From NCBI GenBank assembly GCA_946548895.1, contig CAMNQF010000001.1, forward strand, positions 62,001 through 126,000: a stretch of DNA of 64,000 nucleotides, written 5' to 3'. This document shows positions 1-64,000 of this stretch, piece by piece (position 1 is the stretch's first letter; every line of letters begins with the position of its first letter). Source of the stretch: an uncultured bacterium (GTDB taxonomy: Bacteria; Bacillota; Clostridia; Oscillospirales; Oscillospiraceae). The notes under the pieces were generated by a model. It was given only the letters and a program-made list of their open reading frames with translations, was not told the origin of the DNA and searched no databases. Position numbers and translations under genes: made by a program.

Positions 1-861
1 GTGGGCCGCGTCCGGGCCATGACCGACTACAAGGGCAACAAGGTCACGGAGGCGGGGCCCTCCGTGCCGGTGGAGATCATCGGCATGGGCGAGGTGCCCG
101 GCGCGGGCGACGATTTCCACGCCGTGGCCGACGAGCGCATGGCCCGGGAGCTGGTGGAGCAGCGCAAGGCGGAGATGAAGAACGCCACCACCGGCGCGGC
201 CAAGCAGAAGGTGTCCCTGGAGGAGCTGTTCAGCCAGATCCAGGCGGGCGAGATGAAGGACCTGAACATCATCGTCAAGGCGGACGTCCAGGGCTCCGCC
301 GAGGCCGTCAAGGCCAGCCTGGAGAAGATCTCCAACGAGGAGGTCCGGGTGCGGGTGATCCACTGCGCCGTGGGCGCCATCAGCGAGAACGACGTGATGC
401 TGGCTACCACCTCCAACGCCATTATTGTGGGCTTCAACGTCCGCCCGGACAAGAACGCCGCCGACTCCGCCGCCCGGAACAAGGTGGATATGCGGATGTA
501 CCGGGTGATCTACGACTGCATCAACGAGATCGAGTCCGCCATGAAGGGTATGCTGGCCCCCAAGTTCAAGGAAGTGGCCCTGGGTCAGGCCGAGGTGCGC
601 CAGGTGTACAAGATCACCGGGGTGGGCTTCGTGGCCGGGTGCTACGTCACCGACGGCAAGGTGGCCCGGAACGCCCAGATCCGCCTGGTCCGGGACGGCA
701 TCGTCATCCACGAGGGCGTGATGAATTCCCTTCAGCGCTTCAAGGACAGCGTGAAGGAGGTCGCCCGGGGCTACGAGTGCGGCATCGGTATCGAGAAGTA
801 CAGCGACATCAAGGAGGGCGACGTGATCGAGGCCTTCGTGATGGAGCAGATAGAAGTGTGA
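1..861 (+). CDS. infB: Translation initiation factor IF-2, C-terminal part (5' end outside window)
   Basis: This is the C-terminal 286 residues of IF-2, the GTPase that brings initiator tRNA to the 30S subunit. The reading frame is already open at base 1, so the G domain lies upstream of the window. The visible part begins in the domain after the G domain ([21 protein letters not shown]), continues through the IF-2-specific segment with [20 protein letters not shown], and ends in the tRNA-binding C2 domain with [23 protein letters not shown]. It stops at TGA 859-861 and is followed by a strong hairpin. It heads the conserved infB-rbfA-nrnA-truB-ribF order, which here is interrupted by extra genes. 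Identification is very secure. Confidence 0.97.
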
Positions 862-868
862 TTTCGCA

Positions 869-897
869 GGGGCGGGCGGTTTCGCCCGCCCCGTTTT
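869..897 (+). terminator. Intrinsic terminator after infB
   Basis: A 10-bp perfect stem GGGGCGGGCG / CGCCCGCCCC with a 4-base loop is followed by GTTTTC. It would end or weaken transcription between infB and the downstream inserted gene. Confidence 0.7.
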
Positions 898-914
898 CGT
901 GGGGAGGAGCACGC

Positions 915-1313
915 ATGAGCTGCGTCTATTTGCTGGCGGCGGACCGGGAACTCCCGCTGGTCGATTGTCAGGAATTTCGCGTGAAAACCATCCACAAAAC
1001 TGCGGTCGGAATGGATGCGGGATTCAAGCTGGAACCTCACCGGTACTACCGCGAGAGTGTGGATGAACTGGGCTATCCGATGAAACACTATCAATATGAG
1101 CTATCCTTAGAAGCGGACGAGAGAGATCTGGCCAGCCTGAAGCAATATCTGGCTGAACACTTTTTCCCTGGCGAGACGGTGGAACTCTGGCACATATGGG
1201 TGGGAGAATACCGCCGCCTGATCCGCTATCACGGAACCCTGTCAGAGCTTGACATGGACACGGTCAGGCAGTTTTTGGACACGGAACAGGCTTGCTTTAC
1301 CGTTGCAATTTAA
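915..1313 (+). CDS. Hypothetical protein (132 aa) inserted between infB and rbfA
   Basis: I do not recognise this 132-residue protein. The start chosen is ATG 915, preceded by GGGGAGGAG; an open frame extends further upstream only through infB in another frame. The protein is soluble and mildly acidic with many aromatic residues (RYYRESVDELGYPMKHYQYELSL, then ELWHIWVGEYRRLIRY) and has no signal peptide or membrane segment. The base composition is lower in GC than the flanking infB and rbfA, and these two genes are normally adjacent, so it looks like a later insertion in the translation operon. It lies 13 bp before rbfA and would be co-transcribed with it. Function unknown. Confidence 0.65.
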   Translation: MSCVYLLAADRELPLVDCQEFRVKTIHKTAVGMDAGFKLEPHRYYRESVDELGYPMKHYQYELSLEADERDLASLKQYLAEHFFPGETVELWHIWVGEYRRLIRYHGTLSELDMDTVRQFLDTEQACFTVAI

Positions 1314-1326
1314 AAAGGAGGAACTT

Positions 1327-1722
1327 ATGCCAAGCAATCGCATTGGACGCGTCAACGAGGAGATCCAGCGGGAGCTGGCCTCCCTCATCCCCACGGTGAA
1401 GGACCCCCGGGTGGCCGGGGCGGGCATGGTGTCCGTCACCGCCGTGGAGACCACCCCCGACCTGAAATACGCCAAAATCTACGTCAGCGCCCTGAATAAG
1501 GACAGCAGCGCCCAGCTTTTGAAGGGGCTGAAGTCCGCGGCGGGCTACCTGCGCCGGGAGCTGGGCCGGGCCCTGAACCTGCGCAACACCCCGGAGCTGT
1601 CCTTTGTGCGGGACGACTCCATCGACAAGGGGGCCCATATCCTGGACCTGCTGCGCAACCCCGATGTGGTCAAGCCCCCCAATCCCGCCAACGCCCACAT
1701 CGTGCTGGATGAGGAGGAGTGA
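1327..1722 (+). CDS. rbfA: Ribosome-binding factor A
   Basis: RbfA is a small KH-fold protein that binds the 30S subunit during late 16S rRNA maturation. The 131-residue product has the family hallmarks: the N-terminal RIGRVNEEIQRELASLI helix, the central VSVTAVETTPDLKYAKIYVS strand region, the LRRELGRALNLRNTPEL helix and the FVRDDSIDKGAHI segment near the C terminus. AAAAGGAGG precedes ATG 1327 at good spacing. Its stop is 3 bp before nrnA, so the two are co-translated. Position after infB is the usual one. Length is normal for the family. Confidence 0.95.
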   Translation: MPSNRIGRVNEEIQRELASLIPTVKDPRVAGAGMVSVTAVETTPDLKYAKIYVSALNKDSSAQLLKGLKSAAGYLRRELGRALNLRNTPELSFVRDDSIDKGAHILDLLRNPDVVKPPNPANAHIVLDEEE

Positions 1723-1725
1723 ACT

Positions 1726-2685
1726 ATGGACTACCGGGAAGCGGCTGAATTTTTGAAACACCGCGACAATTATCTGATTTTGACCCACAAGCGGCCCGAC
1801 GGGGACACCATCGGCTGCGCCGCTGGACTGTGCCGCGCCCTGCGGGGGCTGGGCAAAACGGCCTATATTCTGCCAAACGAGGACGTCATTCCCCTGCTGG
1901 GGGGCTACCTGGACGGGCTCACCGCCCCGGACGGCTTCACTTCGGACACGGTGGTGAGCACCGACGTGGCCACGGAGAACCTGCTGCCAGACAGCGCCGC
2001 GCTTTACAAGGGCAGGATCGACCTGGCCATCGACCACCACCCCTCCCAGGAGTTTTTCGCCAGGGAGACCTGCCTGGAGGCGGACAAGGCCGCCTGCGGC
2101 GAGATCATCTGGAAGATCTGCGGCGAGCTGGGGGTGATGGACAGGGAGATCGCCACGCCGCTGTATGTGGCGGTGTCCACCGACTGCGGCTGCTTTGTCT
2201 ATTCCAACACCACCCCACACACCCACCGGGTGGCGGCGGCGCTGATGGAGCAGGGCATCCCGGTAAAGGCGCTGAACAAGCGGCATTTCCGCACCAAGTC
2301 GATGGCCCGAATGAAGCTGGAGAGTCTGATTTTGCAGAATATGCACCTGTATCACGGCGGCACGGTAGCAGTGGCCCCCATCTCTCTGGAGCTGATCGCT
2401 CAGGCCGGCGCCACCAGCGAGGACACGGACGACATCGCCGCCTTCCTGGGCCAGCTCAAGGGCGTGCTCCACACCGCCACCATCCGAGAGCACGAGGGGG
2501 GCGAGTGCCGCGTCTCCGTGCGCACCAAGGCGGACGAGCTCAACGCCACCCGGGTGTGCGCCCGGCTGGGAGGCGGCGGGCACAAGGCCGCCTCGGGGTG
2601 CACCGTGAAGGGGACGGTGGACGAGGCGGAGAAGGCTATCCTGGCCGCCATCGACGAGCAGTTGAGCCAGCCCAGCCAGGACTGA
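1726..2685 (+). CDS. nrnA: Bifunctional oligoribonuclease / pAp phosphatase NrnA
   Basis: This 319-residue DHH/DHHA1 phosphoesterase degrades nano-RNAs to mononucleotides and dephosphorylates pAp. The metal-binding motifs are visible: LTHKRPDGDTIG near the N terminus, AIDHHPSQEFF around residue 104, and the C-terminal substrate loop GGGGHKAASG. The order rbfA-nrnA-truB is common in Firmicutes and supports the assignment. It begins 3 bp after rbfA. The length agrees with NrnA. Specificity between pAp, c-di-AMP breakdown products and short RNA cannot be settled from sequence. Confidence 0.93.
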   Translation: MDYREAAEFLKHRDNYLILTHKRPDGDTIGCAAGLCRALRGLGKTAYILPNEDVIPLLGGYLDGLTAPDGFTSDTVVSTDVATENLLPDSAALYKGRIDLAIDHHPSQEFFARETCLEADKAACGEIIWKICGELGVMDREIATPLYVAVSTDCGCFVYSNTTPHTHRVAAALMEQGIPVKALNKRHFRTKSMARMKLESLILQNMHLYHGGTVAVAPISLELIAQAGATSEDTDDIAAFLGQLKGVLHTATIREHEGGECRVSVRTKADELNATRVCARLGGGGHKAASGCTVKGTVDEAEKAILAAIDEQLSQPSQD

Positions 2686-2731
2686 CGCGGCAAGAAAGTA
2701 ATTTGCGTTTTGGAAGACGGAGGCAATTTGC

Positions 2732-3229
2732 ATGGAACATGGCTCATGGGTTATGCCGACCCACATCATTGCCGGGGCGGGAATTGTCATAAACGAGAGT
2801 AATGAAGTCCTTATGGTAAAAACCTACAATGCGGGTTGGGTATTTCCCGGCGGGCAGGTTGAAGTGGGAGAAAATGTAATTGACGCAGTTAAAAGAGAAA
2901 TTATGGAGGAGGCTGGGGTTGATGTTGAGGTGGGGGAGGTGTTCTGCATCTCCTCTAATACAGGAAAGTATCCCGGCTATAACGGAGTAAAAGAGATACC
3001 AACTAAAATCATGCTAGACTTTATATGCAGGGCAAAAGGCGGAGTTCCGAGACCGTCTGATGAAAATTCAGAATCCGCATACGTTCCGAAGGATAAGGTG
3101 TTGAATCTGATTCAAACACCGGCCATCATGGAACGGTATAAGGCGTATATGGAGTATGCGGGCAGGCCGACTTATATGGAGTATGTCACGAAGCCATCCT
3201 TCCAATTAAAATTAAAACGGCTGATTTGA
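2732..3229 (+). CDS. NUDIX hydrolase
   Basis: A 165-residue NUDIX-fold pyrophosphohydrolase. The Nudix box is complete: GGQVEVGENVIDAVKREIMEEAGV contains the G-x5-E-x7-REUxEExGU pattern (quoted in part: GGQVEVGENV ... REIMEEAGV). The start is ATG 2732, preceded by GGAGG at 7 bp; an in-frame ATG at 2753 is an alternative. The substrate is unknown; this family covers nucleotide sugars, oxidised nucleotides and ADP-ribose compounds. It is clearly richer in A+T than nrnA and truB on either side, and these are usually neighbours, so this looks like an acquired gene. It has no terminator of its own and could be read with the operon. Confidence 0.85.
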   Translation: MEHGSWVMPTHIIAGAGIVINESNEVLMVKTYNAGWVFPGGQVEVGENVIDAVKREIMEEAGVDVEVGEVFCISSNTGKYPGYNGVKEIPTKIMLDFICRAKGGVPRPSDENSESAYVPKDKVLNLIQTPAIMERYKAYMEYAGRPTYMEYVTKPSFQLKLKRLI

Positions 3230-3311
3230 ATTCTGGTCTGACGGGCGCCCGCGAACTCAGTATCGCCCATGCTGCTGCACTGGTTTCCTGGCCGGAAAGG
3301 AGATCCCTCTT

Positions 3312-4196
3312 ATGCCAAATGGTATTCTCATCATTGACAAGCCCGCCGGCTGGACCTCCATGGACGTGTGCGCCAAGCTCCGGGGGATGTTCCACGAGAA
3401 GCGGGTGGGCCACGCCGGCACCCTGGACCCCATGGCCACCGGGGTGCTGCCCGTGTTCATCGGCCGGGCCACCCGGGCGGTGGAGTTTGCCTCTAATTCC
3501 GATAAGGAGTACATCGCCGGATTAAAACTGGGAGTTGTCACCAACACCCAGGACATCACCGGGGACATTGTGGAGGAGCGGCCCGTGGAAGTGAGCGGGG
3601 AGCGGCTCCGCCGGGTATTGGAACAATTCACGGGGGATATTGAGCAAATCCCCCCCATGTACTCCGCCATCAAGATCGACGGTAAAAAGCTGTACGAGCT
3701 GGCCCGGAAGGGCAGGGAGGTGGAGCGCAGGCCCCGGCCCGTCACCATCCACGCCCTGGAGCTGCTGGGCTGGCCGGCGGCGGGGGAGGATTTTTCTCTC
3801 CGGGTGGCCTGCTCCAAGGGTACCTACGTGCGGACGCTCTGCCACGACATCGGGCAGGCCCTGGGCTGCGGGGGCTGCATGAGCTCCCTCCGGCGTGTGA
3901 AGGCGGCAGGCTTTACCCTGGCTGATTCTATCACGTTAGAGGCTGTTCAAAAGGCGGTGGATCATGGGGAGGGAGAATCCCTCCTGCTGCCCGTGGACGC
4001 CTATTTTGCCGGCCTGCCCATGCTGGTGCTGAAAACCGCCGGGGCGGAGAAGAAGGTCCGCAACGGCGCGTCTCTGGCCGCCCCGGATGTGCCGGACGGG
4101 GAGTACCGGGTGTACGGCATGGACAAAACCTTTTTGGCCCTGGGCCGGGTGGCGGACGGGAAGCTGGCCACGGTCAAGAGCTTTTTCCCGGTGTAG
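3312..4196 (+). CDS. truB: tRNA pseudouridine(55) synthase TruB
   Basis: TruB makes pseudouridine 55 in the T-arm of tRNA. The 294-residue protein begins with GILIIDKPAGWTSMDVCAKL and contains VGHAGTLDPMATGVL, where the Asp is the catalytic residue. Further family motifs are PPMYSAIKIDGKKLYELARKG and CSKGTYVRTLCHDIG. The C-terminal part (about residue 235 on) is PUA-like. AAAGGAGA lies before ATG 3312. It is followed 110 bp later by ribF, the usual order. Length is normal. Confidence 0.96.
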   Translation: MPNGILIIDKPAGWTSMDVCAKLRGMFHEKRVGHAGTLDPMATGVLPVFIGRATRAVEFASNSDKEYIAGLKLGVVTNTQDITGDIVEERPVEVSGERLRRVLEQFTGDIEQIPPMYSAIKIDGKKLYELARKGREVERRPRPVTIHALELLGWPAAGEDFSLRVACSKGTYVRTLCHDIGQALGCGGCMSSLRRVKAAGFTLADSITLEAVQKAVDHGEGESLLLPVDAYFAGLPMLVLKTAGAEKKVRNGASLAAPDVPDGEYRVYGMDKTFLALGRVADGKLATVKSFFPV

Positions 4197-4306
4197 GCCG
4201 CTCTTCCCGGGAGCAAAGCGGACCCGAAAGGTTTTTAGTCCGCCGCGAAAGCTTTTCACAAATTTTCGGGCTCGCGCCCGGCAACGAGACAGGGAGCTTG
4301 GCTGTT

Positions 4307-5215
4307 ATGGAACAACAAAAACGAGTCATCGCGTTGGGTTTTTTTGACGGCGTGCACATGGGCCACGGGGCCCTGCTGCGCACGGTTGCGGAGCGGGCCC
4401 GGGTCCTGGGCGCGGCGCCCTGCGCCTTCACCTTTGACCAGAGCCCCGCCGCCGCCGTCACCGGCAGGGCGGTCCCCCTGCTCACCGGGGTGGCCGACCG
4501 GGCCCGCCTGATGGAGCAGCTGTACGGCATCCAGGAGGTCATTGTGGCCCCTTTTGAGGTGATGCGGCAGATGGACTGGCGGGACTTCGTGGCCCAGTAT
4601 TTGCAAAAGGAGCTGGGCGTGGTCCACGTGGTGGCGGGGCACGACTTCCACTTCGGCTACAAGGGGGAGGGCGACCCCCGGCGGCTGGCGGAAAAGTGCC
4701 GGGAGCTGGGTATGGGCTGCGACATCATCCCCAAGGTGGAGATCGACGGGGTGACGGTGTCCTCCACCTACATCCGCACCCTGGTGAAGGAGGGCAGGAT
4801 GGAGCGGGCCCGGTGGTTTTTGGGGCACCCCCACACCCTGTCCGGCCCGGTGGTCCACGGCAGCGAGCTGGGCCGCACCCTGGGTACCCCTACCGCCAAT
4901 CTGCTGGTGCCCCGCGGGGTCATCGCCCCCGGCTTCGGGGTGTACGCCGGGCGGGTGGTCCTCCCCGGCGGGGAGGAGCGGCTGGCGGTCACCAACGTGG
5001 GCACCCGGCCCACGGTGAACGCGGACAAAACGGCGGTTACGGTGGAGCCCTGGATTCTGGACTACCAGGGGGACCTGTACGGACAGGACATCCGGGTGGA
5101 ATTTTATGCCCGCCTGCGGCCGGAACGGCGGTTCCCCTCCGTGCAGGCCCTGCGGGACGCCATCCTGGAAAACGCCCGGCAGACCCGGGACTATTTCGCC
5201 AAAACGCCGAGGTGA
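4307..5215 (+). CDS. ribF: Bifunctional riboflavin kinase / FAD synthetase
   Basis: RibF phosphorylates riboflavin to FMN and adenylylates it to FAD. The N-terminal FAD synthetase domain shows the nucleotidyl-transferase motif LGFFDGVHMGHGALL and later VSSTYIRTLVKEG; the C-terminal flavokinase domain shows GRTLGTPTANL and GVYAG. ATG 4307 is preferred because AGGGAG lies 10 bp upstream; an in-frame TTG at 4298 would sit directly on that site. The 302-residue length is normal. The next gene starts 6 bp after the stop, so the DUF554 gene is probably co-transcribed. Confidence 0.95.
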   Translation: MEQQKRVIALGFFDGVHMGHGALLRTVAERARVLGAAPCAFTFDQSPAAAVTGRAVPLLTGVADRARLMEQLYGIQEVIVAPFEVMRQMDWRDFVAQYLQKELGVVHVVAGHDFHFGYKGEGDPRRLAEKCRELGMGCDIIPKVEIDGVTVSSTYIRTLVKEGRMERARWFLGHPHTLSGPVVHGSELGRTLGTPTANLLVPRGVIAPGFGVYAGRVVLPGGEERLAVTNVGTRPTVNADKTAVTVEPWILDYQGDLYGQDIRVEFYARLRPERRFPSVQALRDAILENARQTRDYFAKTPR

Positions 5216-5221
5216 GCCGCC

Positions 5222-5929
5222 ATGCCTGCCACATTCATCAATATGGCCCTGATCCTGCTGGGCGGCGGGCTGGGCCTGCTGTTCAAAAACCTCATCAGCC
5301 AGCGGCTCATGTCCATCCTCACCCACGCCCTGGGGCTGTGTGTGCTGTGCATCGGCATCAGCAGCGCCCTGGGGACGGAAAATATGCTGTGTGTTATCGT
5401 GTGTATGGTGGCGGGCACCGTCATCGGCAGCGCCGTGGACATCGAGCGCCGCCTGGAGGGCGCGGGGGACTTTCTTCGGAGCCGGCTCGTCAAGGGGGAT
5501 GGGAGCAGCCGGTTTACCGAGGGCTTTGTCAACGCCGCCCTGCTGTTCTGTGTGGGGGCCATGGCCATCACCGGCTCCATCGACGCGGGGCTGAACCATG
5601 ACTACAGCACCATTGTCTCCAAGGGCGTCATCGACGGCGTCACCTCCATCTCCTTTGCCGCCACAATGGGGGTGGGCGTCATGTTTTCCGTGATCCCGCT
5701 GCTGGCCTACCAGGGGGGGATCACCCTGCTGGCGGGATGGGTGGGCCCGTACCTGCCCCCCGCCGTCATCACCGAGATGACCGCCGTGGGCGGGGCGCTC
5801 ATCATCGCCATCGCCGTCAATATGCTGGAGCTGGGAAAGGAAAAAATCAAGGTGGGCAATATGCTGCCCGCTATGTTCCTCCCCATTGCCTACATACCGC
5901 TGGCGGAGTGGCTGGCGGGGCTGTTCTGA
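5222..5929 (+). CDS. DUF554 family membrane protein
   Basis: A 235-residue integral membrane protein of the DUF554 (YdfK-type) family. About seven hydrophobic segments are visible, starting with MALILLGGGLGLLF and ending with FLPIAYIPLAEWLAGLF. Family-typical stretches include GTVIGSAVDIERRLEG and VGAMAITGSIDAGL. The role of DUF554 proteins is not established; some authors treat them as transporters. It lies 6 bp after ribF and would be expressed with the translation/flavin operon. Confidence 0.85.
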   Translation: MPATFINMALILLGGGLGLLFKNLISQRLMSILTHALGLCVLCIGISSALGTENMLCVIVCMVAGTVIGSAVDIERRLEGAGDFLRSRLVKGDGSSRFTEGFVNAALLFCVGAMAITGSIDAGLNHDYSTIVSKGVIDGVTSISFAATMGVGVMFSVIPLLAYQGGITLLAGWVGPYLPPAVITEMTAVGGALIIAIAVNMLELGKEKIKVGNMLPAMFLPIAYIPLAEWLAGLF

Positions 5930-6090
5930 GGGGGAGGCGCCGCGGAAGCTGACGCCGTTTAGAAGGTTCGGGCGCGGGCCGCCACGTGCCTGCCGGAAAA
6001 GGACCCGGTCCGGCTGAATTCCCTGCCGGGCGCCTCCGCCCCGCTTTTGACATATCCTGAAAATTGGTTGGACCATTCCAAAAGAAACCC

Positions 6091-6119
6091 TTGCAATGAG
6101 AGGAAAAAGGCGGTATACT
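6091..6119 (+). promoter_or_regulatory. Sigma-A-type promoter for crt
   Basis: TTGCAA (6091-6096), a 17-bp spacer and TATACT (6114-6119) form a good vegetative promoter about 170 bp upstream of crt. This is the main feature of the 361-bp space between the DUF554 gene and crt. A TTGTTAA at 6210-6216 resembles one half of a Rex (NADH-sensing repressor) operator, but the second half is poor. Confidence 0.7.
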
Positions 6120-6290
6120 AGAAAAAGAATATGGGGAACGCCCCAGCTCCCACGCGGCATGACCGGCCCAGCGCATCCGGCTCCATTGCCGCGCCCCTTC
6201 GTCCGGCATTTGTTAAAAAAATATCGAACACGGGGGCAGGGTGCGTTCGCTGTTTTCCCAAACTCTATACATTGATAAGGAGGCAATCTG

Positions 6291-7076
6291 ATGTCATTCG
6301 TGAAATCCGAGCAGCAGGGCGCTGTGGCCGTCCTCACCATCGACCGCCCCAAGGCCCTCAACGCCCTGAATCCCGAGGTGCTGGCCGACCTGAAGGCCGC
6401 TTTCGAGGGCATCGACCAGAACACCGTTCGCTGCGTGGTCCTTACCGGCGAGGGGGAGAAGAGCTTTGTGGCCGGGGCCGACATCGGCTCCATGTCCACC
6501 ATGACCAAGGCCGAGGGGGAAGCCTTCGGCAAGCTGGGCAATGACATCTTCCTGATGATCGAGAGCTTCCCCCTGCCCGTGATCGCCGCGGTGAACGGCT
6601 TCGCCCTGGGCGGCGGCTGTGAGCTGGCCATGTCCTGCGACATCCGCATCTGCTCCGACAACGCCATGTTCGGCCAGCCCGAGGTGGGCCTGGGCATCAC
6701 CCCCGGTTTCGGCGGCACCCAGCGCCTGCCCCGCATCGTGGGCCTCGGCATGGCCAAGCAGCTGCTGTACACCGCCCGGAATATCGACGCCAACGAGGCG
6801 CTGCGCATCGGCCTGGTCAACGCCGTGTACCCCCAGGCCGACCTGATGGAGGCCGCTGTGAAGATGGCCAACACCATCGCCAAGAACGCCCCCATCGCGG
6901 TCCGCGCCTGCAAGAAGGCCGTCAACGAGGGGATGCAGGTTTCCATCGACAAGGCGGTGGAGATCGAGGAGAAGCTGTTCGGCGGCTGCTTCGAGACCCA
7001 CGACCAGGTGGAGGGCATGGCCTGCTTCCTGTCCCGGGAGAAGCCCAAGCCCAAGGCTGTGTTTACCAATAATTAA
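6291..7076 (+). CDS. crt: Enoyl-CoA hydratase / crotonase
   Basis: Short-chain enoyl-CoA hydratase, which hydrates crotonyl-CoA and runs between 3-hydroxybutyryl-CoA and crotonyl-CoA in butyrate-type metabolism. The 261-residue protein has LTIDRPKALNALNPEVL at the N terminus, the oxyanion-hole segment FVAGADIGSM, and both regions that carry the catalytic glutamates: GGCELAMSCDIRI and GQPEVGLGITPGFGGTQRL. The RBS AAGGAGG precedes ATG 6291. It is followed by hbd 150 bp later, the next enzyme of the same pathway. Thiolase and acyl-CoA dehydrogenase are not adjacent, although an acyl-CoA dehydrogenase fusion lies at 58955-60868. Confidence 0.95.
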   Translation: MSFVKSEQQGAVAVLTIDRPKALNALNPEVLADLKAAFEGIDQNTVRCVVLTGEGEKSFVAGADIGSMSTMTKAEGEAFGKLGNDIFLMIESFPLPVIAAVNGFALGGGCELAMSCDIRICSDNAMFGQPEVGLGITPGFGGTQRLPRIVGLGMAKQLLYTARNIDANEALRIGLVNAVYPQADLMEAAVKMANTIAKNAPIAVRACKKAVNEGMQVSIDKAVEIEEKLFGGCFETHDQVEGMACFLSREKPKPKAVFTNN

Positions 7077-7226
7077 GCGCATTTAGCCCGAGTGTGACAA
7101 CAGGTCACTATGAGCGTCATCGGCAGCCCGGACGGTCAGGTGTGGAATATGATTGTCCGGCAGTTCGCGCGCATCGTCCCTGGGGACGAGTCCATACATA
7201 ACAACAATGAAAAGGGGTATGTCATC

Positions 7227-8099
7227 ATGAAAAAGGTTGGTATCATCGGCGCCGGCACCATGGGTCAGGGCATCGCCAAGGCGTTCGCCCAGAGCGGCTG
7301 GACCGTGGCCCTGTGCGACATCAAGCAGGAGTGGGCAGACGGCGGCAAGGCCAAGATCCAGAAGGGCTATGCCAAGCTGGTGGAAAAGGGCAAGATGGAC
7401 CAGGCCAAGGCCGACGCCACCGTCGCCGCCATCACCGCCGGCCTGAAGGAGGATCTGTGCGCCGACTGCGACCTGATCGTGGAGGCCGCCTTCGAGGATA
7501 TGAAGGTCAAGCAGACCACCTTCGGCGAGCTAGACAAGATCTGCAAGCCCGAGTGCATCTTTGCCTCCAACACCTCCTCCCTGTCCATCACTGAGATCGG
7601 CAAGGGCCTGAGCCGTCCCCTGATCGGGATGCACTTCTTCAACCCCGCCGACCGGATGAAGCTCATTGAGGTCATCGCCGGCGCCAACACCCCCGCCGCC
7701 ACCGTGGACACCATCACCGAGATCTCCAAGGAGCTGGGCAAGACCCCTGTGCAGGTCAATGAGGCCGCCGGCTTCGTGGTCAACCGTATCCTGATCCCCA
7801 TGATTAACGAGGCCGCTTTCATCAAGATGGAGGGCGTGTCCAACATCGCCGGCATTGACGCCGCCATGAAGCTGGGCGCGAACCATCCCATGGGCCCCCT
7901 GGAACTGGGCGACTTCATCGGCCTGGATATCTGCCTGGCCATCATGGACGTGCTGTACAATGAGACCGGCGACAGCAAGTACCGCGCCTGCCCGCTGATC
8001 CGCAAGATGGTTCGGGGCGGCAATCTGGGCGTCAAGTCCGGCAAGGGCTTCTACGTCTACAACGCCGACCGCACCAAGACCGCGGTGGACGAGCTGTAA
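7227..8099 (+). CDS. hbd: 3-hydroxybutyryl-CoA dehydrogenase
   Basis: NAD(P)-dependent dehydrogenase that interconverts acetoacetyl-CoA and 3-hydroxybutyryl-CoA. The Rossmann motif VGIIGAGTMGQGIAKAF opens the protein, the catalytic His region is LIGMHFFNPADRMKLIEV, and the C-terminal dimerisation domain contains MGPLELGDFIGLDICL. ATG 7227 is chosen because the preceding AAAAGGGG fits and the protein then starts right at the dinucleotide fold; a longer open frame back to 7110 has no family similarity. The 290-residue length fits. The gene pairs with crt and is closed by a strong terminator. Confidence 0.95.
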   Translation: MKKVGIIGAGTMGQGIAKAFAQSGWTVALCDIKQEWADGGKAKIQKGYAKLVEKGKMDQAKADATVAAITAGLKEDLCADCDLIVEAAFEDMKVKQTTFGELDKICKPECIFASNTSSLSITEIGKGLSRPLIGMHFFNPADRMKLIEVIAGANTPAATVDTITEISKELGKTPVQVNEAAGFVVNRILIPMINEAAFIKMEGVSNIAGIDAAMKLGANHPMGPLELGDFIGLDICLAIMDVLYNETGDSKYRACPLIRKMVRGGNLGVKSGKGFYVYNADRTKTAVDEL

Positions 8100-8186
8100 C
8101 GATTACATCCTGTCGTAAGCGGGGCTTTTTTACCTGGCGGGCGGCAGGAACCGCAACTCGTTTCCCCAAAATTTACTATACGAAAG

Positions 8187-8222
8187 AACCCGGGGCGAAC
8201 CGTTGTTTCGCCCCGGGTTTCT
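8187..8222 (+). terminator. Terminator after hbd
   Basis: A 13-bp stem AACCCGGGGCGAA / TTCGCCCCGGGTT with a 7-base loop and a TTTCTT tail. It is followed at once by a second small palindrome, TTGTGCA-TTTT-TGCACAA (8222-8239). Confidence 0.85.
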
Positions 8223-8350
8223 TGTGCATTTTTGCACAAATTTTTTATTAAAATATGTGGGCAGACCATCACTGGTATTCCAACATCGCCCAGAGTTTCC
8301 ACATATTGTATTTCGGTCGAATGGTGTCGAACTATGTCGATTTATTCCAC

Positions 8351-8379
8351 TTGCAACAAATGATTACTGTATGGATAAT
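8351..8379 (+). promoter_or_regulatory. Promoter of the DUF6514-like gene
   Basis: TTGCAA (8351-8356), a 17-bp spacer and GATAAT (8374-8379). The predicted transcript would start about 5 bp before the GGGAGGTGA ribosome site, so the leader is very short. Confidence 0.65.
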
Positions 8380-8408
8380 AAATACAGAGAGGGAGGTGAA
8401 TCAAACCT

Positions 8409-8678
8409 GTGCGGGAACTATTTGTGGAGACTGTGGAGCTGACCGACCAGCATGGGGCGGTCCGGCGCTATGATTATTCCATCCTCATAGGAGAGATGGA
8501 AGTAGGGGCGTACGCCTGCGAGAGCTACGGCGTCAGGGTGGCGGAGCAGGGCGGCCCGCAGGCGCAGGCGGAGAATGTGACGTGCAGCGCGGCCCGCATC
8601 GACGAGCTCAGCGAACTGCTGATCCGTAACGGCGTGACGCCCGCTACATTTGATGAAGTCTTGTCCGATTGGCTGTAA
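8409..8678 (+). CDS. DUF6514-like small protein
   Basis: An 89-residue protein starting at GTG 8409, with GGAGGTGA 12 bp upstream and its own promoter. The pattern fits the DUF6514 family as I recall it: an N-terminal strand pair (FVETVELTDQHGAVRRYDYSI), a middle region around VTCSAARIDELSELLI and the C-terminal signature GVTPATFDEVLSDWL. No membrane segment or signal peptide is present. The function of the family is unknown. A 15-bp sequence covering its stop codon is repeated 70 bp downstream. Confidence 0.6.
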   Translation: MRELFVETVELTDQHGAVRRYDYSILIGEMEVGAYACESYGVRVAEQGGPQAQAENVTCSAARIDELSELLIRNGVTPATFDEVLSDWL

Positions 8679-8755
8679 ACTGTCCCACCAGCTGTACTGA
8701 CCTACCGGCCCCAAATGTACGAAAGTCAGTTCTGCTCTATGGCTGTAAACTGTCC
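8671..8755 (+). repeat. 15-bp direct repeat, two copies 70 bp apart
   Basis: GGCTGTAAACTGTCC occurs at 8671-8685 (across the stop codon of the DUF6514-like gene) and again at 8741-8755. Confidence 0.8.
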
Positions 8756-8773
8756 GACGGTCCTAATAAATCA

Positions 8774-8838
8774 AACAGACGGGGAGGATCTGGGTGAAAC
8801 CGCGCCTGCGCGGCGTCCTGGATCCTCCCCGTTCTGTT
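8774..8838. terminator. Two-way terminator between convergent genes
   Basis: A long inverted repeat with GGGGAGGATC / GATCCTCCCC as the core stem and outer AACAGA / TCTGTT pairs encloses a small inner hairpin. It sits between the DUF6514-like gene and the convergent ATPase fragment, so it can serve both. Confidence 0.65.
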
Positions 8839-9648
8839 ATTCGTCCGTCAGGGCCAGCACCTGGTCCGCCGTCTGGTCCGCCAGTTCGGCAACCCGGTCA
8901 AAGTCCACGTAGGGATTGTACAGTGCCTCCAGCCGGTCGTGGGCCGCTTTGGCCTGGCTCAGGCCGGCGATGCCCTCCTCCAGCAGGGCTGACGCGACCC
9001 GCCGGGTGAATCGCAGACGAGGCCGGTTGAGGCGGAAAACGTCCCCGTCAGCCATGGCGTCCAGGCGCAGCCTGCGGTAGGCGCGGTGAGGCCAAGGGTC
9101 CTCTTGCGTGGAGGTGATAAAGGCCAGGGACAGGCCGGGGAAGATCACATGGGCCAGCCGGTCAGGGGCCATGGGGTCCGGGCAGGCCACGGCGTCATGA
9201 CCGGCGGCCAAGCCGGCGGTGAGAATGGGGGTGAGCAGATGATGAGCCAGACCATAGTTGTCCGCCAACTCGTACACCCGCTCTGCCTGGGCCTCCACGG
9301 TGTTCCACAGGGTGAACGCCCCCCGATGAGTGACGGCGGAGAGGAAGCGCTGGCGGGCATGGCCTTCCCCCTGGTGGGGACTCTTCAGCTCCCGGCCAAT
9401 GATGCCCGCCGCGCGCTTGGCCAGCCGGAGGCGGACCTCTTCCGTGTCCAGCAGCTCGGTCATGTCCCGGCGCAGCTCTCCCGCCGCCCCCAGGCAGCGG
9501 TATACCCGCTTGTAATGGCCCTGGTATTCCGCTGTGGCGGCCAGAATGTCCGACTTTAGGGGTTGCAGCCCAGCCCGGTCATAGAAGCCGCTCAGGTCAA
9601 CGTAGCGCTCCACCGCGCCGGGGCATTGGGGCTCCACCACGTGGGGCG
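8837..9648 (-). pseudogene. P-loop ATPase (PRK06851-like), C-terminal fragment cut by the element
   Basis: This is the C-terminal about 270 residues of an ATPase whose N-terminal part is at 22542-22816. The fragment starts in the middle of a motif (GTTPHVVEPQCPGAVERYVDL) that in the intact protein should read DGTAPHVVEP, and ends with YNPYVDFDRVAELADQTADQ. The open frame continues into the element for 18 more codons that do not belong to the protein. Joining both fragments at the shared TGGGGCG gives a protein of about 358 residues, the size expected for the family as I know it. The physiological role of these ATPases is not known to me. Without a start signal of its own, this half is probably not expressed. 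Confidence 0.85.
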
Positions 9649-9665
9649 TGGTGCCAAAAGGACAC
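9625..9665. other. Left attachment junction (attL)
   Basis: Half of the site belongs to the ATPase gene (GCTCCACCACG before the core), followed by the TGGGGCG core at 9642-9648 and the element arm ending in CAAAAGGACAC at 9655-9665. The boundaries are inferred from comparison with the right junction. Confidence 0.75.
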
Positions 9666-9672
9666 AAAGGGC

Positions 9673-9714
9673 GTTCTTTTTCTTTGTAAAGAAAAAGAAC
9701 CAAAAAGAAACTTT
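9673..9714. repeat. Dispersed palindromic repeat, copy 1
   Basis: Read on the minus strand this is AAAGTTTCTTTTTGGTTC followed by a TTCTTTTTCTTT / AAAGAAAAAGAA palindrome. A near-identical copy on the plus strand lies at 27765-27803. Both sit just downstream of minus-strand genes, so they may act as 3'-end hairpins. Confidence 0.75.
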
Positions 9715-9718
9715 TAAT

Positions 9719-9737
9719 TGCGAAACAGCGTTTCGCA
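9719..9737 (-). terminator. Hairpin after the serine recombinase
   Basis: TGCGAAAC / GTTTCGCA around a 3-base loop, followed on the minus strand by ATTAAAAGTTTC. It lies 12 bp past the recombinase stop. Confidence 0.5.
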
Positions 9738-9748
9738 TGGGGTTTAGT

Positions 9749-11287
9749 TTAGAACTTCCAGGTGATCGACACGTTCTGCTGACCTGTTTCTGGGTGCTTC
9801 TCACCGATTTCGATGCAGTCGATCAGGCCAACCACCAGCTCCCGGGGGACGGTTTCCAACTTTAGCAGCTCCCGCGCCTTTTCCATCAAGTCGGCTTGCT
9901 GTTGGGGCTGCTCCCGGTTTTCAAGTTCCTCGTCGATTTTTCCAAGCCGCCGCTCCAGGCGGCTTTTTTCGTCCAGAAAGGATTGATTCAGCTCCACAAA
10001 CTGGCTTTCATTGATGACTCCGGCCACCTTATCTAAATACAACGTTTTGAGTGCTTGACTTCGTTTTTCTAACTGAGTCGCAACGGATTTTCGTTCCTGC
10101 TCCAACGCCTCCCGACGGGTATCTTTCTGCGGCTGAATGTCCTTGGCATCCAGTTCATAGTAAGTCTGGACATAGTAGCGGATGCGGTCAGATACCAACT
10201 CAATAAGCTGATCCAGCCGGACGGAGTGGCGGGTGCACAGCTTGTTCTTCCCACTGTCGGCGTACAGCTTACAGCGGAGATAGGACTGCTTGCCGTTGGA
10301 GCACTTACTCATGGTGGAACCGCAGTCAGCGCACTTCACCAGGCCGGACAGTAGGTGGGCCTCCCCAGATCCGTCCGTTTTGGTGCGCAGCTTTAAGCCC
10401 CGTTGGACGGCCTCAAAGGTGGCCCGGTCGATGATGGTCTCATGGGTGCCCTCCACTCGGTACCACTGATCCTCCGGCGTGTCGATGATGACCTTGGATT
10501 TGTAGCTCACCTTTTTCCTGCGGCCCTGGATCATCACGCCGGTGTACATTTCATTGGTGAGGATGCGTCCTACCGTCACCTTGTTCCACAGGCCGAAGTC
10601 GTTTTTTATGGGGTGGTTGCAGGTCCAACCCCGCTCTGACTTGTAGCGAGTGGGGTTGGGCACGCCCTGCTGGTTGAGCAGATAGGCGATGTTCTGCCGC
10701 CCGTGGCCTTCCAGGGACCATTGGTAAATCTGGCGCACTACCTCAGCCGCCTCGGGGTCGGGGATGATGTGGTTTTTGTCCGCCGGGTCCTTCCGATAGC
10801 CGTAGATGGGGAAACCGCCGATGTACTTGCCCTCCCGCCGCTTCAGGTCAAAGACCATGCGGACGTTTTCGGACAGGTCCTCCAAGTACCACTCGTTCAC
10901 CAGGCCGTTGATCTGGCGGGCCTTTTTGTTGCCCTTCACTTCTGTGTCGGCGTTGTCTGCCACAGCGATGAAGCGGATGCCCCAAATGGGGAACAGGCCG
11001 TGGATGTACTTCTCCACCAGTTCCATGTCGCGGGTAAACCGGGACTGGGACTTGCACAGGACAATTTGGAACTTTTTCTGCCTGGCGGCCTCAATCATGC
11101 GGTTGAAGTCCGGGCGGTCGCTGTCCACACCTGAGAAGTCCTCATCGCAGTAGATCGAGTAGATATCCCAGCTGTGGTCGATGGCGTAGTGGGTCAGCAG
11201 GGATTTCTGGTTCTGGATGCTCTCGGACTCGGGCTGGTGCTTGTCTTCATCCTCCTTACTCAGTCGTGTATAGATCGCACAAAGGAT
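9749..11287 (-). CDS. Large serine recombinase (site-specific integrase)
   Basis: The element's likely integrase/excisionase enzyme, about 512 residues. Domains in order: resolvase catalytic domain with AIYTRLSKEDED (catalytic Ser at about residue 10), SIQNQKSLL and DEDFSGVDSDRPDFNRMI; recombinase domain with GFPIYGYRKDP and VGRILTNEMYTGVMIQG; zinc ribbon LLSGLVKCADCGSTMSKC; C-terminal coiled coil of about residues 370-460. The catalytic part has no ATG, GTG or TTG before the serine motif: the frame is closed by a TAA, and the only codon at proper distance (8 bp) from the GAGGAGG site is ATC at 11285-11287, used here as the start. The first standard start, GTG 11128, would remove the catalytic serine. 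It has its own promoter at 11325-11353. Confidence 0.85.
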   Translation of the reverse strand: MLCAIYTRLSKEDEDKHQPESESIQNQKSLLTHYAIDHSWDIYSIYCDEDFSGVDSDRPDFNRMIEAARQKKFQIVLCKSQSRFTRDMELVEKYIHGLFPIWGIRFIAVADNADTEVKGNKKARQINGLVNEWYLEDLSENVRMVFDLKRREGKYIGGFPIYGYRKDPADKNHIIPDPEAAEVVRQIYQWSLEGHGRQNIAYLLNQQGVPNPTRYKSERGWTCNHPIKNDFGLWNKVTVGRILTNEMYTGVMIQGRRKKVSYKSKVIIDTPEDQWYRVEGTHETIIDRATFEAVQRGLKLRTKTDGSGEAHLLSGLVKCADCGSTMSKCSNGKQSYLRCKLYADSGKNKLCTRHSVRLDQLIELVSDRIRYYVQTYYELDAKDIQPQKDTRREALEQERKSVATQLEKRSQALKTLYLDKVAGVINESQFVELNQSFLDEKSRLERRLGKIDEELENREQPQQQADLMEKARELLKLETVPRELVVGLIDCIEIGEKHPETGQQNVSITWKF

Positions 11288-11324
11288 TTGTTACACCTCC
11301 TCAAAGGCGTAACTGCTCACTGCT

Positions 11325-11353
11325 ATGATATCGCAGGAGCAGTCGCGCCGCAA
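11325..11353 (-). promoter_or_regulatory. Promoter of the serine recombinase
   Basis: On the minus strand TTGCGG (11353-11348), 17-bp spacer, TATCAT (11330-11325), about 40 bp before the ribosome site of the recombinase. Confidence 0.6.
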
Positions 11354-11367
11354 GGATTTATTTGAAA

Positions 11368-11397
11368 ATGCCTGCGCCGATAAAACGGCGCAGGCAT
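11368..11397 (-). terminator. Hairpin ending the cca operon
   Basis: A 12-bp perfect stem ATGCCTGCGCCG / CGGCGCAGGCAT with a 6-base loop, followed on the minus strand by TTTTC. It overlaps the stop codon of the 37-residue ORF and separates the cca operon from the recombinase promoter. Confidence 0.65.
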
Positions 11398-11510
11398 CAT
11401 TTGTAGAGTTCTTTTGTGAGCCAGGCGGTAATAGTCTGATGAACGGTTTTACCGGGGAGATTGGTGCCAGATGGATGGTATTCGATGATAGTCAGAGGTG
11501 GGTCTTTCAC
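11397..11510 (-). CDS. Small ORF (37 aa) downstream of cca
   Basis: A short open frame starting at GTG 11510 with an excellent GGAGG site at 7 bp. The product begins MKDPPLTIIEYHPSGTN and ends with TVHQTITAWLTKELYK. It is soluble, has no recognisable domain, and lies 64 bp after cca on the same strand, with the operon hairpin covering its stop. The strong ribosome site and the fit between stop and hairpin are the reasons to call it a gene. Function unknown. Confidence 0.5.
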   Translation of the reverse strand: MKDPPLTIIEYHPSGTNLPGKTVHQTITAWLTKELYK

Positions 11511-11574
11511 AAAATCGCCTCCACTCAAAGATATGCTAGTCGAGGTAGAGAATATGAAAAGGCAGATATGCTAT

Positions 11575-12921
11575 TTATCCAAAACCGTCTTCGTCCTTTC
11601 GGTAAATATATTTCAAAAGAGTCTTCCGCTCGTTTGAAATTTCTCCACCAAGAACCCGCTCCAACAGCCTCTCCAGCACCCACCCCACTTCCGGCCCCGG
11701 TTCGATCCCTGCGGCAATCACATCCCGCCCATTCACCGCCAGATCCTTCAGCGTGAGGCATTGGCGCTCTGCCAGGATCCGCTCCGCTTTGGCCTTGATT
11801 TCATCCAACTCCGCCAGACGGTCTTGTACCTTTTCGGGTGCCTGTCCCATATTATCCGCCCGCTTGACCTCTAATAGCTGAAAAAATGCCTCCGATCCCA
11901 GCCGGTTGAGCCAGCGGCGGATGACCTGGCTCTTGGGCGGTAGCTGTGTGTCGTGGCGCTCCACCAGCAACACCACCCGCTCCCGGGTCTTGTTGTCGAA
12001 TTTCAGCGCCCGGAGCATCTGATCCGCCAACTGGGCGCTCACCGCCGGGTGGCCGTAGAAGTGGTCGATCCCCTTTTCATCAGTGGATTTGCAACTGGGC
12101 TTGCCAATGTCGTGGAGCAGCATGGCCAGCCGCAGGGTCACATCGGTAGGCGCCCCCTCCACGGCATGGATGGTGTGCTCCCAGCCGCCCCAGCAGTGCC
12201 AGGGGTTGTTTTGCTCCAACGTCACCAGCGGGCGCAACTGAGGCCAGAACTGGCAGAACACGTCCGGGTACTGCCGCAAAACGTCCCCGGCGTTTTGGCC
12301 CGCCAGCAGCTTGCACAGCTCCGCGTTGATCCGCTCCGCCGCCACCCGATCCAACATAGTTCGGTTTTCATGGACGGCTTGAGCGGTTTGTTCCTCAATT
12401 TCATAGCCAAATACGGCGGCAAACCGCAGCGCCCGCATCACCCGCAACCCGTCCTCCTGGAATCGCTGGTTCGGTTCGCCCACACAGCAGATCAGCTCCG
12501 CTTTGATATCATCCACGCCGCCAAAGGGGTCGCGCAAATTTCCCTCCAGATCCATAGCAATGGCGTTCATGGTAAAATCCCGGCGGGCCAGATCCTCTTC
12601 CAGGTTGGGCACGAAACGCACAAAATCCGGGCGGCGGCTGTCGGAATAGGGCCCCTCCGTGCGGTAGGTGGTGATCTCGTAGGGCTCGTCTCCCTCCAGC
12701 ACGGTGACCGTGCCGTGTTTCAGGCCGGTCTCGATAACCCGCCGGTCCGCAAAGCACTGTTCCGTCTCCTCCGGCAGAGCGGAGGTGCAGATATCCCAGT
12801 CGTGGGGTTCCACACCCCGCAGCAGGTCCCGCACACAGCCGCCCACCAGATAGGCCTCATGGCCCGCGCTGTTCAGCGTTTGGAGGATGCGCCGTGCTCC
12901 GTCAGGTATCTCAAAATTCAT
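11575..12921 (-). CDS. cca: CCA tRNA nucleotidyltransferase with HD domain (element-borne)
   Basis: A class II CCA-adding enzyme, which builds or repairs the 3' CCA end of tRNA. The 448-residue protein has the pol-beta nucleotidyltransferase head EAYLVGGCVRDLLRGVEPHDWDI with the metal-binding DxD-type Asp pair, the RRDFTMNAIAMD motif, the ED-containing FQEDGLRVMRALRFAAVFGY motif, and an HD domain with LAMLLHDIGKP and FYGHPAVSAQLA. The start overlaps the end of the upstream nucleotidyltransferase gene by 11 bp, so both are translationally coupled. Being carried on an integrated element is unusual; it may be a spare copy or a dedicated tRNA-repair gene. Base composition is close to the host's, unlike the Wadjet genes. 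Confidence 0.9.
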   Translation of the reverse strand: MNFEIPDGARRILQTLNSAGHEAYLVGGCVRDLLRGVEPHDWDICTSALPEETEQCFADRRVIETGLKHGTVTVLEGDEPYEITTYRTEGPYSDSRRPDFVRFVPNLEEDLARRDFTMNAIAMDLEGNLRDPFGGVDDIKAELICCVGEPNQRFQEDGLRVMRALRFAAVFGYEIEEQTAQAVHENRTMLDRVAAERINAELCKLLAGQNAGDVLRQYPDVFCQFWPQLRPLVTLEQNNPWHCWGGWEHTIHAVEGAPTDVTLRLAMLLHDIGKPSCKSTDEKGIDHFYGHPAVSAQLADQMLRALKFDNKTRERVVLLVERHDTQLPPKSQVIRRWLNRLGSEAFFQLLEVKRADNMGQAPEKVQDRLAELDEIKAKAERILAERQCLTLKDLAVNGRDVIAAGIEPGPEVGWVLERLLERVLGGEISNERKTLLKYIYRKDEDGFG

Positions 12922-13912
12922 CCCGCACCACCCTTTCGTTGACCTCCATCTGGAACGCCTCGATTCGAGCCAAATCAGGCGCCTCCGGCAGGGAGGTATT
13001 TTGCTTGGCGTAGTCTAACCGCTTTTCCAAATCGTTCAATAGATCATAGAAACCGGCGTTAAAGGTGTGATCTGCCTTCTGATAGCGCCCGTTTCGGATA
13101 TCCATGAGCAGGTCGTGATCCGCCTCCCGGTAGGTCACGATCTCCTCCTTTTCCAGGATATCCAGGCACATCAGATACAGCCGCACCAGGTGCATGGCGT
13201 GCTTGTTCAGGTGGGCGTCGTCCTTCTTTTTGTTTCGGTGGTGGATTTTGTCGTAATTCCGGGTGATCTCCACCAACTCCCCCATCATGCCGGTGAATTC
13301 CCGCAGGGGAACCCGCTCCATATTGATGTCCGCCAGCACCTGGGGTTTGCCGCCCGCCTCACCCACAGACAGCCTGATTTGCTCCGGGGTAAAGGTACGG
13401 TAGCGCTCCGGGAAGGAGAGCATGGCGTTCTTACAGGAGCCCATGATGTGCCGCTCCTTGACTTTGGCAGGATAGGCATCATGGGCCAGCGCATTTTCCA
13501 GCCGCCGGAGCTGCTGCCCCGCATAGCCGCCAAAGGAGTTGACCGCCCGCCGGGAGAGGAACATCTTGCGCTGGTCGAGAAGCCGCCGTCCGATGGGGTT
13601 GAGCATAAAATAGTGTTCCGGCCTGCAGCCCAGCAGTTCGATGGTGTTGGGGTTGCAGTTGATGAGCAGACCCAGCAGCTTGTTAAAGGCATATACGGTG
13701 GTATCTGTCTCTGTATCTACTACCTGCTCGAAGTCCCCCATGCCCAGCAGATCGGCTTTGCTGTTCAGGGTGCAGCCCCGGATATCAATGTCGGAACCCT
13801 CCACGTTGGTGCCGTAGGCGTAGCTGCCGCCATAGGTGAGGAAGATGATATTCTTCCCCAGGTGCGGGTCGGTTTGCAGAAAGCCGTATTCCGGCCTGTC
13901 AAGAAGTTTCAT
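12911..13912 (-). CDS. COG3541-type nucleotidyltransferase (pol-beta superfamily)
   Basis: A 333-residue predicted nucleotidyltransferase. The fold motif is clear: IIFLTYGGSYAYGTNVEGSDIDIRG, with GSxxxG...SDID as the catalytic GS/DxD pattern. The rest resembles the PF10127/COG3541 group, some members of which are RNA-end nucleotidyltransferases such as RlaP; the substrate of this one is unknown. ATG 13912 is preferred because GGAGGAG lies 6 bp upstream; an in-frame alternative at 13927 lies upstream of that ribosome site. It has its own promoter (13952-13980) and is coupled to cca, which suggests a shared role at RNA 3' ends. Confidence 0.8.
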   Translation of the reverse strand: MKLLDRPEYGFLQTDPHLGKNIIFLTYGGSYAYGTNVEGSDIDIRGCTLNSKADLLGMGDFEQVVDTETDTTVYAFNKLLGLLINCNPNTIELLGCRPEHYFMLNPIGRRLLDQRKMFLSRRAVNSFGGYAGQQLRRLENALAHDAYPAKVKERHIMGSCKNAMLSFPERYRTFTPEQIRLSVGEAGGKPQVLADINMERVPLREFTGMMGELVEITRNYDKIHHRNKKKDDAHLNKHAMHLVRLYLMCLDILEKEEIVTYREADHDLLMDIRNGRYQKADHTFNAGFYDLLNDLEKRLDYAKQNTSLPEAPDLARIEAFQMEVNERVVRDEF

Positions 13913-13951
13913 TATATGCTCCTCCAACGTTTGAATTCAAATGATAAAAAT

Positions 13952-13980
13952 AGTTTAGGGAATAAAAAAAGCTAAGTCAA
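13952..13980 (-). promoter_or_regulatory. Promoter of the nucleotidyltransferase-cca operon
   Basis: On the minus strand TTGACT (13980-13975), 17-bp spacer, TAAACT (13957-13952), 40 bp before the start. The -35 box lies in one arm of the hairpin that ends the 55-residue ORF transcript. Confidence 0.6.
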
Positions 13981-14015
13981 GAGAAAAGTGAACGGTCGCA
14001 CTTTTCCCGACTTAA
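13973..14015. terminator. Hairpin between the 55-residue ORF and the nucleotidyltransferase gene
   Basis: AAGTC and AAAAGTG pair with CACTTTT and GACTT around an 8-base loop. T-runs follow on both strands, so it can stop the minus-strand transcript of the small ORF and any plus-strand transcript. Confidence 0.6.
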
Positions 14016-14108
14016 CTTTTTATTTGGCGTTTTGTACCAATGAAGCATTGAAAAATACAGATGTTTCCATTATAATGGAATTGGTTGTTTTGTTTTCAAA
14101 TTTTTTGC

Positions 14109-14276
14109 CTATTTGTCTTGTTGTGCAATTCTTTCGTATAGGTTAAGCAAAGCGTGATTCCATCGGTCAGACAGAGCATTCCAATATTTCTGCTCTTCTT
14201 CATCCAAATGGCTCGGTACTCCCTCTGCCAAATCGAATTGTTCCTCCAGCCACCGTTTTTCCCCTGAACTGAGCAT
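14109..14276 (-). CDS. Small acidic protein (55 aa), divergent from Wadjet
   Basis: An open frame from ATG 14276 to TAG 14109, with GAGGAGG at 7 bp. The product begins MLSSGEKRWLEEQFDLAEG, continues VPSHLDEEEQKYWNALSDRW and ends NLYERIAQQDK. It is helical, acidic, and rich in Trp and Glu, with no signal or membrane segment. I do not recognise a family. It is transcribed away from jetA across a 118-bp shared control region and is closed by its own hairpin, so it forms a separate unit. An overlapping 66-codon frame lacks a ribosome site and is rejected. Confidence 0.55.
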   Translation of the reverse strand: MLSSGEKRWLEEQFDLAEGVPSHLDEEEQKYWNALSDRWNHALLNLYERIAQQDK

Positions 14277-14394
14277 AACAACGCCTCCTCAACCATTGTA
14301 ATTCATTTACTATGGGAAATTCACCGAAACATAGTGCATCCTTATGTTATTTAACCAACTAATCTGCTTTTCAGTAGAGGAATGGAGGCCCATT

Positions 14395-15816
14395 TTGCAG
14401 CTTTTCGATGTGATCCCACAGGATTTTTTCAAGCCTCTTACCGGCATTAATCGCAAAAAATACATGGATATCATTATGTTGATTTGGCTGCACTGCAAGC
14501 GAAATCCCATTTATGGCGAATCAAAGTCAGTGATTTTGGATTGGTTGGAAGATTACTTTACTGGTTTGAATGAGGAAATTTCAATCGACTCCGATGAATT
14601 TTCGAACTCCGACGAAGGAGATGCAAGTGTTTGTTCTCCCCGTTTTTATTCCTCTATGTTTTTGCGCCGTTTAAAAGAAACCGGATGGCTGGAAGAGCGG
14701 GAAGTAGGCTATGAGGAAGAACCACAGATTGTTGTCAATCACAGGATTGTCCCCATTATTCGATCTTTTCACGACGTAGTTTCCCCTCAGACGATTACAT
14801 ATAAAGGCAAGTTGTTTAAGGTTTACAAGCTGCTTCAGGATATTTCGAAGGATGAGAGCCCATATGAAAATATCCTTCGCGAAGTGTCTGGCGACTTAGA
14901 CGATTTGAATGTAGCGCTACGGCAGTTAGCCGCATCAATCGGCACTTACATGGACGAGCTGACTCGCGGCAAAAGCCCCGAGGAGATTTTAAAACTGTTC
15001 GATACCTACGAGGAAAAAGTGGTTGTGGGATCCTATCACCGATTCAAAACAAATGACAATCTTTTCTATTATCGATCTGAATTATTTGAACAGCTCGAAT
15101 TGTGCCGGACGCAATGCTTCGAAACTCTCATCAAGGATTTCTCCCTGGTGGAACAGGTATCTGACGAAGAGGCAAGCCTCGCAATAGGACGGCTGATTTT
15201 CAAATTGGAAGAAGACCTGCGGGAAATGGGCGAGATCATAAAGATAATTGACGAGAGGCATATTTTATACCGAACGCGTGCAGTTCAGCGAGCGCAGTTC
15301 CTGCTTTTATCGGACGGAACTGTCAAAAGCAAAATTAATCGAATTCTGCGCTATTGCGCTGCGACGATTAGCAGTCCCGACGATTTGTACGATGTGGATG
15401 ACGAGATATTAGCCCCCCTTTTTCAAATGTATCCGCAGGGATATTTTGATGCAAAGTCCCTAAAACCTCCCATTCAGCCCCGAATACCTACCCCCGTTGA
15501 GGAGCTTCCAGAATTGGGAGAAGTAGACGCAGAAGCCGTTTCCGCGCGGCAGGATCAGCTGTTGCAATATGCAAGAAACGCAGTTACCGCTGAAAATGTG
15601 AATCGCTTTGCTCATATGGTACTGAGGCAACGGACAGCCGTTACAGCTCGAGAGCTTGTGGATCAGCACCCACAGATACAGGATATTGTGAAAATTATTG
15701 GCCTCCACACCTACTCATCCTCCACAGAGAGAACCTTCGATATTAGCTTAAAACCAAATTTTGTGGAATGCCGCGGACTTCGATTTCAAGATTTTACTGT
15801 CCGGGAAAGAAGGTAG
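14395..15816 (+). CDS. jetA: Wadjet system protein JetA
   Basis: First gene of a four-gene Wadjet system, an SMC-like complex that recognises and linearises small circular plasmids. JetA is the kleisin-type subunit. The 473-residue protein starts QLFDVIPQDFFKPLTGINRKKYMDI, as JetA-family proteins do. TTG 14395 is chosen because GGAGG lies exactly 6 bp upstream; the ATG 17 codons before it has no ribosome site and would add residues not typical of the family. Position directly upstream of a DUF4194-like gene, an SMC-like ATPase and a Toprim-like nuclease confirms the identity. Type I, II or III cannot be fixed without comparison. Base composition is AT-richer than the host. Confidence 0.85.
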   Translation: MQLFDVIPQDFFKPLTGINRKKYMDIIMLIWLHCKRNPIYGESKSVILDWLEDYFTGLNEEISIDSDEFSNSDEGDASVCSPRFYSSMFLRRLKETGWLEEREVGYEEEPQIVVNHRIVPIIRSFHDVVSPQTITYKGKLFKVYKLLQDISKDESPYENILREVSGDLDDLNVALRQLAASIGTYMDELTRGKSPEEILKLFDTYEEKVVVGSYHRFKTNDNLFYYRSELFEQLELCRTQCFETLIKDFSLVEQVSDEEASLAIGRLIFKLEEDLREMGEIIKIIDERHILYRTRAVQRAQFLLLSDGTVKSKINRILRYCAATISSPDDLYDVDDEILAPLFQMYPQGYFDAKSLKPPIQPRIPTPVEELPELGEVDAEAVSARQDQLLQYARNAVTAENVNRFAHMVLRQRTAVTARELVDQHPQIQDIVKIIGLHTYSSSTERTFDISLKPNFVECRGLRFQDFTVRERR

Positions 15817-15822
15817 TTTTAT

Positions 15823-16416
15823 ATGAAAAGCGAAACCAAAGAGGAACTGGCCAATTATCTTTTAAATCACTGCTTTATTATTGGGAATTTGGAGGCCACC
15901 AGGGAAAAGTATTATTTGATTACGAACAATGAGGAAGAACTTCAATCTCTGTTTCGTCCTCTGGGGTATTCCATTATCGTCAACCGTAATTTGCGGGTTG
16001 CCCAGCTGGTCAATCTCCATGAGATGGGGCGAATTGAATTTCAGAAGTATGAGACCATTCTTTTGCTGATTCTGCGGCTGCTTTATGTAGAAAAGCGGGA
16101 AACCCTTTCCGTCAGTGAGCAACTGGTTTTGGTAACGGTGGAGGAAATCGAAAGGGAATACAACAAATTAAACCTACCGCGAAAACTGGATCGCCGTATG
16201 CTGGAAGCGGCCCTGCGCACCTTCAAAAGGTATAACTTGGCCCTTATGCTTGACCGGCTGGATAATTCCTCCGCCCGTATACAGATTCTTCCTTCTGTCA
16301 TGCTGGCCATGCCGGAACCGGCCATTACGAAAGCCTATGCGCAGACAAGAGAGTACCTGCTAAAATATGAAAAGGCCAATTCGAATTCCGGGATGGAGGG
16401 GCAGGCTGATGATTGA
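15823..16416 (+). CDS. jetB: Wadjet system protein JetB (DUF4194-like)
   Basis: The 197-residue JetB subunit, comparable to the KITE/MukE-type winged-helix partners of SMC complexes. The stretch FRPLGYSIIVNRNLRVAQLVN, the repeated leucine-rich helix ETILLLILRLLYVEKRE and the RRMLEAALRTFKRYNLA segment fit DUF4194. It begins 6 bp after jetA and its stop overlaps the jetC start by 8 bp (ATG at 16409), so translation is coupled. It is predicted to bind the JetA kleisin. Confidence 0.85.
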   Translation: MKSETKEELANYLLNHCFIIGNLEATREKYYLITNNEEELQSLFRPLGYSIIVNRNLRVAQLVNLHEMGRIEFQKYETILLLILRLLYVEKRETLSVSEQLVLVTVEEIEREYNKLNLPRKLDRRMLEAALRTFKRYNLALMLDRLDNSSARIQILPSVMLAMPEPAITKAYAQTREYLLKYEKANSNSGMEGQADD

Positions 16417-19400
16417 GCTGACACGTCTTCGACTCATCAATTGGCACAATTTTCAAGATGAGTGCATTCCCTTTCGGATGGTCACGTATTTGATTGGTGT
16501 CAATGCCGTCGGAAAAACCACGATTATGGACGCCATCCGCTACTGCCTGACAACCAACAAAGATTTCAACGCTGCCGGCAATCGCCAGAGCAAGCGCACC
16601 CTGCAAGGTTCCGTTCACGGAAAGCAGCGAAGCCAAAATCTCTACCTCCGTCCCGGGCATACGGTTTCTTATGTGGGCGTTGAATTTCTGGATCACGAAA
16701 AAAACACCACCTTTGTGATCACAGTTCGGGTAGAATCGGAAAGCCCAGAACAGGAACTTCGCCATGTGTTGCAGGACTGGTTTATCACAAAACCTGACGT
16801 GCGGTTTGAAGATCTCCTGTTTATAGATGAAAACCGCCGGCCATCAAAAAAAGAGGCGTTCAAAGCCTCCAGTTCTGGTATGCGCGCCCCCGCTTCCCAA
16901 AAAGAGGCAAAGAAAAACATATGCCGTATCTTGGGCATCGGCGACTCAGAATCCAGCCTCGGGAAGAAATTCAACGAAGTGTTCCACATGGGAACCTCCC
17001 TCAAAGAGATACCAGATATTCGTACATTTATTTGCACATACATCCTTCCGGAGCCAGAGATCCATGTGGAAGCTCTCCAAAGCGATATGCGAGAGTTGGA
17101 GCGTCTGGAGGAAACGCTTCAAGAAGCTCAACAGCGTGCCCAAAGTCTGGCAAAAATTGTGGAAAACAGCAGACAGGCCCTCGATTATCAGATGCAGGTG
17201 GAAATCAACGAGGGCTTTATTTTATATGCCAGACAACAGAAAAATCTCACTCAGGAAGAAGAGTATCAGAGCATCGCCGAGACTGCCAACCGCATTTTGG
17301 AGAAATTAGAGCCAGAATTAGATGCGTTGACGGAAAAGCATCAACAGGCTCAGGACGCGTTGCTTGAAGCGCTCCAAGCCAGGAATGAAAATCCGGAAGT
17401 ACAGGCAACGCAATTTTACCGGGATCAGGAAAAGGATTATCAAAAGCAGTATCGGGAGCAGGTGAAGCGGCAAAGCGACTGGGATGAAGGCTTGAAGCAG
17501 TTGAAAAAACTGATTGCCCAAATTCAGTCTTCAGGGTTGGTCAATAACATCAGCCTTCAACCAGACGAATTCTGCGAGCTGCCTTTGGAGCACCAGACGG
17601 ATATTTTAAACAAGCTCAACGGGGAATTATCGGCGCTCGAAAAACAGGTATCCAATTCCCTTTATCAATGCCGGAAAGAAAAGGATGAGGCCGATGCGGC
17701 GGTCTCGCTCCATACTCAGGAGCTGAAAAAACTCCGTGCCGGGATAATGGTTTATCCAGAGACCTCGGAGCTGCTGAAATCGGCCATCAACACAGAGCTC
17801 CAGACCCGTGGTATGGAGTGTGACGCAAAGATTGTGAGCGAAGTGCTCTATATGGAGGACGCAAGCTGGCAGGAGTGTGTCGAAGCTGCCTTAGGCTTCC
17901 GGCGCTTCGACATCATCGTTTCACCCGCCCATTATCAGGCCGCGAAGCACGTGTTCACCAGTTTGGGGGAACGTGTGGGCGACATCTCCCTGGTAAACAC
18001 GCCGGCCCTGGTGCGCGACTGCAGAAAATGGCCCCGGCCTGAGAGCAATATGTTGGCCTATAAGGTTGGGAGCGAAAATCACAGCGCGAAGCAATATGTC
18101 AACTATTTGCTGAAGGGCATCGTTTGCTGTGAGGATGCTTCGGAGTTGGAGCAGCACTCCCGAAGCGTCACACGGGATCTTTTACGCCATCAGGGCTACC
18201 GGCTGCAGCGTATGCGGCGTCCCACGCTTTTCATTGGCGCTGATGCCCGAAAGAAACGCATGATTGATTTGGAAGCGCATCTGAGGGAATTGGGCAAGAA
18301 ACAGCTGATTTTGGAACAAAAAAATGGGGAACTGAAAGCACTGGAGCAAGCGCATCGGAAGTTTCTTTTTGAGAAGCACCCGTTCTGTCTGGTCAACAAT
18401 TTGGACGCCAAGCAAAAGGTTACGGCACTAAATAATCAACTTAACGAAATTCGGGGGAAGTTAAGGGAATATGAAACCAATCCCTTGCTGGCCGCGGTGT
18501 TTGATCGCTGCAAGGCGTGTGAAGAAACCCGGGATTCGATTGCTGGGAAAATGTCGGCGTTGGAGAAGAAAATCTGGGAACAGGAGCAAATCGTCAAAAA
18601 TGCGCAGAAGATCATATTGCAAAATTTGATGGATTTAGAAGTATCAAAAGAGGATTACCACAAATTCCAGATGGATCATCCAGCGCTTACGGAGGAGATC
18701 ACGAAACGGTATACTGATGCGGTTCGGACGAAGGCCCCTTCTGAAATCGAGCGTTATCAGATGAACTACAGCAAGCAGTGCACCAACCAGAGGGACAATT
18801 ATATTTTTACGGAGCTACAACCCCTCCAGCGTGAATATAACGCGAAATATACCGCCGATTATCCCCTCGGATTAGCTGGAATTTCTTTATATCAGGACGC
18901 GTACGAAACATTGGTGGCTATTGAATTGGAGCGCTCTCTGGAAAGCCTCCGCAAGGCTCAGATTCGATGCAAAGAACGGTTTCGCAAAGAAATTTTGTTC
19001 CGCATGAAGGATGACATTAAAAATGCCAAAATGCAATTCCGGGAGCTGGATCGGGTCATGTCAGAGCTGACTTATGGCGACGAAAAGTACCATTTTATAA
19101 TTAATGAACATCAGGATAAAAAGATAGCCGCATTTTATCAAATCATCATGGACAAAAATAATATGCAGATTACAGAGGAGGACAGCTTGTTTACGCAGGC
19201 GGCCATGAATGCGCCTGCGTACGAAGCACAGGTGGACGAGCTGATGGCTAGAATTATGGCGGACGTCAATCAAGCCGCGCAGGATCGCTCCGCCGGGAAA
19301 AAGAACGTCAGCGATCAAATATCAAAATATGTGGACTACCGCACTTTTTTGAACTACGATATTGAGATAGAAAACGTTAGCACCGGCATAAAGGTTCCTC

Positions 19401-19735
19401 TCTCTCAAGTGATTGGCGACAGCAGCGGCGGCGAAAATCAGGCTCCTTTTTATGTGGCAATCTGCGCCTCTCTGCTTCAGATATACCGAAGAAGCCCCAA
19501 TAGTATACGGCTGGTTCTTTTAGATGAAGCATTCAACAACATGACCAGCGACCGCATTGAGCCTATGATGAAAATGTTCGCGGCGGCCAAACTCCAGCTG
19601 GTTCTGATATCTACAGTTGAAAAATGCAGCGCGATCTATCCCTATTGCGATATGGTCTACTCCATCGTGAAAACTGAGTCCCGGGCAATTTTAGCTCCTT
19701 TCGAAAAGCTGTATGAGGAGATGAAGGGGAAATGA
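16409..19735 (+). CDS. jetC: Wadjet system SMC-like ATPase JetC
   Basis: The 1108-residue motor of the system. Walker A is GVNAVGKT at residues 30-37; long coiled coils run on either side of a central hinge-like globular region (about residues 470-600, VSEVLYMEDASWQECVEAALGF); the ABC signature SSGGENQAPFY lies near residue 1003 and Walker B LVLLDEAF near residue 1034. ATG 16409 is chosen because it overlaps the jetB stop and follows a GGAGG; an in-frame ATG at 16367 lies inside jetB. Known JetC dimers extrude DNA loops and hand the target to JetD. The key ATPase motifs are all intact. Confidence 0.92.
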   Translation: MIELTRLRLINWHNFQDECIPFRMVTYLIGVNAVGKTTIMDAIRYCLTTNKDFNAAGNRQSKRTLQGSVHGKQRSQNLYLRPGHTVSYVGVEFLDHEKNTTFVITVRVESESPEQELRHVLQDWFITKPDVRFEDLLFIDENRRPSKKEAFKASSSGMRAPASQKEAKKNICRILGIGDSESSLGKKFNEVFHMGTSLKEIPDIRTFICTYILPEPEIHVEALQSDMRELERLEETLQEAQQRAQSLAKIVENSRQALDYQMQVEINEGFILYARQQKNLTQEEEYQSIAETANRILEKLEPELDALTEKHQQAQDALLEALQARNENPEVQATQFYRDQEKDYQKQYREQVKRQSDWDEGLKQLKKLIAQIQSSGLVNNISLQPDEFCELPLEHQTDILNKLNGELSALEKQVSNSLYQCRKEKDEADAAVSLHTQELKKLRAGIMVYPETSELLKSAINTELQTRGMECDAKIVSEVLYMEDASWQECVEAALGFRRFDIIVSPAHYQAAKHVFTSLGERVGDISLVNTPALVRDCRKWPRPESNMLAYKVGSENHSAKQYVNYLLKGIVCCEDASELEQHSRSVTRDLLRHQGYRLQRMRRPTLFIGADARKKRMIDLEAHLRELGKKQLILEQKNGELKALEQAHRKFLFEKHPFCLVNNLDAKQKVTALNNQLNEIRGKLREYETNPLLAAVFDRCKACEETRDSIAGKMSALEKKIWEQEQIVKNAQKIILQNLMDLEVSKEDYHKFQMDHPALTEEITKRYTDAVRTKAPSEIERYQMNYSKQCTNQRDNYIFTELQPLQREYNAKYTADYPLGLAGISLYQDAYETLVAIELERSLESLRKAQIRCKERFRKEILFRMKDDIKNAKMQFRELDRVMSELTYGDEKYHFIINEHQDKKIAAFYQIIMDKNNMQITEEDSLFTQAAMNAPAYEAQVDELMARIMADVNQAAQDRSAGKKNVSDQISKYVDYRTFLNYDIEIENVSTGIKVPLSQVIGDSSGGENQAPFYVAICASLLQIYRRSPNSIRLVLLDEAFNNMTSDRIEPMMKMFAAAKLQLVLISTVEKCSAIYPYCDMVYSIVKTESRAILAPFEKLYEEMKGK

Positions 19736-20937
19736 ATTATATATCCGCAATATTGGAAAAATTCATTGACGACTATGAGCGAAGGGGACTGTTTCAGGAC
19801 TTCGGCAACAAGAGCCGTCAAGGGATATTCCTTTATCCGGAAAAAATCTTTCCAGAATATACTGATTTTTACAATGAAGATGCGTATCTTGAAATCAATG
19901 AGGCCCTTGAGTTCCTCCGCCAGCAAGGTATTGTCCACGGAGATAAGGATTCCCGTGGACAATACCAAAGGCTGCAGTTTGATCCAGCGATGATTGACCG
20001 CTGTTACAAGCTGACTGACCGGGTTCCTCTGGGGGAAATCCGGCGCTCCATGAAGGCGCTGCTTTGCGCTTGGGACACGGAGCGTTGTGAGCCCTTAGAG
20101 CAGTTTCGTGCGGTTCAGTTGCAGCGTCTTCAGCAAAATAAGCCTTTGGAACATGGAATCGGAGATGACCTACAAAAGCTCCGAGATGTGACCCTTGCCT
20201 TGTCCGCTTTGATGCAGCTGCGCTCTGAAACCTATATCCGCAACTTTTCCAAAGCCGTCTTCGCGGACTCCAAACACTTTCAAAAAATCCGGGGCTGTAT
20301 TGAAGCAATTTTGTGTGCATACGGTGGACAGGCACTGACCAGGAAAACCGTTCTTAGCACCTTTAACCTTGTGGATAACCCAACCTATGTGATGTTCAAA
20401 GGACATCTGCATATTCATTTTCATGGCCAAACCCTCCATGTCGAAGACATTCCAGGCGGCATTGCACTCCCCTCTACAGCACTCCCAGCTATTGGGCAGG
20501 TATCGATTGAGGGAACGTCACTGGTAACGGTGGAAAACCTTACCACCTATCATGATGAGCAAGTGATGCAAAATGCTATCGTCTACTTGGGCGGGTTCCA
20601 TAATGCGATTCGAACTGATTTATTAAAGCATATCTACTCTAAAAATCCAAAGATATCTTTTTTTCACAAAGGCGATATTGATGTCTATGGTTTCTTGATC
20701 TTGGAAAATTTGAAATCAAAGACTGGGATTCCATTTCAGCCATTGGAGATGGATTTGGAAACACTAAAAAAGTATGAGGCCCATCGGCTTGTACAGCCCT
20801 TAAGCATCTCTGACCGAAAAATGCTGCATCTCCCGCAGCTTGCACCCTATCAGGAGGTGCTCACATATATGGAGCAGCATAACTGCAAAGCTGAACAGGA
20901 ATCACAGCAGGCATTATTGCTTATGCTTGATTCATGA
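19732..20937 (+). CDS. jetD: Wadjet system nuclease JetD (Toprim-like)
   Basis: The 401-residue JetD is the endonuclease subunit related to topoisomerase VI / Spo11. The N-terminal half is helical (DUF3322-like); the C-terminal half carries the Toprim metal site: VTVENLTTYHD near residue 265 (Glu), YLGGFHN near 284 and FHKGDIDVYGF near 312 (the DxD pair). The start overlaps the jetC stop (ATGA, 19732-19735), so all four jet genes form one coupled operon. All expected acidic residues are present, so the system looks functional. Confidence 0.9.
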   Translation: MNYISAILEKFIDDYERRGLFQDFGNKSRQGIFLYPEKIFPEYTDFYNEDAYLEINEALEFLRQQGIVHGDKDSRGQYQRLQFDPAMIDRCYKLTDRVPLGEIRRSMKALLCAWDTERCEPLEQFRAVQLQRLQQNKPLEHGIGDDLQKLRDVTLALSALMQLRSETYIRNFSKAVFADSKHFQKIRGCIEAILCAYGGQALTRKTVLSTFNLVDNPTYVMFKGHLHIHFHGQTLHVEDIPGGIALPSTALPAIGQVSIEGTSLVTVENLTTYHDEQVMQNAIVYLGGFHNAIRTDLLKHIYSKNPKISFFHKGDIDVYGFLILENLKSKTGIPFQPLEMDLETLKKYEAHRLVQPLSISDRKMLHLPQLAPYQEVLTYMEQHNCKAEQESQQALLLMLDS

Positions 20938-20999
20938 TATAATGACAAGTATATGTTACAGTTCAAATTGAAAAAATCTTTGCGGCAAAACCGTTTTAC

Positions 21000-22107
21000 C
21001 TAAATTTTTTTGATCCCCTCCCCGCACTCATCCACCAAACTGGGATCCAGATGGGCATACAGTTTGGCGGTCGTCAGCATGGTGCTATGCCCCAGCCAGT
21101 GCCGGACCTGAATCAGCGGGACATGAGCCGCCAGCAGCAGGCTGGTACAGCTGTGACGTAAATCCTGATATCGGATATGCCTCAGCCCACGGTCGCCCAG
21201 GAACTTTTTGAAGTCATGGCTCAGGACATCCGGCTTCATCATCTGCCCCTTGCTGTCAGAGCAGACAAATGTGGGGTCAACCCTTTCTTCCGCTCCCATT
21301 CGTCTTTCAGCATTGTGGTAATGGGCTCAAGCAGGGGCACCGTCCGGCGGGACGCCCTGGCCTTCATGGTGGACTTTTCCACCAAGACCCGTCTGCCATC
21401 CGCCTCAACTCCCTCCACCACAGTATGACGAACAACTACGCGGCTGCCCTCGAAATCAATGTCCTCCCACCGCAGGCCCAGCGCCTCACTGCGGCGGAGT
21501 CCATAGGCCAGCGATAACGTGACCGGCACCTCCAGTTTGGTGCCCTTGACCTCCTCAATCAATTGCTGTGCTTCCTGTAAAGAGTAGTAGCTGACTTTCG
21601 GTGGCTGGCGTTTCGGAGCTTTCAAAAACTCCGTCGGATCCTCTTGTATGATACCCAGTCTGTGCGCCTCATGGAAAACACATTTCAGCAGAGCATGGTG
21701 GTGCCGGGCCGTGGTGCTGGACAACCCATTGAATTCAAGGTAACTATAGTAGTCCTCAATATCCCAGAAGGAAATTTGCCGGAGCGGCGTGCCCCCAAAG
21801 CAGTTGGTCATGTGATGCTCCACCATGTGCCTGTAGTTGCGGTAGGTGGACGGAGAAATCTCCGGCTTGCGTTTCTCAATCCAGGCCAACGCAAAATCAA
21901 TACCACATTGGGGCGGTTTTGCTCCACCTGCTGCTTACGGGTGTATTCCGCGCACAGGGCGTTCAGTTTCTCCTGGGCCCGCCGTTTGTTGTTGGGCACG
22001 GGCAGTTCCAGGTCAAACCGCTTTTGGAGCCGCCGCCCATCCGGGTGCTTCAAGTTGAGGATTGCGTAGTATTTATCGTTGACTTCTACCAGCCTGCCTA
22101 TTATCAT
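21000..22107 (-). pseudogene. Tyrosine integrase with two frameshifts
   Basis: A tyrosine recombinase gene split over three frames. The N-terminal arm-binding part starts at ATG 22107 after GGAGGGAAC (IGRLVEVNDKYYAILNLKHP). A shift around 21895-21910 leads to the core-binding part (FALAWIEKRKPEISPSTYRN) and the first catalytic Arg in YGLRRSEALGLRWEDID. A second shift near 21275-21290, in an A/G-rich run, leads to HIRYQDLRHSCTSLLLAAHV, VRHWLGHS and the catalytic Tyr in TTAKLYAHLDP. Every catalytic residue remains encoded, so the damage is only in the frame. It is probably a remnant of an older element; sequencing error in the two runs is the alternative. Confidence 0.85.
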
Positions 22108-22188
22108 GGTTATGTTCCCTCCTGCAATCGTTCTGCAATTTCTTTTAGCTTTTAGGTCATGATTTACGGCTAAAAAAGTATATCAAAA

Positions 22189-22224
22189 AACCGACGATCA
22201 AACGAAATAGTTTGATTATCGGTT
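22189..22224. repeat. Inverted repeat upstream of the broken integrase
   Basis: AACCGACGATCAAAC pairs imperfectly with GTTTGATTATCGGTT around a 6-base loop. The rest of 22108-22519 is AT-rich with further short palindromes (for example TTGCATACTTTTGCAA near 22300) but no gene that I can support. Confidence 0.6.
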
Positions 22225-22519
22225 ACTATATTCAACATTAAAATTTATGGAAAAACAGGCTCATCGGACTCACAACCCGACGAGTTACCCTCTCTCGGTT
22301 GCATACTTTTGCAAATCAAGCGTTTCTGCCTGATTTATTCCATTTTAAAGTCACTTTTGTTTTATAGGATTCGCAATCAACTTGCAATCTTCACGTTTTA
22401 TTCAGCCGGGTTCAAGGGAGGGCCGGCTGTTTTCATTTTAAGGGCGTTTTTTCTCCGGGCCGCCAGGCCCGAAGAGCGAGCAGTTACGCCTATCATTTCA
22501 AACAGCTTGTCCCCCCAAA

Positions 22520-22565
22520 GTGTCCTTTTGATACCACCCCCTGGGGCGCCGTACCGTCTACCAGC
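22520..22565. other. Right attachment junction (attR)
   Basis: The element arm GTGTCCTTTTGATACCAC at 22520-22537, the TGGGGCG core at 22542-22548, then ATPase gene sequence (CCGTACCGTCTACC). Joined to the left arm (TGGTGCCAAAAGGACAC) through the shared core, it gives a nearly perfect dyad, as expected of a serine-recombinase attP. Confidence 0.75.
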
Positions 22566-22816
22566 GCCGCTCCCAGCTGCGGCAGCACTAGTGCGTCCAG
22601 GGAATCCGGGTCGCCGGAGCACAGTACCTGTTCCGTTTCCAGGCCCACAGCCTGGGCATGGCGTTCTACCCGGCGCATGAAGGTGGATTTACCGCTGCCC
22701 GGCCCGCCCTTGATGATGTACAGCGCCCGGATCCGGGCTGGGTCGGACAGCTGATGGTAGAGGGAATAAAAACCCGCGGGCGTGTTGCCGCCCAGAAAGT
22801 ACTGTATGTTGGGCAT
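22542..22816 (-). pseudogene. P-loop ATPase (PRK06851-like), N-terminal fragment
   Basis: The N-terminal about 92 residues of the ATPase cut by the element. It starts at ATG 22816 after GGAGGAGG (8 bp) with PNIQYFLGGNTPAGFYSLYHQL, contains the Walker A motif IKGGPGSGKSTFM, and ends at LVDGTAP at the TGGGGCG core. The frame then runs 16 codons into the element before a stop. The fragment keeps its start signals and could still be translated as a truncated nucleotide-binding peptide of about 107 residues. See 8837-9648 for the other part. Confidence 0.85.
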
Positions 22817-22986
22817 CCGAAAAGCCTCCTCCAAGTTCCGGCGGGAGCGCGCTGGGCGGTTCCGCCGTGAGATTCACTTCAATCTATGTGAAGCGGCTGC
22901 GAATGGTGCGGCGTCCGGCTGTTTTAACCCTATTTCCACGGCCCGTCCCCTATACCGCTGGGACCAGCTAAAAATGGGCGGTCTTC

Positions 22987-23197
22987 CCCATGACGGCGGA
23001 TGGCGTGACCGCCTTTGCCGGACAGAACTTCGGTGCGGGGAAGATCAAACTGCGAAAAAAAGTGCTGGGGCGGTACCCGGCTCTTCGCCCTGATAATTGT
23101 GCTCATATTCAGCCTGTGGCCCGGCTATTCGCGGGGTCCGGCGCCTCCCTGCCGGGCATCCCGGCGGTCGGCGGCCGCGGAGATCGGCGAATCATGA
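22987..23197 (+). pseudogene. Remnant of a MATE-family efflux pump
   Basis: A degraded piece within the 540-bp space between the ATPase fragment and hsp20. One frame reads VTAFAGQNFGAGKIKLRKK, which matches the conserved AxxAQNxGAGxxxRA segment of MATE Na+/drug antiporters. After a frameshift near 23060 the next frame gives a hydrophobic segment, RLFALIIVLIFSLWPGYSRG, as expected for the following transmembrane helix. No start, ribosome site or remaining domain can be seen, so this is a relic. Confidence 0.55.
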
Positions 23198-23245
23198 CGC
23201 AAAAATCGCGTATTTTATGAACAAACATGAGTTCCTTTGTAAACG

Positions 23246-23272
23246 TTAGCACTCTCCTATTGACAGTGCTAA
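23246..23272 (+). promoter_or_regulatory. CIRCE operator (HrcA site) of hsp20
   Basis: TTAGCACTC, a 9-bp spacer, and CAGTGCTAA match the CIRCE consensus TTAGCACTC-N9-GAGTGCTAA with a single difference. The element contains the -35 box of the promoter, so bound HrcA would block RNA polymerase. Confidence 0.9.
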
Positions 23273-23288
23273 TTTTGCGGAGTATGAT
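23260..23288 (+). promoter_or_regulatory. Promoter of hsp20
   Basis: Consensus TTGACA (23260-23265) inside the CIRCE operator, 17-bp spacer, TATGAT (23283-23288). Confidence 0.85.
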
Positions 23289-23356
23289 ACAGCCATACGA
23301 CAGAGGAGGGGCCGAGAGGCAGCCGCTCCTGCCACAATTTGATTGGAGGAATTGAT

Positions 23357-23809
23357 ATGTTACCCAGTATTTTTGGTGAAAACCTGTTTGACGAGTTCTT
23401 TTCTGACCCCTTTGACATGATGCGTATGCCCGCGCTCCGCGACGGCCGGGACCAGCTGTACGGCAAGCACGCCCGGAACATCATGAAGACGGATGTCCGG
23501 GAGGTGGGCGACAGCTACGAGGTGGACATCGACCTGCCCGGGTTCAAAAAGGACGAGATCCAGGTGGAGCTGAAGGACGGCAGCCTGACCATCAGCGCCG
23601 CGAAGGGCCTGGACAAGGACGAGCAGGACCAGCAGGGCCGCTACATCCGGCGGGAGCGGTACATGGGCACCTGCAGCCGCAGCTTCTACGTCGGCGACCT
23701 GCGGCAGGAGGACATCTCCGCCAAATTTGAGGACGGCATCCTGAAGCTGACCATGCCCAAGGTGGAGAAGAAGGAGCTGCCCCAGAGCAATTTCATCGCC
23801 ATCGAATAA
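23357..23809 (+). CDS. Hsp20 / alpha-crystallin small heat-shock protein
   Basis: A 150-residue ATP-independent holdase chaperone that keeps unfolding proteins soluble. The N terminus is Phe-rich (LPSIFGENLFDEFFSDPFDMM), the alpha-crystallin domain runs from about residue 45 (MKTDVREVGDSYEVDIDLPG) with the conserved FKKDEIQVELKDGSLTISA, and the C-terminal strand is FEDGILKLTMPK. ATG 23357 follows GGAGG at 7 bp; the 6 codons before it lack a ribosome site. A CIRCE operator over the promoter predicts HrcA repression and heat induction. A strong terminator follows. It is a single-gene unit. Confidence 0.95.
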   Translation: MLPSIFGENLFDEFFSDPFDMMRMPALRDGRDQLYGKHARNIMKTDVREVGDSYEVDIDLPGFKKDEIQVELKDGSLTISAAKGLDKDEQDQQGRYIRRERYMGTCSRSFYVGDLRQEDISAKFEDGILKLTMPKVEKKELPQSNFIAIE

Positions 23810-23821
23810 CGGCCGCGCCCC

Positions 23822-23861
23822 AAAAAGCCCCCGCCGGTGTTGGGCACCGGCGGGGGCTTTT
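23822..23861 (+). terminator. Terminator after hsp20
   Basis: AAAAAGCCCCCGCCGGTG / CACCGGCGGGGGCTTTTT, an 18-bp stem with a 5-base loop. The remaining space up to 24138 holds a TGCCCAAA / TTTGGGCA palindrome (24004-24020) and no gene. Confidence 0.92.
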
Positions 23862-24138
23862 TACGGCCGCTCTGTCAACGCGTTTGGGCGCGCCCGTCCA
23901 TCTTGAGCGGCGCAGCCAGTGCCGGGGAGCGGGTGCCCGGGGAACTGCCGCGTCTCTGCGTGCTTTCCCGGCCGCGCCGCGAGGATTGACAGATAAGCGC
24001 ATCTGCCCAAATTTTGGGCAAACAGAGCCGCGTTGTCCATACCCTTAAGGCTTTGGCGGGGGTATCATTAAGAAAAGATGTCGCTCAAAGCCGAGGCGGG
24101 GAAATTTACCGGCCGACAAAATGAATTGGAGGTAAACC

Positions 24139-25017
24139 ATGAAACTGGGTGTCGTAGATGTGGGCGGCGGCCTGCGGGGCATATACGCGGCGGGAGTGTT
24201 TGATTACTGTCTGGACGAGGAGATTAAATTTGATTTCTGCATCGGCGTTTCCGCCGGAAGCGCCAATATTACGTCCTATATGGCGGGGCAAAAGGGACGC
24301 AACTATGTATTTTATACGGACTATTCCTTTCGAAAAGAGTATATGGGCTTTCACAACATGGCGCGCAAGCGCTCCTATCTCGATCTGGACTATGTGTATG
24401 GGACGTTGAGCAATTCCGGCGGAGAAAATCCGTTGGATTGCGCGGCGCTTCAGCGTAATCCCGCGGAACTGCTGATCGTCGCCTCAAACGCGCTGACCGG
24501 CCAAGTGAAATATTTTGATAAAACCGATCTGAAGCCGGACGATTACAGCGTTTTGAAAGCCTCCTCCGCCATCCCTTTTGTATGCCGGCCCTATGAGGTG
24601 GAGGGCGTTCCCTATTATGACGGCGCGCTGGGAGACCCTGTTCCCGTCGAAAAGGCGTTTCAGCGCGGCTGCGATCAAGTGATTGTGATTTTGAGCAAGC
24701 CGAAGGACATTTTGCGCGGGCCAGGGAAAGACCCCCTATTCGCAAGGCGAATCCGAAAAAAATACCCGCTGGCGGCACAGAACCTGCTCTTGAGGGCACG
24801 GCGGTATAATGACGGCGTGGCCCTGGCAAAGCAATACGAGGCCCAGGGCCGCGCCCTCATCGTCGCGCCGGACGACACGTGCGGCGTCGATACCCTGACA
24901 AGGGACCGGGACGCGCTGGAGCGTCTTTATCAAAAAGGGCGTCAGGATGGACAGGCCATACTGAATTTCATCCGTTCGGATGGAACGAAGCGGGAGAGGC
25001 TTTCGGTATGCCATTGA
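24139..25017 (+). CDS. Patatin-like phospholipase
   Basis: A 292-residue serine acyl hydrolase with the Ser-Asp dyad of the patatin family. The oxyanion loop is VDVGGGLRGIYAAGVFDY, the nucleophile elbow is GVSAGS (Ser about residue 40), and the catalytic Asp is in YYDGALGDPVPV. It resembles the YjjU/RssA-type bacterial group. GGAGG precedes ATG 24139. No signal peptide is visible, so it acts in the cytosol or at the inner membrane face. The gene is somewhat AT-richer than its neighbours. The next promoter starts 3 bp after its stop. Confidence 0.88.
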   Translation: MKLGVVDVGGGLRGIYAAGVFDYCLDEEIKFDFCIGVSAGSANITSYMAGQKGRNYVFYTDYSFRKEYMGFHNMARKRSYLDLDYVYGTLSNSGGENPLDCAALQRNPAELLIVASNALTGQVKYFDKTDLKPDDYSVLKASSAIPFVCRPYEVEGVPYYDGALGDPVPVEKAFQRGCDQVIVILSKPKDILRGPGKDPLFARRIRKKYPLAAQNLLLRARRYNDGVALAKQYEAQGRALIVAPDDTCGVDTLTRDRDALERLYQKGRQDGQAILNFIRSDGTKRERLSVCH

Positions 25018-25020
25018 TAG

Positions 25021-25049
25021 TTGACTTTGCCCCCGCTTTTTTGTAAAAT
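25021..25049 (+). promoter_or_regulatory. Promoter of ftsH
   Basis: TTGACT (25021-25026), 17-bp spacer, TAAAAT (25044-25049), about 30 bp before the start codons. Confidence 0.75.
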
Positions 25050-25080
25050 TACGCGTATACTCAGAGGAACCGCGGAAAGG

Positions 25081-26916
25081 ATGATGAAAATGCAAAAGGT
25101 GGAGAGGCCCAAAAAACCGCTGCTATTTTACTACCTGGTAGTCCTGGTGGTTATGATCCTGCTGAATACCCTGCTGTTCCCTCGCCTCATGCACCAGGAG
25201 ATCACCCAGGTGGACTACGGAACCTTCCTCACTATGCTGAAGGACAAAGAGGTGGCCATCGCCCAGGTGGAGCAGGATGTCATCTACTTCACCGATACGG
25301 CGGAAGAATCAACGCTGTATGCCACGGTCCCCTTCAATGACCCGGACCTGGTGGACCGCCTGTGGGAGAGCGGATGCACATTCGACCAGGTGATGCCCAG
25401 GGAGATGAACCCCGTTCTCAGCTTTTTGCTGACCTTCGTGCTGCCCATTGTGGCGTTTGTGGCCATCGGCGAACTGATGAGCCGGGCGATGATGAAGAAA
25501 CTGGGCAACGGCCCCATGGGCAGCGCCATGCAGTTCGGCAAGAGCAGCGCCAAAGTCTACATCGCCAGCGAAACCGGCATGAAGTTCACCGACGTGGCCG
25601 GGGAGGACGAGGCCAAAGAAAACCTGATGGAGGTGGTGGACTTCCTCCACAACCCGCGGAAATATCAGGAGATCGGCGCGAAGATGCCCAAGGGCGTGCT
25701 GCTGGTAGGCCCTCCGGGCACCGGCAAGACCCTGCTGGCCAAGGCCGTGGCGGGCGAGGCGGAAGTGCCCTTTTTCTCCATCTCAGGCTCAGAGTTTGTG
25801 GAGATGTTTGTGGGCATGGGCGCCAATAAAGTCCGGGACCTGTTCAAGCAGGCCAACGAAAAGGCCCCCTGCATCGTCTTTATTGATGAGATCGACACCA
25901 TCGGCAAAAAGCGGGACGGCTCCGGCATGGGCGGCAACGATGAGCGGGAGCAGACCTTGAACCAGCTGCTCACGGAGATGGACGGCTTTGAGGGCAGCAA
26001 GGGCGTGGTGATCCTGGCGGCTACCAACCGGCCCGAGACGCTGGACCCCGCCCTGCTGCGGCCCGGGCGGTTTGACCGCCGGGTGCCGGTGGAGCTGCCC
26101 GACCTCCAGGGGCGGGAGGCCATCCTGCGTGTCCACGCGGCCAAGGTGAAGCTGGCCGAGGACGTGGACTTCAACGCCATTGCCCGGGCCGCCTCCGGGG
26201 CCTCCGGCGCGGAGCTGGCCAACATGGTCAATGAGGCCGCCCTGCGGGCTGTGCGGCAGGGGCGGAAGTTTGTCATCCAGGAGGACCTCCAGGAGAGCAT
26301 TGAGGTAGTCATCGCCGGGTATCAGAAAAAGAACAAGATCCTCTCCGACCACGAGCGGATGGTCGTGTCCTACCACGAGATCGGCCACGCGCTGGTGGCG
26401 GCGCTCCAGACCCATTCCGCCCCGGTGGCCAAAATCACCATTATCCCCCGCACCTCCGGGGCGCTGGGCTATACCATGCAGGTGGAGCGGGAGGAGCGCA
26501 ACCTGATGAGCCGGGAGGAGCTGGAGAACCAGATCGCCACCCTCACCGGCGGCCGGGCCGCCGAGGAGCTGATTTTCCACTCCATCACCACCGGCGCCTC
26601 CAACGACATTGAGAAGGCCACCAGGCTGGCCCGCGCCATGGTTACAAGGTACGGCATGACGGAGGACTTCGACATGGTGGCGCTGGAGACCGTCACAAAC
26701 CAGTACATGGGCGGCGATACCTCCCTGGCCTGCGCCCCGGAAACCTCCGCCAAAATTGACCAGATGGTGGTGGATACCGTAAAAGCCCAGCACAAGAAGG
26801 CGCTGAAGCTGCTGGCGGACAACGAGGCCAAGCTCCATGAGCTGAGTAGGTTCCTATGCGAGAAGGAGACCATCACTGGAGAGGAGTTTATGAGCATTCT
26901 GGAACGGGAGGATTAA
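25081..26916 (+). CDS. ftsH: ATP-dependent zinc metalloprotease FtsH
   Basis: A membrane-bound AAA+ protease of 611 residues that degrades membrane and regulatory proteins. Two transmembrane helices flank a short extracytoplasmic domain (helix 1 [18 protein letters not shown], helix 2 around [18 protein letters not shown]). The AAA module has Walker A GPPGTGKT near residue 210, Walker B IVFIDEID, and the second region of homology [18 protein letters not shown]. The protease site is [12 protein letters not shown] near residue 431 (HExxH). ATG 25081, 25084 and 25090 are all possible; AAAGGA fits 25090 best. It has its own promoter and terminator and is not next to tilS/hpt, so it is probably an additional FtsH copy. 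Confidence 0.93.
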
Positions 26917-26934
26917 AAAGCCCGTTCATCAAGC

Positions 26935-26972
26935 GGGCCCGCTGTGGAGACGTCCACAGCGGGCCCGGTTTT
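26935..26972 (+). terminator. Terminator after ftsH
   Basis: GGGCCCGCTGTGGA / TCCACAGCGGGCCC with a 4-base loop, then GGTTTTT. Confidence 0.9.
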
Positions 26973-26975
26973 TCG

Positions 26976-27692
26976 TCACAGCGGCAGGACGCCCCCCTCA
27001 CGGCAGACTTGGGTGAGGACGCCGTTTTCCAGGAGATAGGCCTCGCCCCGCAGCTCCTCCCGGCCGTCCCGGCCCAGGATGTAGCCGCCGTCCGCCAGCA
27101 CATAGAACCGACGGCCCATGCTGTCGGCGTAGGTGATGTCCTCATACAGCCGCAGCCCGTCCAGCGTCCAGTCCTTGTCCTGGTTGTAGTGGGGGATGAT
27201 GTTGTGCCTGGTCAGCCCCAGCCCCGGCAGAAACCGCCGGTACTCCGGGTCAACGGCCTCCCCCGGCTCCTCCGGCTGGGCGTACACCACCTCGGCGGCG
27301 TTCATGCTGCCCGCGCTGACGCCAACGATCACGCCGTCCCAGCCCCAAAGCCGCTCCCGAAGGCCGATCTCCTGGAAAAACGCGTTTTGGGTGGGCACAT
27401 GACCGCCCACCAGGAAAATAAGCCCGGCATTGGCAGTCAATTCCCCGCATTGGTCCTGGTTTTTCCGTTCCAGCACAGCCGTCCCGGTGAAGGTCACGCC
27501 GATCTGGGCAAAGCTGTCCCGCATATCTTCGGCGAAGCCGTAGGTCAAGGAGGGCTGATCCGGGTCGGAGCAGATAAACAGGGCGGAACAGGGCTCGGGG
27601 AGGGCCTTCTTCAGCTCATTCACAAAATCGTTCACCGGGTTCAGCGCCGGGGAGCCCACCACGCATGGGCTGCTCGTCAAAAAATAAGTCAT
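26976..27692 (-). CDS. Peptidase S51 family protein (peptidase E-like)
   Basis: A 238-residue protein with the class I glutamine-amidotransferase-like fold of dipeptidase E and cyanophycinase. The nucleophile elbow is IVGVSAGSMNAAEVV; the preceding LIFLVGGHVPTQNAFFQ resembles the GGN(T/P)xxL segment of S51 peptidases, with H in the place of N. The downstream segment LGLTRHNIIPHYNQ contains the expected His. It is cytosolic. Substrate (Asp-dipeptides or another peptide) is unknown. It is convergent with ftsH. Confidence 0.8.
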   Translation of the reverse strand: MTYFLTSSPCVVGSPALNPVNDFVNELKKALPEPCSALFICSDPDQPSLTYGFAEDMRDSFAQIGVTFTGTAVLERKNQDQCGELTANAGLIFLVGGHVPTQNAFFQEIGLRERLWGWDGVIVGVSAGSMNAAEVVYAQPEEPGEAVDPEYRRFLPGLGLTRHNIIPHYNQDKDWTLDGLRLYEDITYADSMGRRFYVLADGGYILGRDGREELRGEAYLLENGVLTQVCREGGVLPL

Positions 27693-27764
27693 GGTATCAT
27701 CCTCCTCACACGTCCCGTTGCCGACGCTGAAACTTGTTACAATAACCCCGTTGGAAACGAGCTT

Positions 27765-27803
27765 AAAGTTCTTTTTGGTTCTTTTTCTTTCAAGAAAAAG
27801 AAC
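27765..27803. repeat. Dispersed palindromic repeat, copy 2
   Basis: AAAGTTCTTTTTGGTTC followed by a TTCTTTTTCTT / AAGAAAAAGAA palindrome, closely matching the inverted copy at 9673-9714. It begins 5 bp beyond the icd stop codon on the minus strand and could form its 3' hairpin. Confidence 0.75.
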
Positions 27804-27807
27804 GGTC

Positions 27808-29007
27808 TTATAACTGGGAACGAATAGCCCGCAGGAACTCCAGCCCCGTGACCTTCCGGGCGGGGGCCTCTCCCTCCCACAGGCCCACCAGGTCGCCGGT
27901 CATCACGCCGCTCTCAATGGTGCCGATGGCGGCTTTCTCCAGCTTGCGGGCAAAGGCGGCCAGCTCAGGCAGGCCGTCCAGCTCGCCCCGCTTGGCCAGG
28001 GCTCCCGTCCAGGCGAACAGGGTGGCCATGGGGTTGGTGGACACCTGCTCCCCCTTCAGGTGGCGGTAGTAGTGCTGGGTGACGGTGCCGTGGGCGGCCT
28101 CGTACTCATAATTGCCGTCGGGAGACACCAGCACGGAGGTCATCATGGCCAGGGAGCCGAAGGCGGTGGACACCATATCGCTCATCACGTCGCCGTCGTA
28201 GTTCTTGCAGGCCCAGATAAAGCCGCCCTTGGAGCGGATGACCCGGGCCACCGCGTCGTCAATGAGGGTATAGAAGTAGGTGATTCCCGCCTGTTTGAAT
28301 TTCTCCTTGTATTCCGCCTCGTAGATCTCCGCGAAGATGTCCTTGAAGGTGTGGTCGTATTGCTTGGAGATGGTGTCCTTGGTGGAGAACCACAGGTCCT
28401 GCCTGGTGTCCAGGGCGAACTGGAAGCAGGACCGGGCGAAGGAGATGATGGACGCCTCCACGTTGAACTGGCCCTGGATGACGCCGGGGCCGTCAAACTG
28501 GTGGATGGTCTGGCGGGTCTCCGTCCCGCCGGCGTCGGTAAACACCAGCTCCGCCGTGCCGGGCCCGGGGACCTTGTACTCAGACGCCTTGTACACGTCG
28601 CCGAAGGCGTGGCGGGCGATGGTGATGGGGGCCTGCCAGTTTTTCACCACCGGGTTGAGCCCCTTCACCATGATGGGGGCCCGGAACACGGTGCCGTCCA
28701 GAATGGCCCGGATGGTGCCGTTGGGGGACTTCCACATCTGGGACAGCTTGTACTCCTCCACCCGCTGGGCGTTGGGGGTGATGGTGGCGCATTTGACCGC
28801 CACGCCGTACTTTTTGTTGGCCTCCGCCGCGTCAATGGTCACTTGGTCAGCCGTGCGCTCCCGCGACCGCAGGCCCAGGTCGTAGTACTCGGTTTTCAGG
28901 TCGATATAGGGTTCCAGCAGCTCTTCCTTGATCTGCTGCCAGAGAATGCGGGTCATCTCGTCCCCGTCCATCTCCACCAGGGGGGTTTTCATTTGCAGTT
29001 TGTCCAT
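27808..29007 (-). CDS. icd: NADP-dependent isocitrate dehydrogenase
   Basis: The 399-residue enzyme oxidises isocitrate to 2-oxoglutarate, feeding glutamate synthesis. It is of the eukaryotic-like (subfamily II) type: KTPLVEMDGDEMTRILW at the N terminus, KCATITPNAQRVEEYKL, SPNGTIRAILDGTVFRAPI, and the metal/substrate segment KNYDGDVMSDMVSTAFGSLAMMTSVLVSPDG followed by EAAHGTVTQHYYRH. ATG 29007 follows AAGGAG; the open frame continues upstream only as a coincidence through the C-terminal coding region of the DUF975 gene. It is 65 bp after that gene on the same strand. Confidence 0.96.
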   Translation of the reverse strand: MDKLQMKTPLVEMDGDEMTRILWQQIKEELLEPYIDLKTEYYDLGLRSRERTADQVTIDAAEANKKYGVAVKCATITPNAQRVEEYKLSQMWKSPNGTIRAILDGTVFRAPIMVKGLNPVVKNWQAPITIARHAFGDVYKASEYKVPGPGTAELVFTDAGGTETRQTIHQFDGPGVIQGQFNVEASIISFARSCFQFALDTRQDLWFSTKDTISKQYDHTFKDIFAEIYEAEYKEKFKQAGITYFYTLIDDAVARVIRSKGGFIWACKNYDGDVMSDMVSTAFGSLAMMTSVLVSPDGNYEYEAAHGTVTQHYYRHLKGEQVSTNPMATLFAWTGALAKRGELDGLPELAAFARKLEKAAIGTIESGVMTGDLVGLWEGEAPARKVTGLEFLRAIRSQL

Positions 29008-29072
29008 TGCTTCTCGCTCCTTTTCACGGTACGGGCGGGGGCGGGAGCCCGTCCCCGCCGTTGAGGTTCCGC

Positions 29073-30224
29073 TTAGTTCCAGGGGTCGTCCCTGGGCGTT
29101 TTGGGCGGCCTGGGGGGAAGCCCGCCGCCGTTTTGGGCCCCGCCGCCCGGATTGGAGCCCACGCCCGTCCCCGGGCCGGAGCTCCCGCCGGGGGTCCAGG
29201 TGTAGTTGCCGGGGCCGCCCCAGCCGTCCCCGCCGCCGAAGCCGGAACCGGCCTGCGTTCCGCCCGCGCCGGCGCGAACCCAGTCGTAAAACGCCGCCAT
29301 GGAGCCGGTGGTATAGGGCTTCAGCCAGAGGCTGAGGATGTACACGGGGATAAAGCCCAACAGCACAAGTATCATGGCCCCCACCGCGATGGGGTTCACA
29401 TCCCCCGCGTACATCTGGGCGGCCAACAGCACCACAAATACAATGGCCGCCGCGTACACAATGGCGATCATCAGCAGGTACCAGCCGATAAAGGACAGCT
29501 GGAGCACAAAACACCTGCCGATGTTGCCCTTCATCAGGCGCTTGCTCTCCCGGATGGCGTCCAGGCCGGACAGGTTCCTGTCCAGCAGCACGTAGTCCAC
29601 CAGGGCGTAGCGCGCCGTCACCCAGATGGCGGCCGCCCAGAGGGCAAAGATGGACACCAGCATGACCAGCCCGATGAGCAGCTCCGAATCAACGGCCACG
29701 GCCAGCACGACAAGCCCCATGGCCGCCACGAACCAGGCCGCCGCCACCAGCAGGCCCCACAGGCACATGAACAGCCCCGTGAGGAACCGGGTAAGCAGCA
29801 CGCCGGCAAACCGGGGAAGCGCGCAGAAAATCTGGCCCAGGGGCGGGTTCTCATGGCGGACCATGGACAGGCAGTAGCCCTCGTAGCCCACGTTCATGGT
29901 GCTCTGCCACAGGGCGGTCAGGATGGACAGCGCGCCGCCGCCCACCACCGCGCCGAATATGGCTCCGGGGCCCTGGCTGAGAAATTCCAGCATCGCCCGC
30001 TCCATGGCGTACTCAAACTCATAGCCCATCTGAATGTAGAACAGCATCATATCGGACAAGCTGTTCGCGCCCCCGGTGAGCGCGCCGCCCAAAATGGCGC
30101 TGATGAGCCCCGTGACCACCGACACCAGCGCGGTAAACGCCAGCGTAACCAACATGGGGCGGGGGGTAGTCCTCTTCATGGCCTGTTTTACGCCGCGTTT
30201 CAGCTGCGCACGGTCAAATCCCAT
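29073..30224 (-). CDS. DUF975-like membrane protein with Gly/Pro-rich tail
   Basis: A 383-residue multi-pass membrane protein. At least six hydrophobic segments are visible (for example ALVSVVTGLISAILGGAL, FMCLWGLLVAAAWFVAAMGL, IAIVYAAAIVFVVLLAAQ). The LDAIRESKRLMKGNIGRCFVL segment in front of a membrane helix is typical of DUF975 proteins. The last about 65 residues are a low-complexity Gly/Pro/Ser tail (GGGDGWGGPGNYTWTPGG ... PPRPPKTP). ATG 30224 follows GGAGG at 8 bp. Promoter at 30275-30303. Function unknown. Confidence 0.72.
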   Translation of the reverse strand: MGFDRAQLKRGVKQAMKRTTPRPMLVTLAFTALVSVVTGLISAILGGALTGGANSLSDMMLFYIQMGYEFEYAMERAMLEFLSQGPGAIFGAVVGGGALSILTALWQSTMNVGYEGYCLSMVRHENPPLGQIFCALPRFAGVLLTRFLTGLFMCLWGLLVAAAWFVAAMGLVVLAVAVDSELLIGLVMLVSIFALWAAAIWVTARYALVDYVLLDRNLSGLDAIRESKRLMKGNIGRCFVLQLSFIGWYLLMIAIVYAAAIVFVVLLAAQMYAGDVNPIAVGAMILVLLGFIPVYILSLWLKPYTTGSMAAFYDWVRAGAGGTQAGSGFGGGDGWGGPGNYTWTPGGSSGPGTGVGSNPGGGAQNGGGLPPRPPKTPRDDPWN

Positions 30225-30274
30225 CTGTAAAACCTCCTTCTCTCCGGGGCGCGGCGCCCCGCTCTTCCGCACCC

Positions 30275-30303
30275 ATTATATCCTATCAAAAGATGGAATG
30301 CAA
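30275..30303 (-). promoter_or_regulatory. Promoter of the DUF975-like gene
   Basis: On the minus strand TTGCAT (30303-30298), 17-bp spacer, TATAAT (30280-30275). Confidence 0.75.
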
Positions 30304-30351
30304 GGAAAACAGGGGAGCGGACGCACAGGGAGGGGTTTCCCTGATCCACGC

Positions 30352-30380
30352 GTGACAAAGCCGCCGGGATGTGGTATGAT
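30352..30380 (+). promoter_or_regulatory. Promoter of the DUF4317 gene
   Basis: GTGACA (30352-30357), 17-bp spacer, TATGAT (30375-30380). Confidence 0.6.
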
Positions 30381-30430
30381 ATGTTTGCCGCCCGAAGGAC
30401 GGGCAATCTATGACAAGCGAGGGATTCCCC

Positions 30431-31585
30431 ATGAACACCAAAGAAGTGGGCGAGCTGCGCCGCCGTTTCCGCCCTCACAAGAACGCCATCAGCCATGTCT
30501 ACGGCTGCTATGTGGGCTCCACCAAGCAGATCATCGGCGAGACGGACCAGTCGCTGGCCCTGGTCAGCGAGGACGACGCCGACGGCTGCCTGTCCCTGCT
30601 GAAAAAGGCCCTGTCCGGCTCCCTGGGCCGCAACCTGATGGAGGTGGCTTTCACCACCCGGCAGGTGGCGGAAGGCGCCGACCACAAGCTGCTCCGGGAC
30701 CTGCGGGACTGCAAGCTGAAGGACCCCGCCCTCCGCCGGCGGTTCTACGAGCGGGTCATCCAGAGCCTGGACCTGGGGGAGGACAACTACCTCATCCTGC
30801 TGGCCCATGACACCTATGACGTGCCCTTCAAGTCCAAAAACGACGAGCTGCTGGACGACTCCTCCGACACCGTGTTCTCCTACATCGTGTGCGCCGTCTG
30901 CCCCATGCGGGAGGGGAAGCCCGGGCTGGGCTACCTCCCGGCGGACAACGTGCTCCACATGAAAACCGCCGGCCAGCTGGCCGCGCCGCCGGAGCTGGGC
31001 TTCCTCTTCCCGGCCTTTGACAACCGGGCGGCCAACCTGTACAGCGCCCTCTATTACGCCCGCAAGCCGGAGTTTCTCCACGGCGAGTTCGTTGAGGGGG
31101 TGTTCGGTGTCCAGCCGCCCATGTCCGCCCCGGAGCAGAAGGAGGCGTTCGAGTCCGCCCTGTCCGACGCCCTGGGGGTGGAGTGCAGCATGGAGCTGGT
31201 CCAGGCCGTCCACGAGCAGCTGCGGGAGCGGATGGAGCTCCACAAGGAGAGCCAGGATCCGGAGCCCCTCACGGTCACGGCCGGCGACGTGGGCGGTATG
31301 CTGCGGGAGTGCGGCATTGAGGAGGAGCGTGTGTCCGCCTTTCAGGACTACTGCGGCCAGCGGCTGGGGGAGGAGGCCGCCCTGGACCCCGCCAACCTCA
31401 TTGACAGCAAGCGGTTCCAGATCAAGGCCGGGGAGATCACCATTACCGTCAAGCCGGAGCTGTCCGGCCAGGTGGAAGCCCGGGTGCTGGACGGGCGGAA
31501 GTACCTGCTCATCCCCGCCGGGGAGGGCGTGGAGGTCAACGGCCTGGCCGTGGAGCTGGAGGCCCAGCCCGCCGGGAAGATTTAA
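30431..31585 (+). CDS. DUF4317 family protein
   Basis: A 384-residue soluble protein of the DUF4317 family found in clostridia. It begins with MNTKEVGELRRRFRPHKNAI, followed by HVYGCYVGSTKQII, the pattern seen at the N terminus of this family. Other conserved-looking parts are VICAVCP-type ICAVCPMREGKPGLGYL and FLFPAFDNRAANLYSALYY. ATG 30431 follows GAGGG at 7 bp; the seven codons before it lack a ribosome site. The role of the family is unknown. It is a single-gene unit with its own promoter and terminator. Confidence 0.85.
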   Translation: MNTKEVGELRRRFRPHKNAISHVYGCYVGSTKQIIGETDQSLALVSEDDADGCLSLLKKALSGSLGRNLMEVAFTTRQVAEGADHKLLRDLRDCKLKDPALRRRFYERVIQSLDLGEDNYLILLAHDTYDVPFKSKNDELLDDSSDTVFSYIVCAVCPMREGKPGLGYLPADNVLHMKTAGQLAAPPELGFLFPAFDNRAANLYSALYYARKPEFLHGEFVEGVFGVQPPMSAPEQKEAFESALSDALGVECSMELVQAVHEQLRERMELHKESQDPEPLTVTAGDVGGMLRECGIEEERVSAFQDYCGQRLGEEAALDPANLIDSKRFQIKAGEITITVKPELSGQVEARVLDGRKYLLIPAGEGVEVNGLAVELEAQPAGKI

Positions 31586-31689
31586 TACTTTTGTAATACT
31601 TAGCCCCGAACTTTCGTAACCTCTTTCCCCTATTCTAATCCTTGCAAGAGATATCCTTTCTTTTTCATTCTATCCTCCATTCTCCAAGT

Positions 31690-31724
31690 AAAACGCCGGG
31701 GCCACAGGCCCCGGCGTTTTATGC
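31690..31724 (+). terminator. Terminator after the DUF4317 gene
   Basis: AAAACGCCGGGGCC / GGCCCCGGCGTTTT with a 3-base loop. It lies about 100 bp past the stop. Confidence 0.88.
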
Positions 31725-31752
31725 GCTTTCCCGGGGAATTCTCCCGGGACCG

Positions 31753-31782
31753 TTGACAGTCCGTTCCCCTCCGGCGTATAAT
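31753..31782 (+). promoter_or_regulatory. Promoter of the mgtC-like gene
   Basis: Consensus TTGACA (31753-31758), 18-bp spacer, consensus TATAAT (31777-31782). Confidence 0.8.
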
Positions 31783-31814
31783 GTTGTCAAAACAATGGGA
31801 AGGGAGGGAGCGCC

Positions 31815-32483
31815 ATGAGCGGCCTGAGCACGTGGGAATTGATCCTCCGCCTTGCCCTGTCCGCCCTGTTCGGCGGCGTCATCGGCCTGGAGCGGGAGAT
31901 CCGCCTGAAGGGCGCGGGCATCCGCACCCACCTGATCGTCTCTTTTGCCTCGTGCATGATGACCCTGGTGTCCAAGTACGGCTTTTCCGACATGGTGGAG
32001 CTGGCCACCGTCAAGCTGGACCCCAGCCGCATTGCCGCCGGCCTGGTGACAGCCATCGGCTTTTTGGGCGCGGGGGCCATCACGGCCCACCGGCGCAGCC
32101 TCACCGGCATGACCACCGCCGCCGGGCTGTGGGCCACAGTGGGCATCGGAATGTCCGCCGGAGCGGGAATGTACCTCATCAGCACCTTCGGGACGATGTT
32201 TATCGTGGTGATTCAGGCCCTCCTCCACCGGGACCACGACCTGCTGGGCCATGCCGCCGTGGTCCTGATCCAGATTGAGGACCGGCCCGAGGCGCTGGAC
32301 AGCCTCCAGCAGGAGCTGGCCAGGCTGGGCCTGGAGGCGGGTTCCGCCAAGTATGAGCGGTCTGGGGGGCTGCTGTCGGTGGAGCTCCAGCTGGACGGGC
32401 GGTACGAGTACGCCGGCAAAAAGCTGGGCCCGCTGCTGTCGCCCCTGCTGAAGCAGCCCTACGTCAAGTCCCTCCTCTGGTAG
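31815..32483 (+). CDS. MgtC/SapB family membrane protein
   Basis: A 222-residue membrane protein with four to five transmembrane helices in the N-terminal 140 residues. The family signature is clear: LFGGVIGLEREIRLKGAGIRTHLIV and AIGFLGAGAITAHRRSLTGMTTAAGLW. The C-terminal soluble part (from about residue 150) is ACT-like, with VLIQIEDRPEALDSLQQEL. MgtC proteins affect Mg2+ homeostasis and ATP synthase or membrane potential under stress; the exact role here is unknown. GGGAGGGAG precedes ATG 31815. It has a strong promoter and shares its terminator with the convergent transporter gene. Confidence 0.9.
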   Translation: MSGLSTWELILRLALSALFGGVIGLEREIRLKGAGIRTHLIVSFASCMMTLVSKYGFSDMVELATVKLDPSRIAAGLVTAIGFLGAGAITAHRRSLTGMTTAAGLWATVGIGMSAGAGMYLISTFGTMFIVVIQALLHRDHDLLGHAAVVLIQIEDRPEALDSLQQELARLGLEAGSAKYERSGGLLSVELQLDGRYEYAGKKLGPLLSPLLKQPYVKSLLW

Positions 32484-32508
32484 AGCCGCGCGAACACGAA
32501 ACAGAAAA

Positions 32509-32540
32509 GGACCCGGCTCCCGCGGGAGCCGGGTCCCTGT
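32509..32540. terminator. Two-way terminator between mgtC and the NSS transporter gene
   Basis: GGACCCGGCTCCC / GGGAGCCGGGTCC, 13 bp each, with T-rich sequence beyond both arms (CTGTTTTATTT on plus, CTTTTCTGTTT on minus). Confidence 0.88.
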
Positions 32541-32541
32541 T

Positions 32542-33906
32542 TTATTTCAGCAGCCCCTGAATCAGAATCACCAGAATCAGCACCGGCAGCACAAACTGGA
32601 AGTAGGGCTTCAGCGCCCGGGGCATTTTGATGCCTTTGCCGGTGTTGGCCTCTTCCAAGTACTTGTCAAAGCCCCAGCCCCATTTGGTCACGCAGAACAG
32701 CAGGTACACCAGCGACCCCAGGGGGAGCAGCAGGTTGCTCACCAGAAAGTCCTCAATGTCCAGCACCTGGCCCACGCTGCCGTTGGGAAGGACGGCCTCA
32801 AAGTACCACAGGTTGTAGCCCAGTACGCAGGGCAGGCTGGCGAGGAGCACAAAGACCCCGTTGACCAGAGACGCCTTTTTCCGGCTCCAGCCGAAGTTGT
32901 CGATGCACCCGGCCAGCAGGTTCTCGAACACGGCGATGACGGTGGAAAAGCTGGCGAAGGTCATGAACAGGAAAAACAGCGCCCCCCACAGCCGCCCTCC
33001 GGCCATGCCGGTGAACACCTTGGGCAGGGTGATGAAGATCAGGGAGGGCCCCGCGTCCGGCGTCACCCCGAAGGAGAAACAGGCGGGGAAGATGATGAGG
33101 CCGCTCATGAGGGCCACGAAGGTGTCCAGCCCGCAGATCCGGGCGGCCTCCCCGGCCAGGGTGTTGTCCCGGCTCATGTAGCTGCCGAAGATTTCCATGG
33201 CGGCGATGCCCAGGCTTAGGGTGAAGAACGCCTGGTTCATGGCGGCGGTGACCACCTTCCCAAGGCCCTGCTCCACCGCCCGGCCGAAGTCGGGCAGGAG
33301 GTAGAACTTGACCCCCTCCATGGCTCCGGGAAGGGTGAGACTGTGGGCGGCCAGCACCACGATGAGGCCCAGCAGACCCAGCATCATCCACTTGGTCACC
33401 CGCTCCAGGCCGCCCTGGAGGCCCAGGGAGCACACCAGAAAGCCGGCCAGCACCGTGACCGCCATCCACACCGCCATCTCGGCGGGGTTGGCCCGCATGG
33501 CGGAAAACACCCCGTCCACCGCCTCGTTGGGCAGTCCGGCGAAAGCGCCCCCGGCGAACTTGAAGAAGTAGCCCAGCATCCAGCCGGACACGGTGGTGTA
33601 ATACATCATCAGCAGGTAGCAGCCGATCATGCAGAACCAGCCGTGGATGTGCCATTTGGAGCCCGCCGGCTCCAGAGCCTGGTAGCCCAGCACAGCGCTT
33701 TTGCGGCTGGCCCGGCCCACCGCCAGCTCCATGGTGAGCACGGGGACGCCCATAATCACCAGAAACAGCAGGTAGAACAGCACAAACACCCCGCCGCCGT
33801 TCTCCCCGGTGACATAGGGAAATTTCCATACATTGCCGATGCCGATGGCGCAGCCGGCGCTCACCAGCAGGAATCCCAGCCGGGAGCGGAAGTTCTCTCG
33901 TTTCAA
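32542..33906 (-). CDS. Sodium-dependent transporter, NSS/SNF family
   Basis: A 454-residue LeuT-fold symporter for amino acids or related solutes. The unwound helix-1 sodium and substrate site is AIGIGNVWKFPYVTGENGGG, followed by helix 2 FVLFYLLFLVIMGVPVLTMELAVGRAS. Eleven to twelve hydrophobic segments are visible. The substrate cannot be told from sequence; many bacterial members take up Trp, Tyr or branched-chain amino acids. AAACGAGAGAA lies at the start; GAGGAGAGAG precedes ATG 33906. It is transcribed convergent to mgtC and follows the SH3-protein gene on the same strand, 58 bp away. Confidence 0.9.
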   Translation of the reverse strand: MKRENFRSRLGFLLVSAGCAIGIGNVWKFPYVTGENGGGVFVLFYLLFLVIMGVPVLTMELAVGRASRKSAVLGYQALEPAGSKWHIHGWFCMIGCYLLMMYYTTVSGWMLGYFFKFAGGAFAGLPNEAVDGVFSAMRANPAEMAVWMAVTVLAGFLVCSLGLQGGLERVTKWMMLGLLGLIVVLAAHSLTLPGAMEGVKFYLLPDFGRAVEQGLGKVVTAAMNQAFFTLSLGIAAMEIFGSYMSRDNTLAGEAARICGLDTFVALMSGLIIFPACFSFGVTPDAGPSLIFITLPKVFTGMAGGRLWGALFFLFMTFASFSTVIAVFENLLAGCIDNFGWSRKKASLVNGVFVLLASLPCVLGYNLWYFEAVLPNGSVGQVLDIEDFLVSNLLLPLGSLVYLLFCVTKWGWGFDKYLEEANTGKGIKMPRALKPYFQFVLPVLILVILIQGLLK

Positions 33907-33964
33907 CGCGCTCTCTCCTCACAAAGGGAGCGCCGCCCAGGCGGGCGGCGCTCCGCACGGTCAA

Positions 33965-35125
33965 TTAGTTGGGGGAAATATATTCGCCCATGATGTAGCC
34001 GGTCATGGTGGCGCCGCCGCTGCCGGCGAAATTGATTTGATACCACCCGTTCTCCGCCGGGGCCACGATGGTGACGGAGTCGCCGTTTTTCAGGCTGGCC
34101 GCCACCTCATAGCTGGTGCCCGGGCCGGAGCGGACCCGCAGGCCGCTGTCGGCGCCCACAATGGTCCCCCTGGACCCGGCGGTGAGGGCGCCGCCTCCGC
34201 TGGGAGGCTGGCTGTTGTCCGCCGGGGGCTGGGAATCGGCGGGCGCGGGGGTGTGCACCGGGGCGTCCCCGGCCGTGGCCCGGACAATACACTGGGTGGA
34301 TATGCCGCCGGCGGAGACGGTCAGGTACACGTTGTGGAACGTGCCAGACTGGTTCACGTTGGTCACATAACCGCTGTCCGTGACCGTCACCCACTCCGTA
34401 TTGCTGGAGCTCCAGCTGACCGGGCCGGTCCAGGTGGACGGGGTGAACTCGGCGGTGAGCTGGGCGCTCCGGCCCACGGTCAGGGTGATGTCATCCACCA
34501 CCCGCCCGTCGGAGTTTTTCAGCACGATGCCGGACAGGACGGGTTCCACGGGATCGGGCACCGCCTGGGAGGGCTCCACCGGGGCCGGCGGCTCAGAGGG
34601 CTGGGTCACGCCGGGGGTGGGGGTGACGACGGGCGGCAGGGTGGGCTCCACGGGCTCAGACGCCGACGCCTCCACATTGGGGTCCTGGTTCCCGTGGAGC
34701 TGAGGATAGATGAAGGTAAATACGATGACCAGCGCCGCCACGATGATAATCAGCGAGCACAGGAAAGTGATCAGCCGGGGCCAATTGACGGGGGGCGGGT
34801 CAAACCTGCCGGGCTGCTTGGGGGCCAGCCGTTTCCCGCCCTTGGGCCGGGGGGTGTAGTACTCCTCCTCCGGCTCCTCGTCAAAGGCGCCCTGCCCGTC
34901 GAACACATAGCCGTCGTCCTCCTCCTCGCCGCGGCTGGGGGAGGCGGGCTTGGCGGCCGGGGGCATGGAGATGTACCGGGAGCTGGAGGTGGGGTCGTTC
35001 CGGGGCGTGACCCGGCGGGGGTCGTTGCGTTCGCCGCAGAAGGGGCAGCGCCGGTAGGTGGCGCTGTAGTCCTCGCCGCAGTGTTCGCAGTGGATCAGCG
35101 CGTCATGGGAAGGCTTGGGGGACAT
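33965..35125 (-). CDS. Zinc-ribbon, membrane-anchored protein with Ig-like and SH3b domains
   Basis: A 386-residue protein with four parts. An N-terminal cytoplasmic zinc ribbon, IHCEHCGEDYSATYRRCPFCGERN, is followed by an acidic low-complexity region, one transmembrane helix near residues 117-140 (LITFLCSLIIIVAALVIVF), a Pro/Thr-rich linker, a bacterial Ig-like (Big_2-type) domain with DDITLTVGRSAQLTAEFTPS and WSSSNTEWVTVTDSGYV, and a C-terminal SH3b domain with SGLRVRSGPGTSYEVAASLKNGD. The arrangement suggests a cell-wall-contacting protein that senses or binds peptidoglycan outside and has a metal-binding module inside. Function unknown. Confidence 0.8.
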   Translation of the reverse strand: MSPKPSHDALIHCEHCGEDYSATYRRCPFCGERNDPRRVTPRNDPTSSSRYISMPPAAKPASPSRGEEEDDGYVFDGQGAFDEEPEEEYYTPRPKGGKRLAPKQPGRFDPPPVNWPRLITFLCSLIIIVAALVIVFTFIYPQLHGNQDPNVEASASEPVEPTLPPVVTPTPGVTQPSEPPAPVEPSQAVPDPVEPVLSGIVLKNSDGRVVDDITLTVGRSAQLTAEFTPSTWTGPVSWSSSNTEWVTVTDSGYVTNVNQSGTFHNVYLTVSAGGISTQCIVRATAGDAPVHTPAPADSQPPADNSQPPSGGGALTAGSRGTIVGADSGLRVRSGPGTSYEVAASLKNGDSVTIVAPAENGWYQINFAGSGGATMTGYIMGEYISPN

Positions 35126-35258
35126 ATTTGAGTTACCTCCTTGGCGGAAAGGCTCGAAGCTTGTCGGATACCCCTGATTTTAACACGTTCCGGCCCCATT
35201 CGTCAATCCTTTTATTATCCGAGGGGAAGGCGGCCTTGACCGCGGCGGAGAACGGCCC

Positions 35259-35287
35259 TTGACTTTCCCTTTTTTGGGGGGTAAAAT
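35259..35287 (+). promoter_or_regulatory. Promoter of the COG0523 operon
   Basis: TTGACT (35259-35264), 17-bp spacer, TAAAAT (35282-35287). A palindrome GGAAA-TGAT-TTTCC (35308-35321) lies over the ribosome site directly before the ATG. Confidence 0.75.
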
Positions 35288-35321
35288 AAGTGGAAATTCT
35301 AAGTAAAGGAAATGATTTTCC

Positions 35322-36500
35322 ATGGCAAAAATCGACATAGTGTCCGGCTTTTTGGGCGCGGGCAAGACCACCCTCATCAAAAAGCTGCTGGCGGAAGCGT
35401 ATCAGGGCGAAAAGCTGGTGCTCATTGAGAACGAGTTCGGCGAGATCAGCGTGGACGGCGGGTTCTTAAAGGACGCCGGAATTGAGATCTCCGAGATGTC
35501 GTCCGGCTGCATCTGCTGCTCCCTGGTGGGCGACTTCGGCCGCGCCCTCCACGAGGTGGAGGAGCGCTTCCACCCCGACCGCATCCTCATCGAGCCCTCC
35601 GGGGTGGGCAAGCTGTCCGACGTGGTGGCGGCGGTGGAGAAGGCCGCCGGGGAGGACCCGGCGCTGAAGCTCAACAGCTTCGTCACCGTGGCCGACGCCT
35701 CCAAGGTCAAGATGTATATGAAGAACTTCGGCGAGTTCTACAACAACCAGGTGGAGCACGCGGGGACCATCCTGCTCTCCCGGACCCAGAACCTGACCCA
35801 GGACAAGCTGGAGGGGGCGGTGGCCCTGCTGCGGGAAAAGAACCCCGGCGCGGTGATTCTCACCACCCCCTGGGACCAGCTGGACGGCAAAACCATCCTG
35901 TCCGCCATTGAAAAGACCTCCCTGGAGGAGGAGCTGCTGGAGCGCATCCGGGCGGACCACGCCGCCGAGGAGGCGGCCCACGCCCATCATCACCACGACC
36001 ACGGCCATGAGGAGCATGAGCACCATCACGGCCACGACCACGAGGAGCACGAGCACCACCACGGCCATGAGGAGCACGAGCACCACCACGACCACGAGGA
36101 ACACGAGCACCACTACGGCCATGAGGAGCATGAGCACCATCATCATCACGACGAGCACGAGCATGACCACGGCGGGGAGTGCTCCTGCGGCTGCCACGAC
36201 CACGACCACCACGGCCACCACCACGCCGACGAGGTGTTCACCAGCTGGGGCCGGGAGACGGTCAAGCCCTTTGCCCCGGAGGAGCTGGAACGCATCCTGG
36301 CAGAGCTGGACCTGGGCGAGTGCGGCGCCATCCTTCGGGCCAAGGGCATCGTCCCGGGGAAGGACGGCGGCTGGCTCCACTTCGACTACGTGCCGGAGGA
36401 GCACCAGGTGCGCACAGGCCCCGCCGACTACACCGGGCGGCTGTGCGTCATCGGCGCGGACCTGAAGGAGGACAGGCTGGCCGCCCTGTTCGGCCTGTAA
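35322..36500 (+). CDS. COG0523 (CobW/YjiA) GTPase with long His-rich metal-binding region
   Basis: A 392-residue metallochaperone GTPase. The P-loop is GFLGAGKTT at residues 9-17; the family metal motif CxCC appears as SSGCICCSLVGDFGRAL near residue 63; switch and Walker B residues are in RILIEPSGVG. Between the G domain and the C-terminal CobW domain is a stretch of about 85 residues (about 220-305) made almost only of His, Glu, Asp and Gly in HEEHEHHHGH-like repeats, followed by CSCGCHDHDHHGHHH. Such loops bind Zn2+, Ni2+ or Co2+. The second COG0523 gene starts 16 bp downstream. The metal is unknown; zinc is the usual one in Firmicutes. Confidence 0.92.
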   Translation: MAKIDIVSGFLGAGKTTLIKKLLAEAYQGEKLVLIENEFGEISVDGGFLKDAGIEISEMSSGCICCSLVGDFGRALHEVEERFHPDRILIEPSGVGKLSDVVAAVEKAAGEDPALKLNSFVTVADASKVKMYMKNFGEFYNNQVEHAGTILLSRTQNLTQDKLEGAVALLREKNPGAVILTTPWDQLDGKTILSAIEKTSLEEELLERIRADHAAEEAAHAHHHHDHGHEEHEHHHGHDHEEHEHHHGHEEHEHHHDHEEHEHHYGHEEHEHHHHHDEHEHDHGGECSCGCHDHDHHGHHHADEVFTSWGRETVKPFAPEELERILAELDLGECGAILRAKGIVPGKDGGWLHFDYVPEEHQVRTGPADYTGRLCVIGADLKEDRLAALFGL

Positions 36501-36516
36501 AAGGAGCGGGACGCCC

Positions 36517-37449
36517 ATGGATATCCCTGTCTACCTGTTCGCCGGATTTCTGGACGGCGGCAAAACCACCTTCATCAACGGCGTCCTCCAGGACGGCTTC
36601 GCCCTGCGGGACCGCACCCTCCTGCTGTGCTGCGAGGAGGGTGCGGAGGAGTACGACCCCAAGGTGCTGAAAAACGTCACGGTGGTGAACGTGGAGGAGG
36701 AGGCGGAGCTGACCCCCGCCTTCCTCAAGCAGCTGGAGAAAAAGCACCGGCCCCGGCAGGTCATGATCGAGTTCAACGGGATGTGGTCCCTGGGGCGGCT
36801 GTACCAGGAGGGCCTGCCGGACAACTGGGTGCTCTACCAGATCATGACCATGGTGGAGGCGGCCACCTTCGACGTGTACGCCAAAAACCTGGGTCAGATG
36901 ATGATGGAAAAGCTGACCAACGCGGACCTCATCGTGTTCAACCGCTGCACGGAGGCCCTGCGGGACTCCCTGCGCCAGCGCAACCTGAAAATGGTCAACC
37001 GCCGGGCCAACATCTACCTGGAGTACGGCGACGGCTCCAGCGAGGACTACGCCGACGACACCGTTTGCCCCTTCGACCTGGACCAGGACATTATCAGCAT
37101 CCCGGACGACGACTTCGGCGTGTGGTACGTGGACGTGATGGAGCACCCGGAGCGGTACGAGGGCAAGGTTATCCGGGCCAAGACGGTGGTGTGCCACCTG
37201 CCCCAGTACCCGGACAACGTGATTTTGGGCCGGTTCGCCATGACCTGCTGCGAGGCGGACATCACGTTCCTGGGGCTGGTGGCGGAGGGGGACGGCTTCG
37301 GCGCCTATGAAAACCGCTCCTGGGCGGACGTCACCGGCGTGATCCGTCTGGAACATCACAAAGCCTATGAGGGGCAGGACGGCCCGGTGCTCCACGCCAC
37401 CGCCCTGACCCCCACGGACAAGCCGGCCCAGGAAGTGCTCACATTTTGA
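36517..37449 (+). CDS. COG0523-like GTPase fused to a TIGR03943-like C-terminal domain
   Basis: A 310-residue protein. The N-terminal half is a CobW-type P-loop GTPase with LFAGFLDGGKTTFINGVL and QVMIEFNGMW; the usual CxCC metal motif is replaced by LLLCCEEGAEEYDP. The C-terminal about 110 residues (VIRAKTVVCHLPQYPDNVIL, GRFAMTCCEADITFLGLVAEGD, WADVTGVI) resemble the soluble part of the TIGR03943/DUF1980 (YcgQ) proteins, which in Firmicutes occur next to a permease and COG0523 genes. It overlaps neither neighbour and is 16 bp after the His-rich GTPase, so the two probably form one metal-trafficking operon. No permease is next to them. Confidence 0.8.
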   Translation: MDIPVYLFAGFLDGGKTTFINGVLQDGFALRDRTLLLCCEEGAEEYDPKVLKNVTVVNVEEEAELTPAFLKQLEKKHRPRQVMIEFNGMWSLGRLYQEGLPDNWVLYQIMTMVEAATFDVYAKNLGQMMMEKLTNADLIVFNRCTEALRDSLRQRNLKMVNRRANIYLEYGDGSSEDYADDTVCPFDLDQDIISIPDDDFGVWYVDVMEHPERYEGKVIRAKTVVCHLPQYPDNVILGRFAMTCCEADITFLGLVAEGDGFGAYENRSWADVTGVIRLEHHKAYEGQDGPVLHATALTPTDKPAQEVLTF

Positions 37450-37453
37450 CAGG

Positions 37454-37490
37454 CAGGCCCCGCGTCCAACGGCGCGGGGCCTGTGAAAAC
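37454..37490 (+). terminator. Terminator after the COG0523 pair
   Basis: CAGGCCCCGCG / CGCGGGGCCTG with an 8-base loop; the tail is TGAAAAC, without a T-run, so termination may be weak. Confidence 0.5.
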
Positions 37491-37547
37491 ATGAACGGGG
37501 ACCCGTCCGCATAAGGTGTACCAACACCGAGTTTGGAGGGGTCGATC

Positions 37548-38333
37548 ATGAACGAGACGAAAATTATTACCCTGCGGAGGAAGGCCATCGCCGCCGGGGC
37601 CTTCGCCCTGGCCGCCGTGCTGATGTTCTGGGTGGTGAACCACCCGGCGGTGGTGGGGGCGTCGGCGTCCACCCGGCAGCTGCCCATCTACTGCGTGCAG
37701 AAGGACTACAAGGTGCTGTCCATCAGCTTCGACGCCGCCTGGGGCAACGAGGACACCCAGCAGCTCATCGACATACTGGGCAAATACGATGTCAAAGCCA
37801 CCTTTTTCGTGGTGGGGGAGTGGGTGGACAAATACCCCGAGTCGGTGAAGGCGCTGGCGGACGCGGGCCACGAGGTGATGAGCCATTCCAACGACCACGC
37901 CCACTTCAACAGCCTGTCCAGCCAGGAGATCATCGACGACCTCACCGCCTGCGGCGACAAAATCGAGGGGGTCACCGGGGTGCGGCCCACCCTGTTCCGC
38001 TGCCCCTACGGCGAGTATGACGACCACGTGATCAACGCCGTGCGGTCCATGGGCATTGAGCCCATCCAGTGGGACGTGGACAGCCTGGACTGGAAGGACC
38101 TGTCCGCCGCCGACATCACCAAGCGGGTGACGTCCAAGGTTCAGCCGGGGTCCATCGTACTGTTCCACAACGCCGCCCTCCACACCCCGGAGGCCCTGCC
38201 CGGCATCATCGAGGCCCTTTTGCAGCAGGGCTACACCTTTGTACCCATCTCCCAGCTGATCCTGCCGGGGACCTGCGGGCAGGACTACACCATCGACCAC
38301 ACCGGGCGCCAGTGCCCTGGCGGGGCCCAATAG
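37548..38333 (+). CDS. Polysaccharide deacetylase family protein (PdaB-like)
   Basis: A 261-residue NodB-homology enzyme. One N-terminal membrane anchor (AIAAGAFALAAVLMFWVV) places the catalytic domain outside. Motifs: SISFDAAWGNED (catalytic base Asp), HEVMSHSNDHAHFN (metal-binding His pair in SHSxxH), LFRCPYGEYDDHV, and ILFHN-type IVLFHNAALHTPEAL. The short length and DAAWGNEDT motif fit the sporulation-type PdaB/YlxY group. ATG 37548 follows GGAGG at 8 bp. The substrate is probably peptidoglycan or another N-acetylated glycan. Confidence 0.88.
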   Translation: MNETKIITLRRKAIAAGAFALAAVLMFWVVNHPAVVGASASTRQLPIYCVQKDYKVLSISFDAAWGNEDTQQLIDILGKYDVKATFFVVGEWVDKYPESVKALADAGHEVMSHSNDHAHFNSLSSQEIIDDLTACGDKIEGVTGVRPTLFRCPYGEYDDHVINAVRSMGIEPIQWDVDSLDWKDLSAADITKRVTSKVQPGSIVLFHNAALHTPEALPGIIEALLQQGYTFVPISQLILPGTCGQDYTIDHTGRQCPGGAQ

Positions 38334-38373
38334 GTGGGAGGCCCGCCATCCATACAGAGAGAGGAAGAGCCGC

Positions 38374-39636
38374 ATGACAAAAGAATTTTTTCAGGGAAAC
38401 CGGGCGCGGCTGTACGCCCAGATGAAGGAGAACTCCCTGCTGGTGCTGTTCTCCGGCACGGAGGTCCGCAAGACCAACGACGAGTATTACCCCTTTTACA
38501 CCAGCCGGGACTTTCTGTACCTCACCGGCCTGGACGGGAAGGAGCTGGTCCTGTTGGCCCGAAAGGACGGCCAGGGCGCGGTGGCGGAGAAGGTGTTCCT
38601 CCTGCCCCCCGACCCCATGGCGGAGCGCTGGACCGGCCGGCGGATCAAGCCGGACGAGGCGGCGGAGACCTCGGGCGTTACGGAGACCGGCTTCGCGGAC
38701 GAGTTCGCGGCGGAGCTCCACAGGCTGGCGGCGTCCGGCAACTATGAGCGCCTGTACCTGGACCTGTACCGGGCGGACCCCGCCGACCGGGATACCCCGG
38801 CCCACCGCCTGCTGCGGCGGGCTGCGTCCGACTACCCGTTTTTGCGGATCGAGAACGCCAACGCCCTCATCCGCCGCCTGCGCACCATCAAGCAGCCCTG
38901 CGAGCTGGACGCTATGCGCCGGGCGGAGGAGATCACCTGCGCGGGCATCACCGCCATGATGAAGGCGTCCCGGCCCGGGATGTTTGAATACCAGTACAAG
39001 GCGGCGTTCGACTACACCCTGGGGCAGTACGGCCCCCAGGGCCCGGGGTTCCCCTCCATCATCTCGGCGGGCAGGAACAACTTCTGCATCCACTACAACG
39101 CCTACACCGGGCAGGCCCTGGACGGCGACATGGTGCTCAACGACGTGGGGGCGTGGCACGATTACCTGATGACCGACGTGTCCCGGGGCTGGCCCTGCAA
39201 CGGGAAATACAGCGAACGCCAGCGGCTGCTGTACCAGTGCGCCCTGGCCACCTCCAACCATATGTTCGACATTATCAAGCCCGGTATGCCCATGAAAGAG
39301 GTGGACGGCGAGATCCGCCGGTACAACGCCGCCCTGCTGAAGGACGCCGGGGTGCTGGACGATGTGAAAGACATCGGCCGGTATATGTGGCACGGCGGCG
39401 CCCACCACGTGGGCTTCGACGTCCATGACGCGGTGGAGGCGCCCGAGACGGTGGCCCCTAATATGGTGTTCTGCGTGGACGTGGGCATCTACCACGAGGA
39501 GTGGGGCATCGGCTTCCGGCTGGAGGACAACTGCCTGGTCACGGAGACGGGCTGCGAGAACCTGTCCGCCCGCACCCCCCGGACCATTGAGGACATTGAA
39601 TCGGTCATGCGGCAGAACTTCACCGCGTACACCTGA
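38374..39636 (+). CDS. Xaa-Pro aminopeptidase (M24 family)
   Basis: A 420-residue aminopeptidase P-like metalloprotease that removes residues in front of proline. The N-terminal creatinase-like domain contains EYYPFYTSRDFLYLTGL; the pita-bread domain holds the metal ligands: Asp in VLNDVGAWHDYLMTDVSRGW, His in GAHHVGFDVHD and Glu in GIYHEEWGIGFRLEDNCLV. It is cytosolic. The stop codon overlaps the start of eutH by one base, so the two are coupled. AGAGGAAGAG precedes ATG 38374. Confidence 0.93.
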   Translation: MTKEFFQGNRARLYAQMKENSLLVLFSGTEVRKTNDEYYPFYTSRDFLYLTGLDGKELVLLARKDGQGAVAEKVFLLPPDPMAERWTGRRIKPDEAAETSGVTETGFADEFAAELHRLAASGNYERLYLDLYRADPADRDTPAHRLLRRAASDYPFLRIENANALIRRLRTIKQPCELDAMRRAEEITCAGITAMMKASRPGMFEYQYKAAFDYTLGQYGPQGPGFPSIISAGRNNFCIHYNAYTGQALDGDMVLNDVGAWHDYLMTDVSRGWPCNGKYSERQRLLYQCALATSNHMFDIIKPGMPMKEVDGEIRRYNAALLKDAGVLDDVKDIGRYMWHGGAHHVGFDVHDAVEAPETVAPNMVFCVDVGIYHEEWGIGFRLEDNCLVTETGCENLSARTPRTIEDIESVMRQNFTAYT

Positions 39637-40700
39637 TGGAACGGGCGCTGATGATCGTGATGGCCGCCGGGGCTGTCCTGGGCGGCGCGGACCGCGTTTT
39701 TGGCAACAGGCTGGGCCTGGGGGAGCAGTTCGAGCGGGGCTTTTTGCTGCTGGGCCCCATGGCGCTGTCCATGGCGGGGATGATCTGCCTGGCCCCGGTG
39801 CTGGCGGACGTCCTGGGCCGGGTGGTCGTGCCCCTCTACCGGCTGATGGGGGTGGACCCGGCCATGTTCGGCAGCCTGCTGGCCATCGACATGGGGGGCT
39901 ACCAGCTGGCCCGGGAGCTGGCGGAGAACCCGGCGGTGGGCAGCTACGCGGGGCTGATTGTGTCCGCCATTTTCGGCTGCACCCTGGTGTTCACCATCCC
40001 CGTGGGCATGGGGATGATCGGCCCGGACTGCCGCCCCCGGTTCGCCCGGGGGATCATGCTGGGGCTGGCCGCCATGCCTGTGGGGCTCATCGCGGGCGGG
40101 CTGCTGTGCGGGCTGTCCCTGCCCGCCTGCCTCCACCAGAACCTGCCCGTTTTCGCCCTGGCCCTGCTGCTGCTGCTGGGGCTGTGGAAGATCCCGGACC
40201 GTATGGTGCGGGGCTTCTGCCTGCTGGCGGACGGCATCAAGGCGCTGGTGACGGCGGGCCTGGTGCTGGCGGCGGTGGAGCTCCTCACCGGGTGGAACCC
40301 GGTGCCCGGCATGGCCCCTATCGGGGAGGCCATGTCCGTGGCGGCCTCCATCGGGGTGGTGCTGCTGGGCAGCCTTCCGGCGGCGGAGCTGCTGCGCCGG
40401 GCGCTGGAGCGGCCCTTCACCCTCCTGGGGCGCAGGCTGGGGCTGGACCCCGGCAGCCTCACCGGGATGCTGGTGAGCCTGGCCAGCCCCATGCCCGCCC
40501 TGTCCATGTACGGGGAGCTGGACCGCCGGGGCCAGGTGGCGGCGGCGGCCTTCCTGGTCAGCGGGGCCAGCCTGCTGGCCGCCCATATGGGCTTTGTGGT
40601 CAGCACCGAGCCCGCCATGCTCTCCCCCCTCATCGCCGCCAAGCTGGCCGGGGCCCTGTCCGCCGCCGCCCTGGCCCTGTGGGCGGAGCGGTCCCAATAA
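39636..40700 (+). CDS. eutH: EutH-like ethanolamine permease
   Basis: A 354-residue membrane protein of the EutH family, thought to import ethanolamine. About ten hydrophobic segments are visible. Family landmarks: GGADRVFGNRLGLGEQFERGF, MAGMICLAPVLADVLGRVVVPLYRLMGVDPAMFGSLLAIDMGGYQLA and FTIPVGMGMI. No other ethanolamine-utilisation gene (eutABC, microcompartment shell) is in the window, so the transported compound may differ. The ATG overlaps the stop of the Xaa-Pro peptidase gene (TGATG). A terminator follows 5 bp after the stop. Confidence 0.82.
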   Translation: MERALMIVMAAGAVLGGADRVFGNRLGLGEQFERGFLLLGPMALSMAGMICLAPVLADVLGRVVVPLYRLMGVDPAMFGSLLAIDMGGYQLARELAENPAVGSYAGLIVSAIFGCTLVFTIPVGMGMIGPDCRPRFARGIMLGLAAMPVGLIAGGLLCGLSLPACLHQNLPVFALALLLLLGLWKIPDRMVRGFCLLADGIKALVTAGLVLAAVELLTGWNPVPGMAPIGEAMSVAASIGVVLLGSLPAAELLRRALERPFTLLGRRLGLDPGSLTGMLVSLASPMPALSMYGELDRRGQVAAAAFLVSGASLLAAHMGFVVSTEPAMLSPLIAAKLAGALSAAALALWAERSQ

Positions 40701-40705
40701 ACCGC

Positions 40706-40740
40706 GGGGACGCCTGACCGCTCAGGCGTCCCCGTTTTTT
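40706..40740 (+). terminator. Terminator after eutH
   Basis: GGGGACGCCTGA / TCAGGCGTCCCC with a 4-base loop and a GTTTTTT tail. Confidence 0.92.
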
Positions 40741-40748
40741 ATCCGGCC

Positions 40749-41534
40749 TCAGTCCAGCTTTTCCAGCCGGTCCAGTACCGTCAGCGTCCGGCACAGGTCC
40801 TCGGACACGTTCAGCTCGCCGCCGCCGGTGCCGTTCAGCGCGCCCCGCTCCACCGCCTTGGCCACCGCCTCCCGGTAATACGCCGGAATGTCCTCCAGAT
40901 TTCTGTAATATATCATTTCGCTCTCCTCCTCTCCGTTCATAGCCCGGACCACATCGGCCCGAAAGTCGTTCATGTTCCGCCCAAACCGGGGGAACCAGTT
41001 GTATACGTCCCCGTGGTTGCTGGCAATTCCCCGGCGGTAGCCGTCCTGGTGGCAGATCACTACCCCGTCGGCCAGCGGGTCCAGGCCATAGTCCCGGCAC
41101 AGCATGGCCGTCAGCTCCACGGCGGTCTGGTAGGCCCGCTGGAAATATACCGGGTCGGTGAGGCCGTCCTCGCAGATTTCGAAGGAGATGTGGGTGTTGT
41201 TGGCGCTGCCGCCGCTGGTGCCGGTGCCCGCGTGCCAGCCCCGGCAGTCCCAGGGCAGGGTCTGCACCGCCGCCACCGAGCCGTCCGCCAGCCGCCCCAC
41301 GAAGCCGTGGACGCACACATCCAAATCCGGGCGGTTCCAGTGGTTGCCGTTTTGGTTCACCCCCAGGGCCGCCAGCAGCTCCTCCCGGCCCGGAGTGGAG
41401 GCCAGGGGCTGGACATACCGGCGGAGGGTGGGGTTATTGGCCCCGGTGGAGTGGACCATCACCCCCTTGGGCTTGATTTTCCGCCCTGTTCGGTAGCAGC
41501 TGTTGGCGGTGAGGATGCACTGGAGCAGCTTCAT
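40749..41534 (-). CDS. N-acetylmuramoyl-L-alanine amidase (phage-type endolysin)
   Basis: A 261-residue amidase_2 (PGRP-like) zinc enzyme that cleaves between MurNAc and L-Ala. Zn-binding parts: GVMVHSTGANN (first His), FEICEDG and VICHQDGYRRGIASNHGDV (later His). CRGWHAGTGTSGGSANNTHIS is typical of phage lysins of this group. There is no signal peptide, so export would need the holin encoded just upstream. The C-terminal about 60 residues (VAKAVERGALNGTGGGELN) resemble a repeat found at the end of many clostridial phage-type amidases. The ATG overlaps the holin stop by 4 bp (ATGA). Confidence 0.88.
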   Translation of the reverse strand: MKLLQCILTANSCYRTGRKIKPKGVMVHSTGANNPTLRRYVQPLASTPGREELLAALGVNQNGNHWNRPDLDVCVHGFVGRLADGSVAAVQTLPWDCRGWHAGTGTSGGSANNTHISFEICEDGLTDPVYFQRAYQTAVELTAMLCRDYGLDPLADGVVICHQDGYRRGIASNHGDVYNWFPRFGRNMNDFRADVVRAMNGEEESEMIYYRNLEDIPAYYREAVAKAVERGALNGTGGGELNVSEDLCRTLTVLDRLEKLD

Positions 41535-41734
41535 CCGGCGCCGCCCCCTTTCTGCGCCGTCCGCTCCAGCTGGGTGCCGAAATAGAAGGCGATAATGACG
41601 GTGTACACCGTCATGAAATCCTGGCCGACCTCCCCCCGCAGCGCCATCGCCGCGAACACCGCCGTCAGCGCCAGCGTCACCAGCGACTTGACGCACAGCA
41701 GCCGGGCCAGCCGTTCCATCAACAGTTTTTTCAT
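41531..41734 (-). CDS. Small holin-like membrane protein
   Basis: A 67-residue protein starting at ATG 41734 after AAAGGAG. It begins with a basic N terminus, has two hydrophobic segments (LVTLALTAVFAAMAL and FMTVYTVIIAFYFG) separated by a short charged loop, and ends in a charged tail (LERTAQKGGGAG). The size, topology and overlap with the amidase gene suggest a phage-type holin that lets the amidase reach the wall. No other phage genes are near. Confidence 0.72.
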   Translation of the reverse strand: MKKLLMERLARLLCVKSLVTLALTAVFAAMALRGEVGQDFMTVYTVIIAFYFGTQLERTAQKGGGAG

Positions 41735-41887
41735 CCGATTCTCCTTTCTGCTCTGTTTTGGGCGGGCTCCGCCCGAGACGGAGACCCTCCAACCACGGCT
41801 ATGCGCCCGCCGCCGCCGCCGTGCCTGTCCAACCCCCGCCTCTGTCAAAATTCCCGCCCTGAGAAGTAAAAAGAGACAAAAAAAGAA

Positions 41888-41916
41888 TTGCCTATTTCCG
41901 TGCAATTGTGTATAAT
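41888..41916 (+). promoter_or_regulatory. Promoter of hpf
   Basis: TTGCCT (41888-41893), 17-bp spacer, TATAAT (41911-41916). Confidence 0.8.
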
Positions 41917-41962
41917 ATGGATAGGAGGGGGACTGGCCCCCTAACCGAAAGGAGTTGAGCAC

Positions 41963-42502
41963 ATGAAGTTTACGTTTACAGACAAGAAGGTCAACCTGCC
42001 CAAATCGCTCCACAACTACGCAGAGAAGAAGGTAGGCAAGCTGGACCGTTACTTCAAGAACGAGGCGGAGGCCAACCTGGTCTTCTCCGTGGAGAAGGAT
42101 CGGAACAAGGTGGAGCTCACCATCCGTTCCGGCCCCACCATCCTGCGGGTGGCGGAGAGCACGTCGGATATGTTCGCTTCGGTGGACGCGGCGGTCACCT
42201 CCATGGAGCGCCAGCTGCGCAAGCACAAGACCCGCCTGGAGAAGCGGCTGCGCACCGGGGCGTTCGCCCCCGCGGAGCCCGCCGAGGAGACCTCTTTCGT
42301 GCCCGATGTGGAGGAGGACGAGTTCCAGGTCGTGCGCACCAAGAAATTCCCCATCAAGCCCATGACGGTGGATGAGGCCATCCTTCAGATGGAGCTGCTG
42401 GGCCACAACTTCTTCGCCTTCAAGGACGAGGACGGCGGCGCCTTTGCCGTGGTCTACCGCCGCAACGGCGGCGGCTACGGCCTCATTGAGGACGAGGGCT
42501 GA
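41963..42502 (+). CDS. hpf: Ribosome hibernation-promoting factor, long form
   Basis: A 179-residue long HPF that pairs 70S ribosomes into inactive 100S dimers in stationary phase. The N-terminal domain (about 1-100) carries the KKVGKLDRYFKNEAEANLVF segment and binds the decoding centre; after a flexible linker, the C-terminal dimerisation domain has RTKKFPIKPMTVDEAILQMELLGHNFFAF and VVYRRNGGGYGLI, the standard long-HPF tail. GAAAGGAGT precedes ATG 41963 and a good promoter lies upstream. Length is normal. Confidence 0.95.
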   Translation: MKFTFTDKKVNLPKSLHNYAEKKVGKLDRYFKNEAEANLVFSVEKDRNKVELTIRSGPTILRVAESTSDMFASVDAAVTSMERQLRKHKTRLEKRLRTGAFAPAEPAEETSFVPDVEEDEFQVVRTKKFPIKPMTVDEAILQMELLGHNFFAFKDEDGGAFAVVYRRNGGGYGLIEDEG

Positions 42503-42510
42503 ATGATAAA

Positions 42511-42545
42511 AAGCGCCCCCTCCGTGTGAAACGGAGGGGGCGCTT
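42511..42545 (-). terminator. Terminator of the MarR-TauE operon
   Basis: AAGCGCCCCCTCCGT / ACGGAGGGGGCGCTT with a 5-base loop. The T-run (CTTTTTATC) lies on the minus-strand side, but the hairpin may also help end hpf. Confidence 0.88.
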
Positions 42546-42552
42546 CCCGCGC

Positions 42553-43320
42553 TCAGGTCAGGTAATTCACCGCCAGGATGGCCCCGCCCAGCACCGTCAG
42601 CACCACGCCGGTGGCCCGGTTGAGGACGATGGGGCTGGCCTTGTTGGCAAACCGGGCGGCGATCCGGGCCCACAGCAGGGTGGACAGCACGCACAGGGCC
42701 AGCACCGTCAGGTTGGGCATACCGCCGATGGCAAAGTGGCTGGCCGCCCCGGTGAAGGCGGTGAAGGCCATGATGAACACGCTGGTGCCCACGGCGGTTT
42801 TCAGCTCGTACCCCAGCACAGAGGTGAGAATGAGCAGCATCATCATGCCGCCCCCCGCGCCCACAAAGCCGCAGATGAAGCCGATGAGCATTCCGCACAG
42901 GAGGGACTGGACCACCCGCTTTTTGGGGTCCGCCGCGGCCATGGCCTCCTTGGTGGTCATGACGGGCTTGACGATGAACTTGATGCCCAGCAGCAGGGTC
43001 ATCCAGGTGGAGAAGCCCCCCATGGCGGAGGAGGGCACCAGGCTGGACACCCAGCTGCCCACCAGGGTGAAGCACAGCACCGCCGCCATCATCACCAGGC
43101 CGTTTTTCACATCCAGGTTTTTATTTTTGCCGTAGGTGTAGGCGGATACGGCGCTGGCCAACACGTCGCTGGCCAGGGCGATGCCCACCGCCTCGTAGGG
43201 CTCCATGCGGAGGAAGGTGATGAGCATAGGGCTGATGACGGCGGCGGCGCTCATGCCCGCGAAGCCGGTGCCCAGCCCCGCGCCTGCCCCCGCCAGAAAA
43301 CAGATGATGAAGGTGAACAC
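42553..43320 (-). CDS. TauE/SafE family anion exporter
   Basis: A 255-residue membrane protein of the TauE/SafE (DUF81) family, predicted to move sulfite, sulfonates or other organic anions. Two homologous halves are seen, each with the family motif: GAGLGTGFAGMSAAAVISPML at the start and CGFVGAGGGMMMLLIL in the second half. Seven to eight membrane helices. It lies 9 bp after the MarR gene on the same strand, so the regulator probably controls it. Confidence 0.85.
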   Translation of the reverse strand: MFTFIICFLAGAGAGLGTGFAGMSAAAVISPMLITFLRMEPYEAVGIALASDVLASAVSAYTYGKNKNLDVKNGLVMMAAVLCFTLVGSWVSSLVPSSAMGGFSTWMTLLLGIKFIVKPVMTTKEAMAAADPKKRVVQSLLCGMLIGFICGFVGAGGGMMMLLILTSVLGYELKTAVGTSVFIMAFTAFTGAASHFAIGGMPNLTVLALCVLSTLLWARIAARFANKASPIVLNRATGVVLTVLGGAILAVNYLT

Positions 43321-43329
43321 AAAAAGACC

Positions 43330-43761
43330 TCACTTTTTCATGGTATCCCGGATGTTCCGGGCGATTTTTGCCGATACGGACTCCAGCATCCGCTCCTCCT
43401 CAGGCGTAACCCCCCGGCGCATGGCCTGGAAAAAGGCCCGCTGGGCCTCCGTCCCCTGGCGGACCATCTCCCCGGCGGCGGGCAGCGGGGTGAGCCGCAG
43501 GGTCTTTCGGTTGCCCTCCGGGTGGGCGGCGGCCAGCAGGCCCCGGGCCTTGAGGGACTGGACCGCCGCCGAAACGTGGGATTTGGTCCACTGCCGCAGG
43601 CGGACGGCTTCCGCCGCCGTGGCGCGGTCCGGGTTGTTGTGGAGGAAGAGCAGCAGGTCCAGCTCCATCCGGGTGAGCTGCCACCGCTGGGCCACCGGGT
43701 CCAGGGCCTGGTCGTACAGCCCCTTGACGAGCAGGACGCTGTCCCAAAATTCCCCGTTCAC
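43330..43761 (-). CDS. MarR family transcriptional regulator
   Basis: A 143-residue winged-helix regulator. The DNA-binding region runs QLTRMELDLLLFLHNNPDRATAAEAVRLRQWTKSHVSAAVQSLKARGLLAAAHPEGNRK; the wing ends in LRLTPL. The start is GTG 43761, with AAAGGAGG upstream. It is the first gene of a two-gene operon with a TauE exporter. A palindrome GTTC-N6-GAAC directly downstream of the -10 box is a likely autoregulatory operator. The inducer may be the exported anion. Confidence 0.88.
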   Translation of the reverse strand: MNGEFWDSVLLVKGLYDQALDPVAQRWQLTRMELDLLLFLHNNPDRATAAEAVRLRQWTKSHVSAAVQSLKARGLLAAAHPEGNRKTLRLTPLPAAGEMVRQGTEAQRAFFQAMRRGVTPEEERMLESVSAKIARNIRDTMKK

Positions 43762-43777
43762 TGAGCCCCTCCTTTTT

Positions 43778-43791
43778 GTTCTATTTTGAAC
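43778..43791. promoter_or_regulatory. Probable MarR operator
   Basis: GTTC-TATTTT-GAAC, a 14-bp palindrome located just past the -10 box and before the ribosome site of the marR-like gene. Confidence 0.6.
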
Positions 43792-43800
43792 TATATGGCA

Positions 43801-43829
43801 TTATAGCAGGCGGCAGGCCTCCTGTCAAG
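43801..43829 (-). promoter_or_regulatory. Consensus promoter of the MarR-TauE operon
   Basis: On the minus strand TTGACA (43829-43824), 17-bp spacer, TATAAT (43806-43801): a full match to the sigma-A consensus, as expected for a repressor-controlled operon. Confidence 0.88.
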
Positions 43830-43875
43830 GGGAGCGGGCCCAGGTTCCGCGGGGGACGCTGGCGGAAACTGCCCC

Positions 43876-43905
43876 TTGACAAGCGCCCCGCCCCCACGGT
43901 ATAAT
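43876..43905 (+). promoter_or_regulatory. Promoter of the T-box-leuA unit
   Basis: TTGACA (43876-43881), 18-bp spacer, TATAAT (43900-43905), both full consensus. Confidence 0.88.
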
Positions 43906-43911
43906 GGTTCC

Positions 43912-44306
43912 CATGTAAAAGGCGCAGATGGGAAGAAGGCGCGGTGTTCTCCCGCTCAGAGAGCCGGTGGTTGGTGCGAACCGGCGCGGGACCCCGCGCG
44001 GATGCTGGCCCCGGAGCCGCCGGCCTGAACCTCAGTAGGGCCGGACGGGAGACCCCGTTACAGGTCGCGGCCTTGCTGGAGGCCAAGAGCGCGTGCCGGG
44101 CGACCGGGCGCGGAATTAGGGTGGTACCGCGGAATTGAAGAAGCGCGGAGCCGTCACGAACAGCACAGATGGAGCGGAGCTGGGGGAAGAGTTCAGCCGC
44201 CGCGAGGCGGAGGCGGGTTTTGCCCGAGCCGCAGCGTAGTTGTGTGTCGTGAGCAGGCGCGGCGTGACAGCATTTCGCCCCTGACATTATCGTCGGGGGC
44301 TTTTTT
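43912..44306 (+). ncRNA. T-box riboswitch, leucine-type, upstream of leuA
   Basis: An untranslated leader of about 400 nt that senses uncharged tRNA. The T-box sequence AGGGTGGTACCGCGG is at 44118-44132. Upstream the AGAGAG motif and a long stem I are visible; the specifier is probably CTC (Leu) at 44031-44033 in the context GAAC-CTC-AGTAGG, followed by the ACGGG...CCGTTA element. A terminator hairpin GCCCCTGAC / GTCGGGGGC with six T residues is at 44277-44306. Uncharged tRNA-Leu should favour the antiterminator and switch on leuA. The distance of about 145 nt between T-box and terminator is much longer than usual. Confidence 0.93.
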
Positions 44307-44336
44307 CGTCCCCGAAATTCCAAAGGAGGAAAACCC

Positions 44337-46040
44337 ATGAACGTGAAGCCCGGATTTGAAAAGTACATTCCCTTTACGCCCCAGCCCATTCAGGGCCGCA
44401 CCTGGCCGGACAAGACCATCACCCAGGCCCCGGTGTGGTGCTCGGTGGACCTGCGGGACGGCAACCAGGCCCTCATCGACCCCATGAACCTGGAGGAAAA
44501 GCTGGAATATTTCCACACCCTGGTGGACATCGGCGTGAAGGAGATTGAGATCGGCTTCCCCTCCGCCAGCGAGACGGAGTATGAGATCTGCCGGGAGCTC
44601 ATCGAGGGGGGCCACATCCCGGACGACGTCACCATCCAGGTGCTGGTCCAGGCCCGGGAGCACCTGATTAAAAGGACCTTTGAGGCCATTCAGGGGGCAA
44701 AAAACGTCATCCTGCACTTCTACAACTCCACCTCCACCCTCCAGCGGAAGGTGGTGTTCCACATGGACTGCCCGGGCATCACCAAAATCGCCACCGACGC
44801 GGCGGACCTCATCTATGAGATGGCCCAGCCGGTGATTGCCCAGGGGATGAACCTCCGCTACGAATACTCCCCGGAATCGTTTATGGGGACGGAGATGGAC
44901 TACGCCGTGGAAATCTGCGCCGCCGTGCTGGACCACCTCCACGCCACGGAGCGTGACAAGGTGATCCTCAACCTGCCCACCACCGTGGAGAACTGCCTGC
45001 CCAACCAGTTCGCCGACATGATGGAGTATTTCATCCGCAAGCTGCCCGGCCGGGAGCGGGCCATCATCTCCCTCCACCCCCACAACGACCGGGGCACCGG
45101 CGTGGCCACCACCGAGATGGGCCTGCTGGCGGGGGCGGAGCGGGTGGAGGCCACCCTGTTCGGCAACGGCGAGCGCACCGGCAACGTGGACATGGTGACG
45201 CTGGCCATGAATATGTGGACCCAGGGGGTGGACCCCAGGCTGGACTTCCACGACATCAACAAAATCCGGGATATGTACGAGCGGTGCACCAAGATGAAGG
45301 TGGGGGAGCGCCAGCCCTACGCCGGGGAGCTGGTGTTCACCGCCTTCTCCGGCAGCCACCAGGACGCCATCAATAAGGGTGTGCGCTACATGAACGACAG
45401 CGGCACCGACAAGTGGGAGGTGCCCTACCTGCCCATCGACCCCGCCGACGTGGGGCGGCAGTACGAGCCCATCATCCGCATCAACTCCCAGTCGGGCAAG
45501 GGGGGCGCCGCCTTCGTCATGATGCAGAATTTCGGCTACGACCTGCCCAAGGCTATGCACGCGGAATTCGGCGCGGTGGTGCAGAAGGAGTCCGACCGGG
45601 TGGGCAAGGAGCTGAAGCCGGACCAGATTTTCGCCCTGTTCGACCAGGAATACCTGTCTGTCCCCAAGACCTACCAGCTGGAGCGCCACTCCTTCCTGGA
45701 GGATGGCCGCCATGGCGACGTCAGCCAGGTGGTGTTCATCGGCGAGGTGGGGTACCAGGGCAAGGTCATGGCCGCCCGGGGGGAGGGCAACGGCCCCATC
45801 GACGCCTTCTTCAACGCCCTCCACGACCTGCCCGAGGGCCACATTGAGGGCTACCAGTTCGTGGACTACAAGGAGCACGCCATCTCCTCCGGGTCGGACA
45901 CCCAGGCGGTGTGCTACATCCACCTGAAAAACCCCCAGGGCAGGGACGTGTTCGGCGTGGGCAAGAGCCACAACATCAACCGGGCGTCCCTGCGGGCAAT
46001 CCTGTGCGCAATAAACAGGTCGATTCACAACGCATCGTAA
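44337..46040 (+). CDS. leuA: 2-isopropylmalate synthase
   Basis: First committed step of leucine synthesis: acetyl-CoA plus 2-oxoisovalerate to 2-isopropylmalate. The 567-residue protein is of the longer, yeast/actinobacterial-like LeuA type. Active-site motifs: VWCSVDLRDGNQALIDPM, the metal-binding SLHPHNDRGTG, and the GNGERTGNVD loop. The C-terminal region (about residue 430 on) is the regulatory LeuA dimer domain that binds leucine, with INRASLRAILCAINR at its end. Expression is controlled by the T-box leader; AAAGGAGG precedes ATG 44337. leuCDB do not follow here. Confidence 0.96.
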   Translation: MNVKPGFEKYIPFTPQPIQGRTWPDKTITQAPVWCSVDLRDGNQALIDPMNLEEKLEYFHTLVDIGVKEIEIGFPSASETEYEICRELIEGGHIPDDVTIQVLVQAREHLIKRTFEAIQGAKNVILHFYNSTSTLQRKVVFHMDCPGITKIATDAADLIYEMAQPVIAQGMNLRYEYSPESFMGTEMDYAVEICAAVLDHLHATERDKVILNLPTTVENCLPNQFADMMEYFIRKLPGRERAIISLHPHNDRGTGVATTEMGLLAGAERVEATLFGNGERTGNVDMVTLAMNMWTQGVDPRLDFHDINKIRDMYERCTKMKVGERQPYAGELVFTAFSGSHQDAINKGVRYMNDSGTDKWEVPYLPIDPADVGRQYEPIIRINSQSGKGGAAFVMMQNFGYDLPKAMHAEFGAVVQKESDRVGKELKPDQIFALFDQEYLSVPKTYQLERHSFLEDGRHGDVSQVVFIGEVGYQGKVMAARGEGNGPIDAFFNALHDLPEGHIEGYQFVDYKEHAISSGSDTQAVCYIHLKNPQGRDVFGVGKSHNINRASLRAILCAINRSIHNAS

Positions 46041-46050
46041 CGAACAGGCT

Positions 46051-46086
46051 GAGAAAACCCCCGCTGAAACCAGCGGGGGTTTTCTC
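46051..46086. terminator. Terminator after leuA, shared with the 74-residue gene
   Basis: GAGAAAACCCCCGCTG / CAGCGGGGGTTTTCTC, a 16-bp stem; T-runs on both strands allow use in both directions. Confidence 0.9.
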
Positions 46087-46309
46087 ACTTCTTGAACAGG
46101 CCGCCCAGGCCCTTGAGCGCGCCGCCGATGTTGTCCGCGGTGAGCTTGGCCTTGACCCCAGCCACCACGGCCTCGATCTGGTCGGTGGGGATGTCGATAC
46201 CGGTGAGCTCCTTCAGCGCGCCCACAGGGTCGCTGAGGAACCGCTTTTGCAGGCCCTCGTCGTTCTTGATCTTCTCCACAATGTCCTCAATGATTTTCTT
46301 GATGTCCAT
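46085..46309 (-). CDS. Small helical protein (74 aa), unknown
   Basis: A 74-residue protein starting DIKKIIEDIVEKIKNDEGLQ, then a conserved-looking motif SDPVGALKELTGIDIPTDQ, and ending with GGALKGLGGLFKK. It is all-helical, without signal or membrane segment. The DPxxALxELxGxxxPxxxI pattern recalls leader peptides of the Nif11/NHLP type, but no ribosomal-peptide maturation genes are near and no typical double-glycine cleavage site in front of a Cys-rich core is present. It has its own promoter and shares the leuA terminator. Function unknown. Confidence 0.8.
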   Translation of the reverse strand: MDIKKIIEDIVEKIKNDEGLQKRFLSDPVGALKELTGIDIPTDQIEAVVAGVKAKLTADNIGGALKGLGGLFKK

Positions 46310-46341
46310 AGGATACCCTCCTCTTTGATTGACAGCGTTTT

Positions 46342-46370
46342 ATTTTACAGGAATTTTTCCCGCTTGTCAA
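46342..46370 (-). promoter_or_regulatory. Promoter of the 74-residue protein gene
   Basis: On the minus strand TTGACA (46370-46365), 17-bp spacer, TAAAAT (46347-46342). Confidence 0.78.
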
Positions 46371-46377
46371 ATTTTCC

Positions 46378-46406
46378 TTGCAGTTTTTGGCCTGGCGGGC
46401 TATAAT
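46378..46406 (+). promoter_or_regulatory. Promoter of proC
   Basis: TTGCAG (46378-46383), 17-bp spacer, TATAAT (46401-46406), 32 bp before the start codon. It is back-to-back with the minus-strand promoter at 46342-46370. Confidence 0.78.
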
Positions 46407-46437
46407 TGGAATCAATTTCTGGAAAGCGGGGGTTCTT

Positions 46438-47262
46438 ATGAGAAAAGCGGCCTTTATCGGCGTAGGCAATATGGGCGGGGCGCTGGCCCGGGCGGCGTGC
46501 AGGGCCGTGGGGCCGGACCAGGTGCTGCTGTTCAACCGCACCCCGGCCAAGGCGGAGCGGCTGGCGGAGGAGTTGGGCTGTACCGCCGTCCGAAGCCTCT
46601 CCGCCGCCGCAGAGGGAGCGGAGTACATTTTTCTGGGGGTGAAGCCCCAGGGGATGCGCCCGCTGCTGGCGGAGCTGGGCCGGAAGCTGTACGAGCTGCA
46701 CGGCGCCGGGGCGGACAAGGTTCTGGTGTCCATGGCCGCCGGGGTGGAGCTGGAAACCATGCGGGCGTATCTGGGTGAAGCGGGGTACGGCGTGCCCCTG
46801 GTGCGGATCATGCCCAACACCTGCGCGGCCATCGGCCGGGGCATGACCGCCCTGTGCGCCCGGGCGGGGGTGGACGAGGCCGCCATCCGGGGCGCGGAGG
46901 AGATCCTGTCCGCCACCGGCCGGGTGGAGCGGGTCCCCGAGGGCCTGATGGACCAGTTTTCCGCCGTGGCCGGGTGCGGCCCCGCCTTTGTCTACCCCTA
47001 CATTGAGGCGCTGGCGGACGGCGGGGTGTCCGTAGGCCTGCCCCGGGCCCAGGCTTTGGAGTACGCCGCCCAGACGGTGCTGGGGGCGGCGGCCATGGTG
47101 CTGGAGAGCGGAAAGCACCCCGGCCAGCTCAAGGACGAGGTGTGCTCCCCCGGGGGCTCCACCATCGCCGGGGTGGCGGAGCTGGAGCGGGGCGGGCTGC
47201 GGGCCGCCGCCATCAACGCGGTGCAGGCCGCTTACCGCAAAAACGCCCAGCTGGGCAAATGA
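46438..47262 (+). CDS. proC: Pyrroline-5-carboxylate reductase
   Basis: Last step of proline synthesis, reducing pyrroline-5-carboxylate with NAD(P)H. The 274-residue protein starts with the dinucleotide fold AAFIGVGNMGGALARAA, contains LVRIMPNTCAAIGRGM and the C-terminal signature QLKDEVCSPGGSTIAGVAELE. ATG 46438 is chosen because the protein then begins at the Rossmann fold; GGGGG lies 6 bp upstream. A longer frame to 46378 has no family similarity and overlaps the promoter. Convergent with yebC. Confidence 0.95.
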   Translation: MRKAAFIGVGNMGGALARAACRAVGPDQVLLFNRTPAKAERLAEELGCTAVRSLSAAAEGAEYIFLGVKPQGMRPLLAELGRKLYELHGAGADKVLVSMAAGVELETMRAYLGEAGYGVPLVRIMPNTCAAIGRGMTALCARAGVDEAAIRGAEEILSATGRVERVPEGLMDQFSAVAGCGPAFVYPYIEALADGGVSVGLPRAQALEYAAQTVLGAAAMVLESGKHPGQLKDEVCSPGGSTIAGVAELERGGLRAAAINAVQAAYRKNAQLGK

Positions 47263-47264
47263 AA

Positions 47265-47293
47265 CAGGGCCGGACGCCCGGCGTCCGGCCCTG
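47265..47293. terminator. Two-way hairpin between proC and yebC
   Basis: CAGGGCCGGACGC / GCGTCCGGCCCTG with a 3-base loop. There is no clear T-run on either side. Confidence 0.65.
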
Positions 47294-47302
47294 CCTATGC
47301 TG

Positions 47303-48028
47303 TCAGTCGTCCCAGTTGTGCCAGACGTTCTGCACGTCGTCGTTGTCCTCCATCATGTCGATGAGCTTCTCCATGTTCTTGATGTCGCCCTCGTCGGACA
47401 GGGCCACATAGTTTTGGGGCACCATCTCCACCTTGGCGGAGGCGAACACATAGCCCTTTTCCTCCATGGCGGCCAGCACCGCGCCGAAGTCGTCCGGGGC
47501 GGTGTAGACGGTGAAGCAGTCCTCATCGGCCTCGAAGTCTGCGGCGCCGCAGTCCAGGGCGTCCATCATGGCCACCTCCTCGTCCAGGTCCTCCCGCTCG
47601 ATGACCAGCACACCCTTCTGGTCGAAGGACCAGGACACGCAGCCGGTGGCCCCCAGGTTGCCGCCGAACTTGTCAAAGTAGTGGCGCACCTCGGAGGCGG
47701 TGCGGTTGCGGTTGTCGGTGAGGGTCTCCACAATGACGGCCACGCCGCCGGGGCCGTACCCCTCGTAAGTGATGGCCTCATAGTCGTTGGCGTTGCCGGA
47801 GCCCACCGCCTTGTCGATGGTGCGCTTGATGTTGTCGTTGGGCATATTGGCCGCCCGGGCCTTGGCGATGACGGTGGCCAGGCGGGAGTTGTTGTTGGGG
47901 TCGCCGGAGCCGCCGGTTTTGACGGCCACGATGATCTCCCGGGCGATCTTGGTGAACGCCTGGGAGCGCTTGGCGTCCGCCGCGCCCTTGGTTTTCTGGA
48001 TGTTATGCCACTTGGAATGTCCTGACAT
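47303..48028 (-). CDS. yebC: YebC/PmpR family regulator (translation/transcription factor)
   Basis: A 241-residue YebC protein. It begins with the strict family sequence GHSKWHNIQKTKGAADAKRS, followed by FTKIAREIIVAVKTGG, PNDNIKRTIDKAVG and the YEGYGPGGVAVIVETLTDNRNRT motif. YebC proteins were described as transcriptional regulators (PmpR) and, more recently, as factors that help ribosomes through proline-rich stretches. The promoter is at 48089-48117. Length is normal. Confidence 0.95.
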   Translation of the reverse strand: MSGHSKWHNIQKTKGAADAKRSQAFTKIAREIIVAVKTGGSGDPNNNSRLATVIAKARAANMPNDNIKRTIDKAVGSGNANDYEAITYEGYGPGGVAVIVETLTDNRNRTASEVRHYFDKFGGNLGATGCVSWSFDQKGVLVIEREDLDEEVAMMDALDCGAADFEADEDCFTVYTAPDDFGAVLAAMEEKGYVFASAKVEMVPQNYVALSDEGDIKNMEKLIDMMEDNDDVQNVWHNWDD

Positions 48029-48088
48029 AGTGAGATCGTTCCCTTCTTGTGAGGTGTAATGCCCCGCGGGGCAGAAAATTCACCCATC

Positions 48089-48117
48089 AATATAGCACAT
48101 TTCCGCCCGCATTGCAA
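48089..48117 (-). promoter_or_regulatory. Promoter of yebC
   Basis: On the minus strand TTGCAA (48117-48112), 17-bp spacer, TATATT (48094-48089). Confidence 0.7.
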
Positions 48118-48246
48118 GTGCCTGATGCGCCGTCCCGCGCGGGGCGCAAAAAAGCCGTCCCGCCCCGTTTGACGTATGCCCCGCCTGACCGGCGGTTACG
48201 GCGCACAGAGACTTCCGCCCGCGCGGGAGCGGAGAGGAGGAGTATG

Positions 48247-48978
48247 ATGAAATACGCTTTGATTACCGGCGGCTCCCGGGGCATCGGGGCCGCAGCCGCC
48301 CGGCTGTGCGCCCGCCGGGGCTGGGGGGTGGCGGTGGGCTATCACCGCAGCGGGGACCAGGCCCAGGCCTTGGTCCGGGAGCTGCAGGGGCTGGGGGTCC
48401 CCGCCCTTGCAGTCCGGGCCGACGTGGCCGACGCCGGCCAGGTCCGGGAAATGGTTGACAATGTGTTAGAAATTTTTTGTCAACTTGACATTTTGATTTG
48501 TTCCGCCGGGATTTCCCACGTGGGCCTTATCAGTCAAATTGACGAGGACCAATGGCGGCGTTTGTTCGCCGTCAACGTGGACGGCGTCCACCACTGCTGC
48601 CGCGCCGTCCTGCCCCATATGCTGGCGCGCAAGTCCGGCTCCATCGTCACTGTGTCCTCCATGTGGGGGCAGGTGGGGGCCTCCTGCGAGGCCGCCTATT
48701 CCGCGGCCAAGGGCGCGGTCATCGCCTACACCAAGGCTCTTGCCAAGGAGCTTGGCCCCTCCAATATCCGTGTGAACTGTGTCGCTCCCGGGGTGATCGA
48801 CACGGAAATGAACGCCCATCTCTCCCCGGCCGACCTGGACGCCCTGGCGGAGGAAACCCCCCTGGGCCGCGTCGGCACGCCGGAGGAGGCCGCCGCCGCC
48901 ATCGCCTTTTTGGCCTCCGACGAGGCGGCCTTTTTCACCGGGCAGGTGCTGGCCCCCAACGGCGGGCTGGTGATCTAA
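48247..48978 (+). CDS. SDR-family oxidoreductase (FabG-like)
   Basis: A 243-residue short-chain dehydrogenase/reductase. Cofactor motif ALITGGSRGIGAAAARL; the usual NNAG motif is changed to ICSAGISHVG; catalytic Ser in IVTVSSMWGQVGASCEAA and Tyr-Lys in YSAAKGAVI; C-terminal RVNCVAPGVIDTEM. It resembles 3-oxoacyl-ACP reductases, but no other fatty-acid genes are near, so the substrate is open. GGAGG fits ATG 48247 (6 bp) better than ATG 48244. The stretch 48450-48545 is strikingly AT-rich compared with the rest of the gene and contains a GTTGACAA/TTGTCAAC inverted repeat. Confidence 0.88.
   Translation: MKYALITGGSRGIGAAAARLCARRGWGVAVGYHRSGDQAQALVRELQGLGVPALAVRADVADAGQVREMVDNVLEIFCQLDILICSAGISHVGLISQIDEDQWRRLFAVNVDGVHHCCRAVLPHMLARKSGSIVTVSSMWGQVGASCEAAYSAAKGAVIAYTKALAKELGPSNIRVNCVAPGVIDTEMNAHLSPADLDALAEETPLGRVGTPEEAAAAIAFLASDEAAFFTGQVLAPNGGLVI
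48454..48484. repeat. Inverted repeat inside the SDR gene
   Basis: GTTGACAA (48454-48461) and TTGTCAAC (48477-48484), 15 bp apart. The same two octamers flank the promoter of the downstream transporter operon (49046-49082). Confidence 0.75.
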
Positions 48979-49045
48979 ACACAAATCTCCGTCACAATAT
49001 CATATAACGGCTTTTCTCCCCTTGCGGTCCTTGTCAATTTTTACG

Positions 49046-49082
49046 GTTGACAACTCAAATCCGCAAGTATATAATTGTCAAC
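49046..49082 (+). promoter_or_regulatory. Promoter and possible operator of the branched-chain transporter operon
   Basis: TTGACA (49047-49052), 17-bp spacer, TATAAT (49070-49075): full consensus. GTTGACAA (49046-49053) and TTGTCAAC (49075-49082) form a dyad around the promoter, and another TTGTCAA lies at 49031-49037. The layout suggests a repressor that covers the -35 and the start region. Confidence 0.78.
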
Positions 49083-49158
49083 AATCTGGGGGGCGCAATC
49101 GTGCCCCCTTCGATATTAGAGGAACTTGCGGACATCACATAGTCAGGAGGAATCCAGA

Positions 49159-50397
49159 ATGAAAAAGAAGAATCTTGCGGCTCTCCTCATGGCGGGCGCC
49201 ATGAGCTTCAGCCTGCTGGCGGGCTGCTCCAGCGGCGGCGGCGAGGCCAGCACTCCCCCCGCCTCCCAGCCGGGCGCCCAGGCCAGCCAGCCCGCCGGTA
49301 ACGACGGCAATGGCGGCGAGGCCGTCACCATCAAGGTGGGCGGCATCGGCCCCACCACCGGCAACAACGCCCAGTACGGCACTGCCACCCAGTGGGGCGC
49401 GGAGATCGCCGTGGACGAGATCAACGCCAAGAACGGCCCCATCAAGCTGGAGCTCCAGTATGAGGACGACACCGGCGTGGCCGACACCGCCGTGGCCGCC
49501 TACAACTCCCTGAAGGACTGGGCCAAGGACGCGCCCCTGGTGATCTACGGCTGCACCACCACCCAGCCCTGCGTGGCCGTGGCCTCCGAGACCTTCGCCG
49601 ACCGCTACTTCCAGCTCACCCCCTCCGCCTCCTCCCCCGACGTGACCAACGGGAAGGACAACGTGTTCCAGATGTGCTTCACCGACCCCGGCCAGGGCAA
49701 CGCCGCCGCCGAGTACCTGAAGAGCGCCGGCCTGGGCACTAAGATCGGCGTCATCTACAACAACGGCGACCCCTATTCCACCGGCATTGCCGAGGCCTTC
49801 ATCGCCAAGGCCAAGGAGGTCGGCCTGGAGGTGGTGGCCACCTCCACCTATCCCGAGGACACCACCACCGACTACACCGTGCAGCTCAACGCCTGCAAGG
49901 ACGCCGGGGCCGACCTGGTGTTCCTGCCTATCTACTACACCCCCGCCTCCCTGATCCTGGCCCAGGCCAAGCAGATGGATTACGCCCCCATCTTCTTCGG
50001 CGGCGACGGCATGGACGGTATGCTGGACATGAAGGGCTTCGACAAGTCCCTGGCCGAGGGCCTGCTGCTGATGACCCCCTTCAACGCCGCCGGCACCGAC
50101 GAGCGCACCAAGACCTTTGTGGAGACCTATCAGGCCGCCCACGAGATTCTGCCCAACCAGTTCGCCGCCGACGGCTACGACTGTATGTATGCCATCTACG
50201 AGGCCTGCTGCCAGATCGACGGCATCGCCGATATGGACAGCGCCCAGCTGTGCGACGCCCTGTCCGCCCTGTTCACCGGCGGCCAGTTCTCCGTGGACGG
50301 GCTCACCGGCTCCGGCATGAAGTGGCTCACCACCGGCGAGGTGTCCAAGGCCCCCGTGGTGGTCAAGGTGGAGGGCGGCGTGTACGTCACCCAGTGA
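49159..50397 (+). CDS. Branched-chain amino acid-type ABC transporter, substrate-binding lipoprotein
   Basis: A 412-residue LivJ-like periplasmic-binding-fold protein anchored as a lipoprotein: signal peptide NLAALLMAGAMSFSLLAGCS with the lipobox LAGC near residue 20, then an Ala/Ser/Gln/Pro-rich linker. The mature part starts TIKVGGIGPTTGNNAQYG and has the usual ELQYEDDTGVADTAVAAYN and GVIYNNGDPYSTGIAEAF segments. ATG 49159 follows AGGAGG at 8 bp. It heads a complete HAAT transporter operon. Substrate could be Leu/Ile/Val, another amino acid, urea or an aromatic acid. Confidence 0.93.
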   Translation: MKKKNLAALLMAGAMSFSLLAGCSSGGGEASTPPASQPGAQASQPAGNDGNGGEAVTIKVGGIGPTTGNNAQYGTATQWGAEIAVDEINAKNGPIKLELQYEDDTGVADTAVAAYNSLKDWAKDAPLVIYGCTTTQPCVAVASETFADRYFQLTPSASSPDVTNGKDNVFQMCFTDPGQGNAAAEYLKSAGLGTKIGVIYNNGDPYSTGIAEAFIAKAKEVGLEVVATSTYPEDTTTDYTVQLNACKDAGADLVFLPIYYTPASLILAQAKQMDYAPIFFGGDGMDGMLDMKGFDKSLAEGLLLMTPFNAAGTDERTKTFVETYQAAHEILPNQFAADGYDCMYAIYEACCQIDGIADMDSAQLCDALSALFTGGQFSVDGLTGSGMKWLTTGEVSKAPVVVKVEGGVYVTQ

Positions 50398-50589
50398 CCT
50401 GCCGCCTCTTAGGAGGGCAAGCAAAAAGAACCTTGATTCGCTGACGGCCGGGGCGGCAGCCGGCCAGCTTCTGCCCGGCAACGGACGGGAATAGTGATTT
50501 ATCGCGTTCAGCCGCGGCGGAGGTCATTCCCCCGCCGCGGCTATCGCGTTTTTGGTATATCCCCGACGAGAAAACAGAGAGGTGAAAAA

Positions 50590-51468
50590 ATGTCGTTTTT
50601 GAACAACGTGATCACCGGTGTCAGCCTGGGGAGCATTTACGCCATCATCGCCCTAGGCTACACCATGGTGTACGGCATCGCAAAAATGCTGAACTTCGCC
50701 CACGGCGACGTCATCATGGTGGGGGCCTACGTGTGCTTCTTCGCCATGGGCAGCTTTAATCTGCCCCCAGTGGCGGGCGTTCTGCTGGCGGTGGCGGTGT
50801 GCACGGTGCTGGGCATTACCATTGAGCGCCTGGCCTACAAGCCCCTGCGGTCCGCCCCCTCCCTGGCGGTGCTCATCACCGCCATCGGCGTCAGCTACCT
50901 GCTGCAAAACAGCGCCCAGCTCCTCTGGGGCGCGGACACCAAGACCTTCCGCCCCCTGGTGGAGGGCAGCCTGGTGCTGGTCCCCGGCCAGCTGTCCATC
51001 TCCTATGTGGCGGTTCTGTCCATCGTCTGCTGCGTGGTGGTGATGATCGCCCTGACCCTGTTCACCGGCCAGACCAAGATGGGCAAGGCCATGCGGGCCT
51101 GCTCGGAGGACAAGGCCGCGGCCCAGCTCATGGGCATCGACGTGAACGCCACCATCTCCATGACCTTCGCCATCGGCTCCGCCCTGGCCGCCGTGGCCGG
51201 GGCGCTGATGTGCTCCGCCTACCCGGTGCTCTCCCCCACCACCGGCTCCATGCCCGGCATCCGGGCCTTCACCGCCGCCGTGTTCGGCGGCATCGGCTCC
51301 ATCCCCGGGGCCCTGCTGGGGGGCATCCTGCTGGGCGTCATTGAGACTTTCGCCAAGGCGTACATCTCCACCGACCTGTCCGACGCGGTGGTGTTCGCGG
51401 TGCTCATCATCGTGCTGCTGGTGCGGCCCGCCGGGCTCATGGGCAAATACGTGCCCGAGAAAGTGTGA
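50590..51468 (+). CDS. livH: Branched-chain amino acid-type ABC transporter permease LivH
   Basis: A 292-residue permease with about eight transmembrane helices. LivH landmarks: FLNNVITGVSLGSIYAIIALGYTMVYGIAKMLNFAHGDV and, near the C terminus, GIRAFTAAVFGGIGSIPGALLGGILLGVIE, with MRACSEDKAAAQLMGIDVN as the cytoplasmic EAA-like loop. ATG 50590 follows AGAGAGGTG; the long open frame upstream has no family similarity. The 193-bp space after the binding-protein gene contains a CCGCGGCGG / CCGCCGCGG hairpin (50512-50540), which could trim or regulate the mRNA so that the binding protein is made in excess. Confidence 0.93.
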   Translation: MSFLNNVITGVSLGSIYAIIALGYTMVYGIAKMLNFAHGDVIMVGAYVCFFAMGSFNLPPVAGVLLAVAVCTVLGITIERLAYKPLRSAPSLAVLITAIGVSYLLQNSAQLLWGADTKTFRPLVEGSLVLVPGQLSISYVAVLSIVCCVVVMIALTLFTGQTKMGKAMRACSEDKAAAQLMGIDVNATISMTFAIGSALAAVAGALMCSAYPVLSPTTGSMPGIRAFTAAVFGGIGSIPGALLGGILLGVIETFAKAYISTDLSDAVVFAVLIIVLLVRPAGLMGKYVPEKV

Positions 51469-51475
51469 GGGCGCC

Positions 51476-52528
51476 ATGAAGAAGATCAACAAAAATTCCC
51501 TCAACGGGTTTATCAACTACGGCATCGTCATCGCCGCCTTCGCCGTCATCCAGGCCCTGCTGGGCATGGGCAGGCTGTCCAACTCCCTCCAGAGCCTGCT
51601 GGTGCCCGCCTGCTGCTACATCGTCATGGCGGTGTCGCTGAACCTGACGGTGGGCATTCTGGGCGAGCTGTCCCTGGGCCACGGCGGCTTCATGAGCCTG
51701 GGGGCTTTCTCCGGCATCGCGGCCTCCATCCTGCTGCAAAACGCCATCCCCCTGGCCCCCGCCCGCCTGGCGGTGTCCATGGCGGTGGGCGCGCTGGCGG
51801 GGGCGCTGGGCGGCGTCATCGTGGGCGTGCCGGTGCTGCGGCTCCAGGGGGACTACCTGGCCATCGTCACCCTGGCCTTCGGCCAGATCATCAAGAACAT
51901 CATCATGGTGCTCTATGTGGGGGTGGACGAGCGGGGCATCCATATCGCCGCCAGTTCCGAGCGCTTTGACCTGGCCCCCGGCGGCACCGCCATCATCAAG
52001 GGCCCCATGGGGGCGGTGGGCGTCACCAAGCTGGCCACCTTTACCGCCGGCTTTATCCTCATCCTCATCACCCTGGCGGTGGTCCAGAACCTGGTAAACA
52101 GCCGGGCCGGCCGGGCCATCATGGCCCTGCGGGACAACCGCATCGCCGCCGAGAGCGTGGGCATCAATACCACCAAGTACAAGCTCATGGCTTTCGTCAC
52201 CTCCGCCGCCCTGGCCGGGGCCGCCGGGGCCCTGTTCGGCCTCAACTACTCGTCCACCGGGGCCTCCAAGTTCGACTTCAACACCTCCATCCTGGTGCTG
52301 GTCTTTGTGGTGCTGGGGGGGCTGGGCTCTATCCGGGGCTCCATCATCGCCGCCGCCCTGCTCTACGTCCTGCCGGAGATGCTCCGCGGCCTGGGTCTGA
52401 ACGACTTCCGTATGCTCATCTACGCCATCGTGCTGATCCTGGTCATGCTGGCCACCAACAACGACCAGCTCAAGGCCCTGCTGGGCCGGGTCATTCCCAA
52501 GCGAAAGGGGGCTGTCACCAGTGGCTGA
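51476..52528 (+). CDS. livM: Branched-chain amino acid-type ABC transporter permease LivM
   Basis: A 350-residue second permease with about nine helices. LivM signatures: LTVGILGELSLGHGGFMSLGAFSGIAASIL, VPVLRLQGDYLAIVTLAFGQII and ALRDNRIAAESVGINTTKYK, the cytoplasmic loop that contacts the ATPases. It starts 7 bp after livH (ATG 51476) and overlaps livG by 8 bp. A stretch of about 25 residues around GVDERGIHIAASSERFDL makes an extra outer loop. Confidence 0.93.
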   Translation: MKKINKNSLNGFINYGIVIAAFAVIQALLGMGRLSNSLQSLLVPACCYIVMAVSLNLTVGILGELSLGHGGFMSLGAFSGIAASILLQNAIPLAPARLAVSMAVGALAGALGGVIVGVPVLRLQGDYLAIVTLAFGQIIKNIIMVLYVGVDERGIHIAASSERFDLAPGGTAIIKGPMGAVGVTKLATFTAGFILILITLAVVQNLVNSRAGRAIMALRDNRIAAESVGINTTKYKLMAFVTSAALAGAAGALFGLNYSSTGASKFDFNTSILVLVFVVLGGLGSIRGSIIAAALLYVLPEMLRGLGLNDFRMLIYAIVLILVMLATNNDQLKALLGRVIPKRKGAVTSG

Positions 52529-53369
52529 GAAGAAGCAGTTCCAAAAGGGCAAAATGGTGCCCGTGCCCAGCGTGTCCATCATCCCGGAGCGGGACCTGGA
52601 CAAGTCCCCCATCCTGGAGTGCAGCCACCTGGGCATCGACTTCGGCGGACTCACCGCCGTCAACGAGTTCAACGTCACCGTGGGCCGCACGGAGATCGCC
52701 GGGCTCATCGGGCCCAACGGCGCGGGCAAAACCACCGTGTTCAACCTGCTCACCAAGGTGTACCAGCCCACCCGGGGCACCATCCTGCTGGACGGCCTGG
52801 ACACCCACGGCAAGACTCCTTCCCAGGTGAACCGCATGGGCATCGCCCGCACCTTCCAGAACATCCGGCTGTTCAACAACCTGACCGTGGAGGACAACGT
52901 GAAGATCGGCCTCCACAACCAGGAGAAGTACTCCATGTTCTCCGGCATCCTCCGCCTGCCCAAGTACTGGCGGCAGGAGAAGGCCGCCCATGAGCGGGCG
53001 CTGGAGCTGCTGTCCATCTTCGATATGCAGGACCTGGCGAACCACCAGGCGGGGTCCCTGCCCTATGGCGCCCAGCGGCGGCTGGAGATCGTCCGGGCCC
53101 TGGCCACCAACCCGTCCCTGCTGCTGCTGGACGAGCCGGCGGCGGGCATGAACCCCTCGGAGACGGCGGAGCTGATGGAGAACATCGTGAAGATCCGGGA
53201 CACCTTCCAGATCGCCATCATGCTCATTGAGCACGACATGAGCCTGGTGATGGGTATCTGCGAGGGCATCTGCGTGCTCAATTTCGGCCAGATCATCGCC
53301 AAGGGCACCGCCGAGGAAATCCAGTCCAACCCCACGGTCATCGAAGCCTACCTGGGCAAACAGCAGTGA
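52521..53369 (+). CDS. livG: Branched-chain amino acid-type ABC transporter ATPase LivG
   Basis: A 282-residue ABC ATPase. Walker A GLIGPNGAGKTT, Q-loop ARTFQNIRLF, Walker B LLLLDEPAAGMN and the H-loop in IEHDMSLVMG. The ABC signature is altered: the common LSYGxQRRLE appears as SLPYGAQRRLEI. The gene starts at GTG 52521 inside the end of livM, so translation is coupled. An N-terminal extension of about 30 residues (KKQFQKGKMVPVPSVS) precedes the ATPase domain and is unusual. Confidence 0.93.
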   Translation: MAEKKQFQKGKMVPVPSVSIIPERDLDKSPILECSHLGIDFGGLTAVNEFNVTVGRTEIAGLIGPNGAGKTTVFNLLTKVYQPTRGTILLDGLDTHGKTPSQVNRMGIARTFQNIRLFNNLTVEDNVKIGLHNQEKYSMFSGILRLPKYWRQEKAAHERALELLSIFDMQDLANHQAGSLPYGAQRRLEIVRALATNPSLLLLDEPAAGMNPSETAELMENIVKIRDTFQIAIMLIEHDMSLVMGICEGICVLNFGQIIAKGTAEEIQSNPTVIEAYLGKQQ

Positions 53370-53382
53370 GGAGGGTGCGGAT

Positions 53383-54084
53383 ATGCTGACAGTCAACGAC
53401 ATCAACGTGTATTACGGCGCCATCCACGCCATCAAAGGGGTGTCCTTTCAGGTAAACGACGGCGAGGTGGTCACCCTCATCGGGGCCAACGGCGCGGGCA
53501 AGTCCACCATTTTGAACACGGTGTGCGGCCTGCTCCACACCCGCACCGGGTCCATCGAGTTCCTGAATCAGAACCTGTCCGGCATCCCCGCCCATAAGCT
53601 GGTGGAGCGGGGGCTGGCCCACGTCCCGGAGGGGCGGCGCATCTTCCAGCACATGACGGTGGAGGAGAACCTGGAGATGGGGGCCTACACCCAGCCCCGC
53701 GCCAGCATGGACCCCAACCTGGAGCGGGTTTACGAGCAGTTCCCCCGGCTGAAGGAGCGCCGGAAGCAGGTGGCGGGCACCCTGTCCGGCGGCGAGCAGC
53801 AGATGCTGGCCATGGGCCGGGGGCTCATGTCCAACCCCAAGCTGCTGATGCTGGACGAGCCGTCCATGGGCCTTGCCCCCATTCTGGTGGAGCAGATCTT
53901 CGACATCATCAAACGGCTCCACCAGGCGGGCGTCACCATTCTGCTGGTGGAGCAGAACGCCCGGATGGCCCTCAGCGTGGCCGACCGGGGCTATGTGCTG
54001 GAGACGGGCAAGATTGTGGCCACCGGCAGCGGGGACGAGCTGCTCCACGACGAGGCGGTCAAAAAAGCCTACCTGGGCGGCTGA
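53383..54084 (+). CDS. livF: Branched-chain amino acid-type ABC transporter ATPase LivF
   Basis: A 233-residue ABC ATPase, the partner of LivG. Walker A TLIGANGAGKSTIL, LivF-typical GLAHVPEGRRIFQHMTVEENLEMGA, ABC signature TLSGGEQQMLAMGRGL, Walker B LLMLDEPSMGLAP and H-loop in LLVEQNARMAL. GAGGAGG precedes ATG 53383, 13 bp after livG. It closes the operon and is followed by a strong terminator. Confidence 0.95.
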   Translation: MLTVNDINVYYGAIHAIKGVSFQVNDGEVVTLIGANGAGKSTILNTVCGLLHTRTGSIEFLNQNLSGIPAHKLVERGLAHVPEGRRIFQHMTVEENLEMGAYTQPRASMDPNLERVYEQFPRLKERRKQVAGTLSGGEQQMLAMGRGLMSNPKLLMLDEPSMGLAPILVEQIFDIIKRLHQAGVTILLVEQNARMALSVADRGYVLETGKIVATGSGDELLHDEAVKKAYLGG

Positions 54085-54166
54085 TCCCGTTTTCGGGAGG
54101 AGAGAGGAGAGCCGGGGGCGTTTCAAAGGGAAACGCCACTGTCCGGGCTTCCGCCGGTCAATAAAT

Positions 54167-54215
54167 CCCGGGCCGAAGGGCGCGCCGCAGGGTGTGCCCT
54201 TCGGCCCGGGCGCGT
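54167..54215 (+). terminator. Terminator of the transporter operon
   Basis: CCCGGGCCGAAGGGC / GCCCTTCGGCCCGGG, a 15-bp stem with a 14-base loop, then CGCGTTTTG. Confidence 0.75.
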
Positions 54216-54248
54216 TTTGAGCCGCGGGACCGCTGTCCGAATACTTAG

Positions 54249-54758
54249 CTATGACTTCTCCCGCGTCAAGAAGATTCCAATGATTGCGCCAATAAAGGTA
54301 ATCGGCGCCGCTCTGACAAACAGCCATTCCAATGAGTGAAACGCCACGCCGAGAACGGCGGTTTCGGGATCACCGTAATCCCAACCCAGGTAAGGGCTTT
54401 CTGATGTCAATAAGATTGCGAAAATTGCCGCTATGACGGCGCATAATGAGATAAGCATCCAATGCAGAATTCTTTTTCTTGTGGTTTTTTTCCGTGCGAG
54501 CTGCAAATTTATCACCTCCAGTTTTGCGGAAATGGCCTTCAGGCTGTCGGCTCCCGGTTCAATGACGTTTTCTCCAAGCAGCGTACTCACGGGTGTTTCA
54601 AGCGCTTCCGATATGGAGATGAGCATCTCGGAATCGGGAACTGACAATCCCTGCTCCCATTTGGAAACCGTTTGCCGCACCACGTTCAGCTTGACAGAAA
54701 GCTCTTGCTGCGAGAGCCCCTTTGATTTTCTGACCGCTTTTATATTTTCGCTGAGCAT
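54249..54758 (-). CDS. XRE-family regulator with membrane domain
   Basis: A 169-residue protein with an N-terminal Cro/C1-type helix-turn-helix (IKAVRKSKGLSQQELSVKLNVVRQTVSKWEQGLSVPDSEMLISISEALETP) and two hydrophobic segments in the C-terminal half (MLISLCAVIAAIFAILL and FVRAAPITFIGAIIGIFL). Such membrane-bound XRE regulators are common in Firmicutes and may sense envelope state. GGAGG precedes ATG 54758. It is lower in GC than the transporter operon. The promoter is at 54794-54822. Confidence 0.85.
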   Translation of the reverse strand: MLSENIKAVRKSKGLSQQELSVKLNVVRQTVSKWEQGLSVPDSEMLISISEALETPVSTLLGENVIEPGADSLKAISAKLEVINLQLARKKTTRKRILHWMLISLCAVIAAIFAILLTSESPYLGWDYGDPETAVLGVAFHSLEWLFVRAAPITFIGAIIGIFLTREKS

Positions 54759-54793
54759 TGGGGATAGCCTCCTTTCTTTCAGCCTCTGCCGCT

Positions 54794-54822
54794 ATTATGG
54801 GCAAAACCGCCCGTTGCCGCAA
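54794..54822 (-). promoter_or_regulatory. Promoter of the XRE regulator
   Basis: On the minus strand TTGCGG (54822-54817), 17-bp spacer, CATAAT (54799-54794). Confidence 0.55.
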
Positions 54823-54980
54823 GCAACGCATATTAACATTTGAAATGAATGTGGCCGTTTAAGCTTCGAATTGCCGCTCCGAAGCAGCGTGGCACGGCCT
54901 TCTTGCCCGTTTGTTATTGTGGGTTTGCCGGGATTCCAACCATCGGCGAAAATTTTGACAGGGACCGGCGGGAGAGGCGC

Positions 54981-55009
54981 TTGACAACCAGAGTTCTGTG
55001 AGCTATAAT
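54981..55009 (+). promoter_or_regulatory. Promoter of the 690-residue P-loop protein gene
   Basis: Consensus TTGACA (54981-54986), 17-bp spacer, consensus TATAAT (55004-55009). The transcript would have a leader of about 190 nt. Confidence 0.85.
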
Positions 55010-55152
55010 TAAAAAACACAATAAGACTGGCCGCGCGGTGCATTGGATGATGCGCCGCGTACGATGTGCCGGAAGAATTGTCATGCTTCGTCTGGTTTAT
55101 ATTTGTGGGGACTGTTCTGGAAATCTCCCCATATGATATGACGCATTGCAAT

Positions 55153-55178
55153 CTTCTGGCTTGTCCAGAAGTTTTTTT
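55153..55178 (+). terminator. Intrinsic terminator inside the leader (possible attenuator)
   Basis: CTTCTGG / CCAGAAG with a 5-base loop, directly followed by seven T residues, between the promoter (54981-55009) and the start codon at 55206. Since no gene ends here, it may attenuate the transcript or end a small RNA of about 160 nt. Confidence 0.75.
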
Positions 55179-55205
55179 GTGCAATCAAAAGAAGGAGTGT
55201 GGCAT

Positions 55206-57278
55206 ATGGAAAACCAGGAGCAACTGAGCAAGGTATTCGCGGCCCTTAAAAGTAAGGGAAACCCTATTCTCCTCTCCGGACCTACCGGCGGCGGCAAGAG
55301 CACCCTCATTTCCAGGATGGCGCGGAACGGGGATGTGGAGGCGCTGCTTTCCAACCGGGAATCCCAGGGAAAGGGCAGCACGGTGGACACAAACATCGTG
55401 GTTACGGACGATCCCAACGTCCCGGAGGACTGCCTGCTGGTGGGCGGGCGTCTATGCCCCATGACCCAGGCGGACTGTGACGATGACCTGACCCTGCTGT
55501 CCAATATTCTTTTTTACGCGACGAAAACATACGGCAGGGCAAAGCTGAACGCGGACACATACGCCGGCAAGATCAAGGAGGAGTTGGACAAGCGGCTGAA
55601 GAGCGCCGAGACAAATCCAGAAAACGACTCCCTGGTTTACCGGCTGCGCGATATTTCGGGGGAGGAATATGGCCATCTTTTGGGAGCCATGCAGAGATTC
55701 CAGCCGGAAAAGCTGCTCCCCCATTTTCAAGAGGCGGAGGCGCTGAACCCCAAGGATACCGCCAAGCAGATGGAAGCGTTTAAGGACCTTCTGCGCAAAG
55801 ACGAGGCCTTGCAAAACGATATCCAAAACTTTTGGGAAGTGGTAATCAACTGCCTCAATGTCAGTCTGGGCCGGCTGGAACAGCTGCTGCGGGATGAAAA
55901 CGCCGCCGTTTCTGAATTGGAGGAGGGCGGCAAGAGCTTTTTCGTGGCGCTGAAGGAAGCGTCCATCGGCGGCCCGCTGGCGACGGCCCTTTTAAAGAGT
56001 GAGAATGGCGCGAAGGAGTACCTTCTGAAGGAGTGTACGCTTGTGTTCCGGGGGCTTCCCGAACTATTCCCGGAGCGCAACAAGGAGTACCTGACCGTTT
56101 TGGAGCGGGAGAGGACTTCTGTGCACTGCTGGAGGTTCATGGATACCCAGGGGCTCTTTCACGCGCAGAGGTCCACCACGGATACGGAGTCCTCCCGGAT
56201 CAGGGACCTGCTCGCGGCCTATCACAGCAACCGCCTGGTGCTTGTTCTCGACTCACGGATCAACAACACCGCCAAGGACAGCGACATGGCCATCTCTCAG
56301 ATGCTGTCCGATATCAAGTCGCAAATTGAAGTGTATTTCGTGTACACGCGCTGGGATGATTACCTCAAGGAGTTTCCCCTCAAAAGCGGTTCAGCTTCTT
56401 CCGTTCGGAGGGGAGAGCGGAAAAAGATTGATTGGGGTTCGATGCTGGAGGGCGCGCAGAAAAGCCAGGATCAGCGGCATAGACGGTTTGAAGAGAGCCT
56501 GGCGCTCAATCAGAATAAAAAGAGACCGGCCATTTGCGGCAAGGTCCGCTCGGCGCTTTTGTGCGATGGCGAGAGCCTGGCGGAAAGCTGCTTGGAAGAA
56601 GGGCATATCACAGACCGGGAGGCTTTGCCGGCCCTGCTGGATCAAATCTTAAAAAAGCAGGTACAGTTCCGCGCAAAGTTCCGCGTGACAGAGGGGCTTG
56701 AGACGCATTTTACCCTGAACACGAGAGGTTTGGGCACGGTCAGCATCAAAGAACTCCATCGGAACCTGGCAGACTGTAAAAATAGGAGGCTCTATGCCTC
56801 CACAGTCCGAGCCTGCGTCAGGAAATGGGTGCAGGCAGGGACGGTCCATCAAGCGCGCGTGAATCCCAACGCCTTTAATTTTGTGACGATTGAGACCAAA
56901 TTTGTGGAGGAAATCCGCAATTACGCGCAGGGGTTTACAAATAACCTGACGTTTGACTTCTCCCATTGCCTCTGCGACCCGTCCGAGGAGGAGGCGCTCA
57001 AGGCGAAATTGTTAGAGGTCCTGAAGAATCATTTGGGGCGCGAGGTCGCTAAAGCGATTGGTATCGACGCCTATCATAACGGCTACGATCAGCCGGTCCC
57101 GGGGAAACTGTTTCCATACCAATACGAACGCTTGAATCATATGTTTGAGTATACGCAGAAAAACTATTTCAACGCTGAGAGCATCCCCCTGACGGCGAAT
57201 TTTCAAAAAATTCTTCAGATTTGCGTGGGGGAGTGTATCAAGTGGTTTGTCGATGAAAGCTGCATCCTCGTGTGTTAA
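55206..57278 (+). CDS. Unrecognised 690-residue P-loop NTPase
   Basis: I do not recognise this family. ATG 55206 is chosen because GGAGTG lies about 8 bp upstream; the frame before it overlaps the leader terminator. The Walker A motif is LLSGPTGGGKSTLISRM (residues 25-32 core GPTGGGKS). Near residue 312 is FMDTQGLFHAQRSTTDTES, which looks like a GTPase G3 (DxxG) and switch region; LVLVLDSRINNTAKDSDMA follows, and VYTRWDDYLKEF near residue 379 could be a G4 variant (T-R-W-D for NKxD). The region 100-260 is mostly helical, and 460-690 has no known motif. No membrane segment. GC is lower than in its neighbours. A GTPase-like, perhaps dynamin- or defence-related NTPase is possible, but no function should be assigned. 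Confidence 0.75.
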   Translation: MENQEQLSKVFAALKSKGNPILLSGPTGGGKSTLISRMARNGDVEALLSNRESQGKGSTVDTNIVVTDDPNVPEDCLLVGGRLCPMTQADCDDDLTLLSNILFYATKTYGRAKLNADTYAGKIKEELDKRLKSAETNPENDSLVYRLRDISGEEYGHLLGAMQRFQPEKLLPHFQEAEALNPKDTAKQMEAFKDLLRKDEALQNDIQNFWEVVINCLNVSLGRLEQLLRDENAAVSELEEGGKSFFVALKEASIGGPLATALLKSENGAKEYLLKECTLVFRGLPELFPERNKEYLTVLERERTSVHCWRFMDTQGLFHAQRSTTDTESSRIRDLLAAYHSNRLVLVLDSRINNTAKDSDMAISQMLSDIKSQIEVYFVYTRWDDYLKEFPLKSGSASSVRRGERKKIDWGSMLEGAQKSQDQRHRRFEESLALNQNKKRPAICGKVRSALLCDGESLAESCLEEGHITDREALPALLDQILKKQVQFRAKFRVTEGLETHFTLNTRGLGTVSIKELHRNLADCKNRRLYASTVRACVRKWVQAGTVHQARVNPNAFNFVTIETKFVEEIRNYAQGFTNNLTFDFSHCLCDPSEEEALKAKLLEVLKNHLGREVAKAIGIDAYHNGYDQPVPGKLFPYQYERLNHMFEYTQKNYFNAESIPLTANFQKILQICVGECIKWFVDESCILVC

Positions 57279-57420
57279 AAAGCCTTCAAAAAACGGGCCG
57301 CGGCGCGGTATGCGCGCGTGGGGGCGCCTCCCGCCCCTGTAACTGGAGACGCCGCCGCCGTTCTGGGTGAGCGCGAACAGCACGCAGCCCGGCCGCGCCT
57401 TGTTCCGCTCCTTGCCGTAT

Positions 57421-57470
57421 CCGCCTGAAAGGCCGCCCGTCCGGGCGGCCTTTCAGGCGGTGCGTTTTTT
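57421..57470 (+). terminator. Strong terminator between the P-loop gene and fprA
   Basis: A 19-bp perfect stem CCGCCTGAAAGGCCGCCCG / CGGGCGGCCTTTCAGGCGG, then TGCGTTTTTT. A second hairpin, CCAGCGCC / GGCGCTGG, lies at about 57500-57535. Confidence 0.88.
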
Positions 57471-57553
57471 AGGGTGGATTTGCGGTTTGAGCGGCAGGCC
57501 AGCGCCAAAGGCCCTGCGCGAAACAGGCGCTGGCGTTCCGCCGCCGGACCGTT

Positions 57554-58771
57554 TTACTCCTTTGCCATGGATTCCATGATGGCGTCGGCCAGAGCGTCCA
57601 GCTCGCCGGCCTTGTCCGGGTGAAGGGCGGAGGCCAGGGTGAGCCGGTCGTTGAGGACGGTCATGTTTTTCATCTCGTTTTCCAGGAACTTTTGCATCAG
57701 GTCGCCGGATTTGACGGCCCAGGAGCCGTTTTCGATGATGGCGCAGGTGCGGTTCTGGAAGTTCAGCGCCTTCAGGTGCATCAGGTAGTCGTGCATCACC
57801 GGGTAGATGCCCAGGTTGTAGGTGACGGAGGCGAACACCAGGTGGCTGAGGCGGAAGGACTCGCTGACCAGCTGGGACACGTGGACGTTAGATACGTCGT
57901 ACACCCACACGTTGGTGCAGCCTTTCTCGCACAGCTTGGCGGCCAGGGCCTGGGCGGCGGACTCGGTGTTGCCGTACATGGAGGCGTAGGCGATGAGCAC
58001 GCCCTGCTCCTCGGGCTGGTATTTGCTCCACTTGTCGTACTTGTCGATGAAGTACATCAGGTCCTTGCGCCACACCGGCCCGTGGAGCGGGCAAATGAAC
58101 TTGATCTTGTCCAGGATGCCCCCCGCCTTTTTCAGCAGGAGCTGGACGTGGGGGCCGTACTTGCCCACGATGTTGGTGAGGTAGCGCCGGGCGTCGTCGA
58201 TCCAGTCCCGGTCGAAGTTCACCTCGTCGGCAAAGAGTTTGCCGTCCAAGGCGCCGAAGGAGCCGAAGGCGTCGGCGGCGAAGAGCACGCCGTTGGTCAG
58301 GTCGAAGGTGACCATGGCCTCGGGCCAGTGGACCATGGGGGCCTCCACAAAGGTGACGGTGTGGTCCCCGAAGGTGTAGGTGTCCCCCTCCTTGACCTCA
58401 ATGAGTTCGTGGCCGTCGATGTGGAAGCCGAACTGCCGCATGAGCATGAACGCCTTGGGGGTGGAGATGACCTTCACGCCGGGCCAGCGGATGAGGATTT
58501 CCTCAATGGACGCGCCGTGGTCGGGCTCCATGTGGTTGATGAGCAGGTAGTCCAGGGGCCGGTTGCCCAGCAGGTAGTCCAGGTTTTCCAGCAGCTGGCG
58601 GCAGGCGGACCAGTCCACGGTGTCGAACAGGACGGTGGACTTGTCCAGCAGCAGGTAGGCGTTGTAACTCACCCCCCGGGGGATGGGGTGGATGTTCTCA
58701 AACAGATGGGTGCGGTGGTCGTTGGCGCCCACCCAATAAAGGTTATCGGTGACACTGCGCACGCAGTACAT
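57554..58771 (-). CDS. FprA-type A flavoprotein (diiron oxygen/NO reductase)
   Basis: A 405-residue flavodiiron protein that reduces O2 to water or NO to N2O and protects anaerobes. The N-terminal beta-lactamase-like diiron domain has the ligand set LINHMEPDHGASIEEIL, VHWPEAM, FAADAFGSF and ICPLHGPVW; the C-terminal flavodoxin domain binds FMN with IAYASMYGNTESAAQALA. Reduced rubredoxin is the usual electron donor, and the upstream gene on the same strand encodes a protein that ends in a rubredoxin domain. AAAGGAGG precedes ATG 58771. Length is normal for FprA without extra domains. Confidence 0.94.
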   Translation of the reverse strand: MYCVRSVTDNLYWVGANDHRTHLFENIHPIPRGVSYNAYLLLDKSTVLFDTVDWSACRQLLENLDYLLGNRPLDYLLINHMEPDHGASIEEILIRWPGVKVISTPKAFMLMRQFGFHIDGHELIEVKEGDTYTFGDHTVTFVEAPMVHWPEAMVTFDLTNGVLFAADAFGSFGALDGKLFADEVNFDRDWIDDARRYLTNIVGKYGPHVQLLLKKAGGILDKIKFICPLHGPVWRKDLMYFIDKYDKWSKYQPEEQGVLIAYASMYGNTESAAQALAAKLCEKGCTNVWVYDVSNVHVSQLVSESFRLSHLVFASVTYNLGIYPVMHDYLMHLKALNFQNRTCAIIENGSWAVKSGDLMQKFLENEMKNMTVLNDRLTLASALHPDKAGELDALADAIMESMAKE

Positions 58772-58954
58772 AGATTTTCCTCCTTTACGTTTATGGAAAT
58801 GGCGGCTCCGCGCTCAGGCCTTGTTGTCACGCTGCGAAGCGGGCAGGGCGCTCGGCCGCTTTCGCTGAGACTCGGGCTGGTCTGCGGGCGGCTGTGCCGC
58901 CCTGCGCTCGCCCTCGCTCCGCTCCAAGCTTCCTCGCCGCCCGCTTCTCCGCGC

Positions 58955-60868
58955 TCATGCCTCAATAAACATCTCTTTGGCCTCTGCGCACTCGGGGCAG
59001 ACCCAGCCTTCAGGCAGGTCCTTGAACAGGGTGCCGGGGGCCGCCTCCCCGTCGGGGTCGCCCAGCTCGGGGACGTACTCGTAGCCGCAGCCGCCGCACA
59101 CGTAGCGCGGGCCGATGGGTTCGGGTTTGGGGGGCTGGGGCCGCTTCATCTTCACCATGGGAGGCGCGGGCTGTTTTTCCTCCATGCCCAGGGCCTGGGC
59201 CAGCAGGGGCAGTATCTCGTTCACATCGCCCACAATACCGTAGTCGCAGTTTTTGAAGATGGGGGCGTTGGAGCTCTTGTTGATGGCCACGATGGTGGAG
59301 GCGTCCTTGATGCCCTTCAGGTGCTGAATCGCGCCGGAGATGCCGCAGGCGATGTACAGGTTGCCCTTGAACTTTTGGCCGGACATACCCACGTAGCGGT
59401 TCAGGGGCACGTACTTGTGGGTCTCGGCCACGGGACGGCTGGAGCCGATGGCCGCCCCCGCGGCCTTTGCCAGGTCCTCAATGAGCTTCATGTTCTCCTT
59501 GGGGCCGATGCCCTGGCCGGCGGACACCACCCGCTCCGCCTGGGCGATGGGGGTGTCCATGGGGATGCCCACGGTGAAATCATAGCCGTCCTTTTTCAAG
59601 GCCGCCACCAGGGCGTCCACCCGCTCCTTGGCGTCTCCCTCCTTGAGGATCAGGCCTTTGCGCACGCCGGTGACGGGGGCGGGCTTCTTGGCCGCGCTGG
59701 AGGAGCCGCCGCCCGCGCTCTTGGGGGGCTTGCCCATAATGGCCGCGCCGATGACCATCCGCTGCACCTCGTTGGTGCCCTCGTAGATGGTGGTGATTTT
59801 GGCGTCCCGGTACATCCGCTCCACGTCCATGCCCTTGAGGAAGCCGGTGCCGCCGAAAATCTGCACCGCGTCGTTGGTGACCTCCAGGGCGATGTCGGAG
59901 GCGTACATCTTGGCCATGGCGGCGTCCACGCCGTAGGGCTCGTGGGCCTCCTTCTTCTCGGCGGCGGAGTACACCAGCATCCGGGCGCATTTCAGCTTGG
60001 TGGCCATGTCGGCCAGCTTGAAGGTGATGGCCTGGTTGAAACCGATGGGCTTGCCGAACTGGACCCGTTCCTTGGCGTACTCCACGGCGGCCTCGTAGGC
60101 CCCCTGGGCGATGCCCAGGGCCTGGGAGGCGATGCCGATGCGCCCGCCGTCCAGGGTGGCCATGGCGATTTTGAAGCCCTGGCCCTCCTTGCCCAGCAGG
60201 TTTTCTTTGGGCACCTTCACGTCGTCGAAGTTGAGCTGGCAGGTCTCGGAGGAGCGGATGCCCATCTTGTCGTAGTGGGGCTCGAAGGTGAAGCCCTTCC
60301 AGCCCTTCTCCACGATAAAGGCGGAGATGCCCCGGGTGCCGATGTCTGGGGTGGTGACGGCGAAGATCACATAGGTGTCCGCCACGCCGCCGTTGGTGAT
60401 GAAGATCTTCTGGCCGTTGAGCAGCCAGTGGTCGCCCTTGTCGATGGCGGTGGTCTCGGTGCCGCCCGCGTCGGAGCCGGCGTTGGGTTCGGTGAGGCCG
60501 AAAGCGCCGATCTTCTCGCCTTTGGCCAGGGGGACCAGGTACTTTTGCTTCTGCTCCTCGGTGCCGAAGGCGAAGATGGGCCAGGTGCCCAGGGACACAT
60601 GGGCGGACAGGATGACGCCCGTGCCGCCGTCCACCCGGGACAGCTCCTCCACGGCGATGGCGTAGCTCGTCACGTCGAGCCCCGCGCCGCCGTACTCCTT
60701 GGGATAGGGGATGCCCATCAGCCCCATTTCAGCCAGTTTTTTGACCGCCTCGGCTGGAAAACGGCTCTCCTGGTCCATGAGGATGGCATTGGGCTTCACC
60801 TCCGCCTCGGCGAAAGCGCGGATTTTGGCGCGCAGCTCCTCGTGGGCCTGTGTGGTCTGGAACAACAT
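58955..60868 (-). CDS. Acyl-CoA dehydrogenase - EtfA domain - rubredoxin fusion
   Basis: A 637-residue triple-domain protein. Residues 1-375: acyl-CoA dehydrogenase with [29 protein letters not shown], the Arg/Gln-rich FAD part and the C-terminal [14 protein letters not shown], where the Glu is the catalytic base of butyryl-CoA-type enzymes. Linker about 378-395 ([15 protein letters not shown]). Residues 395-560: electron-transfer-flavoprotein alpha FAD domain with [34 protein letters not shown] and [14 protein letters not shown]. Residues 585-637: rubredoxin with [10 protein letters not shown] and [10 protein letters not shown] for the Fe(Cys)4 site. The promoter is at 60928-60956. It is followed by fprA, suggesting electron flow acyl-CoA to flavin to rubredoxin to FprA, or the reverse for crotonyl-CoA reduction. 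Confidence 0.93.
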
Positions 60869-60927
60869 ACGGTGACCTCCTTTGAGTGATTTGCAGCAAT
60901 CATAGGAATCGTTCTCTGCTCAGTGAA

Positions 60928-60956
60928 AATGTACCACGATTGGGCGGCTATGTCAA
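60928..60956 (-). promoter_or_regulatory. Promoter of the fusion gene and fprA
   Basis: On the minus strand TTGACA (60956-60951), 17-bp spacer, TACATT (60933-60928). The 372-bp space up to 61240 also holds the divergent promoter at 61078-61106 and no gene. Confidence 0.72.
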
Positions 60957-61077
60957 TGTGAATTATCGCATTTTGCACAAAACTGGCGCGCGAATTCCGA
61001 TTGCGTCCTCCAAAAGCGTCCGATACCGCGAGACGCCGCGCTTTTCGAATCAGGATGCCAGGCGTGTTGCGGGGGGA

Positions 61078-61106
61078 TTGACTATGGACGGGAGGCCTGA
61101 TATAAT
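61078..61106 (+). promoter_or_regulatory. Promoter of the transglutaminase-like gene
   Basis: TTGACT (61078-61083), 17-bp spacer, TATAAT (61101-61106). Confidence 0.78.
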
Positions 61107-61240
61107 TTGGAGGCTGGTTTGCGCTGTGCCCTGGGCCGGGCAGGGAGGAAGAAGGGCGCGGGGATTTAACGGCAGCAAGCACAATGAGAGAGGGTCCGCC
61201 GCGGGAGAAAGGTGGCGGGCAGCTGAGAGGAGAGAGTGCG

Positions 61241-63643
61241 GTGAAATCCCCCAGAAATTTTAGCAAGGGTGTGCTGGCGCTTATCATTGCGGTGGCCGTT
61301 CTGGCCTCCGCCGTGACAACGCTGCTGGCGGTCATGTTTACCAACAGGAACACGGTGCCCAAGGGCTATGTGCCCGAGGGCTACATATCCATTGACGACG
61401 CCCAGGCGCTGATCGCGGCGGCCACCCTGCCGGCGGGCGCCATGAATATGGAATTCCAGGAAATCTCGGACGCGGAGGCCGACCAGATCGCCAACGGGGC
61501 CGACGAGATCCGAGAGAACTTTGAAAACAGCCCGATGGCGGGGAACGTGGAGGTCAATCCCCGGGAGTGGGACACGTATGCCAGCCGCATTGCCACGGAG
61601 GGCATGAGCAATGCGGAAAAGACCCTGTATGACCGCTACGACGCCTGCTGCAGGGAGTACCTGGAAAAGGCCATGGACGGCTATCGGGGCGGGCAGAGCG
61701 GCGACTACTTCTATTATGGCAGCGCGGTCCGGTTCGGGGACCTGAACCTGAGCAAGGACCAGGCACAGAGCCTGTTTTACTGGTTCAAGTTCAATAACCC
61801 GCAGTATTACTTCCTGCGGAACGCGGCGGCGTCCTCCGGCACGTCCATGTTCCCCATGATGTACGAGCGGTTTGCCGACGGAAACGAGCGGGCGAGGACC
61901 ACCAACGAGCTGTTCGACAAGCTGGACGGCTGGATCGAGTCCATCAGCGGCGGCGGGGCCACCGGCTGGCAGATGGAGCTGGCCGCCAACGACCTGCTGT
62001 GCCGGAAGCTGGATTACGACGAGAAGGAGCCCTTTTACCAGTCGATGTACTCCGCGGTCCTGCTGGAGCGGACCGTCTGCGCGGGCTATTCGGAGACCTT
62101 CTGCGCCATGATGAACGCGGTGGGCGTGGACGCCATGGTGGCCCTCAACGACATCCACGCGTGGAATGTGGTCAGGCTGGACGACGGCAGCTACTATGTG
62201 GTGGATGTGCTGTGGAACGAAAACAAGGAGAACAACGACGACCCCAAGCGGGCGTATTTCAATGTCGGCGAGACGACCGCCAAGGCGCGGGACAGTGGAA
62301 AGGCGGAGCACACGTTTGGGGCGGACCTGGCGGCTTGGGCGCCCGCGCTGTCCCAGGTGGACTATGTACCCACCCAGTATGATACGACGGGTTCCGGCGG
62401 GAGCGCGGTCCACTTGGATCCGCCCCGGAATCTCCGTGCCACCTCCGATGAAGATGGAGTTGTCGGCGTTGCGTGGGACCCCGTGGACGGGGCGGACCAG
62501 TACACCGTGGAGCTGTATACCAGCGACGGGAAAACGCTGCTGAAGAGCAAGTCCTTTGATAAAACCGATATTACGGTTCGGTTTAATTCCTATACCTCCC
62601 TGGCAGTGCGCGTGTGCGCGGAGGCGCAGGAGGATGGGACCGTCTATCCATCCGGCTGGTCGGAGTTCCTCACCATCACCACGAAAACGGGTTCGTCCGC
62701 GTCCACCCCCACTCCCACCCCCACTCCCGGCGTGACGCTGGACGCGCCCAAACATATCACCATCACCAAGGATGAGCCGGACGCAACCAGTTTTTCCTGG
62801 GACGAGGTGGAGGGCGCCGAGCAGTATCAGATCGTCGTGTTCAAGGACAAGGCGTATACGCAGACCTGGGTCAGCAGCTTCAGAACAGTCACGTCCCAGG
62901 GCCATACGAAGCTGGTGCCCGGCAGGACCTATTATTACGGCGTCCGGGCGGTTAAGACGGTGGACGGCAAGGACTACTACTCCGACTGGACCTATTTCTC
63001 CCACAAGACGCCCGAGAAAGCGGCCCCCACCCCCACTCCCGGCGTGACGCTGGACGCGCCCAAACATATCACCATCACCAAGGATGAGCCGGACGCAACC
63101 AGTTTTTCCTGGGACGAGGTGGAGGGCGCCGAGCAGTATCAGATCGTCGTGTTCAAGGACAAGGCGTATACGCAGACCTGGGTCAGCAGCTTCAGAACAG
63201 TCACGTCCCAGGGCCATACGAAGCTGGTGCCCGGCAGGACCTATTATTACGGCGTCCGGGCGGTTAAGACGGTGGACGGCAAGGACTACTACTCCGACTG
63301 GACCTACTTCTCCCACAAGACGCCCAAGGAAGCCGCCCAAGCCACCCCCAGCGCGTCTGTGGAGGTTGCGGCGCCCTCAAATATTATGGTTCGTGTCAGA
63401 TGGGACGACGCTACGATGGTGACATGGTCCGCCGTGAAAGGCGCGACAGGGTACGAGGTGTGCCAGTACAAGGATTCCTCGTACACAGAGGAGGCCGGCT
63501 ACTGCGAAGTAACGGAAACGAAATGTAATTACCCGGTCTCGAAGGACAAAGTTTTTTACTACGGCGTGCGGGCGGTGAAAGAAGTGGACGGCGTGAAATA
63601 TTACTCCGACTGGGTCAACAAAACCGCAAAGGCGTGGAGTTGA
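61241..63643 (+). CDS. Secreted transglutaminase-like protein with FN3-type repeats
   Basis: An 800-residue surface protein. GTG 61241 is preferred (AGAGGAG upstream, then KSPRNFSKG directly before the membrane anchor VLALIIAVAVLASAVTTLLAV). The extracellular part has a transglutaminase-like catalytic core with Cys in RTVCAGYSETF (about residue 280), His in NDIHAWNVV (305) and Asp in YVVDVLWNE (about 322). From about residue 388 follow four fibronectin-III-like modules; modules two and three are almost identical over 104 residues and are joined by PTPTP linkers. The last module is divergent. Likely role: cell-wall or surface protein processing or crosslinking; some bacterial members are proteases. 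Unknown target. Confidence 0.88.
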   Translation: MKSPRNFSKGVLALIIAVAVLASAVTTLLAVMFTNRNTVPKGYVPEGYISIDDAQALIAAATLPAGAMNMEFQEISDAEADQIANGADEIRENFENSPMAGNVEVNPREWDTYASRIATEGMSNAEKTLYDRYDACCREYLEKAMDGYRGGQSGDYFYYGSAVRFGDLNLSKDQAQSLFYWFKFNNPQYYFLRNAAASSGTSMFPMMYERFADGNERARTTNELFDKLDGWIESISGGGATGWQMELAANDLLCRKLDYDEKEPFYQSMYSAVLLERTVCAGYSETFCAMMNAVGVDAMVALNDIHAWNVVRLDDGSYYVVDVLWNENKENNDDPKRAYFNVGETTAKARDSGKAEHTFGADLAAWAPALSQVDYVPTQYDTTGSGGSAVHLDPPRNLRATSDEDGVVGVAWDPVDGADQYTVELYTSDGKTLLKSKSFDKTDITVRFNSYTSLAVRVCAEAQEDGTVYPSGWSEFLTITTKTGSSASTPTPTPTPGVTLDAPKHITITKDEPDATSFSWDEVEGAEQYQIVVFKDKAYTQTWVSSFRTVTSQGHTKLVPGRTYYYGVRAVKTVDGKDYYSDWTYFSHKTPEKAAPTPTPGVTLDAPKHITITKDEPDATSFSWDEVEGAEQYQIVVFKDKAYTQTWVSSFRTVTSQGHTKLVPGRTYYYGVRAVKTVDGKDYYSDWTYFSHKTPKEAAQATPSASVEVAAPSNIMVRVRWDDATMVTWSAVKGATGYEVCQYKDSSYTEEAGYCEVTETKCNYPVSKDKVFYYGVRAVKEVDGVKYYSDWVNKTAKAWS
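62718..63342 (+). repeat. 312-bp tandem duplication inside the transglutaminase-like gene
   Basis: The sequence from CCCACTCCCGGCGTGACG to CCACAAGACGCCC occurs twice with an offset of exactly 312 bp (104 codons), for example GGCGTGACGC at 62729 and 63041. The only change I see within the module is a silent TAT/TAC near its end. Confidence 0.9.
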
Positions 63644-63673
63644 CAGCCTGCCCGGCAAACGGTTTGACGGGGA

Positions 63674-63900
63674 AGGCCCTCCGCCGGATTTCCGGCGGAG
63701 GGCCCAGCGCGGCGAAAAAACTTTTTCGCCGCGCTGAGTGCGGTTTTTTGGAACAAAGGACGTTCCAAAAAACCGTTGATTGAACGTGAAAGACACCCCT
63801 CCTGGGTTTCTTTCACACTATCTTCCTTCCCGTCATCGAAAAAAAGCGGCTTCTTCGATAGATAGTCTCGGCCCTCCGCTGGATTTCCGGCGGAGGGCCT
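63674..63900. repeat. Cluster of six palindromes, including two near-identical 30-bp copies
   Basis: GGCCCTCCGCCGG / CCGGCGGAGGGCC (63675-63704), AGCGCGGCGAAAA / TTTTCGCCGCGCT (63706-63735), CGGTTTTTTGGAAC / GTTCCAAAAAACCG (63741-63775), GTGAAAGA / TCTTTCAC (63786-63816), ATCGAA / TTCGAT (63835-63859), and a second copy of the first palindrome with one base changed (63870-63899). The first or third may end the transglutaminase transcript; the last is followed by a T-run. Confidence 0.85.
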
Positions 63901-63921
63901 TCCCTTTGCTTTTTTAGCGCG

Positions 63922-64000
63922 TCAGATCACGTGGTGCTCCTTCCACTTTCCCCGCAGGAACCGAATCAGGAACAGCGCGGCCCGGACCACCCAGTCCGCG
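63922..64000 (-). CDS. Possible C-terminal end of a minus-strand gene (continues past window)
   Basis: An open minus-strand frame enters from the window edge and stops at TGA 63924-63922. The 25 visible residues, ADWVVRAALFLIRFL then RGKWKEHHVI, form an amphipathic or membrane-near helix with a basic end. Too short to identify; coding status depends on sequence beyond the window. Confidence 0.4.
   Translation of the reverse strand, partial: ADWVVRAALFLIRFLRGKWKEHHVI

Follow-up and report, generated by a model that had tools for sequence, protein, structure and literature searches.

The published sporulation genes that carry excisable elements are few: sigK, spsM, spoVFB, spoVR, gerE and yabG are those named in the parts of the literature on which we draw (PMC5595907, PMC5025042, PMC10747680). 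In the skin element of Clostridioides difficile, which splits sigK, a large serine recombinase is expressed from a sigmaA promoter and a small factor from a sigmaE promoter, and inverted repeats cover the start and ribosome-binding site of the recombinase (PMC5025042). The gin element of Bacillus cereus, studied in one strain, occupies gerE, measures 28.6 kb and combines three serine recombinases with a small factor, GirX, and a restriction-modification system as cargo (PMC5595907). The elements yin in yabG (C. botulinum), vfbin in spoVFB and SPbeta in spsM are prophage-like (PMC10747680). The factors known from skin-type elements are small and controlled by sporulation (PMC5025042, PMC10747680); CD1234, for instance, has 53 aa (PMC10747680).

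We consider it likely that the locus described here is a further skin-type sporulation gene-intervening element, with a new target gene and a type I Wadjet system as cargo. As far as the accounts above describe skin, the two share a large serine recombinase with a sigmaA or housekeeping-type promoter, a leader inverted repeat, a small (here candidate) factor with a sigmaE or sigmaE-type promoter and a split mother-cell gene, but the present element differs in its target, in the apparent AUH (AUC, AUU or AUA) start of its recombinase, in the position of the small frame directly upstream of the recombinase and in that no phage genes were recognised in its annotated cargo; its excision, moreover, is one that we infer. 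With gin, on the same basis, it has in common a non-phage island, a mother-cell gene and a serine recombinase accompanied by a small (here candidate) factor, whereas the target, length and three serine recombinases of gin set that element apart. The elements yin, vfbin and SPbeta likewise have sporulation genes as host sites, a dipicolinate-synthesis gene in the case of vfbin, but these are other genes and the elements are described as prophage-like, whereas the present family occupies one site in many genera. A literature search found no intervening element in the PRK06851/dual-wield NTPase gene, which is interrupted here at the codon for His92. The borders are as follows, within the window (the whole stretch of 64,000 nucleotides that was analysed).

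9642..22541, no strand: integrated element, 12,900 bp, from the heptamer spacing and the joined flanks
9642..9665: left junction, made up of the TG at which crossover occurs (9642-9643) and the attP arm nearer the recombinase (9644-9665)
22520..22543: right junction, with the distal attP arm at 22520-22541 followed by the crossover TG at 22542-22543
22542..22816, minus strand: 5' part of the PRK06851/dual-wield NTPase gene, from codon 1 to the second base of codon 92
8837..9643, minus strand: 3' part of the same gene, codon 92 onward

An earlier note on this DNA had proposed a 12,900-bp serine-recombinase element inside an ATPase gene, bounded by a shared TGGGGCG and with an attP forming a near-perfect dyad, and the element itself is borne out: the heptamers at 9642 and 22542 are exactly 12,900 bp apart, and the outer flanks, when joined, give a single open frame of 359 aa from the ATG at 22816, reading DGTAPHVVEPQ, the remaining two frames containing many stops. 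Since the heptamer is common in the window (14 copies on the plus strand, seven on the minus), the case rests on its position within one gene, on the restored frame and on the dyad. The inner ends, once joined, read GTGTCCTTTTGATACCACCCCC-TG-GGGCGTGGTGCCAAAAGGACAC, with arms that are symmetrical at 19 of 22 positions; across all placements in the native window, with gaps of 0 and 2, two reach 19 of 22 and none is higher. The arm GTGTCCTTTTGATACCAC, allowing up to two mismatches, occurs only at these two element ends in the 3.8-Mb genome. Such symmetry holds here but not in all relatives, where it ranges from 5 to 19 of 22 positions. The shared core has also to be narrowed: its position and spacing stand, but CA of the gene strand (TG on the plus strand of the window) are the sole bases common to both junctions across relatives, and the crossover dinucleotide is therefore TG. 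The CA opens the His92 codon, TG is also the dyad centre, and insertion orientation tracks the central dinucleotide across loci. One locus, L071, has a complete attP-like site; it lacks a terminal overlap, so that circle and tandem cannot be separated, and we did not accept it as a closed circle.

The same site is used by many relatives, as expected from the earlier suggestion that the target is recurrent. The best 80 of 156 relatives of the recombinase represent 79 loci, and half of the NTPase gene lies beside the recombinase in 62 of these, in both orientations; five were set aside because of a contig end or an incomplete recombinase match, and 12 have no adjoining gene half. Cultured carriers among the relatives include Clostridium magnum DSM 2767 (L103), Flintibacter muris DSM 110149 (L041) and Flavonifractor plautii ATCC 29863 (L072). 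The proposed comparison with related genomes also found the uninterrupted form, the gene being intact in 26 of 42 genomes of the same genus, and in these relatives, as in the joined flanks, the empty site restores the reading frame at the shared core; precise joining of the att sites thus rebuilds the gene in sequence. Neither of the two outcomes that would have refuted the earlier note was found. A recombinase of at least 70% identity is present in 12 of the 13 interrupted genomes and a full-length one in none of the 26 intact genomes (Fisher p 3e-9), a count that is not independent of the locus count, since ten of the 79 loci repeat same-genus genomes and L070 is G068.

The target is probably a sporulation gene. 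It matches PRK06851 models in profile searches, and its Asp87-His92 motif is the predicted active site. Its C. difficile homologue, CD3298, is reported to be a mother-cell, sigmaE-controlled protein needed for calcium-dipicolinate packaging. Of 66 distinct copies of the gene, 49 have a sigmaK-type motif upstream, whereas only 21 of 1991 control starts do; the profile match, the homologue and this motif together point to a sporulation-specific gene. The host genome has sigmaE, spoIVA and spoVAD; a sigmaK-like factor matched below its family cut-off, and spoVAD gave no match in the interrupted genomes G002 and G015. Three same-genus genomes (G004, G019 and G027) have spoIVA and lack the NTPase gene, which is therefore not required by all. 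None of 28 split genes (27 distinct) contains an in-frame stop. In the gene tree, however, split copies are interspersed with intact ones, and many insertions may thus be too recent for the gene to have decayed. Selection gives no proof that the gene functions while split: the all-pair dN/dS medians (0.495 between split copies, 0.301 between intact copies and 0.483 for mixed pairs) are saturated and do not favour split genes. Close split pairs within the genus give about 0.07-0.26.

The cargo consists of the following.

11575..12921, minus strand: CCA-adding tRNA nucleotidyltransferase (profile match)
12911..13927, minus strand: RlaP-like nucleotidyltransferase (profile match)
14344..20937, plus strand: Wadjet type I jetA, jetB, jetC and jetD (PADLOC models)
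21000..22107, minus strand: broken tyrosine recombinase, whose open stretches are spread over different frames

Wadjet is an anti-plasmid defence system. All four genes best match the PADLOC JetA1-JetD1 models; jetABCD is complete, as in type I systems elsewhere, but is housed here within a gene-splitting element. The CCA-adding enzyme is the only one found in the genome, and capture of an essential gene, with addiction of the host, was for this reason first considered; that was rejected because all 32 distinct tRNA genes read in 30 loci, out of 45 tRNA matches, already encode CCA, and the enzyme is therefore probably a repair enzyme. A phage or plasmid origin is not supported either: ten window proteins scanned include no phage structural or replication gene, such as would mark a prophage, no phage or plasmid record reaches at least 60% identity to the recombinase, and one viral contig carries a relative at 39%. 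The sporulation role of the ATPase, the candidate excision-factor gene with its sigmaE-type promoter and the Wadjet cargo all lay beyond the view of the earlier note.

The genes that may control the element lie together at its left end.

9749..11287, minus strand: large serine recombinase, with a putative ATC start at 11287-11285
11290..11313, minus strand: hairpin over the recombinase ribosome-binding site, with mixed folding support
11325..11353, minus strand: housekeeping-type promoter of the recombinase, TTGCGG-N17-TATCAT, recognised by eye
11397..11510, minus strand: conserved 37-aa reading frame upstream of the recombinase, a candidate recombination directionality factor
11528..11557, minus strand: sigmaE-type promoter of the small frame, TCATATT-N15-CATATCTT, from motif comparison
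22478..22490, plus strand: 13-mer GAGCAGTTACGCC near the distal end, with a second copy at 11306-11318 (minus strand) in the recombinase leader

The small frame, a candidate excision factor, is conserved among relatives with a length of 37-53 aa, matches no known family and is the one small gene kept beside the recombinase while other cargo varies. Among 74 regions upstream of the recombinase, taken without selection, 43 have the sigmaE-type motif, compared with only 35 of 2677 random control windows; in a hand-picked set (31 of the 74 loci chosen for a W-L signature, less one in which no start was found) it occurs in 21 of 30, against 4 of 2487 controls. It is absent from 31 of the 74 regions, including those of the close relatives L033, L035 and L085, and is present in only 4 of 17 where recombinase identity falls below 55%. 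The same small frame and motif accompany Clostridium recombinases that are 47-48% identical, although these frames were located by way of the motif and so lend it no independent support.

The element might instead be an ordinary integrative island that uses a conserved but dispensable site and leaves only to move, so that carriers would lose the gene function and form poor spores or none. Repeated gain and loss with changing orientation, the defence cargo and the complete absence of the NTPase gene from some relatives are all consistent with this, yet we think it rather unlikely, given that a sigmaE-type motif so far above controls is unexpected before a transfer factor, that the target is a mother-cell gene like those of the intervening elements in the accounts cited, and that split copies stay open. 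Regulated excision could also be real with the small frame serving the recombinase as regulator or leader peptide and another gene supplying directionality. So short a frame without a known family would suit that role, and the repeated 13-mer suggests a further DNA-binding factor; it is unlikely, however, because the small frame alone is kept beside the recombinase and because the known factors of such elements are small and sporulation-controlled (CD1234 among them; PMC5025042, PMC10747680).

The recombinase has Resolvase, Recombinase and zinc-ribbon domains (PF00239, PF07508 and PF13408, all above cut-off) in about 500 aa, as in large serine recombinases, and its frame ends 107 bp within the left element end. 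It falls far short of two curated families, with 98 bits against a cut-off of 900 for CcrB of the SCC cassette and 100 bits against 375 for XisF of the fdxN element. None of the usual start codons (ATG, GTG or TTG) lies in frame ahead of the catalytic region. ATC, ATT or ATA, the putative non-AUG (AUH) start, recurs in the same column in 48 of 62 relatives, and in 34 of these the last in-frame stop is followed by no ATG, GTG or TTG at all. That the element is a stuck relic, as the missing start codon and the fragmented tyrosine recombinase could imply, is very improbable in view of this column, the lack of internal stops in any recombinase match and the clear mobility of the family. Because of the AUH start, gene callers would shorten members of this recombinase family. 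The promoter looks to be of the housekeeping type. In the leader hairpin 94.6% of alignment cells are paired, and just 7 of 500 shuffles attain its covariation score; there is, however, no excess of compensating pairs (121 of 500 shuffles as high), and two of five sequences folded singly do not outdo their shuffled versions.

The arrangement suggests a skin-type element that is cut out only in the spore-building mother cell. In growing cells the housekeeping-type promoter, the hairpin and the AUC start would keep recombinase levels low, and the element would stay in because serine integrases cannot by themselves recombine attL and attR. In a sporulating mother cell, sigmaE would turn on the 37-aa factor and so switch the recombinase to excision; the NTPase gene, its reading frame restored, would next be expressed from a sigmaK-like promoter of its own, allowing calcium-dipicolinate to pass into the spore. 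The mother cell would die, while the element and its defence cargo would be retained on the forespore chromosome. The cost of insertion to the host would thus be small, which would explain the recurrence of the site.

More broadly, we lean towards a clade of islands, ranging from gut Oscillospiraceae to Clostridium, that has specialised on the Asp87-His92 codons of the NTPase gene, where islands, many of them with defence systems on board, can lodge at little cost. Its members would exit through a sigmaE-dependent mini-protein in the doomed mother cell only, and a hairpin together with the non-AUG start would throttle the recombinase. Both orientations of insertion would be open to them, since the attP arms are nearly symmetrical and the central dinucleotide decides. 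The family supplies natural attP/attB pairs and natural cases of orientation set by a dinucleotide. Across many genera the same target gene and the same recombinase clade turn up again, so that one can test why elements take up residence in genes of a mother cell that is about to die, and whether sporulation can be a haven for mobile immunity.

The sequence itself shows the element and its ends, the gene it targets and the recurrence of the insertion. The following features of the window (G000:C1:62001-126000, in a genome of 3.8 Mb and 116 contigs) are relevant:

9642-22541, element of 12,900 bp lying between two parts of one gene
11285-11287, ATC, apparent start of the recombinase, from its position in the leader and the codon column of relatives
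11575-13927, CCA-adding enzyme and RlaP-like nucleotidyltransferase (RlaP)

The heptamer TGGGGCG occurs at 9642 and at 22542, and joining the outer flanks gives a single open frame of 359 amino acids from the ATG at 22816, reading through DGTAPHVVEPQ; the other frames contain many stops. NCBIfam models of PRK06851, the dual-wield NTPase family, match both halves, each of which alone falls below the whole-protein cut-offs. This bears out the earlier note in its claim that two halves of one ATPase gene flank the element, and the joined site restores the frame, as the note's own check demanded. A search of the genome found no intact copy of the NTPase gene, exactly the two pieces being present. 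In relatives, the two junctions have nothing in common but the gene-strand dinucleotide CA, with which the His92 codon begins and which coincides with the centre of the dyad. The attP formed from the joined inner ends is symmetrical around TG at 19 of 22 positions, and an attP could be rebuilt in 17 of 18 elements tried (L115 yielded no pair). The rebuilt elements range from 4,450 to 18,348 bp and most have a recognisable arm like GTGTCC...GGACAC, but dyad scores vary from 5 to 19 of 22; the near-perfect dyad first noticed in the window therefore stands there and is not general.

In serine integrases the central dinucleotide decides orientation. Because the gene always presents CA at this point, placing the recombinase on one side or the other requires the dinucleotide to be turned round with respect to the recombinase. 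Two related loci illustrate this: the recombinase adjoins the 3' half in L112 and the 5' half in L114, the proximal arms are alike (GTGTACTAA and ATGTACTAA, respectively), as are the distal arms (GTGTCCTTTTG and GTGTCCTTTGG), and the dyad centre is flipped between them. Natural cases of both orientations were not found among the literature matches listed.

That the site is recurrent, as had been predicted, is confirmed by 79 loci drawn from the best 80 of 156 relatives of the recombinase. Within 1.5 kb past the recombinase we found the 3' half of the NTPase gene at 36 loci, the 5' half at 26 and neither at 12, five being set aside. Among those 12, L059 and L090 carry the 5' half at the opposite flank of the recombinase, L033 and L071 carry complete attP-like junctions, and eight are located elsewhere (L039, L074, L096, L098, L102, L105, L106 and L107). 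Hosts with an adjoining half extend from Oscillospiraceae through Clostridium, Alkaliphilus and Thermobrachium. The more distant recombinases of four Faecalibacterium/Gemmiger loci (L096, L102, L106, L107) share a different target gene. L033 (10001-13406) has two facing recombinase genes that flank a complete attP-like site, the arrangement of two elements joined head to head; in L071 such a site lies past the recombinase (~4838) on a 13-kb contig without the NTPase gene, representing either a circle or a tandem.

Relatives with an intact gene do exist, as the earlier note had anticipated. By our own tally of 42 genomes of the genus, the gene is intact in 26 (though the match contains one stop in G007 and one in G012), cut at the site into two pieces in nine, represented by a single half cut there in four (G018, G023, G024, G029) and without a match in three. 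The recombinase is present at 70% identity or more in 12 of 13 interrupted genomes, the exception being G029 (69% complete), and at full length in none of the 26 intact genomes or the three lacking the gene (Fisher p = 3e-9, excluding matches of 42-45% identity, which represent another recombinase). In G032, one of those tallied as intact, a recombinase is represented by its first 72 residues at a contig end, adjoining RlaP and CCA-enzyme pieces; the intact gene of G032 lies on one contig and this RlaP-CCA-recombinase start on a separate one of 3.4 kb (L192, L199), which could reflect an excised form, a strain mixture or another site. In L116 (G015:C1:55300-75100) the halves are in reversed order, 3' half first and both on the forward strand, which implies further rearrangement or an assembly error. 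Split and intact tips alternate in the gene tree of the genus, and close relatives with a split gene differ in element orientation; insertions have therefore been repeated and often recent. None of the 28 split genes examined contains an in-frame stop (27 are distinct; L054, L091 and L103 were read in part), and dN/dS over all pairs, though saturated, is no lower for split than for intact genes (medians 0.495 and 0.301).

The cargo of the window's element comprises a type I Wadjet system, the CCA-adding enzyme and RlaP, and a broken tyrosine recombinase. A tyrosine recombinase, RlaP and the CCA enzyme are common to L112, L114 and L115; the G002 contigs have the first and last, L113 and L050 RlaP and the CCA enzyme, L047 the CCA enzyme, and L063 and L065 the tyrosine recombinase. 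The element's CCA-adding enzyme is the only one found in the window's genome. The elements of G014, G022, G037 and G039 also contain one, and so, across two contigs, does that of G002; CCA is encoded in every one of the 32 tRNA genes read. In relatives, 20 proteins were scanned with Pfam and nine with PADLOC, of 100 frames listed. Defence cargo is common, not universal: L113 carries type II Wadjet JetC/JetD and a PDC-M28 candidate, L114 (5165-10238) a UG5-nitrilase reverse transcriptase and a RecQ/DpdF-like helicase, and L052 and L065 PDC-S01 candidates, while L117 has a pyruvate-formate-lyase-like pair and L047 a flagellin.

The recombinase appears to begin at an unusual codon. In the window a stop precedes CAA-ATC-CTT-TGT, directly after GGAGGTG, and no ATG, GTG or TTG lies before the catalytic serine motif. 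Across 62 loci the start column holds ATC (27), ATT (16), ATA (5), GTG (5), ATG (3), TTG (1) and five further codons once each. In 34 of the 48 loci with ATC, ATT or ATA there is no ATG, GTG or TTG past the last in-frame stop, so that a near-cognate AUH would be the likeliest start where it is thus forced; the remaining 14 could start further upstream.

Upstream of the recombinase lies a small frame of 37-53 amino acids, a candidate directionality factor (consensus MKxxxLxLxE...I..AVxxWLxKEL), in which Met, Glu and Leu are invariant across 26 aligned copies; in five tested, Pfam gave nothing above cut-off. A sigmaE-type motif like TCATATT-N14/15-CATANNNT precedes it, mostly 16-22 nt before the start. 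The strict pattern is present at 21 of 30 loci picked by hand, compared with 4 of 2487 control starts, and, without such selection, in 43 of 74 upstream regions, compared with 35 of 2677 random windows (39/57 where recombinase identity is at least 55%, 4/17 below). Two of those four belong to Clostridium (L094 and L104) and retain the small frame, as does L093, left out of the unselected count as too near a contig end. Between small frame and recombinase the window has, by eye, a terminator-like hairpin and a housekeeping-type promoter. The 13-mer GAGCAGTTACGCC, possibly a binding site of a control protein, is found in the recombinase leader and 40-45 bp short of the distal end (11306-11318, reverse strand, and 22478-22490, forward strand, in the window); L112, L114 and L115 share it, as does L113 with one mismatch.

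By homology to CD3298, the Clostridioides difficile dual-wield NTPase (PMC10949312), the target would be a sporulation gene. CD3298 is expressed in the mother cell under SigE, and its mutant spores are reported to contain under 1% of normal dipicolinate (PMC5509370), calcium-dipicolinate being largely undetectable (PMC10449524). Asp87 and His92 are among the candidate functional residues described for the family (PMC10949312), and DGTAPH begins at residue 87 in the window's gene; we infer that the two numberings correspond, in which case attB would fall on predicted active-site codons and its conservation would be explained. AC-N16/17-CATANNNTG lies within 160 nt upstream of 49 of 66 distinct NTPase genes, split or intact, and of 21 of 1991 control starts. 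The -35 element is given as ATA for sigmaE and AC for sigmaK, with very similar -10 sequences, and CD3298 is listed there with a sigmaE promoter (PMC3789822). The host genome has spoIVA, spoVAD and sigmaE over cut-off; its sigmaK-like factor falls below the family cut-off, as does that of Bacillus subtilis. Against a role in sporulation, G004, G019 and G027 have spoIVA but no NTPase match, and no spoVAD match was found in the interrupted genomes G002 and G015.

Elements in sporulation genes described previously include gin (PMC5595907) and yin, the report of which also lists vfbin and SPbeta (PMC10747680). Our searches of open-licence papers found none in a PRK06851/dual-wield NTPase gene, although a recombinase survey (PMC10083194) may include this target unnamed. 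In the skin element of C. difficile, as described in PMC5025042, the recombinase is transcribed from a sigmaA promoter, its start and ribosome-binding site are covered by inverted repeats, and the factor CD1234 is under sigmaE in the mother cell, the same layout as that proposed for the control module of the window's element. The promoters of this module and the analogy to skin suggest a developmental switch, in which the element would be excised in the mother cell.
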